Source of the DNA: Clostridiales bacterium
Lineage (GTDB): Bacteria > Bacillota > Clostridia > Saccharofermentanales > Saccharofermentanaceae
Assembly: GCA_017617525.1 (NCBI GenBank)
Contig: JAFZWA010000006.1
Location: 124,001 to 188,000 of the forward strand
Length of the DNA: 64,000 nt
Direction of reading: 5' to 3'
Shown: positions 1-64,000 of the stretch, piece by piece
How the letters are laid out: each line of letters opens with the position of its first letter
How positions within the stretch are numbered: the first letter of the stretch is position 1
The notes under the pieces: generated by a model
What the model was told of the DNA's origin: nothing
What the model saw: the letters and a program-made list of their open reading frames with translations, nothing else
The model's database searches: none
Program-made: the position numbers and the translations under genes

Positions 1-117
1 AACTGACAATACTGCGATCTCCGAAGTTCTCGCATACATGATCGGATTCATGGATATGATCCCGCAAATGACCGCAAATACAATTGAAAACACAATTGAA
101 GCCTGTACTGTATGCAT
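1..117 (-). CDS. partial small membrane protein, N-terminal end only
   Basis: Thirty-nine codons read leftwards and run off the window edge. The ATG at 117 has a GGAGG ribosome site 8 nt upstream (complement of 126-130); an in-frame ATG at 123 lies only 2 nt from that site and is less likely. Residues 6-22 are hydrophobic (ASIVFSIVFAVICGIIS), so the protein starts with a signal anchor or membrane segment, followed by MNPIMYARTSEIA. I do not recognise the family. It is separated from the next gene by a strong terminator that ends the upstream transcript. Confidence 0.6.
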   Translation of the reverse strand, partial: MHTVQASIVFSIVFAVICGIISMNPIMYARTSEIAVLSV

Positions 118-152
118 AATCATCACCTCCTGCCTCAATATAGCAAGCGGCG

Positions 153-187
153 AAAAATAAAAACGGCTTCTGTGAATACAAAAGCCG
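153..187 (-). terminator. intrinsic terminator after the MBL/mre operon
   Basis: Read on the minus strand, the arm CGGCTTTTGT pairs with ACAGAAGCCG (ten pairs including one G-T, loop ATTC) and is followed by TTTTTATTTTT. It lies about 30 nt past the stop of the MBL gene at 216, so it closes the radC-mre-pbp2-mgsA-MBL block. Confidence 0.85.
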
Positions 188-215
188 ACAAAAACACTAT
201 ATTTACGAGATTATA

Positions 216-845
216 TCAGAAATACGGATTACACTTTTTCTCGGTTCCGAGAAGAGTTTCCGGACCATGTCCCGGATAGCAGACAATATCGTCATCCATT
301 GTCTTCAGAAGCTCTATTGAGCGCATCATATCTGAATACGATCCGCCAAGATCCGTTCTACCGATACTTCTCATGAAAAGCATATCCCCTGTAAACATGT
401 GCTTTTCGGAATTACTCAGCGTGAACAGAAAACAAACAGATCCGGCAGTATGTCCGGGAGTCGGGACGATCTTCAGGGAAAACTCCTCAGAATCAGATAA
501 TCCGAGCATACTCTTGTCCATTTCATCTGACGGAATTACTTTAGAAGGCGCAGAAACAGATACTTTCAGGCCAAAATCAACGCCGTGATTTAAGATCGGA
601 TCCGGCAGCATCTTCTGATCTTTCTCAGAAACATAGATCGGACACATAAAGCGCGAATAGATATCATCCGCTTCAGCGATGTGATCAAAATGCCCATGCG
701 TACAGAAAACCGCCTTTACTTCAACATCTTCGAGACCCGTTTCACTCCAGGGACAGCATGGATCGATAACAATAGCTTCTCTTCCGAAAAGCAGCACATA
801 CATATTGGCGCTTGCCAATCCATAGGAAAAAGGAAGAATCTTCAT
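216..845 (-). CDS. MBL-fold hydrolase, glyoxalase II-like
   Basis: A 209-residue metallo-beta-lactamase-fold protein of the small glyoxalase II-like type. The metal-binding motif THGHFDH is at residues 49-55 (His50, His52, Asp54, His55), the next His is in PTPGHTAGS near residue 132, the bridging Asp in FTGDMLF near 155 and the last His in CYPGHGPE near 194, so the dinuclear site looks complete. Such proteins hydrolyse thioesters such as S-lactoylglutathione or bacillithiol/other conjugates; the true substrate is not visible. It starts 8 nt after the methylglyoxal-synthase-like gene, a suggestive pairing, but that neighbour is degenerate. The ribosome site is weak, so translation may depend on the upstream gene. 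Confidence 0.85.
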   Translation of the reverse strand: MKILPFSYGLASANMYVLLFGREAIVIDPCCPWSETGLEDVEVKAVFCTHGHFDHIAEADDIYSRFMCPIYVSEKDQKMLPDPILNHGVDFGLKVSVSAPSKVIPSDEMDKSMLGLSDSEEFSLKIVPTPGHTAGSVCFLFTLSNSEKHMFTGDMLFMRSIGRTDLGGSYSDMMRSIELLKTMDDDIVCYPGHGPETLLGTEKKCNPYF

Positions 846-853
846 AAGGATGC

Positions 854-1255
854 TCAGAATTTATTGTCGCGAACGAGTTCACGCCAATCGAGGTCACCAC
901 GGTCGATCGCAAGAATAAGGATCTCGGCGCTTGCAAGATTTGTCGCGTAAGGAATGCTGTTATAATCGCAAGCCTTAAGAAGCGGATTGATCTCATTGTA
1001 ATTCGCAAGCTGAGTGTCTCTTAAGTAAATAACGCAGTCGATCTCGTTATACTCCGCTCGAGAAGCAAGCTGATCAAAACCACCGGAATAGTCTGTGGAA
1101 AGACCGACAACGCTAAGTTCTGCGGCAGATTCAAGAAGTGTAGCCGTGTTATGCAGCGAGATCAATGTATGTTTAGAAAGAAGCTGACGATATGCTATGC
1201 AAAAGTTTACAAGAAGCTCATTCTTTCGATTATCAGCCATAATAACGATCTTCAT
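854..1255 (-). CDS. degenerate methylglyoxal synthase-like protein
   Basis: A 133-residue protein aligned by eye with methylglyoxal synthase (MgsA), which turns dihydroxyacetone phosphate into methylglyoxal. The C-terminal signature IPYATNLASAE and a GG-DQ stretch (SGGFDQL) are kept, but the phosphate-binding TGTTG becomes LHNTA, His19 becomes Ala, His98 becomes Asn and Asp101 becomes Glu (E. coli numbering); Asp20, Asp71 and Asp91 seem kept. Length fits the family (about 120-150). The ATG at 1255 has GGAGG 8 nt upstream; a TTG five codons earlier overlaps that site and is rejected. mgsA commonly follows the mre/pbp2 genes in Clostridia, so this is the orthologous position, but ordinary enzyme activity is doubtful. 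Confidence 0.72.
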   Translation of the reverse strand: MKIVIMADNRKNELLVNFCIAYRQLLSKHTLISLHNTATLLESAAELSVVGLSTDYSGGFDQLASRAEYNEIDCVIYLRDTQLANYNEINPLLKACDYNSIPYATNLASAEILILAIDRGDLDWRELVRDNKF

Positions 1256-1284
1256 TCTCGCTGCCTCCAAAAAAGTATATATAT

Positions 1285-1313
1285 ATTCTACTAACTCGGG
1301 GCAGAATCTGCAA
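1285..1313 (-). promoter_or_regulatory. sigma-A type promoter of the mgsA-like gene
   Basis: On the minus strand TTGCAG (1313-1308) is followed after 17 nt by TAGAAT (1290-1285). It lies in the 99-nt gap between the PBP2 stop and the mgsA-like start, giving these last two genes their own transcript besides read-through from the mre genes. Confidence 0.6.
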
Positions 1314-1354
1314 CCGAAATTTACTATTTTGCATAAAAAAGCATCAAATACTGA

Positions 1355-3709
1355 TCAGCCAGGTTCTTCAGTTGTTTGAGGTGCAGTGGTTTCTTCAACG
1401 ACACCGACATCTCCCATCGGCGGAGAAGTTTTCTCGGGAGCACCTGCGCTCGGGTCGGAAATGCCGAAATATGCGATGAGCAGTTTCTTTGCGATATCAC
1501 TCGTATAGGAACCCCACTCACCTCTTTCAATACAGAGGGCAATACAGACTTCCGGATCATCTGCAGGAGCGTAACAAACGAACAATCCGTTTGAGTACTC
1601 TTTCTTCTTCTCCTCAAATCCCGTTTCGGCCGTACCTGTCTTACAGGCTACCTTGATCGGGAATTTGTAGAAAACGTCATGCGCGGTTCCCTGCTCACTC
1701 GTAACAACGGCACGCATGCCTGTATGGATCGCGTCGAGATAATCCTGATTAAAGCCGCAAGGAACAGCCTGCGTATTGCCGTTATAGAGTATCGAACCGT
1801 CATCAGCGACAACATTTCGGATAACATGAGGAGTTACCAGATTATTCGTAGCGATAGCCGCCGTATATCTTGCAAGCTGAGTAACCGTAAAGCAGTTGTC
1901 GAACTGACCGATCGCGGCCTGTGCCGTATCAGCAACGTGCCAGTCCAAGTCCTCGTCAGTCATAGTCTGACGGAGAAGTCTCTTATTTACACGGTTGGCG
2001 CGAATGCCGGGGATTTCACCGGGAAGATCGATGCCGGTAAGTTCACCTAGACCAAGGCTAGCGCCGATTCGGTCGATTTCATTGATCGTAGTATCAACGC
2101 CGAGTTTAGCAAAATAGATATTGCACGAAGTAGCAAGCCCGGATGTAAGATCGAGCATTCCGTGTCCTGTGTCAGGGCGCTCAAGGCACTTCCATGGCAT
2201 GCCACCGAATTCCGTAGGACTTACGCAGCGGACTTCACTGTTCTGCGGAGTGATCGTTCCACAGTCCAAAGCCGCCAAAGCAGTTACCATCTTAAATGTG
2301 GATCCCGGCGGATACATGGACATGATCGCACGATTCCAAAGAGGCATGTCGACGGATGTAATATCCTGATATTCGTCGATTCCAAGGTAATACTTGACCT
2401 GTACTTTTGCCTGAGCGTCGCCTTCCATGGAAAGGACAAAGTCGTTCGGGTCAAAGTCCGGATATGAACCCATGGCGATGATCTCGCCGTTTTTAACGTT
2501 CATCATGACAAAAGCGCCGGCATTAGCGGTTTTGTATCTCTCATCTTCCGGCTTCTTTTCTTCCGCGCGCTGAGCTGCGGCGATATAGTCCTTGATCGCG
2601 TCGATTCCTACCTGCTGGATATTCGAGTCGATCGTAAGGTTAACGGTAGCTCCCGGGACAGGATCGATTCCGAGATTCGAATCATAGAAGAAACCGTTCT
2701 CTTCATCAGTAGACCAGATGTTATATGGTTTTTCACCATACTGACCATGCAGATAACGTTCCATCTGCGCTTCAACGCCGCCCTGACCGACAAGATCCGA
2801 TGCCAAATATCCAACCGAAGAAAGCTCTGCAAGTCTTTCCTGGGAGATCTTTCCGACGTATCCGATAACATGCGAAGATGTTTTTGCCAGAGGTGTATAA
2901 ACTCGTCGATACTCTTTATTCGGCAGGATTCCCATATAGTGGTAGTTCTGCTCCATAAGAAGACGGATGAGTTCTTCAGGAACATCTCTTGCGATCAAAA
3001 CAGGTGTACCGGTCTGGAATGACCAGTTATCCGTGTAGATCTGATAACGGATACGAATGATACGATACGCTTCATCCTCGCTGTAATTCTCATCAACCTT
3101 GAAAAGACGACGAAGGTAAAGGAAAAAGATCTTAGGATCGTTTTTGACATAAGTATCTGTATATGTAACAACAGTATTCGGGTTTGGTTCTTTCAGAGCA
3201 AAGAGATTTCGGTTCGTCTGCCACAAAGCGATATCCTCATCCGACTTTAAGAACTCATAAGGATCAACGGAAAAATACTCGTCAAGGTCAGAAACCGGAA
3301 TGCAGTTATACTCATCGAAGAGATAAGACAGTTCAAGACACATACTGTTCAGCTGCTCATCTTTAAGGCCCGAATTCGCCAGCATCAGAACATTGATCTC
3401 CTGACTTGACGCGATAACACGGCCATTACAGTCGACAATATCTCCTCGAGGAGCAGGAACGACATACTGATGGGAAACACCGACGGAACTTGCCGAGATC
3501 TTCTTTGACGCGTCCGAGAACTGCAAGGATACTGTCTTGATCAGGATCAAAAGGCCGAAAACGCAAAACAACAGACCCAGAACGAAATATCGGCTGGTCA
3601 GGAAATCAAGGACACGCGAAGGCACGCCGCCATCCGACGGCATACTGTTCGACGAGACATGGTCTTCATCGAATACGTACAAATTGTCGTCGTTCAGATT
3701 TTTTGCCAT
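1355..3709 (-). CDS. mrdA: penicillin-binding protein 2, peptidoglycan transpeptidase
   Basis: A 784-residue class B penicillin-binding protein that cross-links peptidoglycan during cell elongation. A single membrane anchor lies near residues 41-62, then the dimerisation domain, then the transpeptidase domain with the three active-site motifs: STFK (catalytic Ser near residue 469), SCN (near 526) and KTG in CKTGTAETG (near 688). The ATG at 3709 has GGAGG 7 nt upstream and overlaps the end of mreD by 16 nt. It sits in the classic mreC-mreD-pbp2 order and so is the elongation (PBP2/MrdA) type rather than the division type. The C-terminal 30 residues form a Thr/Pro/Glu-rich tail on the outside of the cell, a feature shared with MreC here. 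Confidence 0.93.
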   Translation of the reverse strand: MAKNLNDDNLYVFDEDHVSSNSMPSDGGVPSRVLDFLTSRYFVLGLLFCVFGLLILIKTVSLQFSDASKKISASSVGVSHQYVVPAPRGDIVDCNGRVIASSQEINVLMLANSGLKDEQLNSMCLELSYLFDEYNCIPVSDLDEYFSVDPYEFLKSDEDIALWQTNRNLFALKEPNPNTVVTYTDTYVKNDPKIFFLYLRRLFKVDENYSEDEAYRIIRIRYQIYTDNWSFQTGTPVLIARDVPEELIRLLMEQNYHYMGILPNKEYRRVYTPLAKTSSHVIGYVGKISQERLAELSSVGYLASDLVGQGGVEAQMERYLHGQYGEKPYNIWSTDEENGFFYDSNLGIDPVPGATVNLTIDSNIQQVGIDAIKDYIAAAQRAEEKKPEDERYKTANAGAFVMMNVKNGEIIAMGSYPDFDPNDFVLSMEGDAQAKVQVKYYLGIDEYQDITSVDMPLWNRAIMSMYPPGSTFKMVTALAALDCGTITPQNSEVRCVSPTEFGGMPWKCLERPDTGHGMLDLTSGLATSCNIYFAKLGVDTTINEIDRIGASLGLGELTGIDLPGEIPGIRANRVNKRLLRQTMTDEDLDWHVADTAQAAIGQFDNCFTVTQLARYTAAIATNNLVTPHVIRNVVADDGSILYNGNTQAVPCGFNQDYLDAIHTGMRAVVTSEQGTAHDVFYKFPIKVACKTGTAETGFEEKKKEYSNGLFVCYAPADDPEVCIALCIERGEWGSYTSDIAKKLLIAYFGISDPSAGAPEKTSPPMGDVGVVEETTAPQTTEEPG

Positions 3710-4311
3710 CTTCTGTCCTCCACGCTATAGCCATCGACAAGACCGGACTTAATACCCTTTTTGTATGGCCCGACAAATCGAAGGAGCAACAAGATCGGGA
3801 TCGCAGCGATCACGTTGACCAGGATCTGCGGGAAAATGCTTGATAACAGTATATACCTGATCGAATGGTACGAGGCGATATTTCTGGACATTTTCAAATA
3901 GAGCCATGAAAGGATATGACCGAGCGAGTAATACATCGCCGATACCATGGCAACCTGAACGAGTCCCAGAGTGTACTTTCTTCTAAATCTCGTACGAAAC
4001 AGGATCGATGACAGAATACCGACATAAAGGAACGCTAAAAGGCCGATACCAAGAACGGCAACAGGCGCATTGTTCATACCGGTAATAACCGGGCCGGAAA
4101 AATAATCGCGGAGCATTCCGACCAAAAGGCCGACTACGATACCGTCGATCGTACCAAAAAGATATCCGGAAAGCACTACGAATACGAGCATCAGATCACA
4201 CGTGCGGCCGAAAAAGCCAAAAACATGCGGAAATGTAACCTGCAGACAGCAGACGCTCGTAATATATACGGCATATAAAATGATCTGTCTCGCGCGTTCC
4301 TTCTTATTCAT
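3694..4311 (-). CDS. mreD: rod shape-determining protein MreD
   Basis: A 205-residue, very hydrophobic protein with about five membrane segments, matching MreD in size and character. MreD is an integral membrane part of the elongasome that works with MreC and PBP2. Its ATG overlaps the mreC stop in an ATGA arrangement and its own end overlaps pbp2 by 16 nt, so the three are translationally coupled. MreD sequences diverge strongly; the call rests on size, topology and its place between mreC and pbp2. Confidence 0.88.
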   Translation of the reverse strand: MNKKERARQIILYAVYITSVCCLQVTFPHVFGFFGRTCDLMLVFVVLSGYLFGTIDGIVVGLLVGMLRDYFSGPVITGMNNAPVAVLGIGLLAFLYVGILSSILFRTRFRRKYTLGLVQVAMVSAMYYSLGHILSWLYLKMSRNIASYHSIRYILLSSIFPQILVNVIAAIPILLLLRFVGPYKKGIKSGLVDGYSVEDRRWQKI

Positions 4312-5306
4312 CAGGCAGCCTCTCCTGGGGTTTCGGGAGCGGTATCGGCCGATGTTTCAGAAGAAGGCGTTGTCTCAGGAGCAGCAGTTTCAAGAGATGT
4401 ACCGGAAGGATCCTCGACCATCTCAGAAGATGTCGGATCTTTTGCGGATTCCTGTGTCGGATCCGTATCCTCATTCGGAACCATGATGAATACATCTTTG
4501 ATATCGGAAATTACGGCATAAGGACGCAATGTAGCCTTCAGGTCGTTCGGATCAGAATCATCGAACGATTCGATGACGCCGATCGGAATACCTGCCGGAA
4601 ACAGTCCTCCCTCACCGCTTGTAACGAGTTCCTGTCCCGGCTTGAGTATGATATTACTCGGTATTCTCGTGACGACACATAATCCTTCGCTCTTTAATGT
4701 AATATCACCGGAAACCAAAACGGTAGCGCCATTTACTTCATTGACCTTCGCGCTTACGGTAAATCCTTCGTGCAGCAACGGAAGGATCTTGGAAGAATCC
4801 TTATCGGTGGTCATTACACGACCGACAAGATTCATTCGCGCGTCAACGACCGCGTATGAACCCGTGGATGAATCAATACCTGAATCCGTGCCGACATTAA
4901 CACGGATAACACTGAACCATTCGTCGGCTTCTCTTGTAAGAACGGAAGCACCGTGAATGTGGTAGTTTTCGAATGAATCCTGGATACTGAAAGCACTCTT
5001 GAGTTCTTCCCAGCGGATACGAGCCTCTTCACCCTGCTGTACTTCGTACTCCAACTCGGCGATCTCTGCTCGAAGCTCTTCATTTTCCTTTCGGATCTCC
5101 ATACCTTCCGCGATCGCAGAATAGAAGTCAGAAATCTTGGTACCGATCTTCTGGAATACGGACTGGATCGGATCGACTATAATGGAAATAGGCTTTGTTG
5201 CGCCGGAAAGAGGACTTCCCGGGATCGCGCTGAGGACGATAAAAGCGATCAATAGCAATGTCGCAAGCGCGAGCACAAGCAACTTATTATCGAACAATCG
5301 TCTCAT
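4311..5306 (-). CDS. mreC: rod shape-determining protein MreC
   Basis: A 331-residue bitopic membrane protein: membrane segment at about residues 8-27, an extracellular coiled coil (about 55-95), then the beta-rich MreC domain with the typical repeat of VVDARMNLVGRV and ELVTSGEGGLFPAGIPIG. It scaffolds PBP2 and the cell-wall elongation machinery. The ATG at 5306 has GGAGG 8 nt upstream; a GTG five codons earlier overlaps that site and is rejected. The last 55 or so residues are a Ser/Thr/Pro/Glu-rich tail that goes beyond the usual MreC domain. Confidence 0.93.
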   Translation of the reverse strand: MRRLFDNKLLVLALATLLLIAFIVLSAIPGSPLSGATKPISIIVDPIQSVFQKIGTKISDFYSAIAEGMEIRKENEELRAEIAELEYEVQQGEEARIRWEELKSAFSIQDSFENYHIHGASVLTREADEWFSVIRVNVGTDSGIDSSTGSYAVVDARMNLVGRVMTTDKDSSKILPLLHEGFTVSAKVNEVNGATVLVSGDITLKSEGLCVVTRIPSNIILKPGQELVTSGEGGLFPAGIPIGVIESFDDSDPNDLKATLRPYAVISDIKDVFIMVPNEDTDPTQESAKDPTSSEMVEDPSGTSLETAAPETTPSSETSADTAPETPGEAA

Positions 5307-5336
5307 TACAAAACCCTCCACTTCAAACTTTCAAAA

Positions 5337-5345
5337 ATTATACCA
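5337..5345 (-). promoter_or_regulatory. extended -10 promoter in front of mreC
   Basis: The minus strand reads TGGTATAAT, a TG-n-TATAAT extended -10 element, 30 nt before the mreC start. No good -35 is visible. It would let mreC-mreD-pbp2 be transcribed apart from radC and the DUF5688 gene. Confidence 0.5.
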
Positions 5346-5375
5346 CACTTTTAAGGAGCAAAGGATAAGAGTTCT

Positions 5376-6314
5376 CTAACTTATCAACTGCAGCTCACGC
5401 CCGTCGGTGATGTTCCGAAGCGACTTTTCACCGCGATCCAAGGTAAAAATCCTCTCAGAAAGCATATTTTCCGAAAGCGCCTTGTCCGAATTGATCGCCT
5501 GAAGCATCGCAAAAAGATGCTCCTGTCCGATCTGAGGGCGCTTTTCGATCAGAAGGATCTCATGTACCGAGACCGGAAGCACAAAGAAATCCATATCCTT
5601 TGTCTTGGCAAAATCCGAAAGATAGTCAGTTCGGAGAAGCACGGCAGCTCCCGGGAACGGCGCGTCATACGAGACCACAAAGATATTCGGTTCTTCATTA
5701 CTCTTCATTTCATCATCAAATTCCAGATCCAGAAGATTGATCGCCTTGATCCGAAAACCGTTCATATTCTTAAAAGCATGCTTGAAAAGCACTTCCCGAT
5801 CGATCGTCCAGATATCCAAAAGCGCATCATCCACCGTTACACAGCCGTTTCCGATCGTCGGATCGTTAACGAATATCTGAACGATCGCTACCATGTCCCC
5901 GATGAGCATATACGGTTTTTGATTGATGTCCTTCTTGTTTTTATCAAAATTCATCAGCTTTACGATGAGCTTGTCCTTCACCTTTTCCCAGCAAGTAAAC
6001 ACTTCACTTAAGGTGTTATCGGGGAATTTGTTCTTGCTGACGAACGCTACCATCTTTCCGATACAGTCTTCGATCGATGTCCCACGTTTGTAAGCATCGT
6101 AGAAATCTTCGTAGTAAAAAACCGGAGCGATCCGGTTTCCGGGAGCCCTGATGATGATTCCGTGAAGATTCCGGTTATTCTTATGAATGACCTGTTCCGT
6201 GATCGAGTATTTCTTCAGCGGTTGTTTTCCGCCATACTTATATTGTGCCCGGAAAGCTTCCATAAACTCTTTAAAACTGAGCTTTCCCTGAGTTGATTTA
6301 CGCTCTGTGACCAT
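5376..6314 (-). CDS. DUF5688 family protein
   Basis: A 312-residue soluble protein that I place in DUF5688, a family of unknown function common in Clostridia, from the layout SFKEFMEAFRAQY at the N terminus, the central VFTCWEKVKDKLIVKL and the C-terminal VLPVSVHEILLI motif. No catalytic motif or membrane segment is visible. It starts one base after the radC stop and so is likely co-translated with it. Family members often occur in many copies per genome; here one copy occupies the place where mreB normally sits between radC and mreC. Confidence 0.7.
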   Translation of the reverse strand: MVTERKSTQGKLSFKEFMEAFRAQYKYGGKQPLKKYSITEQVIHKNNRNLHGIIIRAPGNRIAPVFYYEDFYDAYKRGTSIEDCIGKMVAFVSKNKFPDNTLSEVFTCWEKVKDKLIVKLMNFDKNKKDINQKPYMLIGDMVAIVQIFVNDPTIGNGCVTVDDALLDIWTIDREVLFKHAFKNMNGFRIKAINLLDLEFDDEMKSNEEPNIFVVSYDAPFPGAAVLLRTDYLSDFAKTKDMDFFVLPVSVHEILLIEKRPQIGQEHLFAMLQAINSDKALSENMLSERIFTLDRGEKSLRNITDGRELQLIS

Positions 6315-6315
6315 A

Positions 6316-7011
6316 TTATGATTCCTCCATATATCCGTTTTTCAGCATACTGATCGATACACCCCTACCGACAACAATGTGATCGACAACATCGATTCCG
6401 ATCAGTTGGCCGCTTTTTTGAAGTTCTTTTGTTGCTTGAATATCTTCTTCGCTTGGTTTTGCATCGCCGCTTGGATGATTATGAGCAAGGATCAAGGCAG
6501 CCGCGTTGACTTTCACGGCGATCCTGAACACTTCGCGATTACTGACACCAACAGAATTCAGCGTTCCTTTGCAAAGAACATGATGCGCGATCAGGCGTTT
6601 TTGCGTATCCAGATACACGACTTGTACCTCTTCCGTATCCAGCCACGACATTTTCTCCTGAAAGTACCGGCAGGCGACATCTTCAGACAGGAAGCGCACA
6701 CGGCTGTCATTAGAAAAAGACATCGCGCTCCGTCTTCCAAGCTCGATACTGGCTTTGATCATGATTGCTTTAATACGCCCGACACCTTCGATATTCGATA
6801 GTTCCGATATCGAAAGCTGGTTTATTCCGGAAAGACCATCCGGAGTGTTTTCGGATGACAGTATCAGAGAAGCGATCTCCTTCGCGGACTTTCCTTTCGT
6901 CCCGGTCCTGATGATGATCGCCAGAAGCTCCTCATTCGAAAGAGCCTCGGCTCCGGATGTTTCCATTCGTTCGTACGGCCTCACGGATGGATGCAGTTCC
7001 TTCATTTTCAT
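6316..7011 (-). CDS. radC: RadC family JAB-domain protein
   Basis: A 231-residue RadC/DUF2466 protein. The N-terminal helix-hairpin-helix-like part contains LSNEELLAIIIRTGTKGKSA and IEGVGRIKA; the C-terminal JAB/MPN metal site is HNHPSGDAKPS with the conserved downstream Asp. The family was named for DNA repair, but its biochemical role is still unsettled; a metal-dependent hydrolase fold is likely. The ATG at 7011 has GGAGG 7 nt upstream. radC at the head of the mre cluster is a widespread arrangement. Confidence 0.92.
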   Translation of the reverse strand: MKMKELHPSVRPYERMETSGAEALSNEELLAIIIRTGTKGKSAKEIASLILSSENTPDGLSGINQLSISELSNIEGVGRIKAIMIKASIELGRRSAMSFSNDSRVRFLSEDVACRYFQEKMSWLDTEEVQVVYLDTQKRLIAHHVLCKGTLNSVGVSNREVFRIAVKVNAAALILAHNHPSGDAKPSEEDIQATKELQKSGQLIGIDVVDHIVVGRGVSISMLKNGYMEES

Positions 7012-7030
7012 TTTTTCACCTCCTTTGCAT

Positions 7031-7088
7031 AAAAAAATCCCGACCAGAAGCGAGGATACATTTCATGTAATCTCATTTCATAGTCGGG
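7031..7088 (-). terminator. long hairpin with T-run between the SEC-C gene and radC
   Basis: On the minus strand CCCGAC (7088-7083) pairs with GTCGGG (7044-7039) around an inner hairpin (TACAT/ATGTA), and is followed by TTTTTTT ending 8 nt before the radC ribosome site. It is most simply the terminator of the icd/SEC-C transcript, but its position next to the radC ribosome site would also allow attenuation. Confidence 0.6.
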
Positions 7089-7157
7089 TTAAAACCGAAT
7101 CAAGCGGGCCATAAGCCCAAATTCCTACATATTCAGTTGTATATCAGATCCAATTGA

Positions 7158-7679
7158 TCAGTTTTCTTTTTTACCGCAGCACTTCTTGTACTTCTTGCCG
7201 CTTCCGCACGGACACGGATCGTTTCTGCCGATCTTCTCAACGTGAACGATGTTGTCCTCACGGTACTGCTTTGTGATCTCCTGCTGCTTTTCTACTGTAA
7301 GAACGTTGTCCCAGCTCTTCAGTGTGTAAAGCCACTCAGCCTTCGCGTCACGCATGTTGTAGAAAAGCTTTTCGTAATCTACCTTCAGAGATACGTCAGA
7401 ATCGTCATCAACGGACTTATAGTCATACTCTTCTGTAAGGCTTGTGCTGATTCCTTCGAGGAAACCTACGAAGATCTCCATGTTGTCTTTGCCGAAGCCG
7501 AGCTTCTCAGCAAGCTCAACTGCCTTACCGTTCAGAAGATCCTCATTATCCGGATACTTCTGAAGGATCGCGTCATAAGCATTCTTCTCAAGCTCATAGT
7601 ACTTGGAGATATATGCCTTGTAATCGTTTTCGTTCTCGACCGTCTCAGAATGCTTGGTCCAACTTTCAAAATAGTTCAT
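7158..7679 (-). CDS. SEC-C motif zinc-binding protein
   Basis: A 173-residue soluble protein with an acidic helical N-terminal part and a C-terminal SEC-C zinc motif, [18 protein letters not shown], near residues 151-169. The same motif ends SecA, where it binds zinc and SecB or ribosomes; in small stand-alone proteins it marks a putative adaptor of unknown role. GGGAGG lies 7 nt before the ATG. It follows icd by 15 nt in the same direction, so the two share a transcript. Confidence 0.75.
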
Positions 7680-7694
7680 TTTGAAACCTCCCGA

Positions 7695-8894
7695 TCAGTT
7701 TAATTTTTCTGCGATTGCGCGCAGGAATTCTTCTGTATTTACAACTTTCTTATTCGGATGATCCATAAGAGCGTTCAAGTCTCCTGTGATCACACCTTCT
7801 TCAATAGTGTCGATCGATGCCTTTTCCAGACGATCCGCGAAATCAACAAGATCCGGAAGCTCATCGAGCTGACCTCTCTTACGGAGAGCACCTGTCCAAG
7901 CGAAAAGTGTCGCCATCGGGTTTGTAGATGTCGTCTCGCCCTTGAGGTAACGGTAATAGTGACGTGTTACAGTACCGTGAGCCGCCTCGTACTCGTACTT
8001 TCCGGAAGGAGAAACAAGAACGGAAGTCATCATAGCAAGGCTTCCGCAAGCAGAAGCGACCATATCGGACATAACGTCACCGTCATAGTTCTTACATGCC
8101 CAGAGCATACCACCCTCGGAACGCATTACACGAGCAACCGCGTCATCGATAAGTGTATAGAAATAGGTAATACCTGCTTCTTCAAACTTATCCTTGAACT
8201 CTTTATCAAAAATCTCCTGGAAGATATCCTTAAAGCGATGGTCATAAACCTTGGAAATAGTGTCCTTTGTAGCAAACCAGAGATCCTGCTTGATATCCAG
8301 TGCGTACATGAAGCAGGAACGAGCGAATGCTTCGATGGAAGCATCCAGATTGTGCATACCTTCGATTACGCCCGGACCCTTAAAGTCATGGATCTTCTTT
8401 ACTTCTTTTCTACCATCCTCATATGTAACAACAAGTTCAGCAGTTGCCGGACCGTCAACATACATTTCCGTATCACGATAAACATCACCGTAAGCGTGAC
8501 GTGCCAGTGTGATCGGCTTCTTCCAGCAGGAAACGAAAGGAGAAATACCCTTAACAAGGATCGGCGCACGGAAAACCGTACCGTCCATGATCGCACGGAT
8601 CGTTCCGTTCGGGCTCTTCCACATCTGCTTCAGCTTATATTCGTCCATACGCTGTGCGTTTGGAGTGATCGTGGCGCATTTTACGGCAACACCGAGCTCA
8701 ACGGCACGGTTTGCGGCATCGATCGTTACCTGATCGTCTGTTTCATCACGATGAGGCAGTCCCAGATCAAAATACTCTGTCTTCAGATCCACAAATGGCT
8801 CGATTACGATATCCTTGATCTGCTTCCAGATGATTCGCGTCATTTCATCGCCATCCATCTCAACGAGTGGCGTTTTCATTAGAATTTTGCTCAT
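7695..8894 (-). CDS. icd: NADP-dependent isocitrate dehydrogenase, eukaryote-like dimeric type
   Basis: A 399-residue enzyme that oxidatively decarboxylates isocitrate to 2-oxoglutarate with NADP. The substrate loop SPNGTIR, the N-terminal [15 protein letters not shown] and the [15 protein letters not shown] stretch match the homodimeric subfamily that includes eukaryotic IDH1/2, not the E. coli type. The ATG at 8894 has GGAGG 5 nt upstream; the TTG nine codons earlier is rejected. A strong promoter lies 30-60 nt upstream. No other citrate-cycle gene is nearby; in this anaerobe it probably feeds glutamate synthesis and supplies NADPH. Confidence 0.95.
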
Positions 8895-8924
8895 CTTATC
8901 CTCCGCATTTATAAAATCCAAGTA

Positions 8925-8953
8925 ATTCTATCTTAATTCCTATTATCCGTCAA
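8925..8953 (-). promoter_or_regulatory. strong promoter of icd
   Basis: On the minus strand TTGACG (8953-8948), a 17-nt spacer and TAGAAT (8930-8925), 30 nt before the icd ATG. One mismatch to consensus in each hexamer. Confidence 0.75.
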
Positions 8954-8960
8954 TTGTGAA

Positions 8961-10004
8961 TCAGACCTGTCCGCAAGCGGAAAGCAAGACTTCCATAGAC
9001 GTCCGATCGTCCATTTTTCCCGTCTTTACCCACTGGTCAGACTCAAAACAGAGCATGTAGATCTTTTCAAGCTGCGCGATCGTAAATCCTCTGGACTGAG
9101 ATACGAGATTTCTGGCCACAAAAGGATGGACTTTCAGTCTCGAAGCGATCTCCTGAGCATTACCGAGTTCTTTCGCGCAGATCAGATGACGAATGTGTCT
9201 TGCAAGCATAAGACGGATCTTCGGGATCGCCTCTTTCAAAAGGATCAGGTCATTTAAGATCTCAAGAGCTTTTCCGGGCTGCTTGTTTCCGATCGCGTCA
9301 GTCATATTAAAGACAGAAGCGTGCACGTCCGGGATGCTCAAACGATTCAAAAGCTCCATATCAAGCTCTTTTACGCCCTTGTTTTCACAATAGAGCATGA
9401 TCTTACACACTTCATTTTCGATCATTCTCATCGAAGAGTCAGTTCTACTGATGAGAGAACTGATACACATCGGAGAAGTGGCGATACTCTTCCTCGCAAA
9501 CGAGGATTTGATCCACTTCGTCAGCATCTCCTCGTTCTGAAAGCTGAATTCGGCAAGCGTGCCGATTCCGGCAACCGCGTCCAAAAGCTGTTTTTTGCGC
9601 TTATCTATCTTATCCTCAACGAATATAACCGCCGAAAACTCCGGGATAGATGACAAAGCCGATTTCCACTTCTCCACTTCCGAAGCGGAAGACGGAGCAC
9701 GGTTCGCCCAAAGGCCGAGATTTCGGATGACCGTCATACGGTATTTTGACATAAAAGGCGGAGAGCCTACAAGAGTTTGGAACTCATCTAGAGGCATTTC
9801 GGAATTTGTCTGGTCTTTCAGATAGAAATCCAGACTCTCGGCACCGGGAGAGATCCAGCGCTTCTTCATATCGGCGATCGTCTTATCGACAAGATACTTC
9901 TCTTCACCGCAAATGAGATATACCCTCGAAGCCGTATCGTTCTTGAGGTCATTTACTACATCGATGTAGTCTTTCCATGCACTGTTTTTCTCTTGTTTTG
10001 CCAT
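8961..10004 (-). CDS. holA: DNA polymerase III delta subunit
   Basis: A 347-residue protein with the delta-subunit layout: an N-terminal AAA-like domain starting with VYLICGEEKYLVDKTI, a middle lid domain, and a C-terminal collar domain ending in KTGKMDDRTSMEVLLSACG. It opens the sliding clamp during loading. Length fits the family (about 340). It begins 8 nt after the comEC stop; the comEC-holA order is common in Bacillota. GAGGAG lies 4 nt before the ATG. Confidence 0.9.
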   Translation of the reverse strand: MAKQEKNSAWKDYIDVVNDLKNDTASRVYLICGEEKYLVDKTIADMKKRWISPGAESLDFYLKDQTNSEMPLDEFQTLVGSPPFMSKYRMTVIRNLGLWANRAPSSASEVEKWKSALSSIPEFSAVIFVEDKIDKRKKQLLDAVAGIGTLAEFSFQNEEMLTKWIKSSFARKSIATSPMCISSLISRTDSSMRMIENEVCKIMLYCENKGVKELDMELLNRLSIPDVHASVFNMTDAIGNKQPGKALEILNDLILLKEAIPKIRLMLARHIRHLICAKELGNAQEIASRLKVHPFVARNLVSQSRGFTIAQLEKIYMLCFESDQWVKTGKMDDRTSMEVLLSACGQV

Positions 10005-10012
10005 ATATCTCC

Positions 10013-12364
10013 TCAGGAACTGAAATAGTAATCAAGATCCCATTCATTTTCATTTACCGAAAGAAGCACACAACCTCTTTCATCTGTCCTAAGCCAGGGA
10101 ATATCATGTTCCGAAAGCCGGTCAAGGACTTCCCCGGAAGGGTGTCCGTAATGATTATACCCTACACTAATCACGGCTGCATCTATCATTTTATCACTTA
10201 AGAAACTATCTGACGTTGAGAACCGGCTCCCGTGATGTGCCACTTTCAGAACCTGAATATGCCCCATATCAGGAGATTCCAGTTCTTTTTCAACATCTTC
10301 GGAAATATCCCCCGTGAAAAGCACTTTCGTATCATAGATCGAGCACATAATGACCATGGAATCATCATTACCGCCGGTCGTTGCCTCAGAAGGCCAGATG
10401 ATATGAAAAGAAAGATCATCATCGACAGTAACGACAGTGTCTTTGCTTAAGATCGTAACTTCAGAAGGAAGATCTGTAAAAACCGTCTTCAATTGCGCCA
10501 TTTCAGAGCTTTCCGCCCAGAATGGTGCGTACAGGTGATCGATTAATCCCAGATTCCAAAGTTCGATGATCCCGGAAATGTGATCCGCGTCCAAATGAGA
10601 GATGAATGCCATATCGATCCTTGATATGCCGAGATATTCCATGGTTGACCGGATCGTCTCCCCGTTCCCTTGATTTCCTCCGTCAACAAGGATCGACACA
10701 TCTCCGTGTGTAACGAGCGCACAATCTCCCTGTCCGACATCCAGAAAATAGATCGAAGAACGCTTTTCTTTGAAGAATACATGTTGGACGATGAACCCGA
10801 CAAAAGTAAGTAACGCGATCATAAACAGTATTCTTCTTCGAAATCCCGGTCGGATCAGCACGCAGAGCAAAAAACTGACTACCGAAGTAAGCAGGATCAT
10901 CGGAACCCGACTCATAGCCAGACTTCCTCCGAATTGCAAAGAACCGATGTACGCCATGCTTTTCAGGATCGAAACCATGCCTCGAACCGGAACGAAAAGC
11001 GCCATTCTAACCCCATGAAACGGAAGAGACATGCATATGACCGTCAAAACCAAACCGAGACTGCATATCATTTCAGCGGGAAATCCCGATAACACGACCG
11101 CCAATATAGATGAAAGCGACATTGTGTTACCCATACTGAGAAGCACGGGAATCATTCCGATATGGGCGCAGATAAAGCATGACAAAGCTGTTCGGATCTC
11201 TTCCGGAACAAAGGAAAGATGCCTATGCATGATCTTTTCCGTTTTCTTATGAAAGATCATGATCGAAAATGTCGCTCCGAACGATAACAGAAGTCCTGAA
11301 GAAAAGATGGCGAAAGGATCTGAAACCATCAGGATCAGTGCACTTAGAGAGCATGCGGATAGTCGGTCAATACAACGCTTAAAGAACGACAGATATCCTA
11401 TGATCAGATACATTAATATGCTTCTTGAGGCGGACCCTGACCATCCACAGACAAATCCGAACAGCAACAGGAAAGCGGTCAAGCCGAAGATCTTGTGTTT
11501 TTCGTCCAGGATCAGTGAACACAAAACTCCTACAGTCGCTGTGAAATAGCCGACATGCGCGCCTGAAACAACTAAAAGATGCGAAAGATTGCTCTTTCGG
11601 AACAACTTTTTATCCGCTTTGCTTAAATGAGAGTCATCCCCAATGATCATTGCCGACAGCACAGATGCCGTTTCTTCATCAGTGCTGTCCATCCAGATCG
11701 CGTAAAAGATCCTGCGGATCTTCGCTCCAACACGATAGCCGATATTCTGCAGCGAGAGATCAGGATTCTCTATGACTTCATAATCCGCCCATTCCGCGGA
11801 TCTGAGGATGCCCTTCCGTCGATAATACGAAGAAACATCCATATCACCGGGGTTTCCTTTGGTGACGATCGGCGCGATCTTGGCATCCAATCTTAGGAAA
11901 TCCCCATATTCCATGATCTGGTCAGTAAGGAGGATTATCCTTTCATTACTCTCCAGAACAAGTTCAACATTCTTATACCCTTCATCGGAAGCATTCGCAG
12001 AACTCACCTTTGCGGTCCCGGAATAGTACTCGCAGTAGTTCAACCTTCTCTCATAGTTCTTCCATAATGAAAACCCGAAGTAACATAAAGCAAACCCTGA
12101 AACGGCAATAAGTATCGTAACAAGCTCGGAGATCTTCCTTCCGCTTGAAAAGCACAAGTACCCGAAGAGCACAGAAAAACAGATAACGACCACGAGGCTG
12201 CTCAACTTTGAACCGAAAAAGGAAATATAGCTTCCGAACATGCAGCATATCAATAAAACCAGCAAAGGACGGCTCATAACGGTACAAATGCACCTTTCGA
12301 CCCATACATCCAGAAAGAATGATGATTTTCGGCTCTTAGAAAACACAGATGGCTGCGCGAGCAT
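10013..12364 (-). CDS. comEC: ComEC/Rec2 DNA-uptake channel protein
   Basis: A 783-residue integral membrane protein for transport of single-stranded DNA into the cell during natural transformation. It has an N-terminal soluble domain between membrane segments (about residues 30-200), the polytopic competence domain (about 230-520) with LLVVSGAHVGYFTA, and a C-terminal MBL domain with LDVGQGDCALV, VDGGNQG, HLDADH (near 590-595) and VAHHGSRFS, so the nuclease-like metal site is intact. The ATG at 12364 has GGAGG 10 nt upstream, and that site lies inside a hairpin. Presence of comEC does not by itself show that the cell is competent. Confidence 0.93.
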   Translation of the reverse strand: MLAQPSVFSKSRKSSFFLDVWVERCICTVMSRPLLVLLICCMFGSYISFFGSKLSSLVVVICFSVLFGYLCFSSGRKISELVTILIAVSGFALCYFGFSLWKNYERRLNYCEYYSGTAKVSSANASDEGYKNVELVLESNERIILLTDQIMEYGDFLRLDAKIAPIVTKGNPGDMDVSSYYRRKGILRSAEWADYEVIENPDLSLQNIGYRVGAKIRRIFYAIWMDSTDEETASVLSAMIIGDDSHLSKADKKLFRKSNLSHLLVVSGAHVGYFTATVGVLCSLILDEKHKIFGLTAFLLLFGFVCGWSGSASRSILMYLIIGYLSFFKRCIDRLSACSLSALILMVSDPFAIFSSGLLLSFGATFSIMIFHKKTEKIMHRHLSFVPEEIRTALSCFICAHIGMIPVLLSMGNTMSLSSILAVVLSGFPAEMICSLGLVLTVICMSLPFHGVRMALFVPVRGMVSILKSMAYIGSLQFGGSLAMSRVPMILLTSVVSFLLCVLIRPGFRRRILFMIALLTFVGFIVQHVFFKEKRSSIYFLDVGQGDCALVTHGDVSILVDGGNQGNGETIRSTMEYLGISRIDMAFISHLDADHISGIIELWNLGLIDHLYAPFWAESSEMAQLKTVFTDLPSEVTILSKDTVVTVDDDLSFHIIWPSEATTGGNDDSMVIMCSIYDTKVLFTGDISEDVEKELESPDMGHIQVLKVAHHGSRFSTSDSFLSDKMIDAAVISVGYNHYGHPSGEVLDRLSEHDIPWLRTDERGCVLLSVNENEWDLDYYFSS

Positions 12365-12401
12365 AAAAAAATGTCCTCCATATAATCAATAAGGACATTT
12401 T
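12365..12401 (-). terminator. hairpin with T-run enclosing the comEC ribosome site
   Basis: On the minus strand AAAATGTCC (12401-12393) pairs perfectly with GGACATTTT (12376-12368) around a 16-nt loop, and the T-run goes straight into the comEC ATG. The SD sequence GGAGG sits across the loop and the second arm. It probably stops engB transcripts and may also hide the comEC ribosome site. Confidence 0.65.
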
Positions 12402-12482
12402 AAATGTGGAACAATTGCATTTCTTATCCAAAACGCGACAAAATCCCGCAAATCTTCGAAATTTCAACGGTTTCGGAATCGA

Positions 12483-13088
12483 TCAGCCGTTCAATTCATC
12501 CTGAAGATATTCTTCGATCGCGGCACGAAGGTCATCGAGTCCCACTTTCTTTTCAGAAGAAACAGCGAAGATTCGGGCATCTTCATGGAAATCCAGGATC
12601 TTGGAAAACTCATTAAGCTGCTTTCTGATCTGTGCCTTGGAGAGTTTGTCACACTTGGTAAAAACAAGGAAATACGGGATACCCGATTGATTCATATAGT
12701 CGAGCATACGGATATCGTCGGCGGATGGAGCGTGACGGACATCGAGCAGGTGCAGGACCAGAGAAAACTTTCTTCCGGATACAAAATACTGATCGCAGAG
12801 CTTATTGAACTTTTCTTTGACGTCTTTCGCGGCCTTCGCGTAGCCGTAGCCCGGAAGATCGGCAAAGTACAGTTTATCATCTACATTGAAATATACGACG
12901 ACACGGGTCTTTCCCGGGGTGGCGCTGACTCTTGCCAGTTTCTTATTATCGGCAAGCGCGTTGATCAAAGATGACTTTCCGACATTGGATTTTCCGGAAA
13001 AGACGATCTCCGGGCGGTCAGACGGCGGACAAGACGCGATATCGGACGCGACTCCCCAAAATGTAGTCTTTCTAAACTGAATGCTCAT
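12483..13088 (-). CDS. engB: ribosome biogenesis GTPase EngB/YsxC
   Basis: A 201-residue TRAFAC GTPase needed for late assembly of the 50S ribosomal subunit. G1 is GKSNVGKSSL, G3 is DLPGYGYAKA, G4 is TKCDK and G5 is AVSSEK, all in the usual order and spacing. The ATG at 13088 has GGAGG 6 nt upstream. It is transcribed away from the PRPP synthase genes and ends before the comEC hairpin. Confidence 0.95.
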   Translation of the reverse strand: MSIQFRKTTFWGVASDIASCPPSDRPEIVFSGKSNVGKSSLINALADNKKLARVSATPGKTRVVVYFNVDDKLYFADLPGYGYAKAAKDVKEKFNKLCDQYFVSGRKFSLVLHLLDVRHAPSADDIRMLDYMNQSGIPYFLVFTKCDKLSKAQIRKQLNEFSKILDFHEDARIFAVSSEKKVGLDDLRAAIEEYLQDELNG

Positions 13089-13113
13089 GTCTTTCCTCCC
13101 GGATTTTTAGTCT

Positions 13114-13258
13114 ATGATACCACAATCTCAACGTCTTCAAAAAATCGCCTCAAAATCGCAAATGATTTTTATATGCACTTTACCTATTATCCGCAAAGTT
13201 TTTTTCAGATAATTTTCAAAAGATTACAGTACCAAATAAAAATGAATAGGGTTATACT
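13114..13258. promoter_or_regulatory. divergent promoter region engB / PRPP synthases
   Basis: The 212-nt gap between engB and the first PRPP synthase holds, on the minus strand, TGGTATCAT (extended -10 at 13114-13122) for engB, and on the plus strand TATACT at 13253-13258 without a convincing -35 for the PRPP synthase pair. Around 13139-13172 there is an AT-rich stretch with the repeat AAAATCGC and a small AAAATC/GATTTT hairpin of unknown meaning. Confidence 0.4.
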
Positions 13259-13300
13259 ATTTTTGTAGCGGTAGGCTATATTGATTTTGTGGAGGAATCT

Positions 13301-14524
13301 ATGCCGGAGAATATGTCAACACCGAGTCCTGTTGATCCTTTTGACTATCGTGGCTACCTTTTGGAGCCTTTCGGACCGATTGGTATTATTTCTCATACCT
13401 CGAACGAAGCCTTTGTTCGACAGGTTAATGACATCTTATACGAAAAAAGACTCCTCAAACAGCAGAAGAATTATAGTCCTTATGTAAACAGCGCAGGCTA
13501 TTTACGTAGGGATTTTACTATTTCAGCGACGATCACGCGTTTCCAGACTGGTGAAGGTAAAGTAACGATCAATCAGACCGTAAGAGGCCATGATATCTAC
13601 ATCATTTCCGATGTTCTCAACCACGAAGAGTCCTTCTCTCTTTCCGGTGCCAAGCACTTTACAAGCCCTGACGATCATTTCCGTGATCTTCTCCGTATCA
13701 TCATGGCAGTCAGCGGAAAAGCCAGAAGAATCAATGTCATCATGCCTTTCCTTTACGAAGGCAGGCAGGATCACTGCATCACAAGAGAATCTCTCGACTG
13801 CGCGCAGATGCTCAAAGACCTCTACAACCTCGGCGTTGCGAACCTGATCGTATTTGACCCGCATGACCCGAGAATCATCAACGCGGTTCCGCTTATGGGC
13901 ATCGAGATGCCGAAATCCGCATATAAGATCATTCACACCCTGATTTCTAAGAATCCGGGTCTCCACATCGATAAAGACAACATGATGATCATCAGCCCTG
14001 ACGAAACAGCTGTTTCCAGAGCGATCTTCTACTCGTCCATGCTCGAGCTTCCTCTCGGCCTGTTCTATCGTGACCGTGACTACACAAAGGTCGATTCTGA
14101 AGGCAATCATCCGATCAAGAGTTTCCGCTTCCTCGGCGATGACCCGAAAGGCAAGGACGTTCTGATCGTAGACGATATGATCAACTCCGGTAACACCATG
14201 ATCCGTACTGCCCGTTACATGCACGAGCGCGGAGCCGGAAACATCTTCTGTGCCGCACCGTTCGGTCTTTTCACCGACGGTCTCGAGCCTTTCAACAAGG
14301 CACATGAAGAAGGCATCATCAAACAGGTATACTGCACGAACCTTACATACCGCCCGAAGGAGCTTTTCGATACTCCGTGGTATGTAGACGTAAATATGAC
14401 ACCATTTGTAGCACGTCTTATCGACGCACTGAATGTTGACGAATCTATAGGACAACTTATCAGCCCGATCGAGAAGTTCAACTCCCTTCTCGGCCAGGTA
14501 CGTATCGAAGAATTGATGGGGTAA
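13301..14524 (+). CDS. PRPP synthase paralogue 1, long form, catalytic Lys replaced
   Basis: A 407-residue member of the ribose-phosphate pyrophosphokinase family, which makes PRPP from ribose 5-phosphate and ATP. Visible landmarks are MPFLYEGRQDH (ATP site), FDPHDPRI (catalytic His region) and the PRPP loop VLIVDDMINSGNTM. The flexible catalytic loop reads FYRDRDYTKV where the next gene has FYKRRDYTRV, so the catalytic Lys seems to be Arg. ATG at 13301 has GGAGG 5 nt upstream; a GTG at 13289 precedes it and is rejected. The protein is about 90 residues longer than classical PrsA. It may be a weakly active or regulatory partner of the neighbouring paralogue. Confidence 0.85.
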   Translation: MPENMSTPSPVDPFDYRGYLLEPFGPIGIISHTSNEAFVRQVNDILYEKRLLKQQKNYSPYVNSAGYLRRDFTISATITRFQTGEGKVTINQTVRGHDIYIISDVLNHEESFSLSGAKHFTSPDDHFRDLLRIIMAVSGKARRINVIMPFLYEGRQDHCITRESLDCAQMLKDLYNLGVANLIVFDPHDPRIINAVPLMGIEMPKSAYKIIHTLISKNPGLHIDKDNMMIISPDETAVSRAIFYSSMLELPLGLFYRDRDYTKVDSEGNHPIKSFRFLGDDPKGKDVLIVDDMINSGNTMIRTARYMHERGAGNIFCAAPFGLFTDGLEPFNKAHEEGIIKQVYCTNLTYRPKELFDTPWYVDVNMTPFVARLIDALNVDESIGQLISPIEKFNSLLGQVRIEELMG

Positions 14525-14531
14525 TATCAAA

Positions 14532-15791
14532 ATGAATGAGACAGAGGTAAACAAGTCTATGCAACCGATTATCCAGAGCCCGGACGAAGGCGCTTATTCC
14601 CGTTATAACCAGTATGGCGACAACCCGATGGCACCGGTCGGACCGATCGCGCTTGTTCCGCTTAAGGGCAGCGTCGAGTTTACAGATAAAGTAAACTGGT
14701 ACCTGAACAAAAGAAGATCCGAATATCAGGAACATGAGTTCATCAGTAAGTACCCGGGCTTCTATCGTCAGGACTACAGGATCGAAGTTGAAAACACGAG
14801 ATTCTCTTCCGGTGAAGGTAAGGCGGTTATCCAGAGCTCTGTCCGTGGTCACGACCTGTTCATCATTAGTGACGTAACCAACTTCTCCTGCACATACAAG
14901 ATGTTCGGTCAGGAAAACCACATGAGTCCGGATGATCACTATCAGGATCTCAAGCGTGTTATCCTCGCCTGCTCCGGTAAGGCCCGCCGTATCAACGTCA
15001 TCATGCCGTTCCTTTACGAAGGCCGTCAGCACAAGAGAAACTCCCGTGAGTCCCTCGACTGCGCTTTTGCCCTCGAAGAGATCTACGGTCTCGGCGTTGA
15101 GAACATCATCACATTCGACGCGCACGACGAGCGTGTAGCAAACGCTATTCCTACATCCGGTTTTGAGAGCCTTTCGGCTACCTACCAGATCATCAAGGAA
15201 ATGTACCGTTCCATCCCTGATCTGCACTTTACCAAAGATAAGTTCATGGTAATCAGCCCGGATGAAGGCGGTATCTCTCGTGCTATGTACTTCGCTTCCA
15301 TGCTCGGTGTTCCGCTGGGTACATTCTATAAGCGCAGAGACTATACAAGAGTAGTTAACGGCAGAAACCCGATCGTTGCTCATGAATTCCTCGGTGAATC
15401 CGTTGAAGGTCTTGATATCCTTATCGTAGACGATATGATCTCTTCCGGTGATTCCATGCTGGATATCGCTCGTGAAATGAAGCAGCGTGGAGCCAGAAAC
15501 ATCTACTGCGCCGTTACTTTCGGCCTCTTCACAGAGGGCGTTGAGCACTTTGACAGAGCTTATGAAGAAGGCATCATCTCGAAGGTATTTGCAACGAACC
15601 TGATCTACAGACGTCCGGAACTCCTTGCGGCTCCGTGGTTTGCAGATGTTAATATGAGCAAGTTCGTCGCTCTCCTTATCGACGCGATCAACCACGACTC
15701 CTCTCTGTCGAACCTCATTAAGCCGACAGACAAGATCAAGAAACTTCTCGCAAGCAAGGGCGATCTTAAAGATCCTTCTGAACAGTCCTGA
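14532..15791 (+). CDS. prs: PRPP synthase paralogue 2, long form
   Basis: A 419-residue ribose-phosphate pyrophosphokinase that follows its paralogue by 7 nt. Landmarks: MPFLYEGRQHKRNSRESLDC, FDAHDERVANAIP (His region), the catalytic loop FYKRRDYTRV with Lys and Arg kept, and the PRPP loop ILIVDDMISSGDSM. It therefore looks like the active member of the pair and would supply PRPP for nucleotide, His and Trp synthesis (purL is elsewhere in this window). Its ribosome site is weak (GGGGTAA, 7 nt before the ATG), which suggests coupling to the upstream gene; an ATG 13 codons downstream is another possible start. Confidence 0.88.
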   Translation: MNETEVNKSMQPIIQSPDEGAYSRYNQYGDNPMAPVGPIALVPLKGSVEFTDKVNWYLNKRRSEYQEHEFISKYPGFYRQDYRIEVENTRFSSGEGKAVIQSSVRGHDLFIISDVTNFSCTYKMFGQENHMSPDDHYQDLKRVILACSGKARRINVIMPFLYEGRQHKRNSRESLDCAFALEEIYGLGVENIITFDAHDERVANAIPTSGFESLSATYQIIKEMYRSIPDLHFTKDKFMVISPDEGGISRAMYFASMLGVPLGTFYKRRDYTRVVNGRNPIVAHEFLGESVEGLDILIVDDMISSGDSMLDIAREMKQRGARNIYCAVTFGLFTEGVEHFDRAYEEGIISKVFATNLIYRRPELLAAPWFADVNMSKFVALLIDAINHDSSLSNLIKPTDKIKKLLASKGDLKDPSEQS

Positions 15792-15799
15792 TCGCACCT

Positions 15800-16174
15800 A
15801 TGGCACAGCGTAAGACGACATCATCGAATCGATCAACTCAAAGATCCGGAAGTACTGCCAGAAAAGCACCGGCTTCTTCCCGTTCGTCGAAAAGCACCAA
15901 AAAGCCTGTCGTTTACGAAGAAGAAAAGGAACCTCTGTATTCCGTCATCTGGTCTTATTCTTGGGGAAAAGCACTGTACCTTCTCCTCGGTATCCTTGTC
16001 CTGATCGGACTGGATTTCCTGATCGCCATGAATCACTATGATCTCTTTTTCACGGTGCTCGGCATCGAGATCATAGCCGCTATGCTGATCGGATGGATCG
16101 TTTTCATTGTCCTCGACCGTATGAAGCAGAAAGAACTGGCTTCGGAAATGCAGGACGAAGATCCTGAGGAATGA
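15800..16174 (+). CDS. small membrane protein with Lys/Ser-rich N terminus
   Basis: A 124-residue protein of unknown family. The first 35 residues are rich in Arg, Ser, Thr and Lys (cytosolic, positive), followed by two membrane segments (about residues 55-73 and 82-104) with a very short turn (NHYD) and a C-terminal acidic tail. It lies 8 nt after prs and 3 nt before rqcH, so the four plus-strand genes likely form one operon. No function can be assigned. Confidence 0.65.
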   Translation: MAQRKTTSSNRSTQRSGSTARKAPASSRSSKSTKKPVVYEEEKEPLYSVIWSYSWGKALYLLLGILVLIGLDFLIAMNHYDLFFTVLGIEIIAAMLIGWIVFIVLDRMKQKELASEMQDEDPEE

Positions 16175-16177
16175 TCT

Positions 16178-18088
16178 ATGCCATTGGACGGTATCTCCAC
16201 TCACCTGCTCGCAAATGAGTTAAACAAAGAGCTTTCGGGCGCAAGGATCGATAAGATCTACCAGCCCGGCCGTTTTGACGTGTTCTTTACCGTCAGATCC
16301 CAAAACGGAAATAGCAAGCTTCTCCTAAGCTGTGACCCGCAAAGCCCGAGAGTTCAACTGACGGAACATATGCGCGAAAACCCGCAGATGCCGCCGAATT
16401 TCTGTATGCTTCTTCGAAAGCACCTTCAGGGCGCGCGTATCCTGAGCGTAGAATGCCCCGGTTTTGAAAGAATCATAGAGATCTCCATCTCCACCACGGA
16501 CGAACTCCATGACACATCGACTAAGAAGCTGGTCATCGAGATGATGGGCAGATACAGTAATATCATCTTCCTGACTTCCGAGAACAGGATCATTGACGCG
16601 CTTGTTCACGTTGACAGCAGCACGAGCCGCGTTCGTGAGATCATGCCGGCTCGAATCTATGAGGCGCCGCCCGCTCAGGGAAAGATCGCGCCTGACCAGG
16701 CTCTTTCCATGATCGACAACGGAGAAATGCCGATCCTTAAAGATTCCCTGCAAAGGCCTGTCGCGAAAGCTCTTCTCGACTCGATCCTCGGATTCTCCCC
16801 GCTTCTTGCCAACGACATCTGTTTTCAGGCAAAGATCGACCCGAGGTGCGGATATTCTTCTCTTTTCTCTGACCAGATCGACGCGATAAGACCTATCTGC
16901 AGAAAGATCCTTTCTGACATCTGCGAGGGCAGACCTTCACCGACTGTCTTTTATATCGATGGTGAGCCGAAAGACTGGCACGCGCTGTCATTAAAGGACG
17001 CAGGTATACCGAAACCGTGCAAAACGATCTCCGAAGCGATGGATCATGTCCAGTACTTTTCGGATATGCGCATGCGTTTTGAAGCCAAAAGACGTTCGAT
17101 CCGATCGATCCTTACAATGGCGTTTAATCATGCGTCCAAAAAGCTTTCCATTCATGAAGAGGATATCCGTGAGACTGAAAATGCCGAAAAGCTTAAGAGC
17201 GAAGGCGAACTTGTCCTGGCATATCAGTACCTGATCAAGCCCGATGACACTTCTCTTACGATCCCGGACTACCCAGACTTCGGCCAATCGACAACGATCG
17301 ATCTTGAACCCGGAATGACTGCTTCCGAACAGGGGCAGCTCTATCTTAAGAGATATAGAAAAGCCATCAGCCGCCGAGAATCCGCGCTTCGTTTCCTCGA
17401 AGCCGAAAAGGAAGAAGTCTCCTATCTGGATTCCCTTCTTCACGCCGTAGACGCGGCAAGTGAGGTCGAAGATCTTCAGGCCATCGAATATGAGATCAAA
17501 ACCTCTCTTTCAGCCGAAAAGGAAGATCGTTCCAAGCAGAATAATGCAAACCAGATCTATTATCCGGGAAAATCCAAGTCCGGCAAGGCTTCGTCCCGAA
17601 ATCTTCGCCAGGCCGCTCGTGCCGCGCAGGCAAAAAAGAACAAAGCAAAGACCGCCAAGAAATCCGAAGATCCTTCCGATCCCCGTAAATACTATGTTGA
17701 CGGCGGTCTCGAAGTGCTTTCCGGAAGGAATAATATTCAAAACGACAATCTCACCTTCCACGTCGCAGCAAAGGACGATCTTTGGTTCCATGCCAAGAAC
17801 ATTCCTGGTACGCACGTTATTCTTCGCACCTATGGAAAAGCACCTTCCGACAAAGCGATCACGCAGGCCGCATCAGTCGCCGCCTACTATTCAAGAAGCA
17901 ATAAGCCTTTTTCCGGCGGGATAAGCGAGTCGAAGACCGAATACGATGTTCGGGTCGAGATCGACTACTGCCCGGTCAGCCACGTCAAAAAGATCCCGAA
18001 AGCAAAGCCGGGAATGGTCATTTACGAGGAATACAATACTCTTTTGGTCAGCGCGAAACTTCCCAGGAATCAGGAAAACCAGAAATGA
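16178..18088 (+). CDS. rqcH: RqcH (NEMF/Rqc2 family), ribosome-quality-control factor
   Basis: A 636-residue NFACT protein. The N-terminal NFACT-N domain begins MPLDGISTHLLANEL, helix-hairpin-helix and coiled-coil parts fill the middle (about 330-450), and the C-terminal NFACT-R/DUF814 domain carries HAKNIPGTHVILRT. In bacteria RqcH binds split 50S subunits with stalled chains and adds C-terminal alanine tails that mark them for degradation; older records call it fibronectin-binding protein. The conserved Asp-Arg pair in NFACT-N reads Glu-Arg here (PGFERI). GAGGA lies 7 nt before the ATG. Its 3' end overlaps convergent queH by 41 nt. Confidence 0.92.
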   Translation: MPLDGISTHLLANELNKELSGARIDKIYQPGRFDVFFTVRSQNGNSKLLLSCDPQSPRVQLTEHMRENPQMPPNFCMLLRKHLQGARILSVECPGFERIIEISISTTDELHDTSTKKLVIEMMGRYSNIIFLTSENRIIDALVHVDSSTSRVREIMPARIYEAPPAQGKIAPDQALSMIDNGEMPILKDSLQRPVAKALLDSILGFSPLLANDICFQAKIDPRCGYSSLFSDQIDAIRPICRKILSDICEGRPSPTVFYIDGEPKDWHALSLKDAGIPKPCKTISEAMDHVQYFSDMRMRFEAKRRSIRSILTMAFNHASKKLSIHEEDIRETENAEKLKSEGELVLAYQYLIKPDDTSLTIPDYPDFGQSTTIDLEPGMTASEQGQLYLKRYRKAISRRESALRFLEAEKEEVSYLDSLLHAVDAASEVEDLQAIEYEIKTSLSAEKEDRSKQNNANQIYYPGKSKSGKASSRNLRQAARAAQAKKNKAKTAKKSEDPSDPRKYYVDGGLEVLSGRNNIQNDNLTFHVAAKDDLWFHAKNIPGTHVILRTYGKAPSDKAITQAASVAAYYSRSNKPFSGGISESKTEYDVRVEIDYCPVSHVKKIPKAKPGMVIYEEYNTLLVSAKLPRNQENQK

Positions 18089-18641
18089 TCTTCTCTTTGA
18101 ATTCCGAATCTTCAAGAGAATAAATACAACCGCAGTACTTCTGACGATAAAGGCCATGCTCTCTGGCCATAGTCTGACCTTCCCTAAAATGCGGGCGCCA
18201 GTCATAGTAAGCAAACTTAACACCGTACTTTTTAGCACATTCTTCAGCGATCGAAGCAATCTTATCGTGCTGCTGATACGGGCTTACCAGAAGGCTTGTC
18301 CCGAAAGATGAGTATCCATGCTCTTTCGCGTAACGCGCCACATAGTCCATACGGATGAAATAGCACATATCGCAGCGGGAATCGTACTTTCCTTCCCATG
18401 CTTTGGAAAGCCAGTCATCCATACGGAAGTCGTCCGAATAGAAACAGGCCAGATCATAGATCTCACCGAGCTTTACGATCTGTTCTCTTCTTCGTTCGAA
18501 CTCGAATTTCGGATGGATATTCGGATTATAGTAAAGGATGTCAGGACGGATTCCCTGTGAAAGAAGATCCGAAACGGGATATTCGGCACAGGGCGCGCAG
18601 CAGGCATGAAGCAGCATCTTGCCTTCATTTTCCGCGTTCAT
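18048..18641 (-). CDS. queH: epoxyqueuosine reductase QueH
   Basis: A 197-residue QueH (DUF208) protein that performs the last step of queuosine synthesis, reducing epoxyqueuosine in tRNA, as the non-homologous replacement for QueG. Motifs: HACCAPC near the N terminus, then CDMCYFIRM, SLLVSPYQQHD and KYCGCIYSL, giving the Cys set for iron-sulfur and iron binding. The ATG at 18641 has AGGGAG 9 nt upstream and begins one base after the ruvB stop; a more upstream ATG inside ruvB is less likely. Co-transcribed with ruvCAB. Confidence 0.92.
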   Translation of the reverse strand: MNAENEGKMLLHACCAPCAEYPVSDLLSQGIRPDILYYNPNIHPKFEFERRREQIVKLGEIYDLACFYSDDFRMDDWLSKAWEGKYDSRCDMCYFIRMDYVARYAKEHGYSSFGTSLLVSPYQQHDKIASIAEECAKKYGVKFAYYDWRPHFREGQTMAREHGLYRQKYCGCIYSLEDSEFKEKIISGFPDSWEVSR

Positions 18642-18642
18642 T

Positions 18643-19749
18643 TCAGGATTCTCCCTTGATATCATCGATCGTCATCTGCGACGGATCAGAACCATTTTTC
18701 GAAATGCCGAGTCCGGTCAGTCTTCTTTCCATATCGGCCGGACAGGAAAGACCAAGGTGCTTCCAGCCTTGAGGCGCAAGCACACGTCCACGCGGTGTCT
18801 TTGCGATAAAGCCGCACTGCATCAGGAACGGTTCATAGACATCCTCGATCGTGCCGGCGTCTTCACCGGTACAAGCGGCAAGAGTTTCCAGGCCGACCGG
18901 ACCACCGAGGAATTTCTCGGCGATCGTCGTCATGATTCGCCTGTCTGTGGAATCAAGGCCCATCTCATCGATAGCAAGCTGTTCAAGACCGAAATCTGCG
19001 ATCTCACGGTTGATAACACCGGCGCCTCTTACCTCCGCGTAGTCACGGAGACGCTTCAGAAGGCGGATCGCGATACGCGGCGTACCTCTGGATCTTCTGG
19101 CAAGGCAGTCGAGACCTTCGTCATCGATGCCGATATTGAGAATATCCGCGTCTCTTTTCAAGATGACCTTCAGCTCCTCAGGTTTATAAAGTTCCAGACG
19201 ATGGACCATACCGAAACGGTCACGAAGCGGAGCGGAAAGCATGCCCGCTCGGGTCGTCGCGCCGATAAGGGTAAATCTCGGAAGATCCAAACGGATCGAT
19301 CTTGCGGCCGGACCTTTACCGATCATGATATCCAGTGCAAAGTCCTCCATGGCAGGATAAAGAACTTCCTCAACGCTTCTGTTCAAACGATGGATCTCAT
19401 CGATGAAAAGCACTTCTCTTTCCTGAAGGCTCGTAAGAAGCGCGGCCAAGTCACCTGCTTTTTCAATAGCGGGACCTGTGGTGATACGAAGATTAACGCC
19501 CATCTCATTGGCGATAATGCCCGCAAGTGTCGTTTTACCGAGACCCGGCGGACCATAAAGAAGGCAGTGATCAAGAGCCTCACCACGACGCATCGCGGCT
19601 TCGATAAAGATCTTAAGGTTATCCGTGACCTGCTTCTGACCGGAATAATCCGCCCACGTTAAAGGGCGAAGACTCTTCTCGTCACGATCTTCGGGAAGCC
19701 TTTCTCGAGCGATCATACGCTCATCATGATCAAAATCGTTAAACTCCAT
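18643..19749 (-). CDS. ruvB: Holliday junction branch-migration motor RuvB
   Basis: A 368-residue AAA+ ATPase that drives branch migration of Holliday junctions with RuvA. Walker [10 protein letters not shown] is at residues 66-74, Walker B LFIDEIHR near 115-122, sensor 1 GATTRAG near 164, and the C-terminal winged helix with QTPRGR-like KTPRGRV follows. About 30 residues longer than the E. coli protein, mainly at the ends. AGGA lies 5 nt before the ATG. It follows ruvA by 55 nt; that gap holds only a small GGCC-GTAA-GGCC hairpin. Confidence 0.95.
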
Positions 19750-19804
19750 ACAATTCCTGCCGTTTCAAAATCTGGCCTTACGGCCGTTTCATACATCTAT
19801 TCTA

Positions 19805-20413
19805 TCACTTTGCCAGATAACGAAGCGCACTTCGGATCATTTCTTCTACCGTCATGCCTTCCTTATAAGCGGATCTGGCTGCCTTATTCGCTTCAGAAGC
19901 CGGATAACCGAGCACAACGAGAGCAGATACACAATCCTCCAATTCGCTCTGACCAGGCTCGGAAAGCGAGATGACCGTGTCACCGGAGCCTTCGATCTCT
20001 TTCATATCAAAGCCCTTAAGCTTGTCTTTGAGCTCCAGAACGATCCTCTCCGCGGACTTCTTGCCGAGTCCTTTTACCGAGCATATCTTCTTGATATCGC
20101 CCTGCAGAACAGCGACCGCGAGTTCAGAAGGACGAAGGACTTCAACGACACCGATCGCGCTCTTCGGACCAACACCACTTACGGTAAGCAGAAGCTCGAA
20201 CATGTCCTGATCTTCCGGTTCCGGGAAACCGTAAAGCGCGATCAGGTCCTCTCTTACATAGTGATACGTATATACGCAGACCTCATCACCGATATGACCG
20301 ATCCTGCCCTGCAAAAGCAACGGCATATAGATCTTATAGCCGATGCCGTTATTCTCGATCACGATATTCTCTCCGCGGGCGGATACAAAGGTTCCCTTAA
20401 TATATGCGTACAT
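19805..20413 (-). CDS. ruvA: Holliday junction-binding protein RuvA
   Basis: A 202-residue RuvA: an N-terminal OB fold (MYAYIKGTFVSARGE), two helix-hairpin-helix motifs (LLTVSGVGPKSAIGV and ICSVKGLGKKSAERIVLEL) and the C-terminal RuvB-contacting domain with ALVVLGYPASEA. The ATG at 20413 overlaps the ruvC stop (TGATG). The only clear ribosome site (AAGGAG) is 11 nt away and a GTG four codons upstream lies right next to it, so coupling from ruvC probably matters. Confidence 0.94.
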   Translation of the reverse strand: MYAYIKGTFVSARGENIVIENNGIGYKIYMPLLLQGRIGHIGDEVCVYTYHYVREDLIALYGFPEPEDQDMFELLLTVSGVGPKSAIGVVEVLRPSELAVAVLQGDIKKICSVKGLGKKSAERIVLELKDKLKGFDMKEIEGSGDTVISLSEPGQSELEDCVSALVVLGYPASEANKAARSAYKEGMTVEEMIRSALRYLAK

Positions 20414-20949
20414 CAGACATCCCACTCCTTCTTTCCATAACGTCCGTATTGATAGCCGGAAACGGCCTTAAATGCATCATTGATGCCGGTATGCGCCTGA
20501 CAGATACAGATCGCGAGCGCGTCCGTAACATCGTCGGGCTTCGGCAATTCTTTAAGATTCAGGAGCATCTTTACCATCTGAGATACCTGGTTCTTATCGG
20601 CTCTACCGTAACCTGTGACCGCCTGCTTGATCTGCATCGGCGTATATTCGAATACCGGAACATTGGCTTCCGCCGCCGCCAGGATCTCAACGCCTCTGGC
20701 CTGCGCGGTACCGATCGCCGTTGTCGTATTTCTTTCGAAGAATAATTCCTCGATCGCCATCACATCCGGATGATGACGCTCCATAAGAACGTCCAGCTGC
20801 TGATGAAGCGTCAGAAGTCTTTGTTCAAACGGGGTATGTGCTTTTGTCGTGATCGCGCCGTAATCAAGCACGGTAAAGTGGTTCTTCTCATAAGAGACGA
20901 CACCAAAACCCGTAATCGCATATCCCGGATCGATACCCAGAATGACCAT
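20413..20949 (-). CDS. ruvC: Holliday junction resolvase RuvC
   Basis: A 178-residue RuvC endonuclease that resolves Holliday junctions by paired nicks. The acidic active site is visible as Asp7 in MVILGIDPG, Glu in AIEELFFERN and the Asp pair in PDDVTDALA. AAGGAG lies 7 nt before the ATG. First gene of ruvC-ruvA-ruvB-queH; its promoter carries a LexA-type box. Confidence 0.95.
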   Translation of the reverse strand: MVILGIDPGYAITGFGVVSYEKNHFTVLDYGAITTKAHTPFEQRLLTLHQQLDVLMERHHPDVMAIEELFFERNTTTAIGTAQARGVEILAAAEANVPVFEYTPMQIKQAVTGYGRADKNQVSQMVKMLLNLKELPKPDDVTDALAICICQAHTGINDAFKAVSGYQYGRYGKKEWDV

Positions 20950-20972
20950 AAAAGTACTCCTTAAGCAAATCT

Positions 20973-20984
20973 GAACATTCGTTC
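20973..20984 (-). promoter_or_regulatory. LexA (SOS) box at the ruvC promoter
   Basis: Minus strand GAACGAATGTTC fits the Gram-positive LexA core GAAC-RNRY-GTTC exactly. With +1 expected near 20985, it covers the first transcribed bases, a place where a repressor would block initiation. ruv genes are classic SOS members, so context and sequence agree. Confidence 0.82.
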
Positions 20985-20991
20985 TTTTAGC

Positions 20992-21020
20992 ATTATAACA
21001 ATCATTTTCTGCCTTCGCAA
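20992..21020 (-). promoter_or_regulatory. promoter of the ruvCAB-queH operon
   Basis: Minus strand TTGCGA (21020-21015), 17-nt spacer, perfect TATAAT (20997-20992), preceded by TG-n (extended -10). It lies between the nucleoside phosphorylase stop and ruvC. Confidence 0.78.
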
Positions 21021-21023
21021 CCG

Positions 21024-22352
21024 TTAAGAAGAAATCACTTCAATGATCTCATCGGGCGGCGTAACAGGGCTATCCGAGATCTCGTAGGCATCATTCATCT
21101 TAAAGAGCGCCTCATCCACACGGTCATCGGAAACAGGATTTTTGGTTCCGACATACAGCGTGAAAAGCTCTTCTCCGCGAGAAACCTTATCCCCGATCTT
21201 CTTATGGAGCCTGATGCCCGCGCCCATATCGATGACATCTTCTTTGGTCATCCTGCCCGCACCGAGAAGACACGAAGCCTCTCCGACAGTAAGCGCGTCG
21301 CAAGCAGATATATAGCCGCTCTTATCGGCATATACCGTCATGATCTCAACCGGTCGGTCAACAAATACCGGCGTTCCGTCGGACTGAAGCATTCCGCCCT
21401 GAGAAAGCAGGAGTTCACCGAATCTCTCGAACGCCTCTCCGCTCTTGATCTTCTCTTCACAAGCATCCATGAGCTCCTGCTTTGTCTTTCCCTTTCCGAT
21501 GTCAGTAAGCGCCAGCATCTCGGAAGCCATCGTCAGAACGACTTTCTTAACATCTTCTTTTCCATGTCCCTGAAGGACACTTACGACTTCATACATCTCA
21601 AGGATGTTTCCGACCATCTCGCCCAAAGGCTGCTTCATCGATGACATAACGACAGTTACGGGCTTACCGGCAAGTTTACCGATTGAGATCATTCTCCTGG
21701 CAAGTTCTTTTGCCGAATCCGTATCTTTCATAAAAGCACCGCTGCCGCACGTTACATCGAGAACGATCGCGTCCGCGCCGCCCGCTATTTTCTTACTCAT
21801 GATACTTGAAGCGATGAGCGGGATCGATGGAACGGTTCCCGTAACGTCACGAAGCGCATAGAGATATTTGTCGCACGGCGCGAGGTCCGAGGTCTGGCCG
21901 CCGAGGAGCATGCCGCACTTATCGATCTTATTCTTAAACTCAGAAGGATCTACGGAAGTATTAAAGCCTTCGATCGATTCAAACTTATCGATCGTTCCGC
22001 CAGTAAAGCCCAATCCTCTTCCCGAGAGCTTGACGCAAGGCACTCCAAAGGAAGCAACGATAGGAAGAAGGATCGGAGTGACTTTATCACCGACTCCGCC
22101 CGTACTGTGCTTATCGACTTTAGTTCCCGGGATATCAGACAGATCACAGATCTTTCCGGATCTGGACATGGCGATCGTAAGGTCTGCCGTTTCCTGATCG
22201 GTCATGCCCTTCCAAAGGACCGCCATAAGAAAAGCCGAGATCTGATAATCGGGGATCGACTTATCGGTAACTCCGGTCACGAAGAACTCGATCTCCTCAC
22301 ACGAAAGCTCACCGCCGTCACGCTTCTTTTCGATCAATTCAAGCATATTCAC
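21024..22352 (-). CDS. pdp: pyrimidine-nucleoside phosphorylase
   Basis: A 442-residue thymidine/pyrimidine-nucleoside phosphorylase that splits uridine or thymidine with phosphate in nucleoside salvage. The family signature TKVDKHSTGGVGDKVTP is present, with SGRGLGFTGGTIDK and the Lys-rich SSIMSKKIAGG stretch, and the C-terminal PYNP domain (LLGAGRMTKED). The best start is the GTG at 22352, 9 nt after GGAGG; an ATG two codons later (22346) is 15 nt away. Pdp and the ruv operon run the same way but the ruv promoter sits between them. Confidence 0.9.
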   Translation of the reverse strand: MNMLELIEKKRDGGELSCEEIEFFVTGVTDKSIPDYQISAFLMAVLWKGMTDQETADLTIAMSRSGKICDLSDIPGTKVDKHSTGGVGDKVTPILLPIVASFGVPCVKLSGRGLGFTGGTIDKFESIEGFNTSVDPSEFKNKIDKCGMLLGGQTSDLAPCDKYLYALRDVTGTVPSIPLIASSIMSKKIAGGADAIVLDVTCGSGAFMKDTDSAKELARRMISIGKLAGKPVTVVMSSMKQPLGEMVGNILEMYEVVSVLQGHGKEDVKKVVLTMASEMLALTDIGKGKTKQELMDACEEKIKSGEAFERFGELLLSQGGMLQSDGTPVFVDRPVEIMTVYADKSGYISACDALTVGEASCLLGAGRMTKEDVIDMGAGIRLHKKIGDKVSRGEELFTLYVGTKNPVSDDRVDEALFKMNDAYEISDSPVTPPDEIIEVISS

Positions 22353-22384
22353 GGGACAGATCCTCCTTAATGCATCATACTGAT

Positions 22385-22428
22385 ATTGTACCATTTTATG
22401 TTGGTTTCTCTTTCGATTATGTTAGAAT
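22385..22428. promoter_or_regulatory. back-to-back promoters pdp / Gfo-Idh oxidoreductase
   Basis: Plus strand: TTGGTT (22401-22406), 16-nt spacer, TAGAAT (22423-22428) with TG-n in front, for the oxidoreductase. Minus strand: TGGTACAAT with its -10 at 22390-22385 for pdp. The two promoters overlap, so the genes may compete for RNA polymerase. Confidence 0.55.
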
Positions 22429-22461
22429 ATCGGTATAGTTTCAAAAAAGAGAGGGCGGAAT

Positions 22462-23610
22462 ATGCCGGACAACGCAGAAATGAACAGATTAAAAGTCGCC
22501 ATCATCGGATGCGGCAGAGTCAGCGAAAAGCACATTCGCGCGGTAACCGGTCTTTCTGACCGTCTGACGCTTTGCGCTCTGGCAGATACCAATCCGGACG
22601 CCCCTTCTTCTCTTTTAAAGGCCTGCAAAAAGAAGATCAAGAAGTACAGTGAAGTCACTGCTTCCTTAAAGACATATATCGATTACAAGGAGATGCTTAG
22701 CGCGGAAAAGCCTGACATCGTCGCGATCACGGTTCCTTCCGGACTTCATTTCCAGATTGCGAAGGACTGCCTCGAAGCTGGATGCCATATCCTTCTTGAA
22801 AAGCCCATGACCATGAGCAACAAGACTTCCCGTGAACTCTATGAGCTCGCTGATTCCAAAGGCCTTCGTATCGCGATGGGACATATCTACAGATACTTCC
22901 CGATCGTTTCTCTTCTTCACGAAGACATGGCAAACGGAGTGTTCGGCAAGGTCGGTCACGGCTCTGTTATTGTCCGCTGGGGACATGATAACGATTACTA
23001 CAAGCAGGCCGCTTGGCGCGGAACCTGGAAAAGCGATGGCGGCGCTTTGATGAATCAGACAGTCCACGCCCTGGATCTCATGTGTTATCTCATGAATTCC
23101 GAAGCCAAAAGTGTCAACGGCATGATCGCCAACCGTTTTCGTGAAATGGAAGCCGAAGATACCGCGATGGGCGTTTTTACCTTCTCGAACGGCGCTCTCT
23201 GTCAGGTCGAAGGAACCACCGCTACATCTCCGAAAGATCACGAAGCGTCTTTCTTTATCAACGCAGAAAAAGCGGCGATCCGTATTTCTCTTCGAAAAGG
23301 AAAGCCGTCCTATTCCATTACGACGATCAAAGGCAAGAATCTTGCTTTCAAATACTTAAGAAGATATATCAAGCAAAATGGTCTGAAGTACCTGATCGCG
23401 GTCGCTAAGAATCCGCATTACGGCATCTATACCGATCTTCACAAGGCGATCACCACGTACACTTCTCCTGTCGCGGACGGCAGATCCGGTTATCTGGCTG
23501 TCGACATGGTACTGGGCTTCTATCGTTCCGTCTTAAAGAAGACAGAAACAGAATTGCCACTTCCTAACGAGTTTAAGATCGAGGAAATGGCAAAACTGGA
23601 AATTCGTTAA
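22462..23610 (+). CDS. Gfo/Idh/MocA family oxidoreductase
   Basis: A 382-residue NAD(P)-dependent oxidoreductase. The Rossmann motif VAIIGCGRVSEKH is at the N terminus, the family's EKP motif (LLEKPM, catalytic Lys) follows at about residue 114, and NQTVHALDL gives the conserved His of the substrate domain. Such enzymes act on sugars, inositol or biliverdin-like substrates; the exact one cannot be read here. GAGGG lies 6 nt before the ATG. It stands alone between divergent pdp and the convergent pseudo-PP2C gene, whose 3' end is 27 nt away with no clear terminator between. Confidence 0.85.
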   Translation: MPDNAEMNRLKVAIIGCGRVSEKHIRAVTGLSDRLTLCALADTNPDAPSSLLKACKKKIKKYSEVTASLKTYIDYKEMLSAEKPDIVAITVPSGLHFQIAKDCLEAGCHILLEKPMTMSNKTSRELYELADSKGLRIAMGHIYRYFPIVSLLHEDMANGVFGKVGHGSVIVRWGHDNDYYKQAAWRGTWKSDGGALMNQTVHALDLMCYLMNSEAKSVNGMIANRFREMEAEDTAMGVFTFSNGALCQVEGTTATSPKDHEASFFINAEKAAIRISLRKGKPSYSITTIKGKNLAFKYLRRYIKQNGLKYLIAVAKNPHYGIYTDLHKAITTYTSPVADGRSGYLAVDMVLGFYRSVLKKTETELPLPNEFKIEEMAKLEIR

Positions 23611-23637
23611 TTCACTTATTCTGCTTCAAAAGCACTA

Positions 23638-25449
23638 TCAGGGATCCTGCTCAATTTCATTCGGGTCGGCAGGCTGCTGATTTGATGTCTCAGAGCTCGA
23701 ATCTGAAGAGGACGGCGTCTCAGACGGAGCCGGCGTTTCGGATGTTTCCGAGCTCGACGGTGTCTCAGATGGTGCCGGTGTTTCTGATGTTTCCGAGCTC
23801 GACGGTGTCTCAGACGGTGCCGGTGTCTCGATCGTCTCAGAAGAGGTTTCCTGCGGAGTCGTCTCTGCCGGTGTAGTCTCAGACGAAGAATCTACAGGCT
23901 GAGTGACGATCTCGGTAGTCGGTGTTACAGGTTCTGTATCATCCGGTACCGGAGCAGTCGGAACAGGTGTCGGATCGATAAACTCAGTCGGGCTGACCTC
24001 ACCGATCGTCGGGTCTTCGTTCGAGATCATTTCGAGCGGAACATAACCCATCAGGCCGTTTTCCTTACGAACTTTCGCGAAATTGTCATTGCTGGCAAGA
24101 AGCGTTACGGCTTCACCACGAGAAAGAGTATCGATCACCTGGCTGTCCAGGGACTCTTCTACATAAAGGGAGGTCTCGTCGTAGAGGCAGTATACAACTA
24201 TGCCGACATTCTCCTCGATCTGTTCGGTGCTGTCCGGAACATCGATGGAATTGAGTCTTCCCGTCCAATGGCTGATATTGAAAAGAACATACATACCCGT
24301 ATATCCGATCACGCCGGAAACAAGGAAGATCAAGAATCCGATCAGAACGTACTTCCACGGAGAATTCTTCTTCTCCTTGTTCTTACGCTCCTTTTTCGGC
24401 TTCTCGTCGATCTCATAATCATCTTCATCGTCATCGTAATCGTCATCTTCATCGGAAAGATCCGCATCGTCCATGAGCTGCTGGCTCATCTGATGACGCA
24501 GCTCATCAGACTGGATCGTCGGTGCATCAGCGGCGGCAGCCGCCATCGGAGCAGCTACAGGAGCCGCCGCGGCTACAGGCTTTGACGCTACGGAAAGATC
24601 ATTACTTACCGCTGCGGCCTCAATATCTGCATCTCCCGGAAGGAGCAAGGTGCTTTCCACGCGGATAACGATTGCGGTAAGACCTGCCTTTACGCCTTCT
24701 TCCATGGCAGTGTGAACAAGATCAGCTGCTTTTGTTTCCGGCTGAGTCGGACGTGCAATCACGGTACCGAGCTTCTGGATCTTGACCTCCTGATCAAGAC
24801 CTGTACCGATCATGACCAGTTCGTCTCCATCCATAAGTTTCAGATGTACTTTCTTATCCGGAAGGACCTCACCATCCTGAGCGAAGCGGCCTAAATACTG
24901 GGTCAGTTCATTTCTTCCCTCGTGCTGGAATTCTGCTTCCTTCGGGATAGCGCCCATCTGTACATAACGATGAGCGACGGTCTGATTCTCGGTAAGAGAG
25001 ATCAGTTTGCCCTGACGGAACATCCAGATATGTGTATTACCGATATTCAGGACACGGAGCGTGTCACCTTCGATGATCACCATGGACATGGAAACCTGGA
25101 TCTTCGCGCCGTTATGCTTCACCGACTCATTGCAGACGGTGTTATTCAGTACGGTTACGACCTGGTTGGTAAAGCTTTCATAATCCAGAACGCTCATCAG
25201 CTGTGTCTGAGCGCAGAGCTCCTGCATCTTCGCAAGAACCGTCTGAAGGGTCATTGCCGCAAGTGTATCTTCTCCCTGAGCGGAGAAAAGAGCACAGATC
25301 TGAATAGGCGCGGTCGACTTCGCCGAACGCACATAGGAAGAACCATATTCGTTTGCCATACGATAAAGGCTGTGGAAGAATACATTCTCCTGATTCTTAC
25401 CCTGAACCTGATTGGTTTCGCAAACTGCTGCAGATGATGTCTTACTCAT
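23638..25449 (-). CDS. transmembrane pseudo-PP2C with extracellular SH3 domain and S/T/P-rich tail
   Basis: A 603-residue protein. Residues about 20-260 keep the PP2C fold pattern (LRVLNIGNTHIWMFRQGKL, LTENQTVAHRYVQMGAI, NELTQYLG) but the metal ligands are gone: the DG-x-GG position reads SAQGED, GDSR reads GNTH, SDG reads GTG and DN before TAIV is absent. Then come an Ala-rich linker, an acidic stretch, one membrane segment (about 366-390), an SH3-like domain (about 415-478, SLYVEESLDSQVIDTLSRGE) and a tail of 15-residue repeats. So it looks like a non-catalytic sensor linking cytosol and wall. ATG at 25449 follows a G-rich ribosome site; a longer upstream start is rejected. It begins one base after the LCP stop and is co-transcribed with it. 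Confidence 0.75.
   Translation of the reverse strand: MSKTSSAAVCETNQVQGKNQENVFFHSLYRMANEYGSSYVRSAKSTAPIQICALFSAQGEDTLAAMTLQTVLAKMQELCAQTQLMSVLDYESFTNQVVTVLNNTVCNESVKHNGAKIQVSMSMVIIEGDTLRVLNIGNTHIWMFRQGKLISLTENQTVAHRYVQMGAIPKEAEFQHEGRNELTQYLGRFAQDGEVLPDKKVHLKLMDGDELVMIGTGLDQEVKIQKLGTVIARPTQPETKAADLVHTAMEEGVKAGLTAIVIRVESTLLLPGDADIEAAAVSNDLSVASKPVAAAAPVAAPMAAAAADAPTIQSDELRHQMSQQLMDDADLSDEDDDYDDDEDDYEIDEKPKKERKNKEKKNSPWKYVLIGFLIFLVSGVIGYTGMYVLFNISHWTGRLNSIDVPDSTEQIEENVGIVVYCLYDETSLYVEESLDSQVIDTLSRGEAVTLLASNDNFAKVRKENGLMGYVPLEMISNEDPTIGEVSPTEFIDPTPVPTAPVPDDTEPVTPTTEIVTQPVDSSSETTPAETTPQETSSETIETPAPSETPSSSETSETPAPSETPSSSETSETPAPSETPSSSDSSSETSNQQPADPNEIEQDP
23714..23838 (-). repeat. 45-bp tandem repeat coding TPAPSETPSSSETSE
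   Basis: Two near-identical 45-bp units (23714-23758 and 23759-23803) and most of a third code for a 15-residue Ser/Thr/Pro/Glu repeat in the extracellular tail of the pseudo-PP2C protein. Such tails are flexible wall spacers and prone to copy-number change. Confidence 0.85.
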
Positions 25450-25450
25450 A

Positions 25451-26572
25451 TTATGCTTCCCCCCAGATAAAACGATGAAGATCCGCGAGCTGAGTATCCC
25501 AGTCAACGATCATCATCCATGGATTGTCCTGAACATGGAACATTCCATCGGCAGGTGCACGATATTCTTTTACATTATCGAGAACATCGATCGTGTCGAG
25601 AGCAACACGCATGATGTCCATCGCGGTCATATTCGTTTCAAACATTCCGGCCGAGTCTTCAAGAAGCGCTGCCTGGTCTACTCTTCCGTAGTCAGCAACC
25701 TTTTTGATCAGAGCAAGTGCCAGCGTACGTTGACGTCCGGAACGGACATAGTCGGAGTCAAGGCTTCTGATACGAGCCCAGGAAGTTGCCTGGATACCGT
25801 TAAGGAGCTGCTTTCCTTCATGAGAAAGGAGCGGACAGTCTTTTCCGAGCAGACGGTTTTCTTCAAGAATGCCCTGGTTGGCGTACTTAACCTCACCTGC
25901 GGTAACATCGATCTCGATACCGCCGACCATATCGATAACATCAGCGGAACTTCCGAAATCGAGCATGACGAAACGCTGGATATCCAGACCGAAATTGTCG
26001 TTGATCGTGTTGATCAGAAGACCGACTCCGCCATACGCGTAAGCGTGTGTCAACTTATCGGTAGAAGATTTACCCTCGATCTTAACGCCTGTATCACGCA
26101 TCAAGGAGATCATCTTCAGAGAATCATTACGATGATCGATCGAAACGATCAGGATCGCGTCGGCACGGCAGGTAACGTCATTCGTACCACGGGCGTCGAT
26201 ACCGAAAACGAGGATATTCTCAACCTTACTGTCCTTCTGGGCGACTTTCTTGATCGGATACTTCTGGTTAACGTATACGCGTGTATGTCCGCCTTCTGCC
26301 CATGAAGATGCTACATCTCCGGAATTGAGGTCAACATTGTCGAGATTATCGAATTCGATCGTTTCATACTGATCTTTACTTACGAACGGTGTATTTACAA
26401 AGCCGACAGCGCCCATAAGACGATATACGTAAATGAACGCGCCTAATCCCAGACCGAGAACCGCACAGAGAATGAAGCACAAAACACGGATCACGATACG
26501 GATCTTTGACTTCTGCGGTTTACTATTTTCCGTTCCTCCATTGGAACGCTTGTCTTTAGTATTAGAATTCAT
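25451..26572 (-). CDS. LCP (LytR-CpsA-Psr) family wall-polymer ligase
   Basis: A 373-residue LCP protein: short basic cytosolic end, membrane anchor at about residues 26-50, then the extracellular LCP domain with VFGIDARG, DAILIVSID, ISLMRDTGV (catalytic Arg-Asp), LDFGSSADVIDMVGGIEIDV and RIRSLDSDYVRSGRQRT. The family transfers undecaprenyl-linked glycopolymers such as teichoic acids or capsule to peptidoglycan. ATG at 26572 has AGGG 8 nt upstream; a start 15 codons earlier falls before the promoter and is rejected. It is the first gene of a two-gene operon with the pseudo-PP2C. Confidence 0.93.
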   Translation of the reverse strand: MNSNTKDKRSNGGTENSKPQKSKIRIVIRVLCFILCAVLGLGLGAFIYVYRLMGAVGFVNTPFVSKDQYETIEFDNLDNVDLNSGDVASSWAEGGHTRVYVNQKYPIKKVAQKDSKVENILVFGIDARGTNDVTCRADAILIVSIDHRNDSLKMISLMRDTGVKIEGKSSTDKLTHAYAYGGVGLLINTINDNFGLDIQRFVMLDFGSSADVIDMVGGIEIDVTAGEVKYANQGILEENRLLGKDCPLLSHEGKQLLNGIQATSWARIRSLDSDYVRSGRQRTLALALIKKVADYGRVDQAALLEDSAGMFETNMTAMDIMRVALDTIDVLDNVKEYRAPADGMFHVQDNPWMMIVDWDTQLADLHRFIWGEA

Positions 26573-26598
26573 ATATTTTCCCTTTCTTAACATGCACC

Positions 26599-26627
26599 AT
26601 ATTACCCGATTTGCCATTACTTTTCAA
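26599..26627 (-). promoter_or_regulatory. promoter of the LCP operon
   Basis: Minus strand TTGAAA (26627-26622), 17-nt spacer, TAATAT (26604-26599). It gives a 5' leader of only about 20 nt. Back-to-back with the DUF3048 promoter. Confidence 0.75.
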
Positions 26628-26635
26628 TGTTATGC

Positions 26636-26662
26636 TTGATATTCCGCACGTTATGTTACAAT
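26636..26662 (+). promoter_or_regulatory. promoter of the DUF3048 lipoprotein
   Basis: TTGATA (26636-26641), 15-nt spacer, TACAAT (26657-26662). The short spacer makes it weaker than its divergent neighbour. Confidence 0.5.
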
Positions 26663-26695
26663 AGAGTCATATTATTTGTTTTAAGGAGAGAGCAA

Positions 26696-27910
26696 ATGAA
26701 AAAGCAACTCATTAAGATCGTGTCTCTTTCGATGTCACTGATGCTTTTCGCGTCGCCTCTTATCGCATGCGGAAAGAAAGAATCTGAATCCGTTTCTTAC
26801 GAAACATGGTGGACATCAGAGTCGACCGAAGATTCCGGCGAAGTGACTACAACCGAGACTGAGGCTCCGACAACAACTTCAGAAACAACTCAGGCACTTC
26901 CGACAGATGTCATCGAGAACCCGTACACAGGTCTTCTCGAAATGGATGTCGCTAACAAAGGCAAAAGAGGCATCGGTATCACCATCAACAACTGCAAGGT
27001 AGCCAACCCGCAGCGTGGTACAAGCGAAGCTTCCGTTATTTTCGAATATGAGACAGAGGGCGGCCAGACCAGACTTCTCTGCATCTACCCGGATATTTCC
27101 AAGGTACCGCTCGTCGGCGCTGTAAGATCCGGTCGTGTTAATTCCGCGGATATGTGCGCAGGCACAGGCGCTATCTTCGTATGCTGGGGCGCTGACTATA
27201 CTGCCGTTCCGAGCCACGTAAAGAACAACAATATCACATGGATGGATCTCAACAACTACATCTACGACTCCATGCGTGGCCATGACGCTGAGGAAGTTCC
27301 GGAAGGACGCTTCTGCTGGCGTGATCGCGAATGGATGAACGAGCCCGGCCACAGAACAGGTATCGAGCACTGCGGCGTTACACGCGGTGACTTTATCCTC
27401 AAGTGCGCAGATAAGCTCGGCATCGATATCAGCGGTGATACAGAAAGACTCTTCAATTTCGTTGAAGACGGTACCGCTTCCATGAAGGACGCTAAGCCTT
27501 GCTCCGAGATCAATGTCTATATGTCCGGAACAAACGACGACGCTCTGTTCGTATATAATGAGCAGGAAAAGGTCTACTACAAGAGCCAGTACAACGGCGA
27601 TCCGCAAATGGACTGCAATGTTGACAAGCAGATCAGCTTCACAAACGTATTCGCCCTCTACTGCCCGATCAACTTGAGACCCGGTGAAAGCGGCGGTGAG
27701 CGTCATAAGGACATCCACATGGAAGAAGGCGGCAAAGGCTACTATGTTTCCAACGGTAAGCTCGAAGAGATCACCTGGACAAAGCCGACACCGAACGATC
27801 AGATCAAGTGCTTCGACAAAGACGGTAAGGAAATCGAAGTCAACGCCGGTAAGTCCTACATCTGCATCGTAGATACTGACTTCTATGAGAAGACAACTTA
27901 CAAGGGTTGA
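26696..27910 (+). CDS. DUF3048 domain lipoprotein
   Basis: A 404-residue exported lipoprotein. The signal peptide ends in a lipobox (LIAC, lipidated Cys25), followed by a Thr/Glu/Ser-rich linker (about 35-65), then the DUF3048 domain starting NPYTGL and containing GIGITINNCKVANPQRGTSE, FEYETEGGQTRLL and PLVGAVRSGR. DUF3048 (B. subtilis YerB) has no known reaction. AAGGAG lies 7 nt before the ATG; an upstream in-frame start would reach into the promoter and is rejected. Single-gene unit with its own promoter and terminator, divergent from the LCP operon. Confidence 0.88.
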   Translation: MKKQLIKIVSLSMSLMLFASPLIACGKKESESVSYETWWTSESTEDSGEVTTTETEAPTTTSETTQALPTDVIENPYTGLLEMDVANKGKRGIGITINNCKVANPQRGTSEASVIFEYETEGGQTRLLCIYPDISKVPLVGAVRSGRVNSADMCAGTGAIFVCWGADYTAVPSHVKNNNITWMDLNNYIYDSMRGHDAEEVPEGRFCWRDREWMNEPGHRTGIEHCGVTRGDFILKCADKLGIDISGDTERLFNFVEDGTASMKDAKPCSEINVYMSGTNDDALFVYNEQEKVYYKSQYNGDPQMDCNVDKQISFTNVFALYCPINLRPGESGGERHKDIHMEEGGKGYYVSNGKLEEITWTKPTPNDQIKCFDKDGKEIEVNAGKSYICIVDTDFYEKTTYKG

Positions 27911-27931
27911 TCAGAAAACAACTGAAATAAC

Positions 27932-27961
27932 AAAAGGAGCGGCAGATGTCGCTCCTTTTTT
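27932..27961 (+). terminator. terminator after the DUF3048 gene, likely bidirectional
   Basis: AAAAGGAGCG (27932-27941) pairs perfectly with CGCTCCTTTT (27950-27959) around an 8-nt loop and ends in a T-run. The A-run on the other side allows it to stop the convergent transcript ending at 27986 as well. Confidence 0.9.
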
Positions 27962-27985
27962 ATTCGCAAAATAGTGAATGAAAGA

Positions 27986-28345
27986 TCAGCCCTTCAGAAC
28001 ACCCGTAAGTTCCGAATAAGAAAGCGGGCGGATTATGACCTCTTCCTTGGTTTCATCGAGCTGATAAGGCTCAAGTGCTTTCATCGCCTTATCATAAGGA
28101 AGCATTCCGATGATCTTCTTCTCAGTTGTACTTAAGAACAACAGAATGAATCTGGGTGTTTCCGTATAGAAGTCATGAGGTTTCTTCAAAAGACGTGTAG
28201 CCACACCCTCGTTCAATGTAAAAGAACCTGCAGGATTACCGCCCTTATCCGTATCAAAGTTGTAGGATGGAACGTACGCATTCACCCACAAAGGAGAGCC
28301 TGCTTTTTCTTTATCGGCTTCTTTACGACGATCAAAGATTCCCAT
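27986..28345 (-). CDS. small soluble protein of unknown family
   Basis: A 119-residue protein, charged, no membrane segment, with a conserved-looking core around PRFILLFLSTTEKKIIGML and a C-terminal YSELTGVLKG. I do not recognise the family. A good ribosome site (GAGGAGG, 8 nt) precedes the ATG, which starts 3 nt after the vanZ-like stop, so it is co-translated with that gene and ends the long minus-strand block. Confidence 0.6.
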   Translation of the reverse strand: MGIFDRRKEADKEKAGSPLWVNAYVPSYNFDTDKGGNPAGSFTLNEGVATRLLKKPHDFYTETPRFILLFLSTTEKKIIGMLPYDKAMKALEPYQLDETKEEVIIRPLSYSELTGVLKG

Positions 28346-28348
28346 AGA

Positions 28349-28927
28349 TCAAACCTCCTCAACATGTGATTTATCGGCGATCATATTGATCGATGATTTT
28401 CTGTTCTTCACGTAAATATAGATCGATACGACGACACGGATGATCAGCATGATCACGACAGCGCCGGAAAAATCGAGAAATACATCAAAAAGGCTGGAAG
28501 AACGACCGGGCACAAAGATCTGGTGATACTCATCAGCCGCAGCGGAAAGTGCCGTGATCCAAAGAGATACTCCGATATAGACCTCATTATCGTTCTTAAG
28601 TTTATCGAGACGTCCGGAAGCAGGAGGATTCTCCCCTGTCTTTATGTGATTCGTCGCGAACATAGCGATATAAGAAAAAACGGAAAGTACCGTAAACTCG
28701 AAGATGTGCGCGCAGTTACGCACGATTTCTTCATTCACTGTAATATGGAAAATCTCAGCGATCTTTCTGATCACATCCTGAGAACGCAGTGTCGACACAT
28801 CCGCGGACTCCGCAGAAAGAGAAAAGATCACCGCCAGCCACCCGATGACGAGCAGCCACATGATGAACGCAAAAAGGAAGTATAACGGATGAAAGGTCGT
28901 TTTCGGTTTTTCCTGTGTCAGACCCAT
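28349..28927 (-). CDS. VanZ-like membrane protein
   Basis: A 192-residue VanZ family protein with four membrane segments. The family motifs are visible as RNCAHIFEFTVL (consensus RK-x-AH-x-x-EY) and DEYHQIFVPGRSSSLFDVFLDFSGA. VanZ gives low-level teicoplanin resistance in enterococci; chromosomal homologues like this one have no proven role and need not confer resistance. ATG at 28927 has AAGGAG 10 nt upstream; the frame extends 11 codons further but overlaps the ribosome site. It has its own promoter after smpB. Confidence 0.88.
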   Translation of the reverse strand: MGLTQEKPKTTFHPLYFLFAFIMWLLVIGWLAVIFSLSAESADVSTLRSQDVIRKIAEIFHITVNEEIVRNCAHIFEFTVLSVFSYIAMFATNHIKTGENPPASGRLDKLKNDNEVYIGVSLWITALSAAADEYHQIFVPGRSSSLFDVFLDFSGAVVIMLIIRVVVSIYIYVKNRKSSINMIADKSHVEEV

Positions 28928-28959
28928 TAATAGACGTCTCCTTTTAGGGTTACACGTCA

Positions 28960-28988
28960 AGTATACTACAAATACCGTGAGTTCTCAA
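28960..28988 (-). promoter_or_regulatory. promoter of the vanZ-like gene
   Basis: Minus strand TTGAGA (28988-28983), 17-nt spacer, TATACT (28965-28960), in the 82-nt gap after smpB. Confidence 0.7.
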
Positions 28989-29009
28989 AATAATTAGCGA
29001 ATGATAAAT

Positions 29010-29483
29010 TCACGCGTTATTTCGCTGCCCTTTCATGGCTCTGTCGATATCACGTTTCGCTGTTTTCTCGGCCGCGGAATCACGTTTGTCGTAATTCTTC
29101 TTACCTCTTGCCAGGCCGATCTCGAACTTGACCTTTCCGTCTTTAAAGTAGCACTTGGTCGGAACGATCGTCAGTCCGTCCTGCTTCACTGTCGAAAACA
29201 GACGAATGATCTCGCTCTTATGCATCAGAAGCTTTCTGGTCCTCATCGGATCCAGGTTAAACCGGTTTCCCTGCTCATACGGACTGATGTGAACGCCGAT
29301 AAGGAAGATCTCCCCGTCCTTTACCTGTACATAACTGTCTTTGAGGTTCACTTTTCCGGCGCGAAGAGATTTCACTTCCGTTCCGGAAAGAACGATACCG
29401 GCCTCAAACTTCTCATCTATGAAATAGTCGTGGAACGCCTTACGGTTTTCCGCGATGATCTTTATGCCTTTCTTAATTGCCAT
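29010..29483 (-). CDS. smpB: SsrA-binding protein SmpB
   Basis: A 157-residue SmpB, the partner of tmRNA in trans-translation rescue of stalled ribosomes. Visible signatures: [47 protein letters not shown] and the Lys-rich C-terminal tail starting [10 protein letters not shown]. Its start overlaps the end of tsaD by 11 nt. The tmRNA gene itself is not in this window. Together with rqcH the window holds parts of both bacterial ribosome-rescue routes. Confidence 0.96.
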
Positions 29484-30495
29484 ATGTGCCTCCTAATTCC
29501 AGGGAAGGATACGCATTCATATCCAGTTCGTCTCGAACACCTTCCCGGAAAGCATAGTATCCCGCGGAAGCGATCATCGCGGCATTATCGGTACAGTAAG
29601 CCATCTTCGGAAGACATAGCTGGCATCTTCTCTTTTTCGCCAGTTCTTCCACTTTCTGCCTAAGACATGAATTCGCCGAAACACCGCCGGCCAGACAGAT
29701 CTTCTTCATACCCGTAAGTTTCACCGCTTTATCAAGTCGATCACAAAGGATCGAACAGATCGCATCCTGATAGGATGCCGCGAAATCGTTGATGTTTACG
29801 TCTCCGCCGCTCTGACGGACCTGATTGATCGTATTGAGAGCTGCAGTCTTGATCCCACTGAACGAAAAGTCCAGAGAATCCGTGATCTTCGGAGACGGGA
29901 AAGTAAACGCCGTCGGATCTCCGGTCTTACTTGCTTTATCTAGTTTCGGGCCGCCCGGATAACCGAGACCGATCACTCTCGCGATCTTGTCAAATGCCTC
30001 ACCTGCCGCGTCATCACGTGTGCTGCAGACGCATTCCATATCGGAATAATCCTTTACCAGAAGGATCTCACTGTGTCCGCCGGAAACAACAAGACAAAGA
30101 AAGGGCGGCTCCCAGGTCGGATCAGTAAGATAGTTGGCCGCGATATGGCCTGCCATGTGATTGACACCGACAAGCGGGATCTTCTTGACCTCGCACAGCG
30201 CTTTTGCAGCGGAAACACCGACCAGAAGAGCACCGACAAGACCGGGGCCTTTGGTTACGCAAACGCAGTCGATATCGTCATATCCGACACCGGCCTGCTT
30301 CATGGTTTCGGAGATGACGGGAACGATCGCCTCGACATGCATGCGCGAAGCGATCTCAGGAACAACACCGCCGTACTGGCTGTGCAGATCCGCCTGAGAC
30401 GCGATCATGCTGGCGCGAACGATACGGCCGTCCTCAATGACAGCGCATGCCGTTTCGTCACAAGATGATTCAATTCCCAAAGATAATACCGACAT
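29473..30495 (-). CDS. tsaD: tRNA N6-adenosine threonylcarbamoyltransferase TsaD
   Basis: A 340-residue Kae1/TsaD protein that puts the threonylcarbamoyl group on A37 of ANN-decoding tRNAs with TsaB and TsaE. Motifs: [13 protein letters not shown], the metal-binding [11 protein letters not shown] (two His), [11 protein letters not shown] and [15 protein letters not shown] at 30495 has AGAGG 5 nt upstream; a GTG two codons earlier overlaps it. Genes on both sides (alpha/beta hydrolase-like 9 nt before, smpB overlapping) point to one operon. Confidence 0.95.
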
Positions 30496-30504
30496 TTTCA
30501 CCTC

Positions 30505-31521
30505 TTACTTAAAGTACTGTTCCAGGAACTCTTTGAGCATGGCTCTGTAGCCTTCCGGATCGATCATATAGGCTTCACAGTAACCTGCGCCGGAGATCAT
30601 CATGGATTTCGTCGTATTCGGATTCAGACGTTTTCTCTCTTCAACGATCTGCCCGATCTTATCGGATCCGACAAAGGTATCACGGCCTCCATACATGATG
30701 CAGACAGGAATCGGAAGTCTCGAGATCTCAGTCGCGAGATTAATGCTTCCGGATTCACCGGAAGAGATCCTGATCGCGTATGGAACGAAATACTTCGTGA
30801 TAAAAGCCAGCTTCGATTTCTTTTCGACAAACGGGACGATATAGTCATCCGAGTTCTTCGCAGGAGAATCGAGGATGATTCCCGAGATATAAGTCGCGTC
30901 AAAACCGAGATCCTGTATCCTCTGGCTATATCCCTCAAGTACTTCCGTATCGGATGACGGCGGAAGCTTGTCCATAGCAAGAAGGCACGCACTGCATCCG
31001 GAGCCGATGCCGTAAAGAATGACGTCTGTCGTTACCGAGATCTTCTTTACATGCTTAATGGCGCCTAAGACATCCATCCATTCGAGATATCCGTAACCGC
31101 ATATCGCGCCGCTGCTTTCTCCTGAGTTTCGAAGATCGAAAAGAAACACGTTAAAGTGCATGTTCAGGAAATCCTCGATCATCTGTACCATCGATACGTT
31201 GAACGGAAGACGGTTTGACTGGGTATCATGGACAACGATGATCGTACTGATCGGATCATCCGTCTTAAAGAACCATCCGGAAAGCTGCGTCTGGTCATCC
31301 GCGGAAACAAAGCTCGTCGCGGAATAAGGCGGAAGAACGTTGGACGGGATGTTCGGAAGTTCTTTCTTATCGATACTCATCAGATCGTTTGCCGTTGTAG
31401 TCGTCAAAACGATGACCGCGATAGTCGCGGCCGCGAGAACACTGAGAACAAGCGCGATACGAACGATCAGGCCTGACAGGGAAAGCTTCTTTCCTTCACG
31501 CTTTGTAATACCTCTTCCCAT
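30505..31521 (-). CDS. membrane-anchored alpha/beta hydrolase-like protein lacking Ser and His of the triad
   Basis: A 338-residue protein: short basic N terminus, membrane anchor at about residues 20-43, then an alpha/beta hydrolase fold facing outside. The oxyanion-side stretch IVVHDTQSNR, the FDLRNSGESSG strand-loop and the acid loop CIMYGGRDTFVG are recognisable. But the nucleophile elbow reads YGIGSGCS where active relatives have G-x-S-x-G, so the Ser position is Gly, and the last-loop His (GAGH in relatives) is Tyr in GAGYCEAYMIDPEGY. It is likely inactive as a classical hydrolase. ATG at 31521 has AGAGG 5 nt upstream; 9 nt after the corA-like stop. Confidence 0.78.
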   Translation of the reverse strand: MGRGITKREGKKLSLSGLIVRIALVLSVLAAATIAVIVLTTTTANDLMSIDKKELPNIPSNVLPPYSATSFVSADDQTQLSGWFFKTDDPISTIIVVHDTQSNRLPFNVSMVQMIEDFLNMHFNVFLFDLRNSGESSGAICGYGYLEWMDVLGAIKHVKKISVTTDVILYGIGSGCSACLLAMDKLPPSSDTEVLEGYSQRIQDLGFDATYISGIILDSPAKNSDDYIVPFVEKKSKLAFITKYFVPYAIRISSGESGSINLATEISRLPIPVCIMYGGRDTFVGSDKIGQIVEERKRLNPNTTKSMMISGAGYCEAYMIDPEGYRAMLKEFLEQYFK

Positions 31522-31530
31522 ATTCACCTC

Positions 31531-32511
31531 TTACAACATACGGTGCTTTCGAAGGATCACAACAGCGATTCCGATACTGAAGATACCGGAAAGCAGAAGA
31601 ATAAAGAACGGAACGGGCTTAGATGCAAACTCGGCATCCCAGGGCATCGGACAGTTCTGTCCGAAGAAGCTGGAAATGATCGTAGGAACGGAAAGCGCGA
31701 TCGTCGCGGCAGCCATGATCTTCATGATGTCGTTCATGTTATTGTTGATGATCGAAGCATACGCGTCGAGTGTATGGCTTACAACGGACATGTAGATATC
31801 CGCCATCTGTTCTGCCTGCTTAAACTCGATGATAACGTCATCTAAGAGTTCTTCATCCTCTTCGTACTGACGGATCGTCGTCGGGCCGTGATTCAGTTTC
31901 TCAAGAACAGCTTCATCGGACTTCAGGGATGTCGAAAAGTAGACCAAGGTCTTCGACAGGTCTAGAAGTCTGTAAAGTTCCTTATTTGTAGTGATTTTCG
32001 CAAGTTCTTTCTCCGAGGACTCGATGCTCTTGTCGACCTGACGCAGGAGTCTGAGATACTCTCCCGCGGCAGCGTTCATGATCTGGATCGCGAAGCGGTT
32101 TCTGTAGCCGACTTTGCAGTCCTTCACCTGATTCTCCGTGAATGCCTTGAGCATCGGAACATCTCGAAGCGATACCGTAATGATATGTCTTTTTTTGATG
32201 ATAATGCCGAGCGGAACGGTCTCCAAAAGGTCCGGGTGATCGTTATCCTGAACATAAGGAATGTCCACGATCATCAGAAGAGAATCCGAATCCGCGTCTG
32301 TATCGATACGCGGTCTCTCCTCGTCATCCAGCGGATTTCTGATGAACTCTTCCGGCACGTCGTATTTTTCCACCAGCATCTCGATCTCTTCATCAGTAGG
32401 CGCGACAAGATCGATCCAGCAATCATTACAAATGTTGTTTGCTTTGCGGATCTTGCTGACTGTTCTGTCGGTTTTCGTCTTCACTTCTTCCGAAACATAG
32501 ATATTCAGCAT
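31531..32511 (-). CDS. CorA-like divalent cation transporter with GQN in place of GMN
   Basis: A 326-residue CorA/2-TM-GxN family protein. A soluble N-terminal domain (about 1-260) with long helices near the pore is followed by two C-terminal membrane segments (ALSVPTIISSFFGQN and VPFFILLLSGIFSIGIAVVI) and a basic end (RKHRML). CorA forms pentameric Mg2+ channels whose selectivity filter is GMN at the end of the first segment; here it reads GQN followed by CPMP. Cation uptake is likely, but specificity may differ. AGGCGAG precedes the ATG by 7 nt. Located after dut (46-nt gap). Confidence 0.85.
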   Translation of the reverse strand: MLNIYVSEEVKTKTDRTVSKIRKANNICNDCWIDLVAPTDEEIEMLVEKYDVPEEFIRNPLDDEERPRIDTDADSDSLLMIVDIPYVQDNDHPDLLETVPLGIIIKKRHIITVSLRDVPMLKAFTENQVKDCKVGYRNRFAIQIMNAAAGEYLRLLRQVDKSIESSEKELAKITTNKELYRLLDLSKTLVYFSTSLKSDEAVLEKLNHGPTTIRQYEEDEELLDDVIIEFKQAEQMADIYMSVVSHTLDAYASIINNNMNDIMKIMAAATIALSVPTIISSFFGQNCPMPWDAEFASKPVPFFILLLSGIFSIGIAVVILRKHRML

Positions 32512-32557
32512 GTCTTTTCTCGCCTTTCTTCAGAATTAGTCCATTTTACCACAAGAA

Positions 32558-33049
32558 TCACACTCCGGTCGAACCAAAACCGCCTTCTCTGTTTATACCG
32601 ATAGTTTCAACGCTCTCGGTCATCACGAATTTCGTTGTCTCGTATTTCGCGAAGACCATCTGCGCGATTCGATCACCCTTCTTGATCTGATAAGGTCCTT
32701 TTGTATTTCCCTTATCCGTCGCGAAAAGCACCGGCGCGTCAGCGTATTTCTCCGGAGAAGTGTTCTCTAAGATGATGCAGATCTCTCCTCTGTAACCGCT
32801 GTCGATCGTTCCCGGAGCATTCGGGATACGAAGCGGAGTATTCAGGGAAAGACCACTTCTCGGGCGGATCTGGACTTCATAGCCTACAGGAATAGCGAAC
32901 TTAAGACCGGTATGGATCAGTTTTATTTCACCCGGAGCAAGAAGCACATCCTCTGTGCTGTAAAGGTCCATTCCCGCGTCGCCGTCATGCGCGTAAGACG
33001 GGAGCACGGCGTCTTCATTTATACGTTCTACATAGATCTCAGAACTCAT
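32558..33049 (-). CDS. dut: deoxyuridine triphosphatase (dUTPase)
   Basis: A 163-residue trimeric dUTPase that removes dUTP and supplies dUMP for thymidylate synthesis. All five motifs are seen: DAGMDLYS (1), PRSGLS (2), GTIDSGYRGEI (3, catalytic Asp), KKGDRIAQMV (4) and EGGFGSTG (5). ATG at 33049 has AAGGAG 9 nt upstream and overlaps the end of the U32 gene by 11 nt. A longer start ten codons upstream is rejected because it covers the ribosome site. Confidence 0.95.
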   Translation of the reverse strand: MSSEIYVERINEDAVLPSYAHDGDAGMDLYSTEDVLLAPGEIKLIHTGLKFAIPVGYEVQIRPRSGLSLNTPLRIPNAPGTIDSGYRGEICIILENTSPEKYADAPVLFATDKGNTKGPYQIKKGDRIAQMVFAKYETTKFVMTESVETIGINREGGFGSTGV

Positions 33050-35480
33050 ACCACTCTTCTCCTTCATCATCAATGTCAATGTCAGAAAGCGAATCGATGA
33101 CCATTCTTCTTTCTTCCTGGTCTTCGTTCATAAAGCGAACCACAGACGCGGTCGGGATGCCCATCGATACCATTTCGGAAACCGTTTCTGCCGAAATGAT
33201 GTTTCTCGCGTTACCGAAAAGATCGGCTCTGCAGGCACCCGGATAGCATACGATATCGAGTCGGTCATCGTGATGGATATCACTCTTTTCGGAAGTCTTC
33301 TCACAAAGAGATACTTCCGGATGTTCACGGCAGATGGAGCAGTGTGCCTGATGGCGTCCGAGAGGACAGAATTCAGACTGCATCCATTCGATCGGGCCGT
33401 AGCGATGTACGCAGAGATACGAAGCGATATCATCCGAACTTAAGGACAGCGCCAGCTTTTTGACCTGATCATCGGTAAGCTCATACGACAGATACAGGTA
33501 ATCCAGTGCTTTTGCCGAAGCATATCTTACGGTAAAGCGGTTGTAGATGTTCGCGCCCGCGGTAAGACCAATTGTCTTCTCATCGGTATTCGTGCCGAAG
33601 AATCCGACGAAACGCTTACCCGCGTGGGATCTCATAAGATCATAGGCCTTGGAGACGACTTCGAGAATGTCATCCTTATACGCTCCCGGAACACGAAGCG
33701 CGACCTTTGCTTCCGGCTCAATAGAAAGAAGCTCGTCGATATAGCGGATACGTCCCGATCTCGTGATCTGAAGCGCGGAGAATACGTAAAGATCCGCGCC
33801 GCAGTCATAACCGCCGGTGATCCTTCCCATATCGATATAATCAGCGATAACGATCTGCGCCTTTTCCGGCTTCACGGATGTCATCTCCGGTTCTTCATTC
33901 GAACTGAAATCGCGCTTTCTTCCTTCCGTCTGCTTTTCAAGGATCGCTTCGGCAAGGAAAGCCATCGCGTCACGACGAAGCGCGTTGATATTGGAAATAC
34001 GAAGGTTGATCGGGAAATCTCCTTCTTTTTCGATATTGACGAAACTAAACGGAGTCTGGCCGGTCTTTCGAAGCTGTTCTTCCGTTCTCTCCCAGGAAAG
34101 CGGCTCACTGTCTCCGAGATCCTGCGCCTCGGTCTTACAGGATGCCGATACTTTGGCAAAAGCACCTTCCGACACCTCAACGAAGAACTCGTACATATCT
34201 CCGTTCTTTCTGAAAACACCGTTTAACGGGGTTCTTCTGACCTTATCCTTCGGGATATCGATCTTCTTACTCATGCGATAGACAGACATGCCGCGAGAAA
34301 GCTTCGCGATCGCGTCCGGATGAAGTCCTTTTACGACAGCAGCGTCTCTTTCCACCTCGATCTTACCGACCGGGAAGCTGGCGATCTCATCTTCCTTGTC
34401 GCGGATCGACAGAAAATCGCCTTTTTCCGGCGGATCCGGCAGGAATGATCTGACACTGATCGTACCGGCTTTCGCGTTTACGGAAATGACGTCCCCCCAG
34501 AAGAGGCCGTATTTACCGACATATTCGCCGGAAAGATAATCCGATCCCTTTTTTCCCTGCATGTACTGTGTGGTAAAAGCACCGCCACGGTTAAATGTGA
34601 TCAGAAGATCGTTCTTCACTTCTTCCAGGACATCCTTGGAATCTCTGTTTTCACTGATCGCGTCGATCATCTTTCGATATGCGGAAACAACCGCGGTGAC
34701 ATACTGTTCGTCACGCATACGGCCTTCGATCTTAAGAGAATCTACACCGATGCTCATCAGTTCACGAAGATAAGGAAGCGCGGACTGATCCTTTGGAGAA
34801 AGCAGCTTTCCCGAACGGATCGCTTTTCCCGAAACAGAGATCTCTCGGTTTCCATCGAAGATCTGGTAACTCTGGCGGCACGGCTGCGCGCAGGATCCAC
34901 GGTTACCCGAACGAGATCCGGATTTATTCATCGCGCTGAAAAGGCAAAGTCCCGAATAGCAGACACACATTGCGCCATGCACGAAGACTTCGACTTCGAT
35001 ATCGTTCTCATGAAAGATCTCCGCTCTCGCGCGGATCTCATCGATCGAAAGCTCACGCGGAAGGACAACTCTCTCCATGCCGAGTTTCTTCATTTCCTCA
35101 GACTGTGTCAGGGAGAATACATTCATCTGTGTGCTCGCGTGAAGGGGGATCTGCGGAAGATGCTCAACAAGATAGGAAGCCAGACCCTTATCCTGTACGA
35201 GGAACGCATCTGCGCCCATCATATAGGCATTAAGAGCCAGTTCCACGGCATCCATCATCTCATCATCATCAATAAGAGTATTCAGCGTGATATAGACTTT
35301 CGAATTACGAAGATGGGCATAGTCCAATGCCTCTCGAAGTGTCTCCCACGAGAAGTTATCGGCATGCATACGGGCGTTATACTGATTCAGTCCGAGGTAT
35401 ACCGCGTCCGCCCCGGCGTCCACCGCAGCTTTCAGTGTAGACATAGAGCCCGCGGGGGCCAGAAGTTCCGGTTTTTTCAT
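33039..35480 (-). CDS. U32 family protein with DUF3656, RlhA-like
   Basis: An 813-residue U32 family protein. The N-terminal TIM-barrel part starts LLAPAGSMSTLKAAVDAGADA; the Cys cluster that likely holds an iron-sulfur cluster is seen in MCVCYSGLCLFS and GNRGSCAQPCRQ; more Cys follow near the C terminus (CPLGRHQAHCSICR). A DUF3656 insertion lies between about residues 370 and 500. E. coli RlhA of this family hydroxylates C2501 of 23S rRNA; older names call the family collagenase/peptidase. Overlaps zapA by ATGA and dut by 11 nt. The zapA-U32 pair is conserved in Bacillota. Confidence 0.9.
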   Translation of the reverse strand: MKKPELLAPAGSMSTLKAAVDAGADAVYLGLNQYNARMHADNFSWETLREALDYAHLRNSKVYITLNTLIDDDEMMDAVELALNAYMMGADAFLVQDKGLASYLVEHLPQIPLHASTQMNVFSLTQSEEMKKLGMERVVLPRELSIDEIRARAEIFHENDIEVEVFVHGAMCVCYSGLCLFSAMNKSGSRSGNRGSCAQPCRQSYQIFDGNREISVSGKAIRSGKLLSPKDQSALPYLRELMSIGVDSLKIEGRMRDEQYVTAVVSAYRKMIDAISENRDSKDVLEEVKNDLLITFNRGGAFTTQYMQGKKGSDYLSGEYVGKYGLFWGDVISVNAKAGTISVRSFLPDPPEKGDFLSIRDKEDEIASFPVGKIEVERDAAVVKGLHPDAIAKLSRGMSVYRMSKKIDIPKDKVRRTPLNGVFRKNGDMYEFFVEVSEGAFAKVSASCKTEAQDLGDSEPLSWERTEEQLRKTGQTPFSFVNIEKEGDFPINLRISNINALRRDAMAFLAEAILEKQTEGRKRDFSSNEEPEMTSVKPEKAQIVIADYIDMGRITGGYDCGADLYVFSALQITRSGRIRYIDELLSIEPEAKVALRVPGAYKDDILEVVSKAYDLMRSHAGKRFVGFFGTNTDEKTIGLTAGANIYNRFTVRYASAKALDYLYLSYELTDDQVKKLALSLSSDDIASYLCVHRYGPIEWMQSEFCPLGRHQAHCSICREHPEVSLCEKTSEKSDIHHDDRLDIVCYPGACRADLFGNARNIISAETVSEMVSMGIPTASVVRFMNEDQEERRMVIDSLSDIDIDDEGEEWYEF

Positions 35481-35962
35481 AGTATCTCCTTCGGAATGTT
35501 GTTTTCTTTACAGTACTGTTCGAGTGGAAGAAGCGGTTCTTCCTTCGGCTTTTCGGATTCAGACTGATGTACGGCGCTCTGCCAGCGGAAGCAAGCTTCC
35601 ATATAAGCTAAGATCAAAGCCTGATTTGTCGGGATCTGCGGGTTATCGTTCAATGTCTCTGTCAGAAGATCGTTCGCGATCTTGGCGCAGTACAGTGTCT
35701 TTGCCTTCTCCACATCAGAATCGACATGAAAACGATATGTCATGCCGGCGATCCTGACATTGATCTTCTGCGGAAACTTCTCCGCTTCGCCCTTTTTCAC
35801 TTTTTTCTTCGGCTTTGTTTCGGTATCTCTCGGCAGCTGAAGATACTCGGCAAGAACCGGTTTGTCCGATTTCTTACTCTTCTTCGGCTTCATTTTTCCG
35901 CCTTCAGAAGAATACTTCTCGAAAAGCGAATCCGATATACGCTCATATGCCATGTTGTTCAT
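35477..35962 (-). CDS. zapA: ZapA-like cell division protein with basic N-terminal extension
   Basis: A 161-residue protein whose middle part (about residues 67-125, INVRIAGMTYRFHVDSD to ALILAYMEACFRW) matches ZapA, the FtsZ-ring bundling factor. Unlike the usual ZapA of 85-110 residues, it has about 65 extra N-terminal residues that are rich in Lys and a short acidic C-terminal tail. The ATG at 35962 overlaps the rsmA stop (ATGA); an ATG three codons later (35953) is also possible. Its place before the U32 gene supports the call. Confidence 0.78.
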   Translation of the reverse strand: MNNMAYERISDSLFEKYSSEGGKMKPKKSKKSDKPVLAEYLQLPRDTETKPKKKVKKGEAEKFPQKINVRIAGMTYRFHVDSDVEKAKTLYCAKIANDLLTETLNDNPQIPTNQALILAYMEACFRWQSAVHQSESEKPKEEPLLPLEQYCKENNIPKEIL

Positions 35963-36789
35963 CCTTTCTCCGAGCTTAAGATCTCATACAACCGCATGAT
36001 CTCCGTCGGCAAAAGTTCTTCTGTTCTTACTGTTTCTTTCTTCCCAAGTGCTTTCAGCGCGGAAACGATAGCATCCTTACTGTATTTTCCCGAAGACGAC
36101 AGGCTGTTGACCAGTGTCTTTCTTCGTAATGCAAAAGCACTTTCCGTAAAATCGATGATGCCGGGATCCCATTCCCTTTCCTCATCCGCCGTGATCTCAA
36201 TGACCGCGGAAAGAGTATTTGGCGCAGGATAAAACGATCCCGAATCAACGGTGAAGCATTTTCTCTTCTTACCGAAAAGCTCAGTGACGACCGAAAGCGG
36301 GCCGTACTGCTTTGTCTTCGGCTTCGCCATGATACGGTCGAGTGCTTCTTCTTCGACCATATAGACCATCTTTTGGCACGAAGGAAAATCCTTCATGACT
36401 TTCAGCATGATCGGCGTCATGACATAGTACGGCAGGTTCGAAAGGATCACTTCGGGAGCAAATGACGGATCCGGGAGATCTTCCTTTTGAAGAGCCAGAT
36501 AGTCCTTATAGACGACCTTTCCGCCGTTTCCTTCGATGACTTTCGTAAGTCTCGGCTGAAATCTCGTATCGATCTCAACCGCGACATATGTTCCTGCCGA
36601 TAAAACGGCCTTTTCGGACAATGCCCCGAGACCGGGACCGATCTCAAGGCATGTCGTGGTTTTATCAAGTTGCGCCAGATCGAGGATATCCCCGATCACT
36701 TCTTCGTTACAGAGAAAATTCTGCCCAAGGCTTTTCTTTGCTTGAAAGCCGAACTCGTCGAGTATGGACAGAACTTCCTGTTTATTCAT
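35959..36789 (-). CDS. rsmA: 16S rRNA dimethyladenosine transferase RsmA/KsgA
   Basis: A 276-residue methyltransferase that dimethylates A1518 and A1519 near the 3' end of 16S rRNA. SAM-binding motif LEIGPGLGALSEKA, the early SLGQNFLCNEEV signature and the catalytic NLPYYVMTPI are all present. The ATG overlaps the purL stop (ATGA), and its own stop overlaps zapA in the same way, so it is in a translationally coupled chain. Confidence 0.96.
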   Translation of the reverse strand: MNKQEVLSILDEFGFQAKKSLGQNFLCNEEVIGDILDLAQLDKTTTCLEIGPGLGALSEKAVLSAGTYVAVEIDTRFQPRLTKVIEGNGGKVVYKDYLALQKEDLPDPSFAPEVILSNLPYYVMTPIMLKVMKDFPSCQKMVYMVEEEALDRIMAKPKTKQYGPLSVVTELFGKKRKCFTVDSGSFYPAPNTLSAVIEITADEEREWDPGIIDFTESAFALRRKTLVNSLSSSGKYSKDAIVSALKALGKKETVRTEELLPTEIMRLYEILSSEKG

Positions 36790-39700
36790 CCTACAAAGTA
36801 CCGTACGCCGGCCTCGAAGATCTTCTGATCTTTCTCACCCGGGATATTCTTGGCAACGCCGTTGCCCATACGTTCACTGTGACCCATCTTACCGAGGATA
36901 CGTCCGTTCGGAGAGATGATACCTTCGATCGCGCACATCGAGCCGTTCGGGTTGAATGCTGTATCCATTGTCGGATTGCCTTCTGCGTCAACGTACTGTG
37001 TCGCGACCTGACCCTTGGCAAAGAGTTCCTTAAGAAGCTCTTCAGATCCGCAGAAGCGACCTTCACCGTGGGAAATAGCAATCTCATAGGTGTCACCTTC
37101 GTTTGTGAAGGACAGCCACGGAGAGTTGTTGGATACGATCTTCGTGGAAACATATGCGCTCTGGTGGCGGCCGATACGGTTAAATGTCAGCGTCGGGCCA
37201 TCGTGCTCCAGCGGCAGGATATCGCCGTACGGGAGAAGTCCGAGCTTCATGAGAGCCTGGAAGCCGTTGCAGATACCGAGCATGAGACCGTCTCTGTTAA
37301 AGAGAAGGTCACGAACGGACTCTGTGACCGCGTTGTTTCTGAAAGCGGCAGCGATGAACTTACCGGATCCTTCCGGTTCGTCACCGGCGGAGAAACCACC
37401 CGGGATCATGATCATGTTTGCCTTCTTGATCCTCTCGCTCATCTCCTTGAAGGAATCCTCTACCTCCTGGGAGTTTCTGTTACGGATGACCATAACATCC
37501 GGTTCAGCGCCTGCACGGGAGAATGCAAATGCCGTATCATATTCGCAGTTCGTGCCCGGGAATACCGGAATGAATACCTTCGGCTTCGCGCCGGTAAGGA
37601 TCGTCGGAGCTGTGATCGCGTTCTTTTCGACATTGCCCTTCTCATAAGAAACAGCAGCGCCTTCATCGACAGTTGTCGGGAAGATCGGCTCGAGTTTGCT
37701 CTCGAATGCCTTGATCGCGTCATCGATCGAGATGGAAGCATCGCCATAAGAAAGCATCTGATCGTTTGTTGTCTCACCGAGAAGCTTACCGCCGACCTGC
37801 TCGATCTTCTCTACTGCGTTTCCGTCGCTTACGCAAAGGAGAACGGTTCCGAAGGAATGCTTGAACAGATCTTCCATAGCGAACTTATCGGAGAACTTAA
37901 AGCCGAGCTTGTTACCCATGCACATCTGAGCAACACGAGCGGCGATACCTGCGGATCTTACAACACCTGCGCAGAGAATCTGTCCACGATCCTGGATCTG
38001 AGTCATGCACTTCATGACGCGGATCGCGTGATCCTTAACATAGCAGCCGTTGTCGTCACGACGGATCTTAACGGCATAGAGCTTCTTTCCTGCTGCGGAA
38101 AGCGTAGAAGAAACGACCTTATCGGTGGTTGTCATGCCGACTGCGAAAGAAACCAGCGTCGGCGGAACATGCAGTTCATTAAAGGAACCGGACATACTGT
38201 CCTTACCGCCGATAGAAGCGGTACCGAAATCGAGCTGAGCCTTGTAAGCACCAAGCAGTGCAGAAAGCGGCTTGCCCCAGGACTTCTCACCTGCCATACG
38301 CTCGAAGTACTCCTGGAAAGTAAGTCTTGCCTTGAACGGATCAGCACCCATAGCGGCAAGTCTCAGGAGAGACTCGGTGACAGCGTGGTAAGCACCGTGG
38401 AACGGGCTCCATGCGGAGAAGTAAGGATCGAAACCATAAGCCATTACGGAAACGGCATTGGTCTTGCCCTCTTCAACCGGGATCTTACATGCCATACCTT
38501 CTTCAGGTGTCAGCTGGTAGCGGCCGCCGAACGGCATCAGGACAGTACCTGCACCGATCGTACCGTCGAATCTGGAAACCAGACCTTTTCTGGAGCAGCC
38601 GTCCAGAGAAGAAAGCGTGCCCTTAACGGATTCTGCGAAGTTGCCATCGACATAAGACTCAACGGTCTTATCGATGATTCCGTTTGCAAAATCAGGCTCG
38701 GTAACTTCTGCCTTCGCATAGGAGGAAGCACCGTTTGTATCGATAAAGGATCTCGGGAGTTCAACGATCGTGTTGCCCTTCCAGGTCATCTTCATGACCG
38801 GCTCCTCGGTAACAACGGCAACTACAGTTGCTTCGAGGTTTTCTTTTGCCGCGTATTCGAAGAATGTCTTCTCGTCTTTCGGATCGATAACGATCGCCAT
38901 TCTCTCCTGAGACTCGGAGATCGCGATCTCAGTACCATCAAGACCTTCGTACTTCTTCGGTACCTTATCGAGGTCGATGGCAAGACCGTCAGCGAGCTCA
39001 CCGATCGCAACGGATACACCGCCGGCACCGAAGTCATTGCAGCGGAGGATCATCTTGGAAACTTCCGGAATACGGAACAGTCTCTGGATCTTTCTTTCTG
39101 TCGGCGGATTACCCTTCTGAACCTCAGAACCGCAGGTCAGAACGGACTTCTCATCGTGCGCCTTGGAAGAACCTGTTGCACCGCCGATACCGTCACGGCC
39201 TGTACGACCACCAAGGAGAACAACGATGTCGCCCGGTCTCGGACGTACACGAACGATATTGTCAGCCGGAGCAGCACCGACAACGGCACCGATCTCCATT
39301 CTCTTCGCTACATAACCCGGGTGATAGATCTCATCAACGTGACCTGTGCACAGACCGATCTGGTTACCATAGGAGCTGTAACCTGCTGCAGCCGTACGAA
39401 CGAGTTTCTTCTGGGAAAGCTTACCCTCGAGAGTCATGGAAACCGGAACGGTCGGGTCGCCGGCACCTGTGACACGCATTGCCTGGTATACATAGGAACG
39501 GCCGGAGAGCGGGTCACGGATCGCGCCACCGAGGCAGGTAGCCGCACCACCGAACGGTTCGATCTCAGTCGGGTGGTTATGTGTCTCATTCTTGAACATG
39601 AGAACGTAGTCTTCTTTTTTGCCGTCCACATCGATCTGGATCTTGATGGAGCAGGCGTTGATCTCTTCGGACTCATCGAGATCGGCAAGCTTGCCGTCCT

Positions 39701-40568
39701 TCTTGAGTTTTCTCATCGCCATGGTTGCGACATCCATGAGGCATACCGGCTTCTTGGAGATCCTCTCGCCGTAAACATCTTCTCTTGTGGAGAGGTAGTC
39801 AGCGTAGATGCTCTTGAGTTCCTCGGCAAAAGCACTGTCGCCGTCGATCTTTACGTCTGTAAGCTCGGTAAGGAATGTTGTGTGACGGCAGTGGTCAGAC
39901 CAGTAAGTATCCAAAACACGGATCTCCGTCATGGTCGGATCTCTCTTGATGGACTGGAAGAACTCCTGTGTGAACGCGATATCCGCGTCAGACATTGCGA
40001 GTCCCCATGTCTTTCTGAGCTCAGAAAGTTCTTCTTTGGACTTTGTCGTGAATCCGTCGATCGTCGGAACGGAGGAAGGAACATCGAATACTTCTTCAAG
40101 TGTCTCCGGCTTTTCAAGGGAAGCTTCTCTTGCTTCTACCGGGTTGATGAGGTACTTGGCAATGGCTTTCTTCTGGTCATCTGTAACTGTACCGTAGAAA
40201 ACGATCACTCTTGCGACTCTTACGAGCGGCTTTTCCTTCTGTGTGAGGATCTGGCAGCACTGCGCGGCGGAGTCTGCGCGCTGGTCGTACTGACCCGGCA
40301 GGGACTCGATCGCCAGAACATAAGCGCTTCCGGAAGTATCGATTGTCTCGTCATAAACAACGTCTACCGGCGGCTCGGAGAATACGACGTTCTTTGCCAG
40401 CTCGTATTCTTCATCGGTCAGTCCGGATACATCGTATCTGTGGAAGATCCTAACGCTCTCGATCGTCTTTACGCCTACATCGGACTTAACGTCCTTCATA
40501 AGGCCGGCTGCCTCGACAGCGAATTCCTTCTTTTTCTCCGAAAAGATTCTTCGAACTTGATTACTCAT
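36786..40568 (-). CDS. purL: phosphoribosylformylglycinamidine synthase, single-chain form
   Basis: A 1260-residue FGAM synthase that makes FGAM from FGAR, glutamine and ATP in purine synthesis. The N-terminal linker, the two AIR-synthase-like halves (HNHPTEIEPFGGAATCLGG; SIGGKDSMSGSF) and the C-terminal glutamine amidotransferase (FPGTNCEYD, GICNGFQAL with the nucleophile Cys, ISHGEGRF) are on one chain, unlike the split PurS/PurQ/PurL of many Bacillota. Length fits the large type (about 1250-1300). No other pur gene or purine riboswitch is close; it follows htpG by 91 nt and leads the rsmA-zapA-U32-dut chain. Confidence 0.96.
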   Translation of the reverse strand: MSNQVRRIFSEKKKEFAVEAAGLMKDVKSDVGVKTIESVRIFHRYDVSGLTDEEYELAKNVVFSEPPVDVVYDETIDTSGSAYVLAIESLPGQYDQRADSAAQCCQILTQKEKPLVRVARVIVFYGTVTDDQKKAIAKYLINPVEAREASLEKPETLEEVFDVPSSVPTIDGFTTKSKEELSELRKTWGLAMSDADIAFTQEFFQSIKRDPTMTEIRVLDTYWSDHCRHTTFLTELTDVKIDGDSAFAEELKSIYADYLSTREDVYGERISKKPVCLMDVATMAMRKLKKDGKLADLDESEEINACSIKIQIDVDGKKEDYVLMFKNETHNHPTEIEPFGGAATCLGGAIRDPLSGRSYVYQAMRVTGAGDPTVPVSMTLEGKLSQKKLVRTAAAGYSSYGNQIGLCTGHVDEIYHPGYVAKRMEIGAVVGAAPADNIVRVRPRPGDIVVLLGGRTGRDGIGGATGSSKAHDEKSVLTCGSEVQKGNPPTERKIQRLFRIPEVSKMILRCNDFGAGGVSVAIGELADGLAIDLDKVPKKYEGLDGTEIAISESQERMAIVIDPKDEKTFFEYAAKENLEATVVAVVTEEPVMKMTWKGNTIVELPRSFIDTNGASSYAKAEVTEPDFANGIIDKTVESYVDGNFAESVKGTLSSLDGCSRKGLVSRFDGTIGAGTVLMPFGGRYQLTPEEGMACKIPVEEGKTNAVSVMAYGFDPYFSAWSPFHGAYHAVTESLLRLAAMGADPFKARLTFQEYFERMAGEKSWGKPLSALLGAYKAQLDFGTASIGGKDSMSGSFNELHVPPTLVSFAVGMTTTDKVVSSTLSAAGKKLYAVKIRRDDNGCYVKDHAIRVMKCMTQIQDRGQILCAGVVRSAGIAARVAQMCMGNKLGFKFSDKFAMEDLFKHSFGTVLLCVSDGNAVEKIEQVGGKLLGETTNDQMLSYGDASISIDDAIKAFESKLEPIFPTTVDEGAAVSYEKGNVEKNAITAPTILTGAKPKVFIPVFPGTNCEYDTAFAFSRAGAEPDVMVIRNRNSQEVEDSFKEMSERIKKANMIMIPGGFSAGDEPEGSGKFIAAAFRNNAVTESVRDLLFNRDGLMLGICNGFQALMKLGLLPYGDILPLEHDGPTLTFNRIGRHQSAYVSTKIVSNNSPWLSFTNEGDTYEIAISHGEGRFCGSEELLKELFAKGQVATQYVDAEGNPTMDTAFNPNGSMCAIEGIISPNGRILGKMGHSERMGNGVAKNIPGEKDQKIFEAGVRYFVG

Positions 40569-40613
40569 AAATTACCTCCAAAAAGATGTATCCTTCTAAC
40601 GTTTCTATGGTAT

Positions 40614-40656
40614 CACAAAACCCTGTCTTCTTATAAAAGAAAACAAGGTTTTTGTG
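40614..40656 (-). terminator. imperfect hairpin after htpG
   Basis: Minus strand CACAAAA and TTTTGTG pair at the base of a long imperfect hairpin (inner TTCTT/AAGAA) that begins three bases after the htpG stop. There is no T-run beyond the stem, so it may be a weak terminator or an RNA-stability element. Confidence 0.45.
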
Positions 40657-40659
40657 CCA

Positions 40660-42582
40660 TTATTTTAGTTTTTCAGCAACTTCCGTGAGAAGTTCGCTGT
40701 TGTACTTGAGGAATCGCTTCAATCCCTCTGCGTCGAGAGAACCGTGGGCCAGTCTCGCCTGATCGTAAAGATGCATGCAAAGTGCGTCCAGTTTCTCCTT
40801 ATCATCGGCAACGGATGCCATTCCGCGAAGTCGTAATACGAGCGGATGATCGGTGTTGAGGACCAGATCCTTCTTGATCGGGAACATGTCGTCCAGATTC
40901 TTGTACGGATCGTCTTCCCTGCCGGTACGCATCGACTCGAACTGCTTTCTCATCTCCGCCATTCTTCTGGCTTCTTCAGTCTCACGGATAAATGCCGGGA
41001 GCTGATCGGCGCCGAGAGCCACAGCCGAGACTTCCAGTTTATCGTCGGAAGTTGCCGCTTTAAAGAGCTCGCCAAGTGCTTTTACCTCATCTTCGGAAGC
41101 GGCCTCACCCTCAAGCTCCGCGTCAACACGCTTGAACTTGACGTCGTTCTGCTTGTACTCGAGGAAGGAAATGAAGTTGTTGTCGAGTTCTTCGTTGAGA
41201 ATGACGACATCGAAGCCCTTCTCCTTCGCCATGGCGATATACGCGGCCTGCTGATCCGGCGCCTTGGTGTAGCGGATCGTATCCTTTTCCTTGTCCTTGG
41301 TCAGTTCCTTGAGCGTATAGAACTCATTGTCGACTGTCTTGAACAGGCAGATGTCCTTGACCTTCTCGTAGAACTTCTCTTCTCTCATCATGCCGTATTT
41401 GACGAAGATTCCGATATCGGACCAGTAACCTTCGAAAGCCTTACGGTCGTTCTTGAAGACTTCGTTGAGCTTGTCGGAAACCTTACGGATGATATGGGAA
41501 GCAAGCTTCTTGACGTATTCATCCTGCTGAAGTGCCGAACGGGAAACGTTGAGCGGAAGATCCGTGCAGTCCAGGCAGCCGCGGAGCAGGAACAGAAATT
41601 CCGGAATGACTTCCTCGATGTTGTCTGCTACGAATACCTGGTGATTGTAGATCTTGATACGGCCTTCAAGTGTCTCGTAGACGTTGTTTGTCTTCGGGAA
41701 GTAAAGGATACCCTGAAGATTGAAAGGATAATCCATGTTGAGGTGGATCCAGAACAAAGGCTCCTTCATGTCGTGGAATACGGTTCTGTAGAAGTTTCTG
41801 TACTCCTCGTCCGTGCAGTCCTTCGGAGACTTTTTCCAGAGCGGCTCGGTGTCGTTGATCGGCATGATCTCCGGAGCTTCGTATGTTTCGCCCTTCTCCT
41901 CGGCTTCCTTTTTCTTCTTGTCTTCTTCCTTCTCACGCTTTCTGTCTGCGACGACATCGCTGTAGTACAGATCGAAAGGCATGAACGAGCAGTACTTCTT
42001 CAGCACGCCGCGAAGCTTCTGCGCGTCAAAGATCTTCTTGGCTTCTTCGGAAAGAGTGATCGTGATGGTCGTTCCACGGTCGGCCTTTTCGGAATCGGAG
42101 ATCTCATAATCCATACCGTCTTCGGAGACCCACGAAACTGCAGGAGCGTCCTTAACGAAAGACTTGGTATCGATCCTTACTTTATCGGCGACCATGAATG
42201 CCGAATAGAAACCGAGACCGAAGTGACCGATGATGCCGCTTGCGTCGGTGCTCTGCTCCTTATACTTCTCAACGAAGTCCATCGCGCCGGAAAAAGCGAT
42301 CTGATTGATGTACTTATCGACTTCCTCTTCGGTCATGCCGATACCGTTATCGGTAAACTCGATCGTACCCTCTTCGCTGTCGTAATTGACGTGCAGCTGA
42401 TAATCGGCGTCGTCTTCCTTTACGGCTTCACCGAGATCGACGAGACGCTTGAACTTGGCGATCGCGTCGGAGCCATTACTTACGAGCTCACGGACAAAGA
42501 TGTCCTGATCCGAGTAAAGCCACTTTCTGATGATCGGAAAGATATTTTCCGTTGTTACTGAAATCGTTCCTTTTCTAGCCAT
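40660..42582 (-). CDS. htpG: Hsp90 chaperone HtpG
   Basis: A 640-residue Hsp90. The N-terminal GHKL ATPase has ELVSNGSDAIAKFKRL, DNGIGMTEEE and GHFGLGFYSAFMVADKV; the middle domain has the catalytic Arg region (NVSRSALQQDE) and the C-terminal dimerisation domain ends without MEEVD, as usual in bacteria. It helps fold client proteins under stress. It starts 45 nt after the aminotransferase gene in the same direction. No CIRCE-like repeat was seen before it. Confidence 0.96.
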   Translation of the reverse strand: MARKGTISVTTENIFPIIRKWLYSDQDIFVRELVSNGSDAIAKFKRLVDLGEAVKEDDADYQLHVNYDSEEGTIEFTDNGIGMTEEEVDKYINQIAFSGAMDFVEKYKEQSTDASGIIGHFGLGFYSAFMVADKVRIDTKSFVKDAPAVSWVSEDGMDYEISDSEKADRGTTITITLSEEAKKIFDAQKLRGVLKKYCSFMPFDLYYSDVVADRKREKEEDKKKKEAEEKGETYEAPEIMPINDTEPLWKKSPKDCTDEEYRNFYRTVFHDMKEPLFWIHLNMDYPFNLQGILYFPKTNNVYETLEGRIKIYNHQVFVADNIEEVIPEFLFLLRGCLDCTDLPLNVSRSALQQDEYVKKLASHIIRKVSDKLNEVFKNDRKAFEGYWSDIGIFVKYGMMREEKFYEKVKDICLFKTVDNEFYTLKELTKDKEKDTIRYTKAPDQQAAYIAMAKEKGFDVVILNEELDNNFISFLEYKQNDVKFKRVDAELEGEAASEDEVKALGELFKAATSDDKLEVSAVALGADQLPAFIRETEEARRMAEMRKQFESMRTGREDDPYKNLDDMFPIKKDLVLNTDHPLVLRLRGMASVADDKEKLDALCMHLYDQARLAHGSLDAEGLKRFLKYNSELLTEVAEKLK

Positions 42583-42627
42583 TTTCTTCCTCCAACTTTT
42601 ATACGCACCCGGGAAGTCCCGGTGAAA

Positions 42628-43503
42628 TTATTTATGCAGTTCGATATAGCGGTGCACGATCTTCTGATAGCTCTCCATGAGCTTAACGAGCTTCGGGCAC
42701 TCCGCCGAACGGAATTCCTGATCTTCCACGCTGTGCACCGGCAGGATATCGAAAGGCGAACTCGTTACGAAAAGCGCCAGTTTCGGCGGACCGTCGTCCT
42801 CTTCCGTCTCCAGCCTTACGAGTTCTTCCATGGTAAAAGCACCTTCCTCCAGCGTAAGGCCGGCTTCGGTGATCGCATCTTTTACGTATTTTCTTGTGAT
42901 TCCGATCAGGATCAGATCTTCTGACGGTGAATAAACCGTATCTTTATACAGAACGAAGAAATTCGAACGTCCGCCCTCGACCAGTTTTCCGTCTTTTCCG
43001 GAAAGGATGACTTCATAAGGCATTCCGAACTTCGTTTCTCTCGAAGAAGCCTCCGCTACGGCCTTTTTGTAGTCACCACGGAATACTTTGACATGCGGCT
43101 CCACACGTTCCCACTGAAGATTCGTGGTCACGATACCGTTTTTATACATCTCATCGGTCGGATATGTCATATTGCTCAAATATACGAGCCACAGGGATTT
43201 GGTGATAACGATACGGACGTTTCCGTCAGACATGCCGCTGTCCCAGATCATGGACTGGGCGGCAAAGTGATATGTATCCGGATCGATCGGGAAATCCTCT
43301 TTTGCGGAGACGGACTTTTTCAGTCTCTCCATATGGTCTTCCCAGAAAAGCAGGATCCCCTGCTGAAAACGGACGGATTCATAATATGTGATCTCTTCCG
43401 TCGGTACGAAGAGCCGGCTTCCGTCCGGAGAGTCGAAAGCGACCTTCTCGCCGTTTAACGTGCAGTATTTTCCGATGTTTCCTTCCACCAGTGGATACGC
43501 CAT
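42628..43503 (-). CDS. class IV aminotransferase (PLP fold type IV)
   Basis: A 291-residue PLP enzyme of fold type IV, the group of branched-chain aminotransferase, D-amino-acid transaminase and aminodeoxychorismate lyase. Recognisable parts are YYESVRFQQGILLFWEDHMERL, the likely PLP-Lys region VKVFRGDYKKAV, GGRSNFFVLY (family EG-S-R-S-N with Glu changed to Gly) and LILIGITRKYV. The substrate cannot be read from sequence alone. ATG at 43503 has AAGGGG 8 nt upstream. First gene before htpG, with a promoter 60-90 nt upstream. Confidence 0.82.
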   Translation of the reverse strand: MAYPLVEGNIGKYCTLNGEKVAFDSPDGSRLFVPTEEITYYESVRFQQGILLFWEDHMERLKKSVSAKEDFPIDPDTYHFAAQSMIWDSGMSDGNVRIVITKSLWLVYLSNMTYPTDEMYKNGIVTTNLQWERVEPHVKVFRGDYKKAVAEASSRETKFGMPYEVILSGKDGKLVEGGRSNFFVLYKDTVYSPSEDLILIGITRKYVKDAITEAGLTLEEGAFTMEELVRLETEEDDGPPKLALFVTSSPFDILPVHSVEDQEFRSAECPKLVKLMESYQKIVHRYIELHK

Positions 43504-43563
43504 GATCAGGTCCCCTTTCTTAATCGACAGGCAGAGGAATTAAAAGCCCCCGCGTACCGTATA

Positions 43564-43592
43564 ATTTTACTCTTTCACATGTATTTCGTAAA
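43564..43592 (-). promoter_or_regulatory. promoter of the aminotransferase-htpG unit
   Basis: Minus strand TTTACG (43592-43587), 17-nt spacer, TAAAAT (43569-43564). It is back-to-back with the argG promoters. Confidence 0.6.
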
Positions 43593-43610
43593 TAAAGATA
43601 AATTCGTTAT

Positions 43611-43704
43611 TTGCACAACATTTATATGCTTGTATAAAGGAGTAAACATAAATAAAATGAATTTCGAAATATCGGTTGACGCGGCGTATATCGTCTGCTA
43701 AAAT
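43611..43704 (+). promoter_or_regulatory. two tandem promoters of argG
   Basis: Proximal: TTGACG (43676-43681), 17-nt spacer, TAAAAT (43699-43704), giving a leader of about 37 nt. Distal: TTGCAC (43611-43616), 16-nt spacer, TATAAA (43633-43638). The proximal one is the stronger match. Confidence 0.7.
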
Positions 43705-43735
43705 GCCTTTATGCAAAATTGTTAATAATTATTCA
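43647..43735 (+). promoter_or_regulatory. ARG-box-like sites upstream of argG
   Basis: CATAAATAAAATGAAT at 43647-43662 resembles the B. subtilis ARG box, and TTAATAATTATTCA at 43722-43735 differs by one base from the palindrome TGAATAATTATTCA; a weaker half-overlapping copy (TGCAAAATTGTTAA) lies at 43712-43725. They sit between and just after the two promoters, where ArgR/AhrC with arginine could repress. Sequence match by eye only; the region is AT-rich. Confidence 0.45.
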
Positions 43736-43747
43736 CGGAGGTGCCTT

Positions 43748-44962
43748 ATGGCAAAGGAAAAATTCTTACTTGCGTATTCAGGCGGACTGGATACATCTAT
43801 CATCATCCCGTGGCTCCTTGAGAACTACGATTGCGAAGTAGTTGCATACTGCGGTGAAGTCGGCGTTGGTGTCGATCACGATTACCTCGAGAAGAAAGCT
43901 CTCAAGTGCGGTGCTATCAAGTGCATCATCGAAGATATCTCCGAAGAGTTCGTTTCTGACTTTGTCTTCCCGACTCTCAAAGCAAACGCTGTTTATGAAG
44001 GTAAGTACCTCCTCGGCACATCCATGGCACGTCCTGTCATCGCCAAGCACTTTGTTGAGGCTGCTCACGCAAACGGCTGCACAACGATCGTTCACGGCTG
44101 CACTGGTAAGGGTAACGACCAGGTAAGATTCGAGCTTTCCATCAAGGCTCTCGATCCGGATATGAAGATCCTCGCTCCTTGGAGAATCTGGGATATCAAG
44201 TCCCGTGACGAAGAGATCGACTACGCGAACGCTCGTGGCATCGAAGTTCCGGTAACTAAGGAAAACAACTATTCCAAGGACGAGAACCTCTGGCACCTCT
44301 CTCACGAGGGTATGGACCTCGAAGATCCGGCAAACGAGCCGAACCTCGATAAGATCCTTGAGCTCATGGTTTCTCCGGAAAAAGCACCTGACGAGCCGAC
44401 ATACGTTACGATCAAGTTCGAAAAGGGTGTTCCGGTTGAAGTTGACGGCCAGAAGCTCTCTCCTGCTGATCTTCTCAGATACTGCAACAAGGTTGCCGGC
44501 GCAAACGGCGTAGGTATCGCTGACATCGTTGAGAATCGTCTGGTTGGTATGAAGAGCCGTGGCGTTTACGAGACACCCGGCGGAACACTTCTCTTTGCTG
44601 CTCACCGTGAGCTCGAACTGCTCACAGTTGAGCGTGACACGATCCACTACAAGGATCTCGTTGCTCAGAAGTTCTCCGAACTCGTTTACTACGGTCAGTG
44701 GTTCCACCCGCTCCGCGAGGCTATCTCCGCATTTGTTGATAAGACACAGGAAGTCGTTACCGGTGAAGTCCGCATGAAGCTCTACAAGGGTAACTGCACA
44801 CCGGCAGGCACAACTTCTCCGTTCTCTCTCTATGACCCGGAGATCGCAACCTTCGAGGCTGACGATGTTTACAACCAGGCTGATGCAGGCGGATTCATCA
44901 ACTGCTTCGGTCTCCCGATGAAAGTTAACGCAAAGATGAAGCAGAAGAACGGTCTTCTCTGA
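43748..44962 (+). CDS. argG: argininosuccinate synthase
   Basis: A 404-residue enzyme that joins citrulline and aspartate with ATP to argininosuccinate, the penultimate step of arginine synthesis. The N-type PP-loop [11 protein letters not shown] is at residues 7-17; [14 protein letters not shown] and the [16 protein letters not shown] stretch are typical. ATG at 43748 has GGAGG 6 nt upstream; the frame extends 24 codons upstream into the promoter and that part is rejected. The partner argH lies 5.4 kb further on the same strand, separated by five unrelated genes. Ends in a strong terminator. Confidence 0.96.
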
Positions 44963-44983
44963 TTTCTCATCTGTTAGGATTTC

Positions 44984-45019
44984 AAAGGGGCCGCGAGCAT
45001 TCGCGGTCCCTTTTCTTTT
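44984..45019 (+). terminator. argG terminator
   Basis: AAAGGGGCCGCGA pairs with TCGCGGTCCCTTT around a short loop (one G-T pair), followed by TTTTCTTTT. It lies 20 nt after the argG stop. Confidence 0.9.
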
Positions 45020-45037
45020 CCAAAAGGAGATAGAACT

Positions 45038-45307
45038 ATGTATTACGTTCCGGACGGAACCACTCAGTGTGGCTATTATGAATGCGAAGACTGTGAGACA
45101 GGCTTTCTTGACCTCCGCGTCGCTCCCCGCCTCGTCTGCCCTTACTGCGGACAGGAGGTCGATATGGAGATCGGTCCTGACGAAGAATTACCGAAAGTCC
45201 GAGAAGCCGCAAAGCTCATCAAGATGCTCGAAGGCGAAGAAGTTGAAAAGTACGACACATTATTAAGCCTTGCCATTACCGGCGGAGATTACAGCTGGAT
45301 CGACTAA
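45038..45307 (+). CDS. small zinc-ribbon protein
   Basis: An 89-residue acidic protein with two Cys pairs forming a likely zinc ribbon (CEDC near residue 16-19 and CPYC near 34-37), followed by a helical C-terminal half rich in Glu and Lys. Family not recognised. AAGGAG lies 8 nt before the ATG. It comes right after the argG terminator and 24 nt before the GNAT gene, so the two may share weak read-through transcription; I see no clear separate promoter. Confidence 0.65.
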   Translation: MYYVPDGTTQCGYYECEDCETGFLDLRVAPRLVCPYCGQEVDMEIGPDEELPKVREAAKLIKMLEGEEVEKYDTLLSLAITGGDYSWID

Positions 45308-45331
45308 GGCTCATCAAAAAGGAGACATCAA

Positions 45332-45796
45332 ATGGAATACAGACTTATGACAATGGCAGATTATGACGAAGTCTATCAGCTCTGGGTAGCCTGCCACAAC
45401 GGAATCAACAGCACTGACGATTCTTACGATGGAATCGAGAAATACTTAAAAAGAAACCCGACGACCACTTTTGTCGCCGTGGATGAGGGTCATGTATGCG
45501 GCGTGATCCTTTGCGGACATGACGGCAGACGTGGAATCATCCAGCACATGTCCGTCTCCCCTGATCACAGAAGACTCGGCATCGGAGGAAAACTCGTTGA
45601 GCTCGCGCTCGATGCGTTAAAGAAAGAAGGCATTAAGAAAGTCCTTCTTGTCGCCTTTAAGCACAACGAGCTCGGGAATGCCTTCTGGGAAGCGCAGGGA
45701 TTCACGTTAAGAGAAGATCTTAACTACAGAAACAAAGCGCTTGAGGAACTTGAGATCATCGATACATATAAAGACGAAAAAAGCTGCTGTTGCTAA
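45332..45796 (+). CDS. GNAT family N-acetyltransferase
   Basis: A 154-residue GNAT acetyltransferase using acetyl-CoA. The N-terminal RLMTMADYDEVYQLW, the acetyl-CoA loop HMSVSPDHRRLGIGGKLVE (Q/R-x-x-G-x-G type) and the C-terminal FWEAQGFTLRED are typical. Substrate unknown. The protein ends in four residues SCCC, and those codons form part of a terminator hairpin. AAGGAG lies 8 nt before the ATG. Confidence 0.88.
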   Translation: MEYRLMTMADYDEVYQLWVACHNGINSTDDSYDGIEKYLKRNPTTTFVAVDEGHVCGVILCGHDGRRGIIQHMSVSPDHRRLGIGGKLVELALDALKKEGIKKVLLVAFKHNELGNAFWEAQGFTLREDLNYRNKALEELEIIDTYKDEKSCCC

Positions 45797-45810
45797 ACAG
45801 CAGCTTTTCT
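45779..45810. terminator. bidirectional terminator shared by the GNAT and TIR genes
   Basis: AAAAGCTGCTGTT (45779-45791) pairs perfectly with AACAGCAGCTTTT (45796-45808) over a 4-base loop. T-runs follow on both strands, and the first arm lies inside the end of the GNAT coding region. Confidence 0.9.
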
Positions 45811-45830
45811 ATATCGATCGGAATTTCTGA

Positions 45831-48284
45831 TCATTCCAGACCGTACTTCTCTTTTACGATTTCATCCGGCTCATACCCGTCCAGATATTCATCTGCCATC
45901 GACAAGATCTCGTCGCAGGAGATCGGATGAAAGATATACTGATAAACCGGATCGTCGTAGTTTTCAACATGTGTCTTTACTACCGGGTCTTTTGACTCCT
46001 CATCAAAGCCTGCTAAATATACATTTTCTACCCTGTAGATATTCCGAAACTCTGAATCGTATACTTCCAGATCATCGGCGCTGATATAGTAGCAGTCACG
46101 CTTTTCGTCATAGCAGAAAGAAGTGATGTATCCGAACAATCCGTAGATCGCCTTGACCCGCTCTCCTGTGGATCGATCATAGATATAGACCGTCCCGTCA
46201 AAAAGATGGATCAGGCCAAGATCCGCATTCTGACAAAGAATGGAACCTTTCATTCTTTCCTCAACGTTATCCTCCTCTTTTTGGAGAGCAAGATCAAGGA
46301 ACTTGTCTTTCTCGGGGGAATCATAATAAGAATCATAATCCACTTCTTCAAATATTCCCGAATATGTCTGAATAAGGCTGGATTCACGTTTCTGAAATGA
46401 ATATATGTGGTTATCTCCTATGTAGGCAAGGAAAAGTGTTCCGTCGCAATAGTCTTCGACATACGAATTTGCACCTTCGGAGATTTCCGGAGCAACATAA
46501 GAATACTCTCCGTTGCTTATCCGATGATAACCGCCGCTATCAAACAAGAGTATCTCGTCTTTTTTGATCAATGCGGGTCCGACATAGCTTTTTCGCGGAT
46601 ACTCGGCCAGGAGATTAAGATCAAGGTCATATAACCATATCGTGTTATCATCAGAGGCAACGACATCTCCGCCATTCACATATACACTTGTCAAAGGAGA
46701 ATCCACCCATATTTCCTTAGGATCTCCACCGGAATGGACATCTTTCAGAAAGAGGTAATTATCGTATCCGTCTACACGCGTCCATACCATATAATTCCCA
46801 TCGGTATATAGATCATAGACAGAATTATTATTCGGAATTGTGATCTCTTCAGTGTTACCGGTTGCCACATCGACCTTGAAGAAATAGGTTAACGGATAAT
46901 CATTGACCCGGACAAAAGCCTCATTTCCATCAGAAGAAAAGAAAACAGCCATATCATAACGGTCAATATCAGAAGAGATCTGAATCTTCGGATCAAAGCT
47001 GCTGGCAAACACACTTCCTCTGAAAAACTCAATACGATCAGGAGAGATCAGAGCATACCCATTTCCCATCTGATCATAGGTTGCTTTTCCTTCATTGACC
47101 AGAAGATCTGTCTCAATACGAGTCTTCAGATCGAAATAACGGAAACTCTCACCGACTCTTTGAAAAATGAATCCGCTGTCTCCGTCAAAAGCATAACTGT
47201 ATACTCCTGTCTCGAAATCGAGCAGCACTTCTCCCGAGCTCAGATCAAGAACATAAGCTCTATTGTCCCAGCCATGAACCACAGAGAATCCGCCGAACGG
47301 CGACACGGCAAATGAATAGAGAGAAGTCGGAATAACGATATCACCATCACAAGAGAAAGAATCCGGCGGATCATAAATGCCGAGAGCTTTTACAAGAGCC
47401 TGCATCGCAAGTTCACTGAATTCATTCGTATTATCATCAGGAAAACCGAGTCTTGCCGCGTATACAGATGCTTTTCGATTACCGTCACGAAGAATGACTG
47501 CGGATGTCTGGGCAAGAGAATCCGCGTATTTCTGCTGTATGGTATTCTTCTGCTCTTCGATCTCATCCTTTTGCGCTTGAAGTTCATCCTGCTGTCTTTT
47601 GATCTGCGCCTTCTGATTGGAAATACGGATAATGAAGAAAACACAGACGGCAATGATCGCCAGAAGAACACCGAAAGCAGCGAGAACACGGTTTCTTGCA
47701 CGGTTATATGCTTCTTTTCTGTGTCTCTGCGCAAGCTCTTCGTAAGGAATGCCCATGATCCCCGATACAAGACGGATCACGGCGTTATCGGTCTTCACTT
47801 TTCTCTCTTTTGGAGAATCTGCTCTGCAGTCTGCTGCCAGAGGCTCTTTGTACTGCCTGAATTTTTGAGGATGTCCGTCAGGTCCCATCTGGAAGATCTC
47901 TTCATACAGCAATACTTCTGGAAATGCCGTATCCGGTTCGCCATCCGCAAGGACTAAAAGGATATGTTTTCTGTCATTGAATCGAAGAAAAGCTTCGATC
48001 TCTTTCATGCACCAGACGGATTCCAGATACGCGGGAGAACAGACACAGATCAGGTATTTCGATTCCCAGATCGCTGTCGTGATCACGTCAGACAGATCAT
48101 CGGCAACGGAAAGCTCCGTTTCATCACGAAATATCCGAAGAGGGCGTTTCTTACCGATCTTTTCGGTGATCGCCTTCGGAAGTCGGAAATTCTCGAGTTT
48201 TTTCTGAAGTTGCTGCGCTATCTCGCTGTCCGGCTGACAATGACGATAACTGATAAACGCGTCGAACCGAAACCTTTTCCCCAT
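45831..48284 (-). CDS. TIR domain - transmembrane - beta-propeller receptor-like protein
   Basis: An 817-residue protein. The TIR domain at residues about 6-130 has FDAFISYRH (7-15), RIFRDETELS (50-59), ICVCSP (79-84) and SVWCMKEIEAF (89-99); Glu95 after Trp91 is in the place of the catalytic Glu of TIR NADases. A membrane segment at about 198-220 is followed by a charged coiled coil (KAQIKRQQDELQAQKDEIEE) and then about 520 residues of repeated beta strands with VLDLSSGEVL, YDLDLNLLAEY and IYDRSTGERV, a likely WD40/PQQ-like beta-propeller. The TIR part would be in the cytosol and the propeller outside. Own promoter, GGGGAG 7 nt before the ATG. Could signal or act in defence; no partner gene is adjacent. 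Confidence 0.83.
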   Translation of the reverse strand: MGKRFRFDAFISYRHCQPDSEIAQQLQKKLENFRLPKAITEKIGKKRPLRIFRDETELSVADDLSDVITTAIWESKYLICVCSPAYLESVWCMKEIEAFLRFNDRKHILLVLADGEPDTAFPEVLLYEEIFQMGPDGHPQKFRQYKEPLAADCRADSPKERKVKTDNAVIRLVSGIMGIPYEELAQRHRKEAYNRARNRVLAAFGVLLAIIAVCVFFIIRISNQKAQIKRQQDELQAQKDEIEEQKNTIQQKYADSLAQTSAVILRDGNRKASVYAARLGFPDDNTNEFSELAMQALVKALGIYDPPDSFSCDGDIVIPTSLYSFAVSPFGGFSVVHGWDNRAYVLDLSSGEVLLDFETGVYSYAFDGDSGFIFQRVGESFRYFDLKTRIETDLLVNEGKATYDQMGNGYALISPDRIEFFRGSVFASSFDPKIQISSDIDRYDMAVFFSSDGNEAFVRVNDYPLTYFFKVDVATGNTEEITIPNNNSVYDLYTDGNYMVWTRVDGYDNYLFLKDVHSGGDPKEIWVDSPLTSVYVNGGDVVASDDNTIWLYDLDLNLLAEYPRKSYVGPALIKKDEILLFDSGGYHRISNGEYSYVAPEISEGANSYVEDYCDGTLFLAYIGDNHIYSFQKRESSLIQTYSGIFEEVDYDSYYDSPEKDKFLDLALQKEEDNVEERMKGSILCQNADLGLIHLFDGTVYIYDRSTGERVKAIYGLFGYITSFCYDEKRDCYYISADDLEVYDSEFRNIYRVENVYLAGFDEESKDPVVKTHVENYDDPVYQYIFHPISCDEILSMADEYLDGYEPDEIVKEKYGLE

Positions 48285-48317
48285 GTTACACTCCCCAATG
48301 TGCCCAATGCCTCTTAC

Positions 48318-48345
48318 ATTTTAACATTCGAGGAACTTATTGCAA
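48318..48345 (-). promoter_or_regulatory. promoter of the TIR gene
   Basis: Minus strand TTGCAA (48345-48340), 16-nt spacer, TAAAAT (48323-48318) with TG-n in front. It lies directly behind the hydG stop, so the TIR gene can be expressed apart from hydG. Confidence 0.65.
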
Positions 48346-48360
48346 CAAGACAGCCTTGGA

Positions 48361-49809
48361 TCAAAAGCGGAAATCGCGGCTGTTGGAATTCTTGATCTCT
48401 TCGATATGCTTTGCGCAGATCTCACGGACATTATCCTTCGGGATCTTGGCAAGTTCCTTTTCGATCAGTGCCCAACCGACCTTCTTCGTATCCTCGGAAG
48501 CATAGTCAACGAGGAATTCGGCAAGCGTCATCAGCGCGTTCGGATGGCAGCAGTTCAGGATCTGACCGCTCTTGCAAAGGCTCATGAAACGGTCGCCCGT
48601 TCTGCCTTCACGATAGCAGGCGGTGCAGAAAGACGGCACGTGATCTGTCTCCATCAGCCATCTTACGACTTCGTCGAGAGTTCTCTGGTCGGAAACATCG
48701 AACTGTTCCGTATCCGTCGGACGCTCTTCTTCGGTATAGCCGCCGACAGAAGTTCTGCTGGCGCCGCTGATCTGGGAAATACCCATCTTCAGCGCCTTTT
48801 CACGAACCTGCTGGCTCTCACGTGTAGAAATGATCATACCTGTGTACGGAACTGCCAGACGGATGCAGGCGATGATCTTTTCGAATGTCTGATCGTCGAT
48901 ACCGCCGTCAAACTCGTTCGGATCGATATCATCTGCGCGCTTTACACGCGGTACGCTGATCGTATGCGGGCCAACGCCATGTACGGCTTCCAGATGCTCC
49001 GCATGCATGATCAGTCCGGCAAACTCATACTTATAAAGCTCCAGACCGAAAAGCACTCCCAGTCCGACGTCATCGATACCGCCCTCCATAGCGCGGTCCA
49101 TAGCCTCGGTGTGGTAGTTGTAATCGTGCTTCGGTCCTGTCGGATGAAGTTTCAGATAGCTGTCCTTGTGATATGTTTCCTGGAACAGGATATATGTGCC
49201 GATACCGGCCTCTTTCAGTTTTCTGTAGTTCTCAACTGTCGTCGCGGCGATATTGACGTTAACTCTTCGGATGTCACCGTTCTTGTGATGTACGCTGTAG
49301 ATCGTGTTGATGCACTCGAGAATGTACTCGATCGGGTTGTTCTTCGGATCCTCACCGGCCTCGATCGCCAGTCTCTTGTGTCCCATATCCTGAAGAGCAA
49401 TAACTTCCTGACGCACTTCTTCCTGGGTGAGTTTCTTTCTCGGGATCGACTTGTTCTTCGCGTGATACGGGCAGTACAGACATCCGTTGATGCAGTAGTT
49501 GGAGAGATAAAGCGGCGCGAAAAGCACTATTCTGTTACCGTAGTAAGCCTGCTTGATCTCTTCAGCGATCTCGAACATCTTCTTGATTCGTTCCGGATCT
49601 TCACAGGCCAGCAGCACAGACGCCTCTCTGTGGGTCAAAGCCGTACCGTGCTCAGCTGCCTGAAGATTACCCGGGCGAGCCTTTTCAAGGATCGCATCGA
49701 TCAGTTCGAAGTTGTTCTTATTTGCTTCGGCGTATGCCAGTGTTTCTTTGATTTCTTCATCATTGATAAACTCGTCGGCGATCAATGATTTCGGGTCATA
49801 CTTATACAT
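48361..49809 (-). CDS. hydG: [FeFe]-hydrogenase maturase HydG
   Basis: A 482-residue radical SAM tyrosine lyase that makes the CO and CN ligands of the hydrogenase H-cluster. The radical SAM cluster motif is CINGCLYC (CX3CX2C) and the C-terminal auxiliary cluster motif is CX2CX22C, starting FCTACYREGRTGDRF and ending in LNCCHP, which separates HydG from its relative ThiH. AAAGGA lies 8 nt before the ATG. It follows the TM1266-like gene by 19 nt. HydE, HydF and the hydrogenase are not in this window. Confidence 0.96.
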   Translation of the reverse strand: MYKYDPKSLIADEFINDEEIKETLAYAEANKNNFELIDAILEKARPGNLQAAEHGTALTHREASVLLACEDPERIKKMFEIAEEIKQAYYGNRIVLFAPLYLSNYCINGCLYCPYHAKNKSIPRKKLTQEEVRQEVIALQDMGHKRLAIEAGEDPKNNPIEYILECINTIYSVHHKNGDIRRVNVNIAATTVENYRKLKEAGIGTYILFQETYHKDSYLKLHPTGPKHDYNYHTEAMDRAMEGGIDDVGLGVLFGLELYKYEFAGLIMHAEHLEAVHGVGPHTISVPRVKRADDIDPNEFDGGIDDQTFEKIIACIRLAVPYTGMIISTRESQQVREKALKMGISQISGASRTSVGGYTEEERPTDTEQFDVSDQRTLDEVVRWLMETDHVPSFCTACYREGRTGDRFMSLCKSGQILNCCHPNALMTLAEFLVDYASEDTKKVGWALIEKELAKIPKDNVREICAKHIEEIKNSNSRDFRF

Positions 49810-49828
49810 GTGTTTTTTCCTTTCTATT

Positions 49829-50080
49829 TCAATCCTTTACGGCAGAATAAGTTGTTTTTACGCTGATGTTCGGAAGATTTCCGATCTTACCGGAAAGTGT
49901 GGCAATATCGTCCTGCGGAGCATCGATCACCACGCTGATGATGTTGATCTTTCTGTCTCTGTATGGGATGCCCATTCTTCCCACGATATACTGTCCGTAT
50001 TCGTGAAGAAGGCTATTGAGTGCATTCGTATCCCCGTTCTCTTCGACGATCACGCTGATCACAGCTACACGGTTTTCCAT
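49829..50080 (-). CDS. TM1266 family iron-only hydrogenase system regulator
   Basis: An 83-residue ACT/NikR-C-like protein of the TM1266 type: VAVISVIVEENGDTNALNSL, the IVGRMGIPYRDRKINIISVV core and the DDIATLSGKIGNLPNISVK end. The family is regularly found next to hydE/hydF/hydG and is named a putative regulator; the molecular mechanism is unknown. There is no DNA-binding domain visible. GGGGAG lies 7 nt before the ATG, which begins one base after the stop of a possible 22-codon leader frame. Confidence 0.88.
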   Translation of the reverse strand: MENRVAVISVIVEENGDTNALNSLLHEYGQYIVGRMGIPYRDRKINIISVVIDAPQDDIATLSGKIGNLPNISVKTTYSAVKD

Positions 50081-50232
50081 TTCAGATCTCCCCTTTAAAC
50101 AAAAAAATCACGCCAAAAGGCGTGAATAAACATAAGCACAGAAATATCATATAAGATATACACCTTGCTATCAGCAGTTATTCCGCTTCCCCTTAGGCAA
50201 GTCAATTATAGAACACAAGGTGTTTTTGTCAA
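50081..50232 (-). promoter_or_regulatory. promoter and attenuator-like leader of the TM1266-hydG operon
   Basis: Minus strand TTGACA (50232-50227), 16-nt spacer holding AACAC-CTT-GTGTT, and perfect TATAAT (50210-50205). The leader of about 118 nt contains a small hairpin (AGCGG/CTGCT, about 50187-50173), a terminator TCACGCC/GGCGTGA (50125-50108) with a seven-T run (50107-50101), then the ribosome site. The segment AAGGTGT (50166-50160) can pair with ACGCCTT (50123-50117), which would break the terminator. No gene lies upstream on this strand, so the terminator must act in cis on hydG. No known riboswitch class was recognised. Confidence 0.7.
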
Positions 50233-50252
50233 TACATGTGCATATATATAAA
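50226..50252 (+). promoter_or_regulatory. candidate argH promoter overlapping the hydG promoter
   Basis: TTGTCA (50226-50231), 15-nt spacer, TATAAA (50247-50252). Its -35 shares bases with the -35 of the divergent hydG promoter. The AT-rich stretch 50236-50257 is an imperfect palindrome (ATGT to ACAT) that could be an ArgR site, but this is uncertain. Confidence 0.4.
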
Positions 50253-50315
50253 TACATAGTGCCTGTAATTGTGGTATCATTAACCAGTAAATCGAGATAA
50301 AGGCAGGGATCACAT

Positions 50316-51683
50316 ATGGCGAAGAAAATGTGGGCAGGAAGATTTGAGAAAGCGACTGATAAGGCAGTTAACGATTTTAACTCGTCTCTTCCCTTTGACT
50401 GCAGAATGTATAAGCAGGATATCGAGGGTTCTGTAGCCCATAGTCAGATGCTTGCCAAGCAGGGCATCATCTCTCAGGAAGATGCCGATAAGATCAAAGA
50501 AGGACTTCTTTCCATTCTTGACGATATCGATTCCGGAAAGCTGACTTTCGATTCGGATGCCGAAGATATCCATATGTTCGTTGAGGAAGAGCTCACCAAC
50601 AGGATCGGCGACGCAGGAAAGCGTCTGCACACAGGCAGATCCAGAAATGACCAGGTCGCTCTCGACCAGCGTCTCTACGCTGTTGACGAAGCCAAAGAAG
50701 TTCAGTCTCTTCTCGGTCAGCTCCGCGATACTCTCATTGACATTGCAAAAGAAAATACACAGACATATATGCCTGGTTACACACACCTTCAGCGCGCGCA
50801 GCCCATTACTTTTGCGCACTATCTCATGGCCTACATCCAGATGTTCGGCCGTGACATGGATCGTCTCGACGAAGCGATCGCTAGAACAAACATCTCTCCT
50901 TTAGGATCCGGCGCTCTTGCGGGAACCACATATCCTCTGGATCGTGAGTTCGTTGCCGAGCAGCTGGGCATGAAGGGCGTAACTCTCAATTCACTCGACG
51001 GCGTAGCCGACAGAGACTGGGCGATCGAACTTGCATCCTTCGCTTCTCTTGTCATGATGCATCTTTCGCGTCTTTCGGAAGAGATCATCCTCTACTCCTC
51101 TCAGGAGTTTAAATTCATCGAACTCGATGACGCGTATTCGACCGGCTCTTCCATGATGCCGCAGAAAAAGAACCCGGATGTTGCTGAGCTTACACGTGGT
51201 AAGACCGGTCGTGTCTATGGCGACCTCATTTCCCTGCTCGTTACCATGAAGGGACTTCCGCTTACGTACAACAAGGACATGCAGGAAGTTCAGGAGGCGC
51301 TTTTCGATGTGATCGATACACTTAAGGGCGTGCTCGTTCCGTTCACCGGCATGATCAAGACCATGAAGATCCGAAAAGAGAATATGGAAAAAGCGGCTCT
51401 CGGCGGCTTTACCAACGCGACAGACCTCGCTGATTACCTGGTAAGAAAGGGTATCCCGTTCAGATCCACGCATGAGATCTCCGGCAAACTTGTTCACTAC
51501 TGCATCGAGCATGAAACGACTCTCGAGAAGCTCTCTCTTGAAGAGTTTAAGCAGTTCTCCGACCTGATCGAAGAAGATGTTTACGACGCGATCTCCCTTG
51601 AGACCTGCGTCAACAAGAGGACCATCATCGGCGCTCCGGCTCCGGAGACAGTAAAGAACGCGTTGGATTCACTTTCCGAGTGA
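50316..51683 (+). CDS. argH: argininosuccinate lyase
   Basis: A 455-residue member of the fumarase/aspartase superfamily that splits argininosuccinate to arginine and fumarate. Signature GSSMMPQKKNPD (catalytic Ser loop), HTGRSRNDQVALD and YTHLQRAQPITFAHY (catalytic His region) are complete. AGGG lies 8 nt before the ATG. Same strand as argG but separate from it; own upstream promoter and downstream terminator. Confidence 0.96.
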   Translation: MAKKMWAGRFEKATDKAVNDFNSSLPFDCRMYKQDIEGSVAHSQMLAKQGIISQEDADKIKEGLLSILDDIDSGKLTFDSDAEDIHMFVEEELTNRIGDAGKRLHTGRSRNDQVALDQRLYAVDEAKEVQSLLGQLRDTLIDIAKENTQTYMPGYTHLQRAQPITFAHYLMAYIQMFGRDMDRLDEAIARTNISPLGSGALAGTTYPLDREFVAEQLGMKGVTLNSLDGVADRDWAIELASFASLVMMHLSRLSEEIILYSSQEFKFIELDDAYSTGSSMMPQKKNPDVAELTRGKTGRVYGDLISLLVTMKGLPLTYNKDMQEVQEALFDVIDTLKGVLVPFTGMIKTMKIRKENMEKAALGGFTNATDLADYLVRKGIPFRSTHEISGKLVHYCIEHETTLEKLSLEEFKQFSDLIEEDVYDAISLETCVNKRTIIGAPAPETVKNALDSLSE

Positions 51684-51709
51684 TCATTGATATATCGCTT
51701 TCAAAAAGA

Positions 51710-51748
51710 AAAAGACTCGACGCCGATATGACGCCGAGTCTTTTCTTT
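51710..51748. terminator. bidirectional terminator between argH and the zinc-ribbon membrane gene
   Basis: AAAAGACTCG (51710-51719) pairs with CGAGTCTTTT (51735-51744) over a 15-base loop, T-rich after the stem on the plus strand and after the A-run on the minus strand. It serves the two convergent genes. Confidence 0.85.
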
Positions 51749-51763
51749 TAACAAAATCGCAGA

Positions 51764-52552
51764 TCAGTTATTCTCTTTTTTCACCGCTTCCGCTCTCTGC
51801 TTGGCAAGTGCCGCGAAACGCTTTTCTCCACAACGGCAGATCGTCATTGTTTTCGGATTGATGTTTCCGCATGTGCATTTCCATGCGTCCTCAGTTACTC
51901 GGATCAGTTTGTCCATGTCGCTCTTTTTGTTCGTGGTTTCAGGAACAAAATCCGGCGCTGACGGATCAGGCGGAGTTGCCCACTTCCAAAGAATGCTTTC
52001 GTCAGTATAAGCACTTGTTTCAAAATATGTACGGACTCTCACGGAACTTGTATAATACAGGCCCCAGATAAAGTAAGCACCAAGAACGGAAATGATGCTT
52101 GTGATCGTTTTTGTCTGATCGAAGAGTCCGATAACGCGAGCAATGATCACAGATACAAGTGTCAGGATCATCGTGATCTCAAACGTTTTCAGGAAAGTGA
52201 CCTCACGATTGATGACATCCTTAACATACTTGATCTCAAAGACAGTAATAAGTCCGGTCATCATAATATAAAGATAACCGACGATCTTGATCGAATCATC
52301 AAAATCCGCATCCGCTTCATAAGAGTTGAGCAATGAAAACCACTGCAAGCAAAGAGCGATCATACCGATGATCCCGATGATGCTGCAAACAACGGTAAAC
52401 AGAAGGATTCCGCCAAGTTCTTTATACTCAGGATGAGCAGCTACGGAGACTTTTTTCCCCGCGGAGCTCTGCGACGAATTGATCTTGCATCCGCAATTGG
52501 CGCAGGAACGGCTTGATTCCGGAACAAATTCATTACACTTTGGACAATACAT
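51764..52552 (-). CDS. membrane protein with zinc ribbons at both ends
   Basis: A 262-residue protein. Residues 3-22 form a zinc ribbon (CPKC and CANC), then four membrane segments (about 47-70, 88-107, 122-143, 150-170) and a cytosolic C terminus with a second Cys set (CTCGNINPKTMTICRCG near 228-244) and a basic helix. The membrane part is reminiscent of DUF2569-type proteins but I cannot name the family. GGAGG lies 8 nt before the ATG. Alone on its strand, divergent from the GGDEF gene. Confidence 0.68.
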   Translation of the reverse strand: MYCPKCNEFVPESSRSCANCGCKINSSQSSAGKKVSVAAHPEYKELGGILLFTVVCSIIGIIGMIALCLQWFSLLNSYEADADFDDSIKIVGYLYIMMTGLITVFEIKYVKDVINREVTFLKTFEITMILTLVSVIIARVIGLFDQTKTITSIISVLGAYFIWGLYYTSSVRVRTYFETSAYTDESILWKWATPPDPSAPDFVPETTNKKSDMDKLIRVTEDAWKCTCGNINPKTMTICRCGEKRFAALAKQRAEAVKKENN

Positions 52553-52742
52553 AATACCAACCTCCTAACACAGTTATTCCCTTAACCCTCTTTCATGATA
52601 CACAATTATTCCCTGCCATTACATGGCGCAGATAAACCCGTGGAGCATATCTATAACCATTCCCGAAAACCCTATAAATCCGCTATTTCTCTAAAAGGTT
52701 CGATATGACCGATTTTTGATAATAGCACCGTAGAATAAGACA

Positions 52743-52751
52743 TGTTATAAT
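52743..52751 (+). promoter_or_regulatory. extended -10 promoter of the sensor/GGDEF gene
   Basis: TGTTATAAT: perfect TATAAT (52746-52751) with the TG-n extension, 42 nt before the start. No -35 at proper distance. The rest of the 241-nt gap 52553-52793 is AT-rich with nothing else I can name. Confidence 0.6.
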
Positions 52752-52793
52752 CGCAATATAACAGCACGGCGAACAACATGGAGGTAATTTACT

Positions 52794-54689
52794 TTGGCAC
52801 GCAAGAAGCTCGGTGTATTCATGAGTGAGATCACCCAGTTCTTCCAGCAGGCCTGCGGCAAAGCGATCATTGATCTTGCTTCGCTTCGGGATATGGATGT
52901 TGTTGTGTTTGCCTCTTACGGTTCCTACACTTCTCCATATGGCCGAAACCTCCTTTCTGAGATCGGAAAGAAAAACATCATTCATCTTCCGGACTACTCT
53001 TCTCTGGATGCGATCATTGCCATGCCAAGCACTTTTGATATTGCAGGAATGGATGATGAGTTCTATGAACTCGTCTGTGAAAACGCCAAATGCCCCGTGA
53101 TCTGTCTTCAGACAGGAAGAGACGACTTCTATACGATCTCCATCGACAATCACGCTTCCATGTACCAGATGACGCGTCACTTCATTGACGAGCATCATTT
53201 CACTGATATCTGCTATATGTCAGGACCGTTCCAGGCCAAGGACTCTCCTGACCGCCTGCGTGGATTTGTTGACGCGATGAGAGATGGCGGTGTCGCGATG
53301 CAGCCGAACTCCATCTACGAAGGGAACTACTGGCGCAACCGCGGTCAGAAAGCCGTTGATTTCTTTATGCAGGAAAGGCGCTCCTATCCGCAGGCCATTA
53401 TCTGCGCAAACGACTATATGGCTCTTTCCATCTGTGATGAACTGAAAGAACGAGGAATACGAGTTCCTGAAGATGTCTGTGTATGCGGTTTTGACGGAAT
53501 CCAGGAAGGAAAAGACGCGATCCCTTCTCTTACCACTGTTCAGATCACACCGGAAAAGTACGCCGAAGCGGCTTTTCAGATCATTGACGATCTGAAAGCA
53601 GGAAAGAAAGTCGACAAGAAGATCACTTTGACTGATGAGATCTATTACCGCGCAAGCTGCGGATGCGGAAAGCAGTTCATCTGCGGCAACGTTGACGAGA
53701 TCTATCATTCGCTTGCCGAAAAAGAGTTCCTGCTTCGTGAATCCGGCCGTATCACAGCTGACTACCAGAACAATTTTGATATCGACACATGTCTTTCCGT
53801 CGCGAATTACTACTTCCATACGCTGGGCTGCGAACGCGGATTTATTTGCCTTTGCGATGATTCAGACGATCTCTTCTCTTCAGAAGAAGATACCGCTTTT
53901 TCCGAGAAAATGTTCCTGCTTCAGATAATGAACAAGAATGACCGTATGCACGGAGAAGCTCCCAATGAGCTTTTCCCGAGGAAAGACATTCTTCCGAAAG
54001 ATATCTTTGAGACCGAAGAACCCGGGATCTATATCGTTATCCCGCTCTTTTTCAAGAACAAAGATTACGGCTACATCGTATTGAATCCTCAGAAAGATCA
54101 ATGGCCGAATTCACTGACGATCACCTATGTCAGTGCTCTTTCCTCTTCGATCGAGAGCTGCTTCTATGAAAAGAAGTTCAGCGCGGTCAAAGAGATCACA
54201 AAGCTGTCCAGAACCGATGAGCTCACAGGTCTATACAACCGCCGCGGTTTTGAAAACGCGCTTCAGGATCTTCTTAAGAATACGCCCGATGATTACACGA
54301 TCAGCATTGCCAGCATCGATATGGATAACTTAAAGACCATAAACGATGTCTACGGTCACTCAGACGGTGACTTCGCGCTGGCTTCTATTTCACGAGTCCT
54401 TCAGGATTGTCTGAAAGAAAATGAATTCTGCGCGAGATTCGGCGGTGACGAATTCTCTGCTGTTCTGGTCGCCAAAGAAAAGTCACGCGCTCAGGAATAC
54501 ATAGACAAAGTCACTTCAGAACTGGAAAGAGTTTCCAAAGAATCCGGAAAACCATACTCCCTGCACGTCAGTATCGGCGCAAGCAGGCTCGCCGGAAGAG
54601 ACACCTCCAACATCGTTAACTGTATGAGAGAAGCTGACGAACAGATGTATCAGAAAAAGAGAGCGTATAAAAAGGAAGGAAACGAGTAA
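52794..54689 (+). CDS. cytosolic LacI-type sensor domain fused to GGDEF diguanylate cyclase
   Basis: A 631-residue protein without signal peptide or membrane segment. Residues about 1-290 are the periplasmic-binding-like ligand domain of LacI/GalR regulators (KLGVFMSEITQFFQQA, IDNHASMYQMTRHFID, ICANDYMALSICDELKERG, VCGFDG) but the DNA-binding helix-turn-helix is missing. A GAF-like middle part follows, then GGDEF (TDELTGLYNRRGFE near 478, ARFGGDEF near 547-554), which makes c-di-GMP. The inhibitory RxxD site before GGDEF reads KENE, so feedback inhibition is probably lost. Start is TTG at 52794, 9 nt after GGAGG; an ATG nine codons later lacks a site. Ligand unknown, perhaps a sugar. Confidence 0.88.
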   Translation: MARKKLGVFMSEITQFFQQACGKAIIDLASLRDMDVVVFASYGSYTSPYGRNLLSEIGKKNIIHLPDYSSLDAIIAMPSTFDIAGMDDEFYELVCENAKCPVICLQTGRDDFYTISIDNHASMYQMTRHFIDEHHFTDICYMSGPFQAKDSPDRLRGFVDAMRDGGVAMQPNSIYEGNYWRNRGQKAVDFFMQERRSYPQAIICANDYMALSICDELKERGIRVPEDVCVCGFDGIQEGKDAIPSLTTVQITPEKYAEAAFQIIDDLKAGKKVDKKITLTDEIYYRASCGCGKQFICGNVDEIYHSLAEKEFLLRESGRITADYQNNFDIDTCLSVANYYFHTLGCERGFICLCDDSDDLFSSEEDTAFSEKMFLLQIMNKNDRMHGEAPNELFPRKDILPKDIFETEEPGIYIVIPLFFKNKDYGYIVLNPQKDQWPNSLTITYVSALSSSIESCFYEKKFSAVKEITKLSRTDELTGLYNRRGFENALQDLLKNTPDDYTISIASIDMDNLKTINDVYGHSDGDFALASISRVLQDCLKENEFCARFGGDEFSAVLVAKEKSRAQEYIDKVTSELERVSKESGKPYSLHVSIGASRLAGRDTSNIVNCMREADEQMYQKKRAYKKEGNE

Positions 54690-54713
54690 ACCTCATTTCC
54701 TTCCCTCTTTTTT
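54674..54713. terminator. bidirectional terminator overlapping the end of the GGDEF gene
   Basis: GGAAGGAAA (54674-54682) pairs with TTTCCTTCC (54696-54704), extended by GAG/CTC inside, followed by a T-run on the plus strand; the minus strand also shows T5 after the stem. The first arm is within the last codons of the gene. Confidence 0.85.
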
Positions 54714-54729
54714 CCACCTCATATGTTTC

Positions 54730-55446
54730 TTACGGCAGATAACTCATTTCAATTGTATTTACAACGCCATCACAGAACGTGTACATATATGTTCTGTAAC
54801 CCATATATACTTCGGATGCCTGTTCATACGTCAAGATCTCATATTTCTGGCCGTTCGATTCAAATTCAGAAGATCTTGCAGGTTCACCTACTGAGTTGAT
54901 CAGATCATCCTTTGTGAAAAGCTCCGGGAAATTGTAGGTAACAGCACCATCCGGAAGTTCACGGATCGCGGAAAGATTGAAAGAAGAGATCACACAATCT
55001 TTAGCCGCAAGGTCCGCATCCGTAAAGTTGGCGACAGTCAATCCGACAGATCTATAAGGAATAACATCAAAACTAAAGCCGATATAGAAACTGGACTGTT
55101 TTTCTACGATCGTTTCGAAGTCGCTGTCGGAATTACTGAACGGAACGCCATCGTTGACCATATCGGAAAGCTTCGTTACGCCAAGCGTGTACTTCTTTCC
55201 GTTATAGAAAAAGCTCATATCATTAAAGTCGTTAAACTTATCCGATGTGCAGGTGCCTGTCGGTGTTCTCTGGGAAATCTCAGCGATAGTTGTTGTGGTG
55301 GTTGTTTCTTCCTCGGTATCTTCCTTCTCTTCTACACGTTCATCTTTATCATTCGACTTCTTGTCGGAAGACTTAGATGAGCAGGCAGACATACCAAGAA
55401 CGAGAACTATGCTCATAATGATGCTCATGATCCTTATTTTCTTCAT
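54730..55446 (-). CDS. secreted lipoprotein of unknown function
   Basis: A 238-residue protein with a signal peptide ending in MSAC (lipidated Cys22), a Lys/Asp/Glu/Thr-rich linker (about 25-60) and a folded part with FFYNGKKYTLGVTKLSDM and SSEFESNGQKYEILTYE. Family not recognised; the pattern of two related small domains suggests a surface-exposed binding protein. AAGGAG lies 8 nt before the ATG. Last gene of the minus-strand block that starts at the right edge. Confidence 0.75.
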   Translation of the reverse strand: MKKIRIMSIIMSIVLVLGMSACSSKSSDKKSNDKDERVEEKEDTEEETTTTTTIAEISQRTPTGTCTSDKFNDFNDMSFFYNGKKYTLGVTKLSDMVNDGVPFSNSDSDFETIVEKQSSFYIGFSFDVIPYRSVGLTVANFTDADLAAKDCVISSFNLSAIRELPDGAVTYNFPELFTKDDLINSVGEPARSSEFESNGQKYEILTYEQASEVYMGYRTYMYTFCDGVVNTIEMSYLP

Positions 55447-55493
55447 TTTCGTTTCTCCTTTTTCTTTTTTCTTTTCAGTTTCCTATACGTTTA

Positions 55494-56852
55494 TCAGTTT
55501 CTCATACTGTGGATCGGTGCCGGGATACGTCCGCCTCTGGAAATAAACGCTTCGGAAGAAGCTGTATTCACTTCCATGATCGGCGCGTATCCGAGAAGTC
55601 CGCCGAACTCGACCTGGTCGCCGACCTTCTTACCCGGGACAGGAATGACACGGACAGCCGTGGTCTTATTGTTAAATGTACCGAGAGCCATCTCATCGGC
55701 GATGATACCAGAGATCGTGGATGCCGGAGTATCACCCGGGATCGCGATCATATCAAGACCAACAGAGCAAACGCATGTCATCGCTTCGAGCTTTTCAAGA
55801 CGCAGGAAGCCTTTCTCGGCAACCTCGATCATGCCCTCGTCTTCGGATACCGGAATAAACGCGCCGGACAATCCTCCTACAAAAGAACTTGCCATTGTTC
55901 CGCCCTTCTTTACGGCGTCATTGAGCATCGCCAGAGCGGCTGTCGTTCCCCAAGCGCCACAGTGCTCAAGACCGAACTCTTCAAGGATACGGCCGACAGA
56001 GTCACCGACTGCCGGTGTCGGAGCAAGAGAAAGGTCGATGATACCGAACGGAACATTCAGTCTCTGGGAAGCTTCACGAGCAACGAGTTCACCGACACGT
56101 GTGATCTTAAACGCGGCCTTCTTGATCGTTTCGGCGACGACACCGAGGTCTTCTCCCTTAACTGTCTCAAGAGCTGCCTTGATAACACCCGGACCGGAAA
56201 TACCGACATTGATGACGCACTCCGGCTCACCGGGGCCGAGGAACGCGCCCGCCATGAACGGGTTATCTTCCGGAGCATTCGCGAAAACAACAAGTTTCGC
56301 GCAGCCCAGAGCGTCTCTGTCTTTCGTCGCTTCCGCTGTCTTTTTGATGATCTCACCCATATCTCTTACGGCATCCATATTGATGCCGGAACGAGTAGAC
56401 GCGAGATTGATCGAAGAGCAGACATTATCCGTAACGGAAAGAGCTTCCGGGATCGAGTCGATCAGGCGCTTATCGGAGATGGTATATCCTTTCTGTACCA
56501 TAGCGGAGAATCCGCCGATAAAGTTAACGCCGCACTCTTTTGCTGCCTTATCGAGAGTTTTCGCGAACATCGTATAATCCTTCGCGCCGGAAGCCGCGGC
56601 AACGATGGAGATCGGTGTTACGGAAATACGCTTATTTACGATCGGTACTCTGTACTTTTCAGTGATCTCCTCACCTACTTTCACCAGATCCTTGGCATAG
56701 CGTGTGATCTTATCGTAGATCTTCTGGCAGGACTTCTCCGGCGTATCTGCCGCGCAATCCATCAGATTGATACCCATGGTGATCGTGCGAACGTCCAGAT
56801 GCTGTTCCTGGAACATGCGGACGGTTTCTAAAACTTCAAAATCAGTAATCAT
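55494..56852 (-). CDS. UPF0210 (DUF711/PFL-like) family protein
   Basis: A 452-residue protein of the UPF0210/DUF711 family, recognised from [45 protein letters not shown] and [34 protein letters not shown]. It is distantly like pyruvate formate-lyase folds but lacks an obvious glycyl-radical motif; no reaction is known. It follows the ACT protein by 53 nt, a pairing that is conserved across many bacteria. Ribosome site is weak (AGG). Confidence 0.9.
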
Positions 56853-56905
56853 ATATAAACCTGCGATTCATTTAATTTTCGGATTGATCTACCAAAAAAG
56901 AAAGA

Positions 56906-57196
56906 TCAGATACGGTGCATAGCGTAGAAAAGATCCGTGTGCTGGATACGGATGGATACGCCGATCTCTTCACCGACTTTATCGAGCTTATCGGAAAGCA
57001 CCTTCATGTCGGACTTTGCTGTCTTCAGATCAACAAGCATGATCATGGTGAAGATGTCATCTAAGATCGTTTGTGTGATGTCATTGATATTTACGCCTTC
57101 CTCAGCAAGAAGCGCCGAGATCTTCGCGATGATACCTACCGCGTCGCATCCAACGACTGTAATGACCGCCTTATTCTTATCTTTTTCAGTACTCAT
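56906..57196 (-). CDS. UPF0237 ACT-domain protein
   Basis: A 96-residue single ACT domain (AVITVVGCDAVGIIAKISALLAEEGVNINDI is the typical opening, here residues about 9-39), UPF0237 type. Probably binds a small metabolite and regulates or partners the UPF0210 protein encoded just downstream. AAGGAG lies 9 nt before the ATG. Confidence 0.92.
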   Translation of the reverse strand: MSTEKDKNKAVITVVGCDAVGIIAKISALLAEEGVNINDITQTILDDIFTMIMLVDLKTAKSDMKVLSDKLDKVGEEIGVSIRIQHTDLFYAMHRI

Positions 57197-57258
57197 AGTG
57201 TGTTTCTCCTTTTACTTTTTATCATCAGGAGGGTCTCCCCTCTTTGGTGCGAAATTGA

Positions 57259-57993
57259 TCAGATACGATAGGTCTTATTGATCTGAGCGAGCTCGAAATC
57301 CCAGTCTCCGCAGGCTCTTGCCTCGAGTTCCACATCCTCTCTGTCATAGAACGGAACGAGGTGGGAAAGGATCGTCTTTTTCACGCGAAGCGCTTTTGCA
57401 CAGGAATAACATTCCTTCGGTGTTAAGTGAAGCATATTCGGACGTCTGGCCGCTTCGATCTCGCCGCAGTCCATGATCGCCAGATCCGCGTCATCGAGAT
57501 ATCCGGCAAACAGCGAATCGACGGAAGCGTCCGCCGTATAAACAAACACTTTGCCTTCGTGCTCGACACGGATGCCGTAGCATTCGACCGGATGATTGGT
57601 TCTGAAGAATCTTGCCTTTGCGCCGAAAAGCGGCAGCTCGGACTCATGTCCGATATAGCCGATCTTATATCCCCAGTCATTAGTAAGAGAATTGATCACG
57701 CCTTCAGGTGTCTTCGGAGCGAAGATCGGGACATTCTTGAATTCCATGCCGTGCTTGGTATTCATGTCGATGGCATAGCGCATCACCATAAGGTCACTGT
57801 AATGATCGGCATGAAGATGCGTGATCAGGATCGCGTCCAGACCATTCAGCGGCACATGAAGCTGAAGATTGGAAAAAACACCGCTTCCGCAATCGATCAG
57901 GACTTTCTTGTCATTGATCGTCAGAAGATATCCCGAAGCCGCCTGACCGGGGCCCGGATAACCGCCGCTGCATCCTAAGATCGTAACTTCCAT
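57259..57993 (-). CDS. MBL-fold hydrolase, YhfI/RNase Z-like type
   Basis: A 244-residue metallo-beta-lactamase-fold protein of the RNase Z/PhnP-like branch: LGCSGGYPGPGQAASGYLL, the metal motif THLHADHYSD, the Asp in YTADASVDS and the last His in ILSHLVPFYD. Lacks the long exosite arm of true tRNase Z, so it is more likely a phosphodiesterase-like hydrolase of unknown substrate. AAAGGA lies 10 nt before the ATG; a possible extended -10 (TGGTAAAAT) lies in the 50-nt gap before it. Confidence 0.85.
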   Translation of the reverse strand: MEVTILGCSGGYPGPGQAASGYLLTINDKKVLIDCGSGVFSNLQLHVPLNGLDAILITHLHADHYSDLMVMRYAIDMNTKHGMEFKNVPIFAPKTPEGVINSLTNDWGYKIGYIGHESELPLFGAKARFFRTNHPVECYGIRVEHEGKVFVYTADASVDSLFAGYLDDADLAIMDCGEIEAARRPNMLHLTPKECYSCAKALRVKKTILSHLVPFYDREDVELEARACGDWDFELAQINKTYRI

Positions 57994-58043
57994 GAGATTC
58001 GTGTCCTTTACTTATAAACTGGCACGTCTATTTTACCATATCC

Positions 58044-59651
58044 TTAAGAGAATAGCTTATCTAAAAGCACTTCCGCTTGGCGGATGCCGTCGATCGCGGA
58101 GCTCATGATGCCTCCCGCGTAGCCTGCGCCTTCGCCTGTCGGATAGATGCCCGAAACGCTGATACTTTCGCCGGTTTCGGATCTTCTGATTCGAACCGGA
58201 GAAGAACTTCTCGTCTCAACCGCCGTCAAGACCGCGTCCGGATCGTTAAAACCTCTGATCTTTTTGTCCAGTTGAGCAAGGCCTTCATCAAGAGTCTTTG
58301 CGACTTCCAGAGGAAGGATGTCCCAGAGGTTACTCATCGTGACTCCCGGCTTATAAGATGGTGTTACCTTACCCCACTTCTCGGTCTTTTTATGTTCATG
58401 GAAATCACCGACTCTCTGTGCCGGCGCGAAATAGTCTTTCTCACCTTTGGAATAGGCCTTCTTCTCAAGTTCCTGCTGAAACAGGATCCCCGCGTTCCAG
58501 TCCGAACCTCCGAAGTCATTCTCATCCACACCAACAAGCATGGCGGAATTGGCGTTTTCCTTATCACGCGCGTATTCGCTCATTCCGTTTGTAACGACAC
58601 CATTCTCTTCAGAAGATCCGCAAACGACTTCCCCACCCGGACACATGCAGAAAGAATAGAGTTTTCTGCCCGTGGATGTCGCTGTAACGACCTTATAGTT
58701 CGCAGGACGAAGGATCTCATTCTGATACATTTCACCGAACTGGGATCTGTCGATATCCTCCTGCAGATGCTCGATTCGAACGCCGACCGCAAACGGCTTC
58801 ATTTCAATATTCACGCCCTTTTCAGCCAACATATAAAACGTATCTCTCGCGCTGTGTCCGATTGCGAGAACCAAAGCGTCACATGGGATCTTCACGGAAT
58901 CCTCGCCGCTAAAAGAAGCGCAATGCGTGATCGAAACGAGCTTTCCGTCGACGACTTCTATATCGCAGAGTTTCCTCTCGAAAAGAACCTTTACACCGCG
59001 CTTTACCAGATCCTCGCGCATATTCCTTATGACCTTTCGAAGATAATCCGTTCCGATGTGCGGGTGAGACTCATATAGGATCGACTTCGGCGCGCCGTAT
59101 TTCACAAATGTGCGAAGGACCAGATCTCTTCTTGGATCGGAAACACCACTGAAAAGCTTACCGTCGGAAAATGTACCCGCGCCACCTTCTCCGAACTGTA
59201 CATTCGAACAGATATCCAGCATGCCGTCTTTCTTCAGGCGCTCGATATCGGTAGTTCTGCTGTCCACATCTCTTCCTCTTTCCAGAAGGATCGGCTGAAG
59301 GCCGGAAGAAGAAAGCGTCGCAGCCGCAAAAAGACCCGCGGGGCCGGACCCGCAGACGACGACACGTTTACCGGACATGTCCCCTTCACTCTTTGGCGCA
59401 AAAAGGCACGGATCTTCGATCTCATCACGAAAATCGGTATCCTGAAAACGCGCGGTCAGTACAACGCGGATATCATTCTTATGTCTGGCGTCGATCGACT
59501 TTTTCAGAAAGCAGCAGTATTTCGGAAGTCTCTTATGAGATTTCTTTTCAAAATACGCGCGCACATCACGATGATCCGTATAAGCCGAATCGCTTTTCGG
59601 GAACTTTTCGTAAACAGATAACGGGATCGACAGCTGAATATCAGTCTGCAT
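58044..59651 (-). CDS. FAD-dependent dehydrogenase, COG2509 type
   Basis: A 535-residue flavoprotein. About 90 N-terminal residues precede the FAD-binding Rossmann motif VVVCGSGPAGLFAAATL; further landmarks are NVQFGEGGAGTFSDGKL, LVLAIGHSARDTFYML and the C-terminal YPTGEGAGYAGGIMSSAIDG. The COG2509 family has no settled substrate. ATG at 59651 follows AGGTGA by 5 nt and overlaps the end of the preceding flavoprotein gene by 11 nt; a start 19 codons upstream is rejected. Confidence 0.88.
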   Translation of the reverse strand: MQTDIQLSIPLSVYEKFPKSDSAYTDHRDVRAYFEKKSHKRLPKYCCFLKKSIDARHKNDIRVVLTARFQDTDFRDEIEDPCLFAPKSEGDMSGKRVVVCGSGPAGLFAAATLSSSGLQPILLERGRDVDSRTTDIERLKKDGMLDICSNVQFGEGGAGTFSDGKLFSGVSDPRRDLVLRTFVKYGAPKSILYESHPHIGTDYLRKVIRNMREDLVKRGVKVLFERKLCDIEVVDGKLVSITHCASFSGEDSVKIPCDALVLAIGHSARDTFYMLAEKGVNIEMKPFAVGVRIEHLQEDIDRSQFGEMYQNEILRPANYKVVTATSTGRKLYSFCMCPGGEVVCGSSEENGVVTNGMSEYARDKENANSAMLVGVDENDFGGSDWNAGILFQQELEKKAYSKGEKDYFAPAQRVGDFHEHKKTEKWGKVTPSYKPGVTMSNLWDILPLEVAKTLDEGLAQLDKKIRGFNDPDAVLTAVETRSSSPVRIRRSETGESISVSGIYPTGEGAGYAGGIMSSAIDGIRQAEVLLDKLFS

Positions 59652-60939
59652 CGATCTCACCTGCCTTTTCCGAAGCGCAGGAACTGCCGGCAAGAATACC
59701 GGACGCAAACGCCCAGGTCAGGTTGTATCCGCCGCAGTCACCATCAACATCAAGGACCTCACCGCAGGCATAAAGACCGGAAACCAGATCGGATTCCATC
59801 GTATCCGCGGAAAACTCCTCACAGTCCGCGCCGCCGATCGTGGTCTGCGCGAATTCAAGAGATTTGGTTCCGAGGACTCTGAATTCCCAGGAGCGAAGAG
59901 TTCCGATGATCTTGTCGATGTCCTGATCGGAAAGCGACAGGATCGGCATGGAAAGAGGTCTGTCGAGCGCTGATTTCACGATCATCGAACCGATCTTCTG
60001 CGGAAGAATCGAAAGAAGGACCTGATCGAGTGATCGGGATCCGAAGTTTTCTCTTCTGGAAGCAATCTCAACACGGATATTGGAAAGCATCTCCTCATCA
60101 AAGAGACGCAGGCACACCTTCATCGGAACCGTCAGGCGGTCCTTTCGGATACGTCTTGCGACTTCTCCGGAAACCTGAAGTACAGCGGGTCCGGAAAGTC
60201 CGTAATCCGTGAAAAGCACTTCTCCATAATGTCCCGCGACAACATCGCCATCCGCGACAAGCGTCAGATCAGCATCCAGACGAAGCCCGGAAAGTGCTTT
60301 TGTAATAGAATTCTCAGTTTCGAGCTGAACGATGGACGGCTTGGGTGCATAGACTTTATGTCCCAATGTCGAAAGCCACTTATATCCGTCACCGGTCGTT
60401 CCGAGATTCGGAGCGCAGGCGCCGCCACACGCAACGATGACCTTGCGGGCCGAATAAGATGTACCATCTTCACTTTCAACACGGAATAGATCATCCTTTT
60501 TGATCGAAGCCACAGATGCGTCAGAGATGACTTCAATCGAATTCTCTTCCAGCGCGTAGCGGAAAGCGTCAACGACCGACGCCGCGGTCTTGCTCATCGG
60601 AAAGAGCTTGTTCCCCTCTGATGTCGTTACGATGCCGATATCAGATAAAAACGAAAGAACGTCCTGCTGGGACACATGAGAAAAAACCATCTTTGGATAG
60701 TCTTCACGACGGCTGTGGAAATGAGCAAGAGACATTTCTTTATTGGAAAGATTGCATCGGCCGTTTCCCGTCGCCAGGACTTTTTTCCCGACGCGGTCAT
60801 TCTTTTCGAGGAGAATGACATGACCTTTTTCGAGGCCCATGGCCTTTCTTTCCTTCTGAAAAGCAATGGCCGCGCTCATGCCGGACGCACCTGCGCCGAC
60901 GATCAGAAGGTCATAGATTTTTCCGTCATTCCCGCTCAT
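59641..60939 (-). CDS. FAD-dependent oxidoreductase, HI0933/BaiN-like
   Basis: A 432-residue flavoprotein of the HI0933 (YhiN/BaiN) family: LLIVGAGASGMSAAIAF at the N terminus, GNGRCNLSN, VIVACGGACAPNLGTTGDGY and the C-terminal GLYACGEVLDVDGDCGGYNLTW are family signatures. BaiN of gut Clostridia acts on bile-acid intermediates, but most members are of unknown function, so that role should not be assumed. ATG at 60939 has GAGGA 5 nt upstream and overlaps the CYTH gene end. Part of a coupled trio CYTH-HI0933-COG2509. Confidence 0.9.
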   Translation of the reverse strand: MSGNDGKIYDLLIVGAGASGMSAAIAFQKERKAMGLEKGHVILLEKNDRVGKKVLATGNGRCNLSNKEMSLAHFHSRREDYPKMVFSHVSQQDVLSFLSDIGIVTTSEGNKLFPMSKTAASVVDAFRYALEENSIEVISDASVASIKKDDLFRVESEDGTSYSARKVIVACGGACAPNLGTTGDGYKWLSTLGHKVYAPKPSIVQLETENSITKALSGLRLDADLTLVADGDVVAGHYGEVLFTDYGLSGPAVLQVSGEVARRIRKDRLTVPMKVCLRLFDEEMLSNIRVEIASRRENFGSRSLDQVLLSILPQKIGSMIVKSALDRPLSMPILSLSDQDIDKIIGTLRSWEFRVLGTKSLEFAQTTIGGADCEEFSADTMESDLVSGLYACGEVLDVDGDCGGYNLTWAFASGILAGSSCASEKAGEIDAD

Positions 60940-60940
60940 A

Positions 60941-61609
60941 TTATTCCTCATTCATCAGCTGAAGACATCTTGCGAGTTTTGAGATCGCCAATGGCTCGCA
61001 ATCGGTATTTGCACTTACTAAGGCTCCGAGTTTCGTAACGGATTCGACATCCCCGGAGATCAGCTCGATCTCCATTTCACAGATCGGAAGGCTCTTTCCC
61101 GCGCCGAAGCAGTCTCCTGTATCGAGGCAGATCTCAAGTGTACTTCCTTCAAAAACGGCTGTGATCACATGACGAGTAAATGCCGTCTTCGACAACGTCA
61201 CCAGCTCTTTTCCCTTAAGAGGAACAAGCGTTGCGGCAAGGACCTCAAAAGGATCCTCGGCGTTTTTCGATGCGGAAAGAAAGAAATCGATATCAAACTC
61301 ATCTCTTTCGGTCTCAATATTCCACTCACAACGGCTCGTAAGACCGGAAAGGAGATTCGGATCGAGATCTTTTGAAAGCGCGACAGGGCAGGTCTTTACG
61401 GTATGAATATAGTTCTCGCCGTCCACATGACGGATCCGGATCGTTGTTCTCGTATCTCGTAAAGCACGATCAGACGTGTCCAGATAGCGGTTTTCAAAAA
61501 CAGAAGTCTTTTCGGATAAGATATCGACAGAATCAAGAAACCACGGAGCTTCACTTGCGGCATACAGGGCTTCCCGGCTTTGAAAAGAAAGCTTCAACTC
61601 AGTTTCCAT
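60941..61609 (-). CDS. CYTH domain phosphatase-like protein
   Basis: A 222-residue CYTH (triphosphate tunnel) protein. The N-terminal ExExK motif is METELKLSF; further charged strands RIRHVDGENYIHTVKT, EWNIETERDEFD and LEICLDTGDC...EMEIELISG line the tunnel. The family hydrolyses inorganic triphosphate, thiamine triphosphate or makes cyclic AMP; which one applies here cannot be told. GGAGG lies 5 nt before the ATG. No CHAD domain. Confidence 0.88.
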   Translation of the reverse strand: METELKLSFQSREALYAASEAPWFLDSVDILSEKTSVFENRYLDTSDRALRDTRTTIRIRHVDGENYIHTVKTCPVALSKDLDPNLLSGLTSRCEWNIETERDEFDIDFFLSASKNAEDPFEVLAATLVPLKGKELVTLSKTAFTRHVITAVFEGSTLEICLDTGDCFGAGKSLPICEMEIELISGDVESVTKLGALVSANTDCEPLAISKLARCLQLMNEE

Positions 61610-61624
61610 ACCGCCCTCCGATGA

Positions 61625-62800
61625 TCAGATGGTGATCTCTCGAACACCCGCGTTCGTAACTACACAGACGTTTTTCGTTCCGAAGAACGCGATCCTCAAA
61701 ACAGGCTCATCAATAACGATCGAAGAAGTCACTTTCGCGGAAGAAAGATCGATAAGAAAAACATTCTCATCCACGGCGAAAAGCGCCATCGATCCCGAAA
61801 CATCGAAGTTCAGTACATCATTTCCGAGGGACACTTCACCGATCTTGGTGCCGTTACTGTTAAAAGACGCGAGACGGAACGGCTGATCGATACCGTCGGA
61901 ATATACGACGGCATAGCCTCCGTCATAGGACAGCATACCGGAAACGCACGGGAATCCCGGAGTAACGGTATTGCACTCACCGTTTCCGGCAATCGCAACA
62001 TCGCTGATTCCGGCGATCGCGACTTTATCGTTGCTCATATATGCCAGGATCGGCATGATATCCGAGCTGATCGGCGTATAATAAGCATATTCGGAAGGAC
62101 GAGCGGTAGTTCTGTCCTTTGGAATGGAGAACTGCTTCATGTGCGGGATCATCTGAGATCCGTCCGTATCAACAAGAGAAACACTCAGTGTACTCTCATC
62201 CGGTGAAAAAGCCAGAGAAAGCGGATATCCGGACTCATAGGAAGACCATTTCGCGAGGAAGGTGCTGTCCTTTTCCATGATGTACACACTGCCGAAAGAG
62301 TCAGTTTCATCGATAATGACCGCGGAAAGTCCGGAAGGCGCAAGCGCGACATTACCGATCTTACCTGTCATATGTGTCTTATAGATCATGCCCTCTTCTG
62401 AAAAGAGCGCGCAGAGGAATCCTTCCGTATCGGCAACCATGGCATAAGGGCCGTTCTGAATGCAGATCGGACTTGTCGTCTCAAGATCCACACTGTAGAT
62501 CTCATTTCCGGAAATGGAAAGATAAGCGACTCGCTTATTCGATACTTTCAGAAGACCGCTCTGGAACGGATAAAGCTGCTGGGCTTCCGAATACTCGCAG
62601 TCAAAACCGGCGATCGCGGAAAGACGGAGCTGTTCCTTCGCGCCATCCTTGGCGGCAATGTGATTTCGCATCATATAGACCAGTATGATCGTAACCACGG
62701 CCAGGATAATGCAAAGCGCAACCAGAAGCGGAGTTGAATACTTATGACTCAACTTCGCTTTCTTCGGTTTCTGTTGAATTCTATTTGCTTTTTCAGGCAT
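61625..62800 (-). CDS. DUF5711 family membrane-anchored beta-propeller protein
   Basis: A protein of about 391 residues: basic cytosolic N terminus, membrane anchor at about 25-45, then repeated beta strands (VAYLSISGNEIYSVDLETTS, LAFSPDESTLSVSLVDTDG, LSYDGGYAVVYSDG, FLIDLSSAKVTSSIVI) typical of a propeller. I place it in DUF5711, a clostridial family of unknown function. Start is uncertain: ATG at 62800 or one at 62833 that overlaps the DUF4340 gene by 20 nt; neither has a good ribosome site. Confidence 0.75.
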   Translation of the reverse strand: MPEKANRIQQKPKKAKLSHKYSTPLLVALCIILAVVTIILVYMMRNHIAAKDGAKEQLRLSAIAGFDCEYSEAQQLYPFQSGLLKVSNKRVAYLSISGNEIYSVDLETTSPICIQNGPYAMVADTEGFLCALFSEEGMIYKTHMTGKIGNVALAPSGLSAVIIDETDSFGSVYIMEKDSTFLAKWSSYESGYPLSLAFSPDESTLSVSLVDTDGSQMIPHMKQFSIPKDRTTARPSEYAYYTPISSDIMPILAYMSNDKVAIAGISDVAIAGNGECNTVTPGFPCVSGMLSYDGGYAVVYSDGIDQPFRLASFNSNGTKIGEVSLGNDVLNFDVSGSMALFAVDENVFLIDLSSAKVTSSIVIDEPVLRIAFFGTKNVCVVTNAGVREITI

Positions 62801-62813
62801 CTCTTCTACTCTT

Positions 62814-64000
62814 TCACGGACGGTCGTAAACATCAGAAGCCGACTTATTGTCGATCGCTTCTGTAGCCAGGAGGTAGGCGTCCCAAACGCCGAAACCTGA
62901 CATTTCGTGACCGTTATCTTTATATAATACGCTTCTGTCTACGATAAATCCACTATAGTAATCGTTGATGAAGCAGTAGAACTCATGATCTCCGCAAGGC
63001 ACTAGTTTCAGCGTCGTGGTCTCACTTGTGATCTTCGTGACCGTGATCGTAGCCTCCACATTGGAAAGCTCCGGTTTCACATCATAGTCTACTCGGGAAA
63101 CAGGCATATTGAAGATCGAGCCGAAAAGCATGAGTCCGTAACATTCCCCGTTCGAGTCATATACTTTGGCATTTCTCTTATCAAGCTGAAAAATAGAATC
63201 AGCACTGTAGAAGTCATACGATTCATTTAACATGCAGTCGATAATGAAAGTCTTATCTTTGATCGTAGCATTAACGGTGATGACATCATTAAGATAGCCG
63301 TGGATAACGTAGGAATCAATAAGATCATACGAGCGCATCGTCAATCCCGGAAGATTGGCAGGTTCGATACAGAACGTAGAAGGGTTATTGCTTGCGTATC
63401 CGTAATAGTATCCACTGATCTCCATGGAAAGATATACATCAACGGTCTCTCCGCTCATCAGACGAAGATGAATGATATACTGCGGATCATCAAGACCATA
63501 CGCCGCGTAGTTATCCTTTGCGATCGGGATATACTGAGTGACACGGAACTGACGGATCGCCTCAAGAAGGTTGATCATCGTATTGTTGGGTTCTCTCTGC
63601 ATCGGATAGGTACAGTCATAATCCGGCTCGAGAATGATACCTGTATCATGATCCGGGTTGACCTTGACTGTCCATGAATCATCTGTGGTCTTGTTTTCAA
63701 AAGAGATCTCGTTGATCTCACTTCTTTCATAGTTAAAGATGTAACGGTCCAGATAATCCTCGAAATCCCTAGTCAGGCACTGGTAAAGAGCATAATCCGC
63801 GACCAGGATCTCATCACTTCCGGACACCATGGCATAGGTACCGCTCTTATCGCCAAGCAGATCTCCGACGGAAACAGAACTCTGCGTCCCGTCATTCTTA
63901 TCCGCGATGATACGATACTGAGGGTTCGAGAAACCGTATTTTCCGGCATCTCCGCCTTCCGGCACAAAGCGGTTCGACAAAGAGAAATGAAGTAACGTGG
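62814..64000 (-). CDS. DUF4340 domain protein, cut by the window edge
   Basis: At least 395 codons, open through the right edge, so the true start (and probably an N-terminal membrane segment) lies outside. The visible part has the DUF4340 pattern: KYGFSNPQYRIIADKNDG, VGDLLGDKSGTYAMVSGSD and, in a second copy, AAYGLDDPQYIIHLRLMSG, so two DUF4340-like repeats. The family often accompanies ABC-type export or gliding-motility (GldG-like) genes, which may lie beyond the edge. It ends just before the DUF5711 gene; both are likely surface proteins of one operon. Confidence 0.75.
   Translation of the reverse strand, partial: TLLHFSLSNRFVPEGGDAGKYGFSNPQYRIIADKNDGTQSSVSVGDLLGDKSGTYAMVSGSDEILVADYALYQCLTRDFEDYLDRYIFNYERSEINEISFENKTTDDSWTVKVNPDHDTGIILEPDYDCTYPMQREPNNTMINLLEAIRQFRVTQYIPIAKDNYAAYGLDDPQYIIHLRLMSGETVDVYLSMEISGYYYGYASNNPSTFCIEPANLPGLTMRSYDLIDSYVIHGYLNDVITVNATIKDKTFIIDCMLNESYDFYSADSIFQLDKRNAKVYDSNGECYGLMLFGSIFNMPVSRVDYDVKPELSNVEATITVTKITSETTTLKLVPCGDHEFYCFINDYYSGFIVDRSVLYKDNGHEMSGFGVWDAYLLATEAIDNKSASDVYDRP

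Follow-up and report, generated by a model that had tools for sequence, protein, structure and literature searches.

Two kinds of described leader come closest to the RNA element reported here: terminator-type riboswitches, built from an aptamer P1 helix, an antiterminator, and a terminator, and the attenuators of the PyrR, TRAP, and HutP type. For the maturation of [FeFe]-hydrogenase, no control at the RNA level is described in the literature that we searched. C. thermocellum hydG and an adjoining putative regulator gene are listed with Rex-linked predicted binding sites (PMC8457756). Ammonia-lyases supply the dithiomethylamine ligand, and their genes associate with hyd genes, according to a J Biol Chem 2024 paper (PMC11736057).

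The leader analyzed here is part of the window, a 64,000-nucleotide stretch of DNA from a Clostridiales bacterium. It is sited between the divergent argH (50316, plus strand) and a minus-strand operon that begins with a TM1266 family gene and hydG. NCBIfam models identify both proteins, TM1266 and HydG, securely; TM1266 matches TIGR03959 with 111 bits against a cut-off of 60.8. Directly downstream of hydG, the same strand (45831–48284) encodes an 817-amino acid protein with an N-terminal TIR-like domain (weak match to the FxsC N terminus). No second copy of the leader occurs elsewhere in the host genome assembly (2.47 Mb, 64 contigs).

Reading the sequence alone, an earlier reader (the sequence-only reading) had proposed a near-consensus promoter, a leader of about 118 nt, a terminator with a seven-T run, and pairing over seven bases between AAGGTGT and the first terminator arm. 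All four features are found. The promoter, TTGACA-16-TATAAT, is the best promoter site and the sole 12/12 match in a scan of 5 kb (48000–53000). The transcript most likely starts exactly at P1, with G50198, 7 nt past the −10 hexamer, as the predicted +1; the leader from there to the TM1266 ATG (50080) measures 118 nt. It reads GCCUAAGGGGAAGCGGAAUAACUGCUGAUAGCAAGGUGU past the promoter and TCACGCCUUUUGGCGUGAUUUUUUU farther downstream. The terminator has the sequence TCACGCC-TTTT-GGCGTGA followed by seven T, and AAGGTGT (50166–50160) pairs with ACGCCTT (50123–50117) in a run of 7 bp that includes a single G-U pair. No rival 10-mer in the leader matches the terminator arm as well. The features are collected in Table 1.

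Table 1. Features of the leader and of the first genes under it (positions in the window)
Feature	Position	Strand	Basis or remark
Sigma-70-type promoter (−35 TTGACA 50232–50227, 16-nt spacer, −10 TATAAT 50210–50205)	50205–50232	−	12/12 consensus matches; both hexamers invariant in 12 species, spacer 8/16
P1, 5′ strand GCCU	50195–50198	−	RNAalifold of 12 genus leaders; first nucleotide is the predicted start
7×7 internal loop, 5′ side AAGGGGA	50188–50194	−	GA-P2-GA at the equivalent place in relatives; window without Watson-Crick P2
P3 hairpin AGCGG-AAUAA-CUGCU	50173–50187	−	RNAalifold; third pair covaries C-G/U-A/A-U across relatives
7×7 internal loop, 3′ side GAUAGCA	50166–50172	−	GA step and the A preceding AGG conserved among relatives
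P1, 3′ strand AGGU	50162–50165	−	CCU/AGG pairs invariant in alignment A6
Antiterminator strand AAGGUGU	50160–50166	−	overlaps P1 3′ strand; 7-bp pairing with terminator arm
Intrinsic terminator (hairpin 50125–50108, T run 50107–50101)	50101–50125	−	hairpin retained in aligned genus leaders
22-codon frame	50082–50150	−	judged not functional (ATG in 3/12 species, full frame in 2)
TM1266 family gene, first under the leader	49829–50080	−	TIGR03959 above cut-off; structure of a relative on record (2nzc)
hydG, H-cluster radical SAM maturase	48361–49809	−	TIGR03955, 909 bits

Within the genus, the leader was compared in 12 species, the window's own genome counted. RNAalifold on the transcribed part of these 12 leaders returns P1 (GCCU/AGGU), the 7×7 purine-rich loop, P3 (AGCGG/CUGCU), and the terminator. 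In the alignment, 34 of the 36 core positions are invariant (94%), as are 15/39 between core and terminator and 0/20 past the T run. Conservation among relatives, on which the sequence-only reading had staked its proposal beforehand, is thus found in the core. The terminator arm varies (CGCC to CGUC or CGCU), with the hairpin and some pairing to AAGG kept. The antiterminator pairing spans 5–7 bp in nine genus leaders tested; in two of them (G004 and G008) the runs of 5 bp are no better than those of other 10-mers. Folding of the single window leader is modestly better than that of shuffles (z −2.2).

The promoter and the coding potential of the leader behave differently from this core. Both hexamers are invariant in the 12 species, and 8 of the 16 spacer positions are; a palindromic operator in the spacer was rejected on this ground. 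As had been noted, a 22-codon frame spans the terminator; it starts at 50150 rather than 50145. That its translation opens the terminator, making the leader a peptide-dependent attenuator, fits the span of the frame in the window but not its fate in the genus, where it is lost from most species and other frames encode no common peptide. Moreover, neither a Shine-Dalgarno sequence nor a regulatory codon run is visible, and we regard the probability of this explanation as close to negligible. Because the core is conserved and the frame and spacer are not, what the genus keeps is the RNA core rather than a peptide or a promoter operator. The same comparison bears on the idea that the terminator only damps or insulates, with a DNA-binding repressor such as Rex controlling the promoter. 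The listing of C. thermocellum hydG and its neighbor with Rex-linked sites speaks for such a repressor, whereas the contrast between spacer (8/16) and transcribed core (34/36) speaks against it, and an operator leaves paired covariation and antiterminator matching unexplained. Repressor control in place of RNA control is therefore very unlikely, but the two layers may coexist.

The wider element was sought among TM1266 leaders gathered from relatives and from the class Clostridia, oriented by gene. Many share the pattern CUGA-P2-RA-P3-loop-P3′-GA-P2′-AAGG, with a variable P3 loop. In an alignment of 36 leaders (A2), the covariation score is 0.564; shuffles give 0.222 ± 0.020, and sliding the pairing partners gives no more than 0.210. 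Both sides of P2 and P3 pairs change in many of the sequences, and RNAalifold recovers the same helices from the alignment alone. A set of 54 sequences from named genomes gives 0.411 versus 0.194. The aligned sequences were chosen by eye from the leaders, and the whole-genome scan is therefore the fairer test. A strict pattern search, which recovered ∼20 of 192 leaders including two false matches in coding sequence, was set aside and covariance models were used instead.

Model R1 was scanned blind to position over the whole genomes of 59 relatives and then over 292 Clostridia, and model R2 over 299 genomes of the phylum. From these scans, 54 of the 59 inspected matches lie upstream of TM1266, HydG, or AspA. 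The first recognized downstream gene is TM1266 at 45 places, HydG at 7, and aspartate ammonia-lyase at 2 (with HydF next in one); ten of the 59 places served as seeds of the models, and the others include some close kin of seeds. The remaining five comprise a match before an SsuCBA-like ABC transporter with its own terminator (L246), one at a contig end (L375), and three inside coding sequence, which were treated as false (L213, L262, and L374). The downstream proteins were named HydE, HydG, HydF, and AspA by NCBIfam, and this gene set points to H-cluster assembly. The finding that ammonia-lyases feed the dithiomethylamine ligand (PMC11736057) explains why AspA is seen near hyd genes. The covariance-model search of TM1266-hydG leaders that the sequence-only reading had suggested thus reveals a structured, covarying element in Clostridia, among whose matches the window leader itself is absent.

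Several features of the element's distribution were observed along the way. Tandem copies lie a few nucleotides apart at many loci (e.g. L118, L105, L114, L113, L106, L128, L144, L152, and L318). In L274, L290, L313, L316, L324, and L325, an extra copy is found ∼1.05 kb past TM1266 (near 4290–4385), apparently before HydG; a single cluster may thus be subject to control in two places. Weak but well-formed matches before TM1266 on contigs labeled Deltaproteobacteria and Victivallaceae (L332:2868–2918 and L336:2772–2838) suggest a spread beyond Bacillota. An SsuA/SsuC-like ABC transporter is linked to the element or to its TM1266 gene at L228, L241, L253, L254, L255, and L246; HydG was not found in several of these genomes. 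In L261 (541–586), the element and TM1266 are followed by a small membrane protein that resembles an ECF transporter S component and has no NCBIfam match.

How the window leader relates to this element depends on which of its parts are compared. With filters off, the best partial match of R1 reaches 5.2 bits, which is not significant, and R2 does not list the leader among its matches. Filing it under R1 or R2 was rejected, as the models do not find it. The leader lacks a Watson-Crick P2 between two GA-type steps and has the 7×7 loop AAGGGGA/GAUAGCA instead. It also reads CUAA in place of CUGA, as do clear members such as L163 and L307. On the other hand, it possesses P1 (CCU/AGG), P3 with GA on the 3′ side, the AAGG core, and 7 bp of pairing between AAGG and the 5′ arm of the terminator, and it is positioned 118 nt before TM1266-hydG.

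The two forms are bridged by intermediates. The leaders of the nearest named TM1266 relatives carry, right after a promoter, GACCUGAUGGGAAGCGG-aucau-CCGCUGAUGGCAAGGU (L265; 16.9 bits with R2) and GACCUGAGAGAAAGCGG-cacgg-CUGCUGACGGGAAGGU (L264; 16.7 bits), and L266, L272, and L025 provide further bridges. The arrangement P1, 7×7 purine-rich loop, P3, with ACCU or GCCU at the start and GCAAGGU at the end, recurs in all five of these independent relatives. The covariation of this subfamily is 0.188 versus 0.104, with P3 covarying among C-G, U-A, and A-U, and RNAalifold again yields P1 and P3. Model R3, made for the window/B subfamily, scores the window leader at 59.8 bits, a value that follows by construction from the window type in its seed. 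Sister species G001 of the same genus carries a canonical element (46 bits) before its own TM1266-HydG operon. Because of its location, P1 and P3, the AAGG core, the expression platform, the intermediates L264–L266, and the canonical copy in G001, the window leader was filed as a probable divergent relative, with strict membership unproven, in which P2 would be replaced by non-canonical purine pairs.

In the same genus, a second type of TM1266 operon was observed (L003, L007, and L010), in which an element with a 3-bp P2 precedes TM1266, and genes for an ABC permease (FecCD-like, iron-type) and for an ATPase come next. Some 2 kb downstream, a further TM1266-like match falls in a frame of 360–430 amino acids; this frame appears to be the ATPase, extended at its C terminus by a TM1266-like domain. 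The apparent fusion hints that the TM1266-like domain binds something carried by the transporter.

The window leader combines the conserved fold with a mutually exclusive expression platform: P1 and the antiterminator have the AAGG strand in common and, as AAGGU is shared, exclude each other. The same design is seen more widely. A terminator is detectable in 66 leaders, and in 45 of these AAGG pairs with its first arm better than do at least 95% of the other 10-mers of the same leader. This pairing extends over 8–10 bp in several leaders (L283, L291, L296, L302, and L266), and the bases past AAGG change in step with the terminator arm. The pairing was not found in L264 and L265, the closest relatives (3–4 bp). 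In HydG leaders such as L244, L251, and L252, the element ends 1–6 nt before the start codon with AAAGGA or AAGGAA, at or beside the Shine-Dalgarno sequence, which suggests translational control.

We propose that the leader is a cis-acting RNA switch that controls TM1266-hydG by premature transcription termination, with a probability of about 0.7. The RNA would fold right past its start into a small hairpin of P1, the purine-rich internal loop, and P3. With AAGGU held in P1, the terminator could form and the operon would be off; with P1 absent, AAGGU would pair with the first terminator arm, which would prevent termination and leave the operon on. A factor that stabilizes the hairpin would thus turn the operon off, and its absence would turn it on. 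From the anatomy we infer that the folded element is most likely the OFF state, in the window by termination, and that folding should mean OFF in both the terminator and the Shine-Dalgarno arrangements. The P1 of the window has four pairs only, one of them G-U. By computed energies, the terminated fold is favored even without a signal (−24.4 versus −17.4 kcal/mol); therefore, kinetics or a factor must decide. Taken together, the comparison supports well what had been proposed from the sequence, apart from its leader-peptide alternative: an unclassified attenuator that controls hydrogenase maturation at the RNA level.

The presumed signal is probably tied to H-cluster assembly, as a metal, a pathway intermediate, or a product. 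That it is bound directly by the RNA, as in a riboswitch, stands at close to even odds and is somewhat likelier than sensing via the TM1266 protein. We tentatively suggest, at slightly worse than even odds, that the element forms a widespread and so far undescribed class of riboswitch, one that directly senses a metal or a metabolite from H-cluster assembly and shuts off TM1266, HydE, HydG, AspA-HydF, and some transporters, the window genus having a natural P2-less variant, maybe with a different ligand.

The competing explanation, that TM1266 is itself an RNA-binding regulator, is possible, but we would bet against it. TM1266 would bind the hairpin in its own and in other hyd leaders and cause termination, in an autogenous loop like those of PyrR and TRAP. 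TIGR03959 indeed names the family a putative regulator, and the element is one hairpin whose internal loops are conserved and whose tip varies; its frequent tandem copies would suit an oligomeric protein. In HydG-positive Clostridia, R1 (E ≤ 0.01) detects the element in 52 of 147 genomes with TM1266 and in 1 of 42 without TM1266 (Fisher p = 4e-6), a difference confounded by ancestry and by the location of most copies before TM1266. Of 38 genomes that have TM1266 and lack HydG, 8 carry the element, which there often precedes an SsuA-like binding protein. Against TM1266 stand two HydG leaders with the element in incomplete assemblies where TM1266 was not found, G319 (R1, 32.5 bits) and G159 (R2, 23.4 bits); in addition, the literature searched holds no report of RNA binding by the family. 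HydG-positive, TM1266-negative genomes contain eight weak R2 places, only one of which (L381) precedes HydG, and the others look like noise. The arguments on both sides are limited by ancestry and assembly gaps.

No known class accounts for the leader. In agreement with the sequence-only reading, which could not match it to a known riboswitch, a scan of Rfam 15 (4227 families) gave no match at the gathering score and none under permissive search. The best sub-threshold families, L10_leader, tsr26, and Teg49, reach at most 17.9 bits (E = 1.6 or worse), below their cut-offs of 44, 141, and 186, and their likeness consists only of a generic 3′ hairpin and U run. Full-text literature on TM1266, hydG, or hydrogenase together with riboswitches, and the motif-discovery papers searched, contain no description of the element, which might appear as an unnamed supplement entry. 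The association of an ammonia-lyase with hyd genes in PMC11736057 matches the element's regulon, and the parts of that paper that were searched do not mention a regulatory RNA. An apparently undescribed element is widespread in Clostridia before TM1266, hydE, hydG, and aspA-hydF operons. A conserved RNA before H-cluster genes offers a handle on how cells sense demand for the cofactor or its excess, gives the uncharacterized TM1266 family a testable function, and flags transporters that share this control. Should the RNA itself bind the signal, the element would represent a riboswitch class new to science and might serve as a sensor in biohydrogen work.

With the PyrR, TRAP, and HutP attenuators, the element shares a simple hairpin with conserved internal loops and an autogenous position before a putative regulator gene. 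In contrast to them, it is also found before HydG and AspA, and TM1266 is not reported to bind RNA in the literature searched. From terminator-type riboswitches it differs as a single hairpin without junction or pseudoknot, whose ligand is only presumed. Similar to these riboswitches, however, it has a compact 5′ fold with a strand shared with the antiterminator, tandem copies, a terminator or Shine-Dalgarno platform, and the genes of a single pathway downstream.
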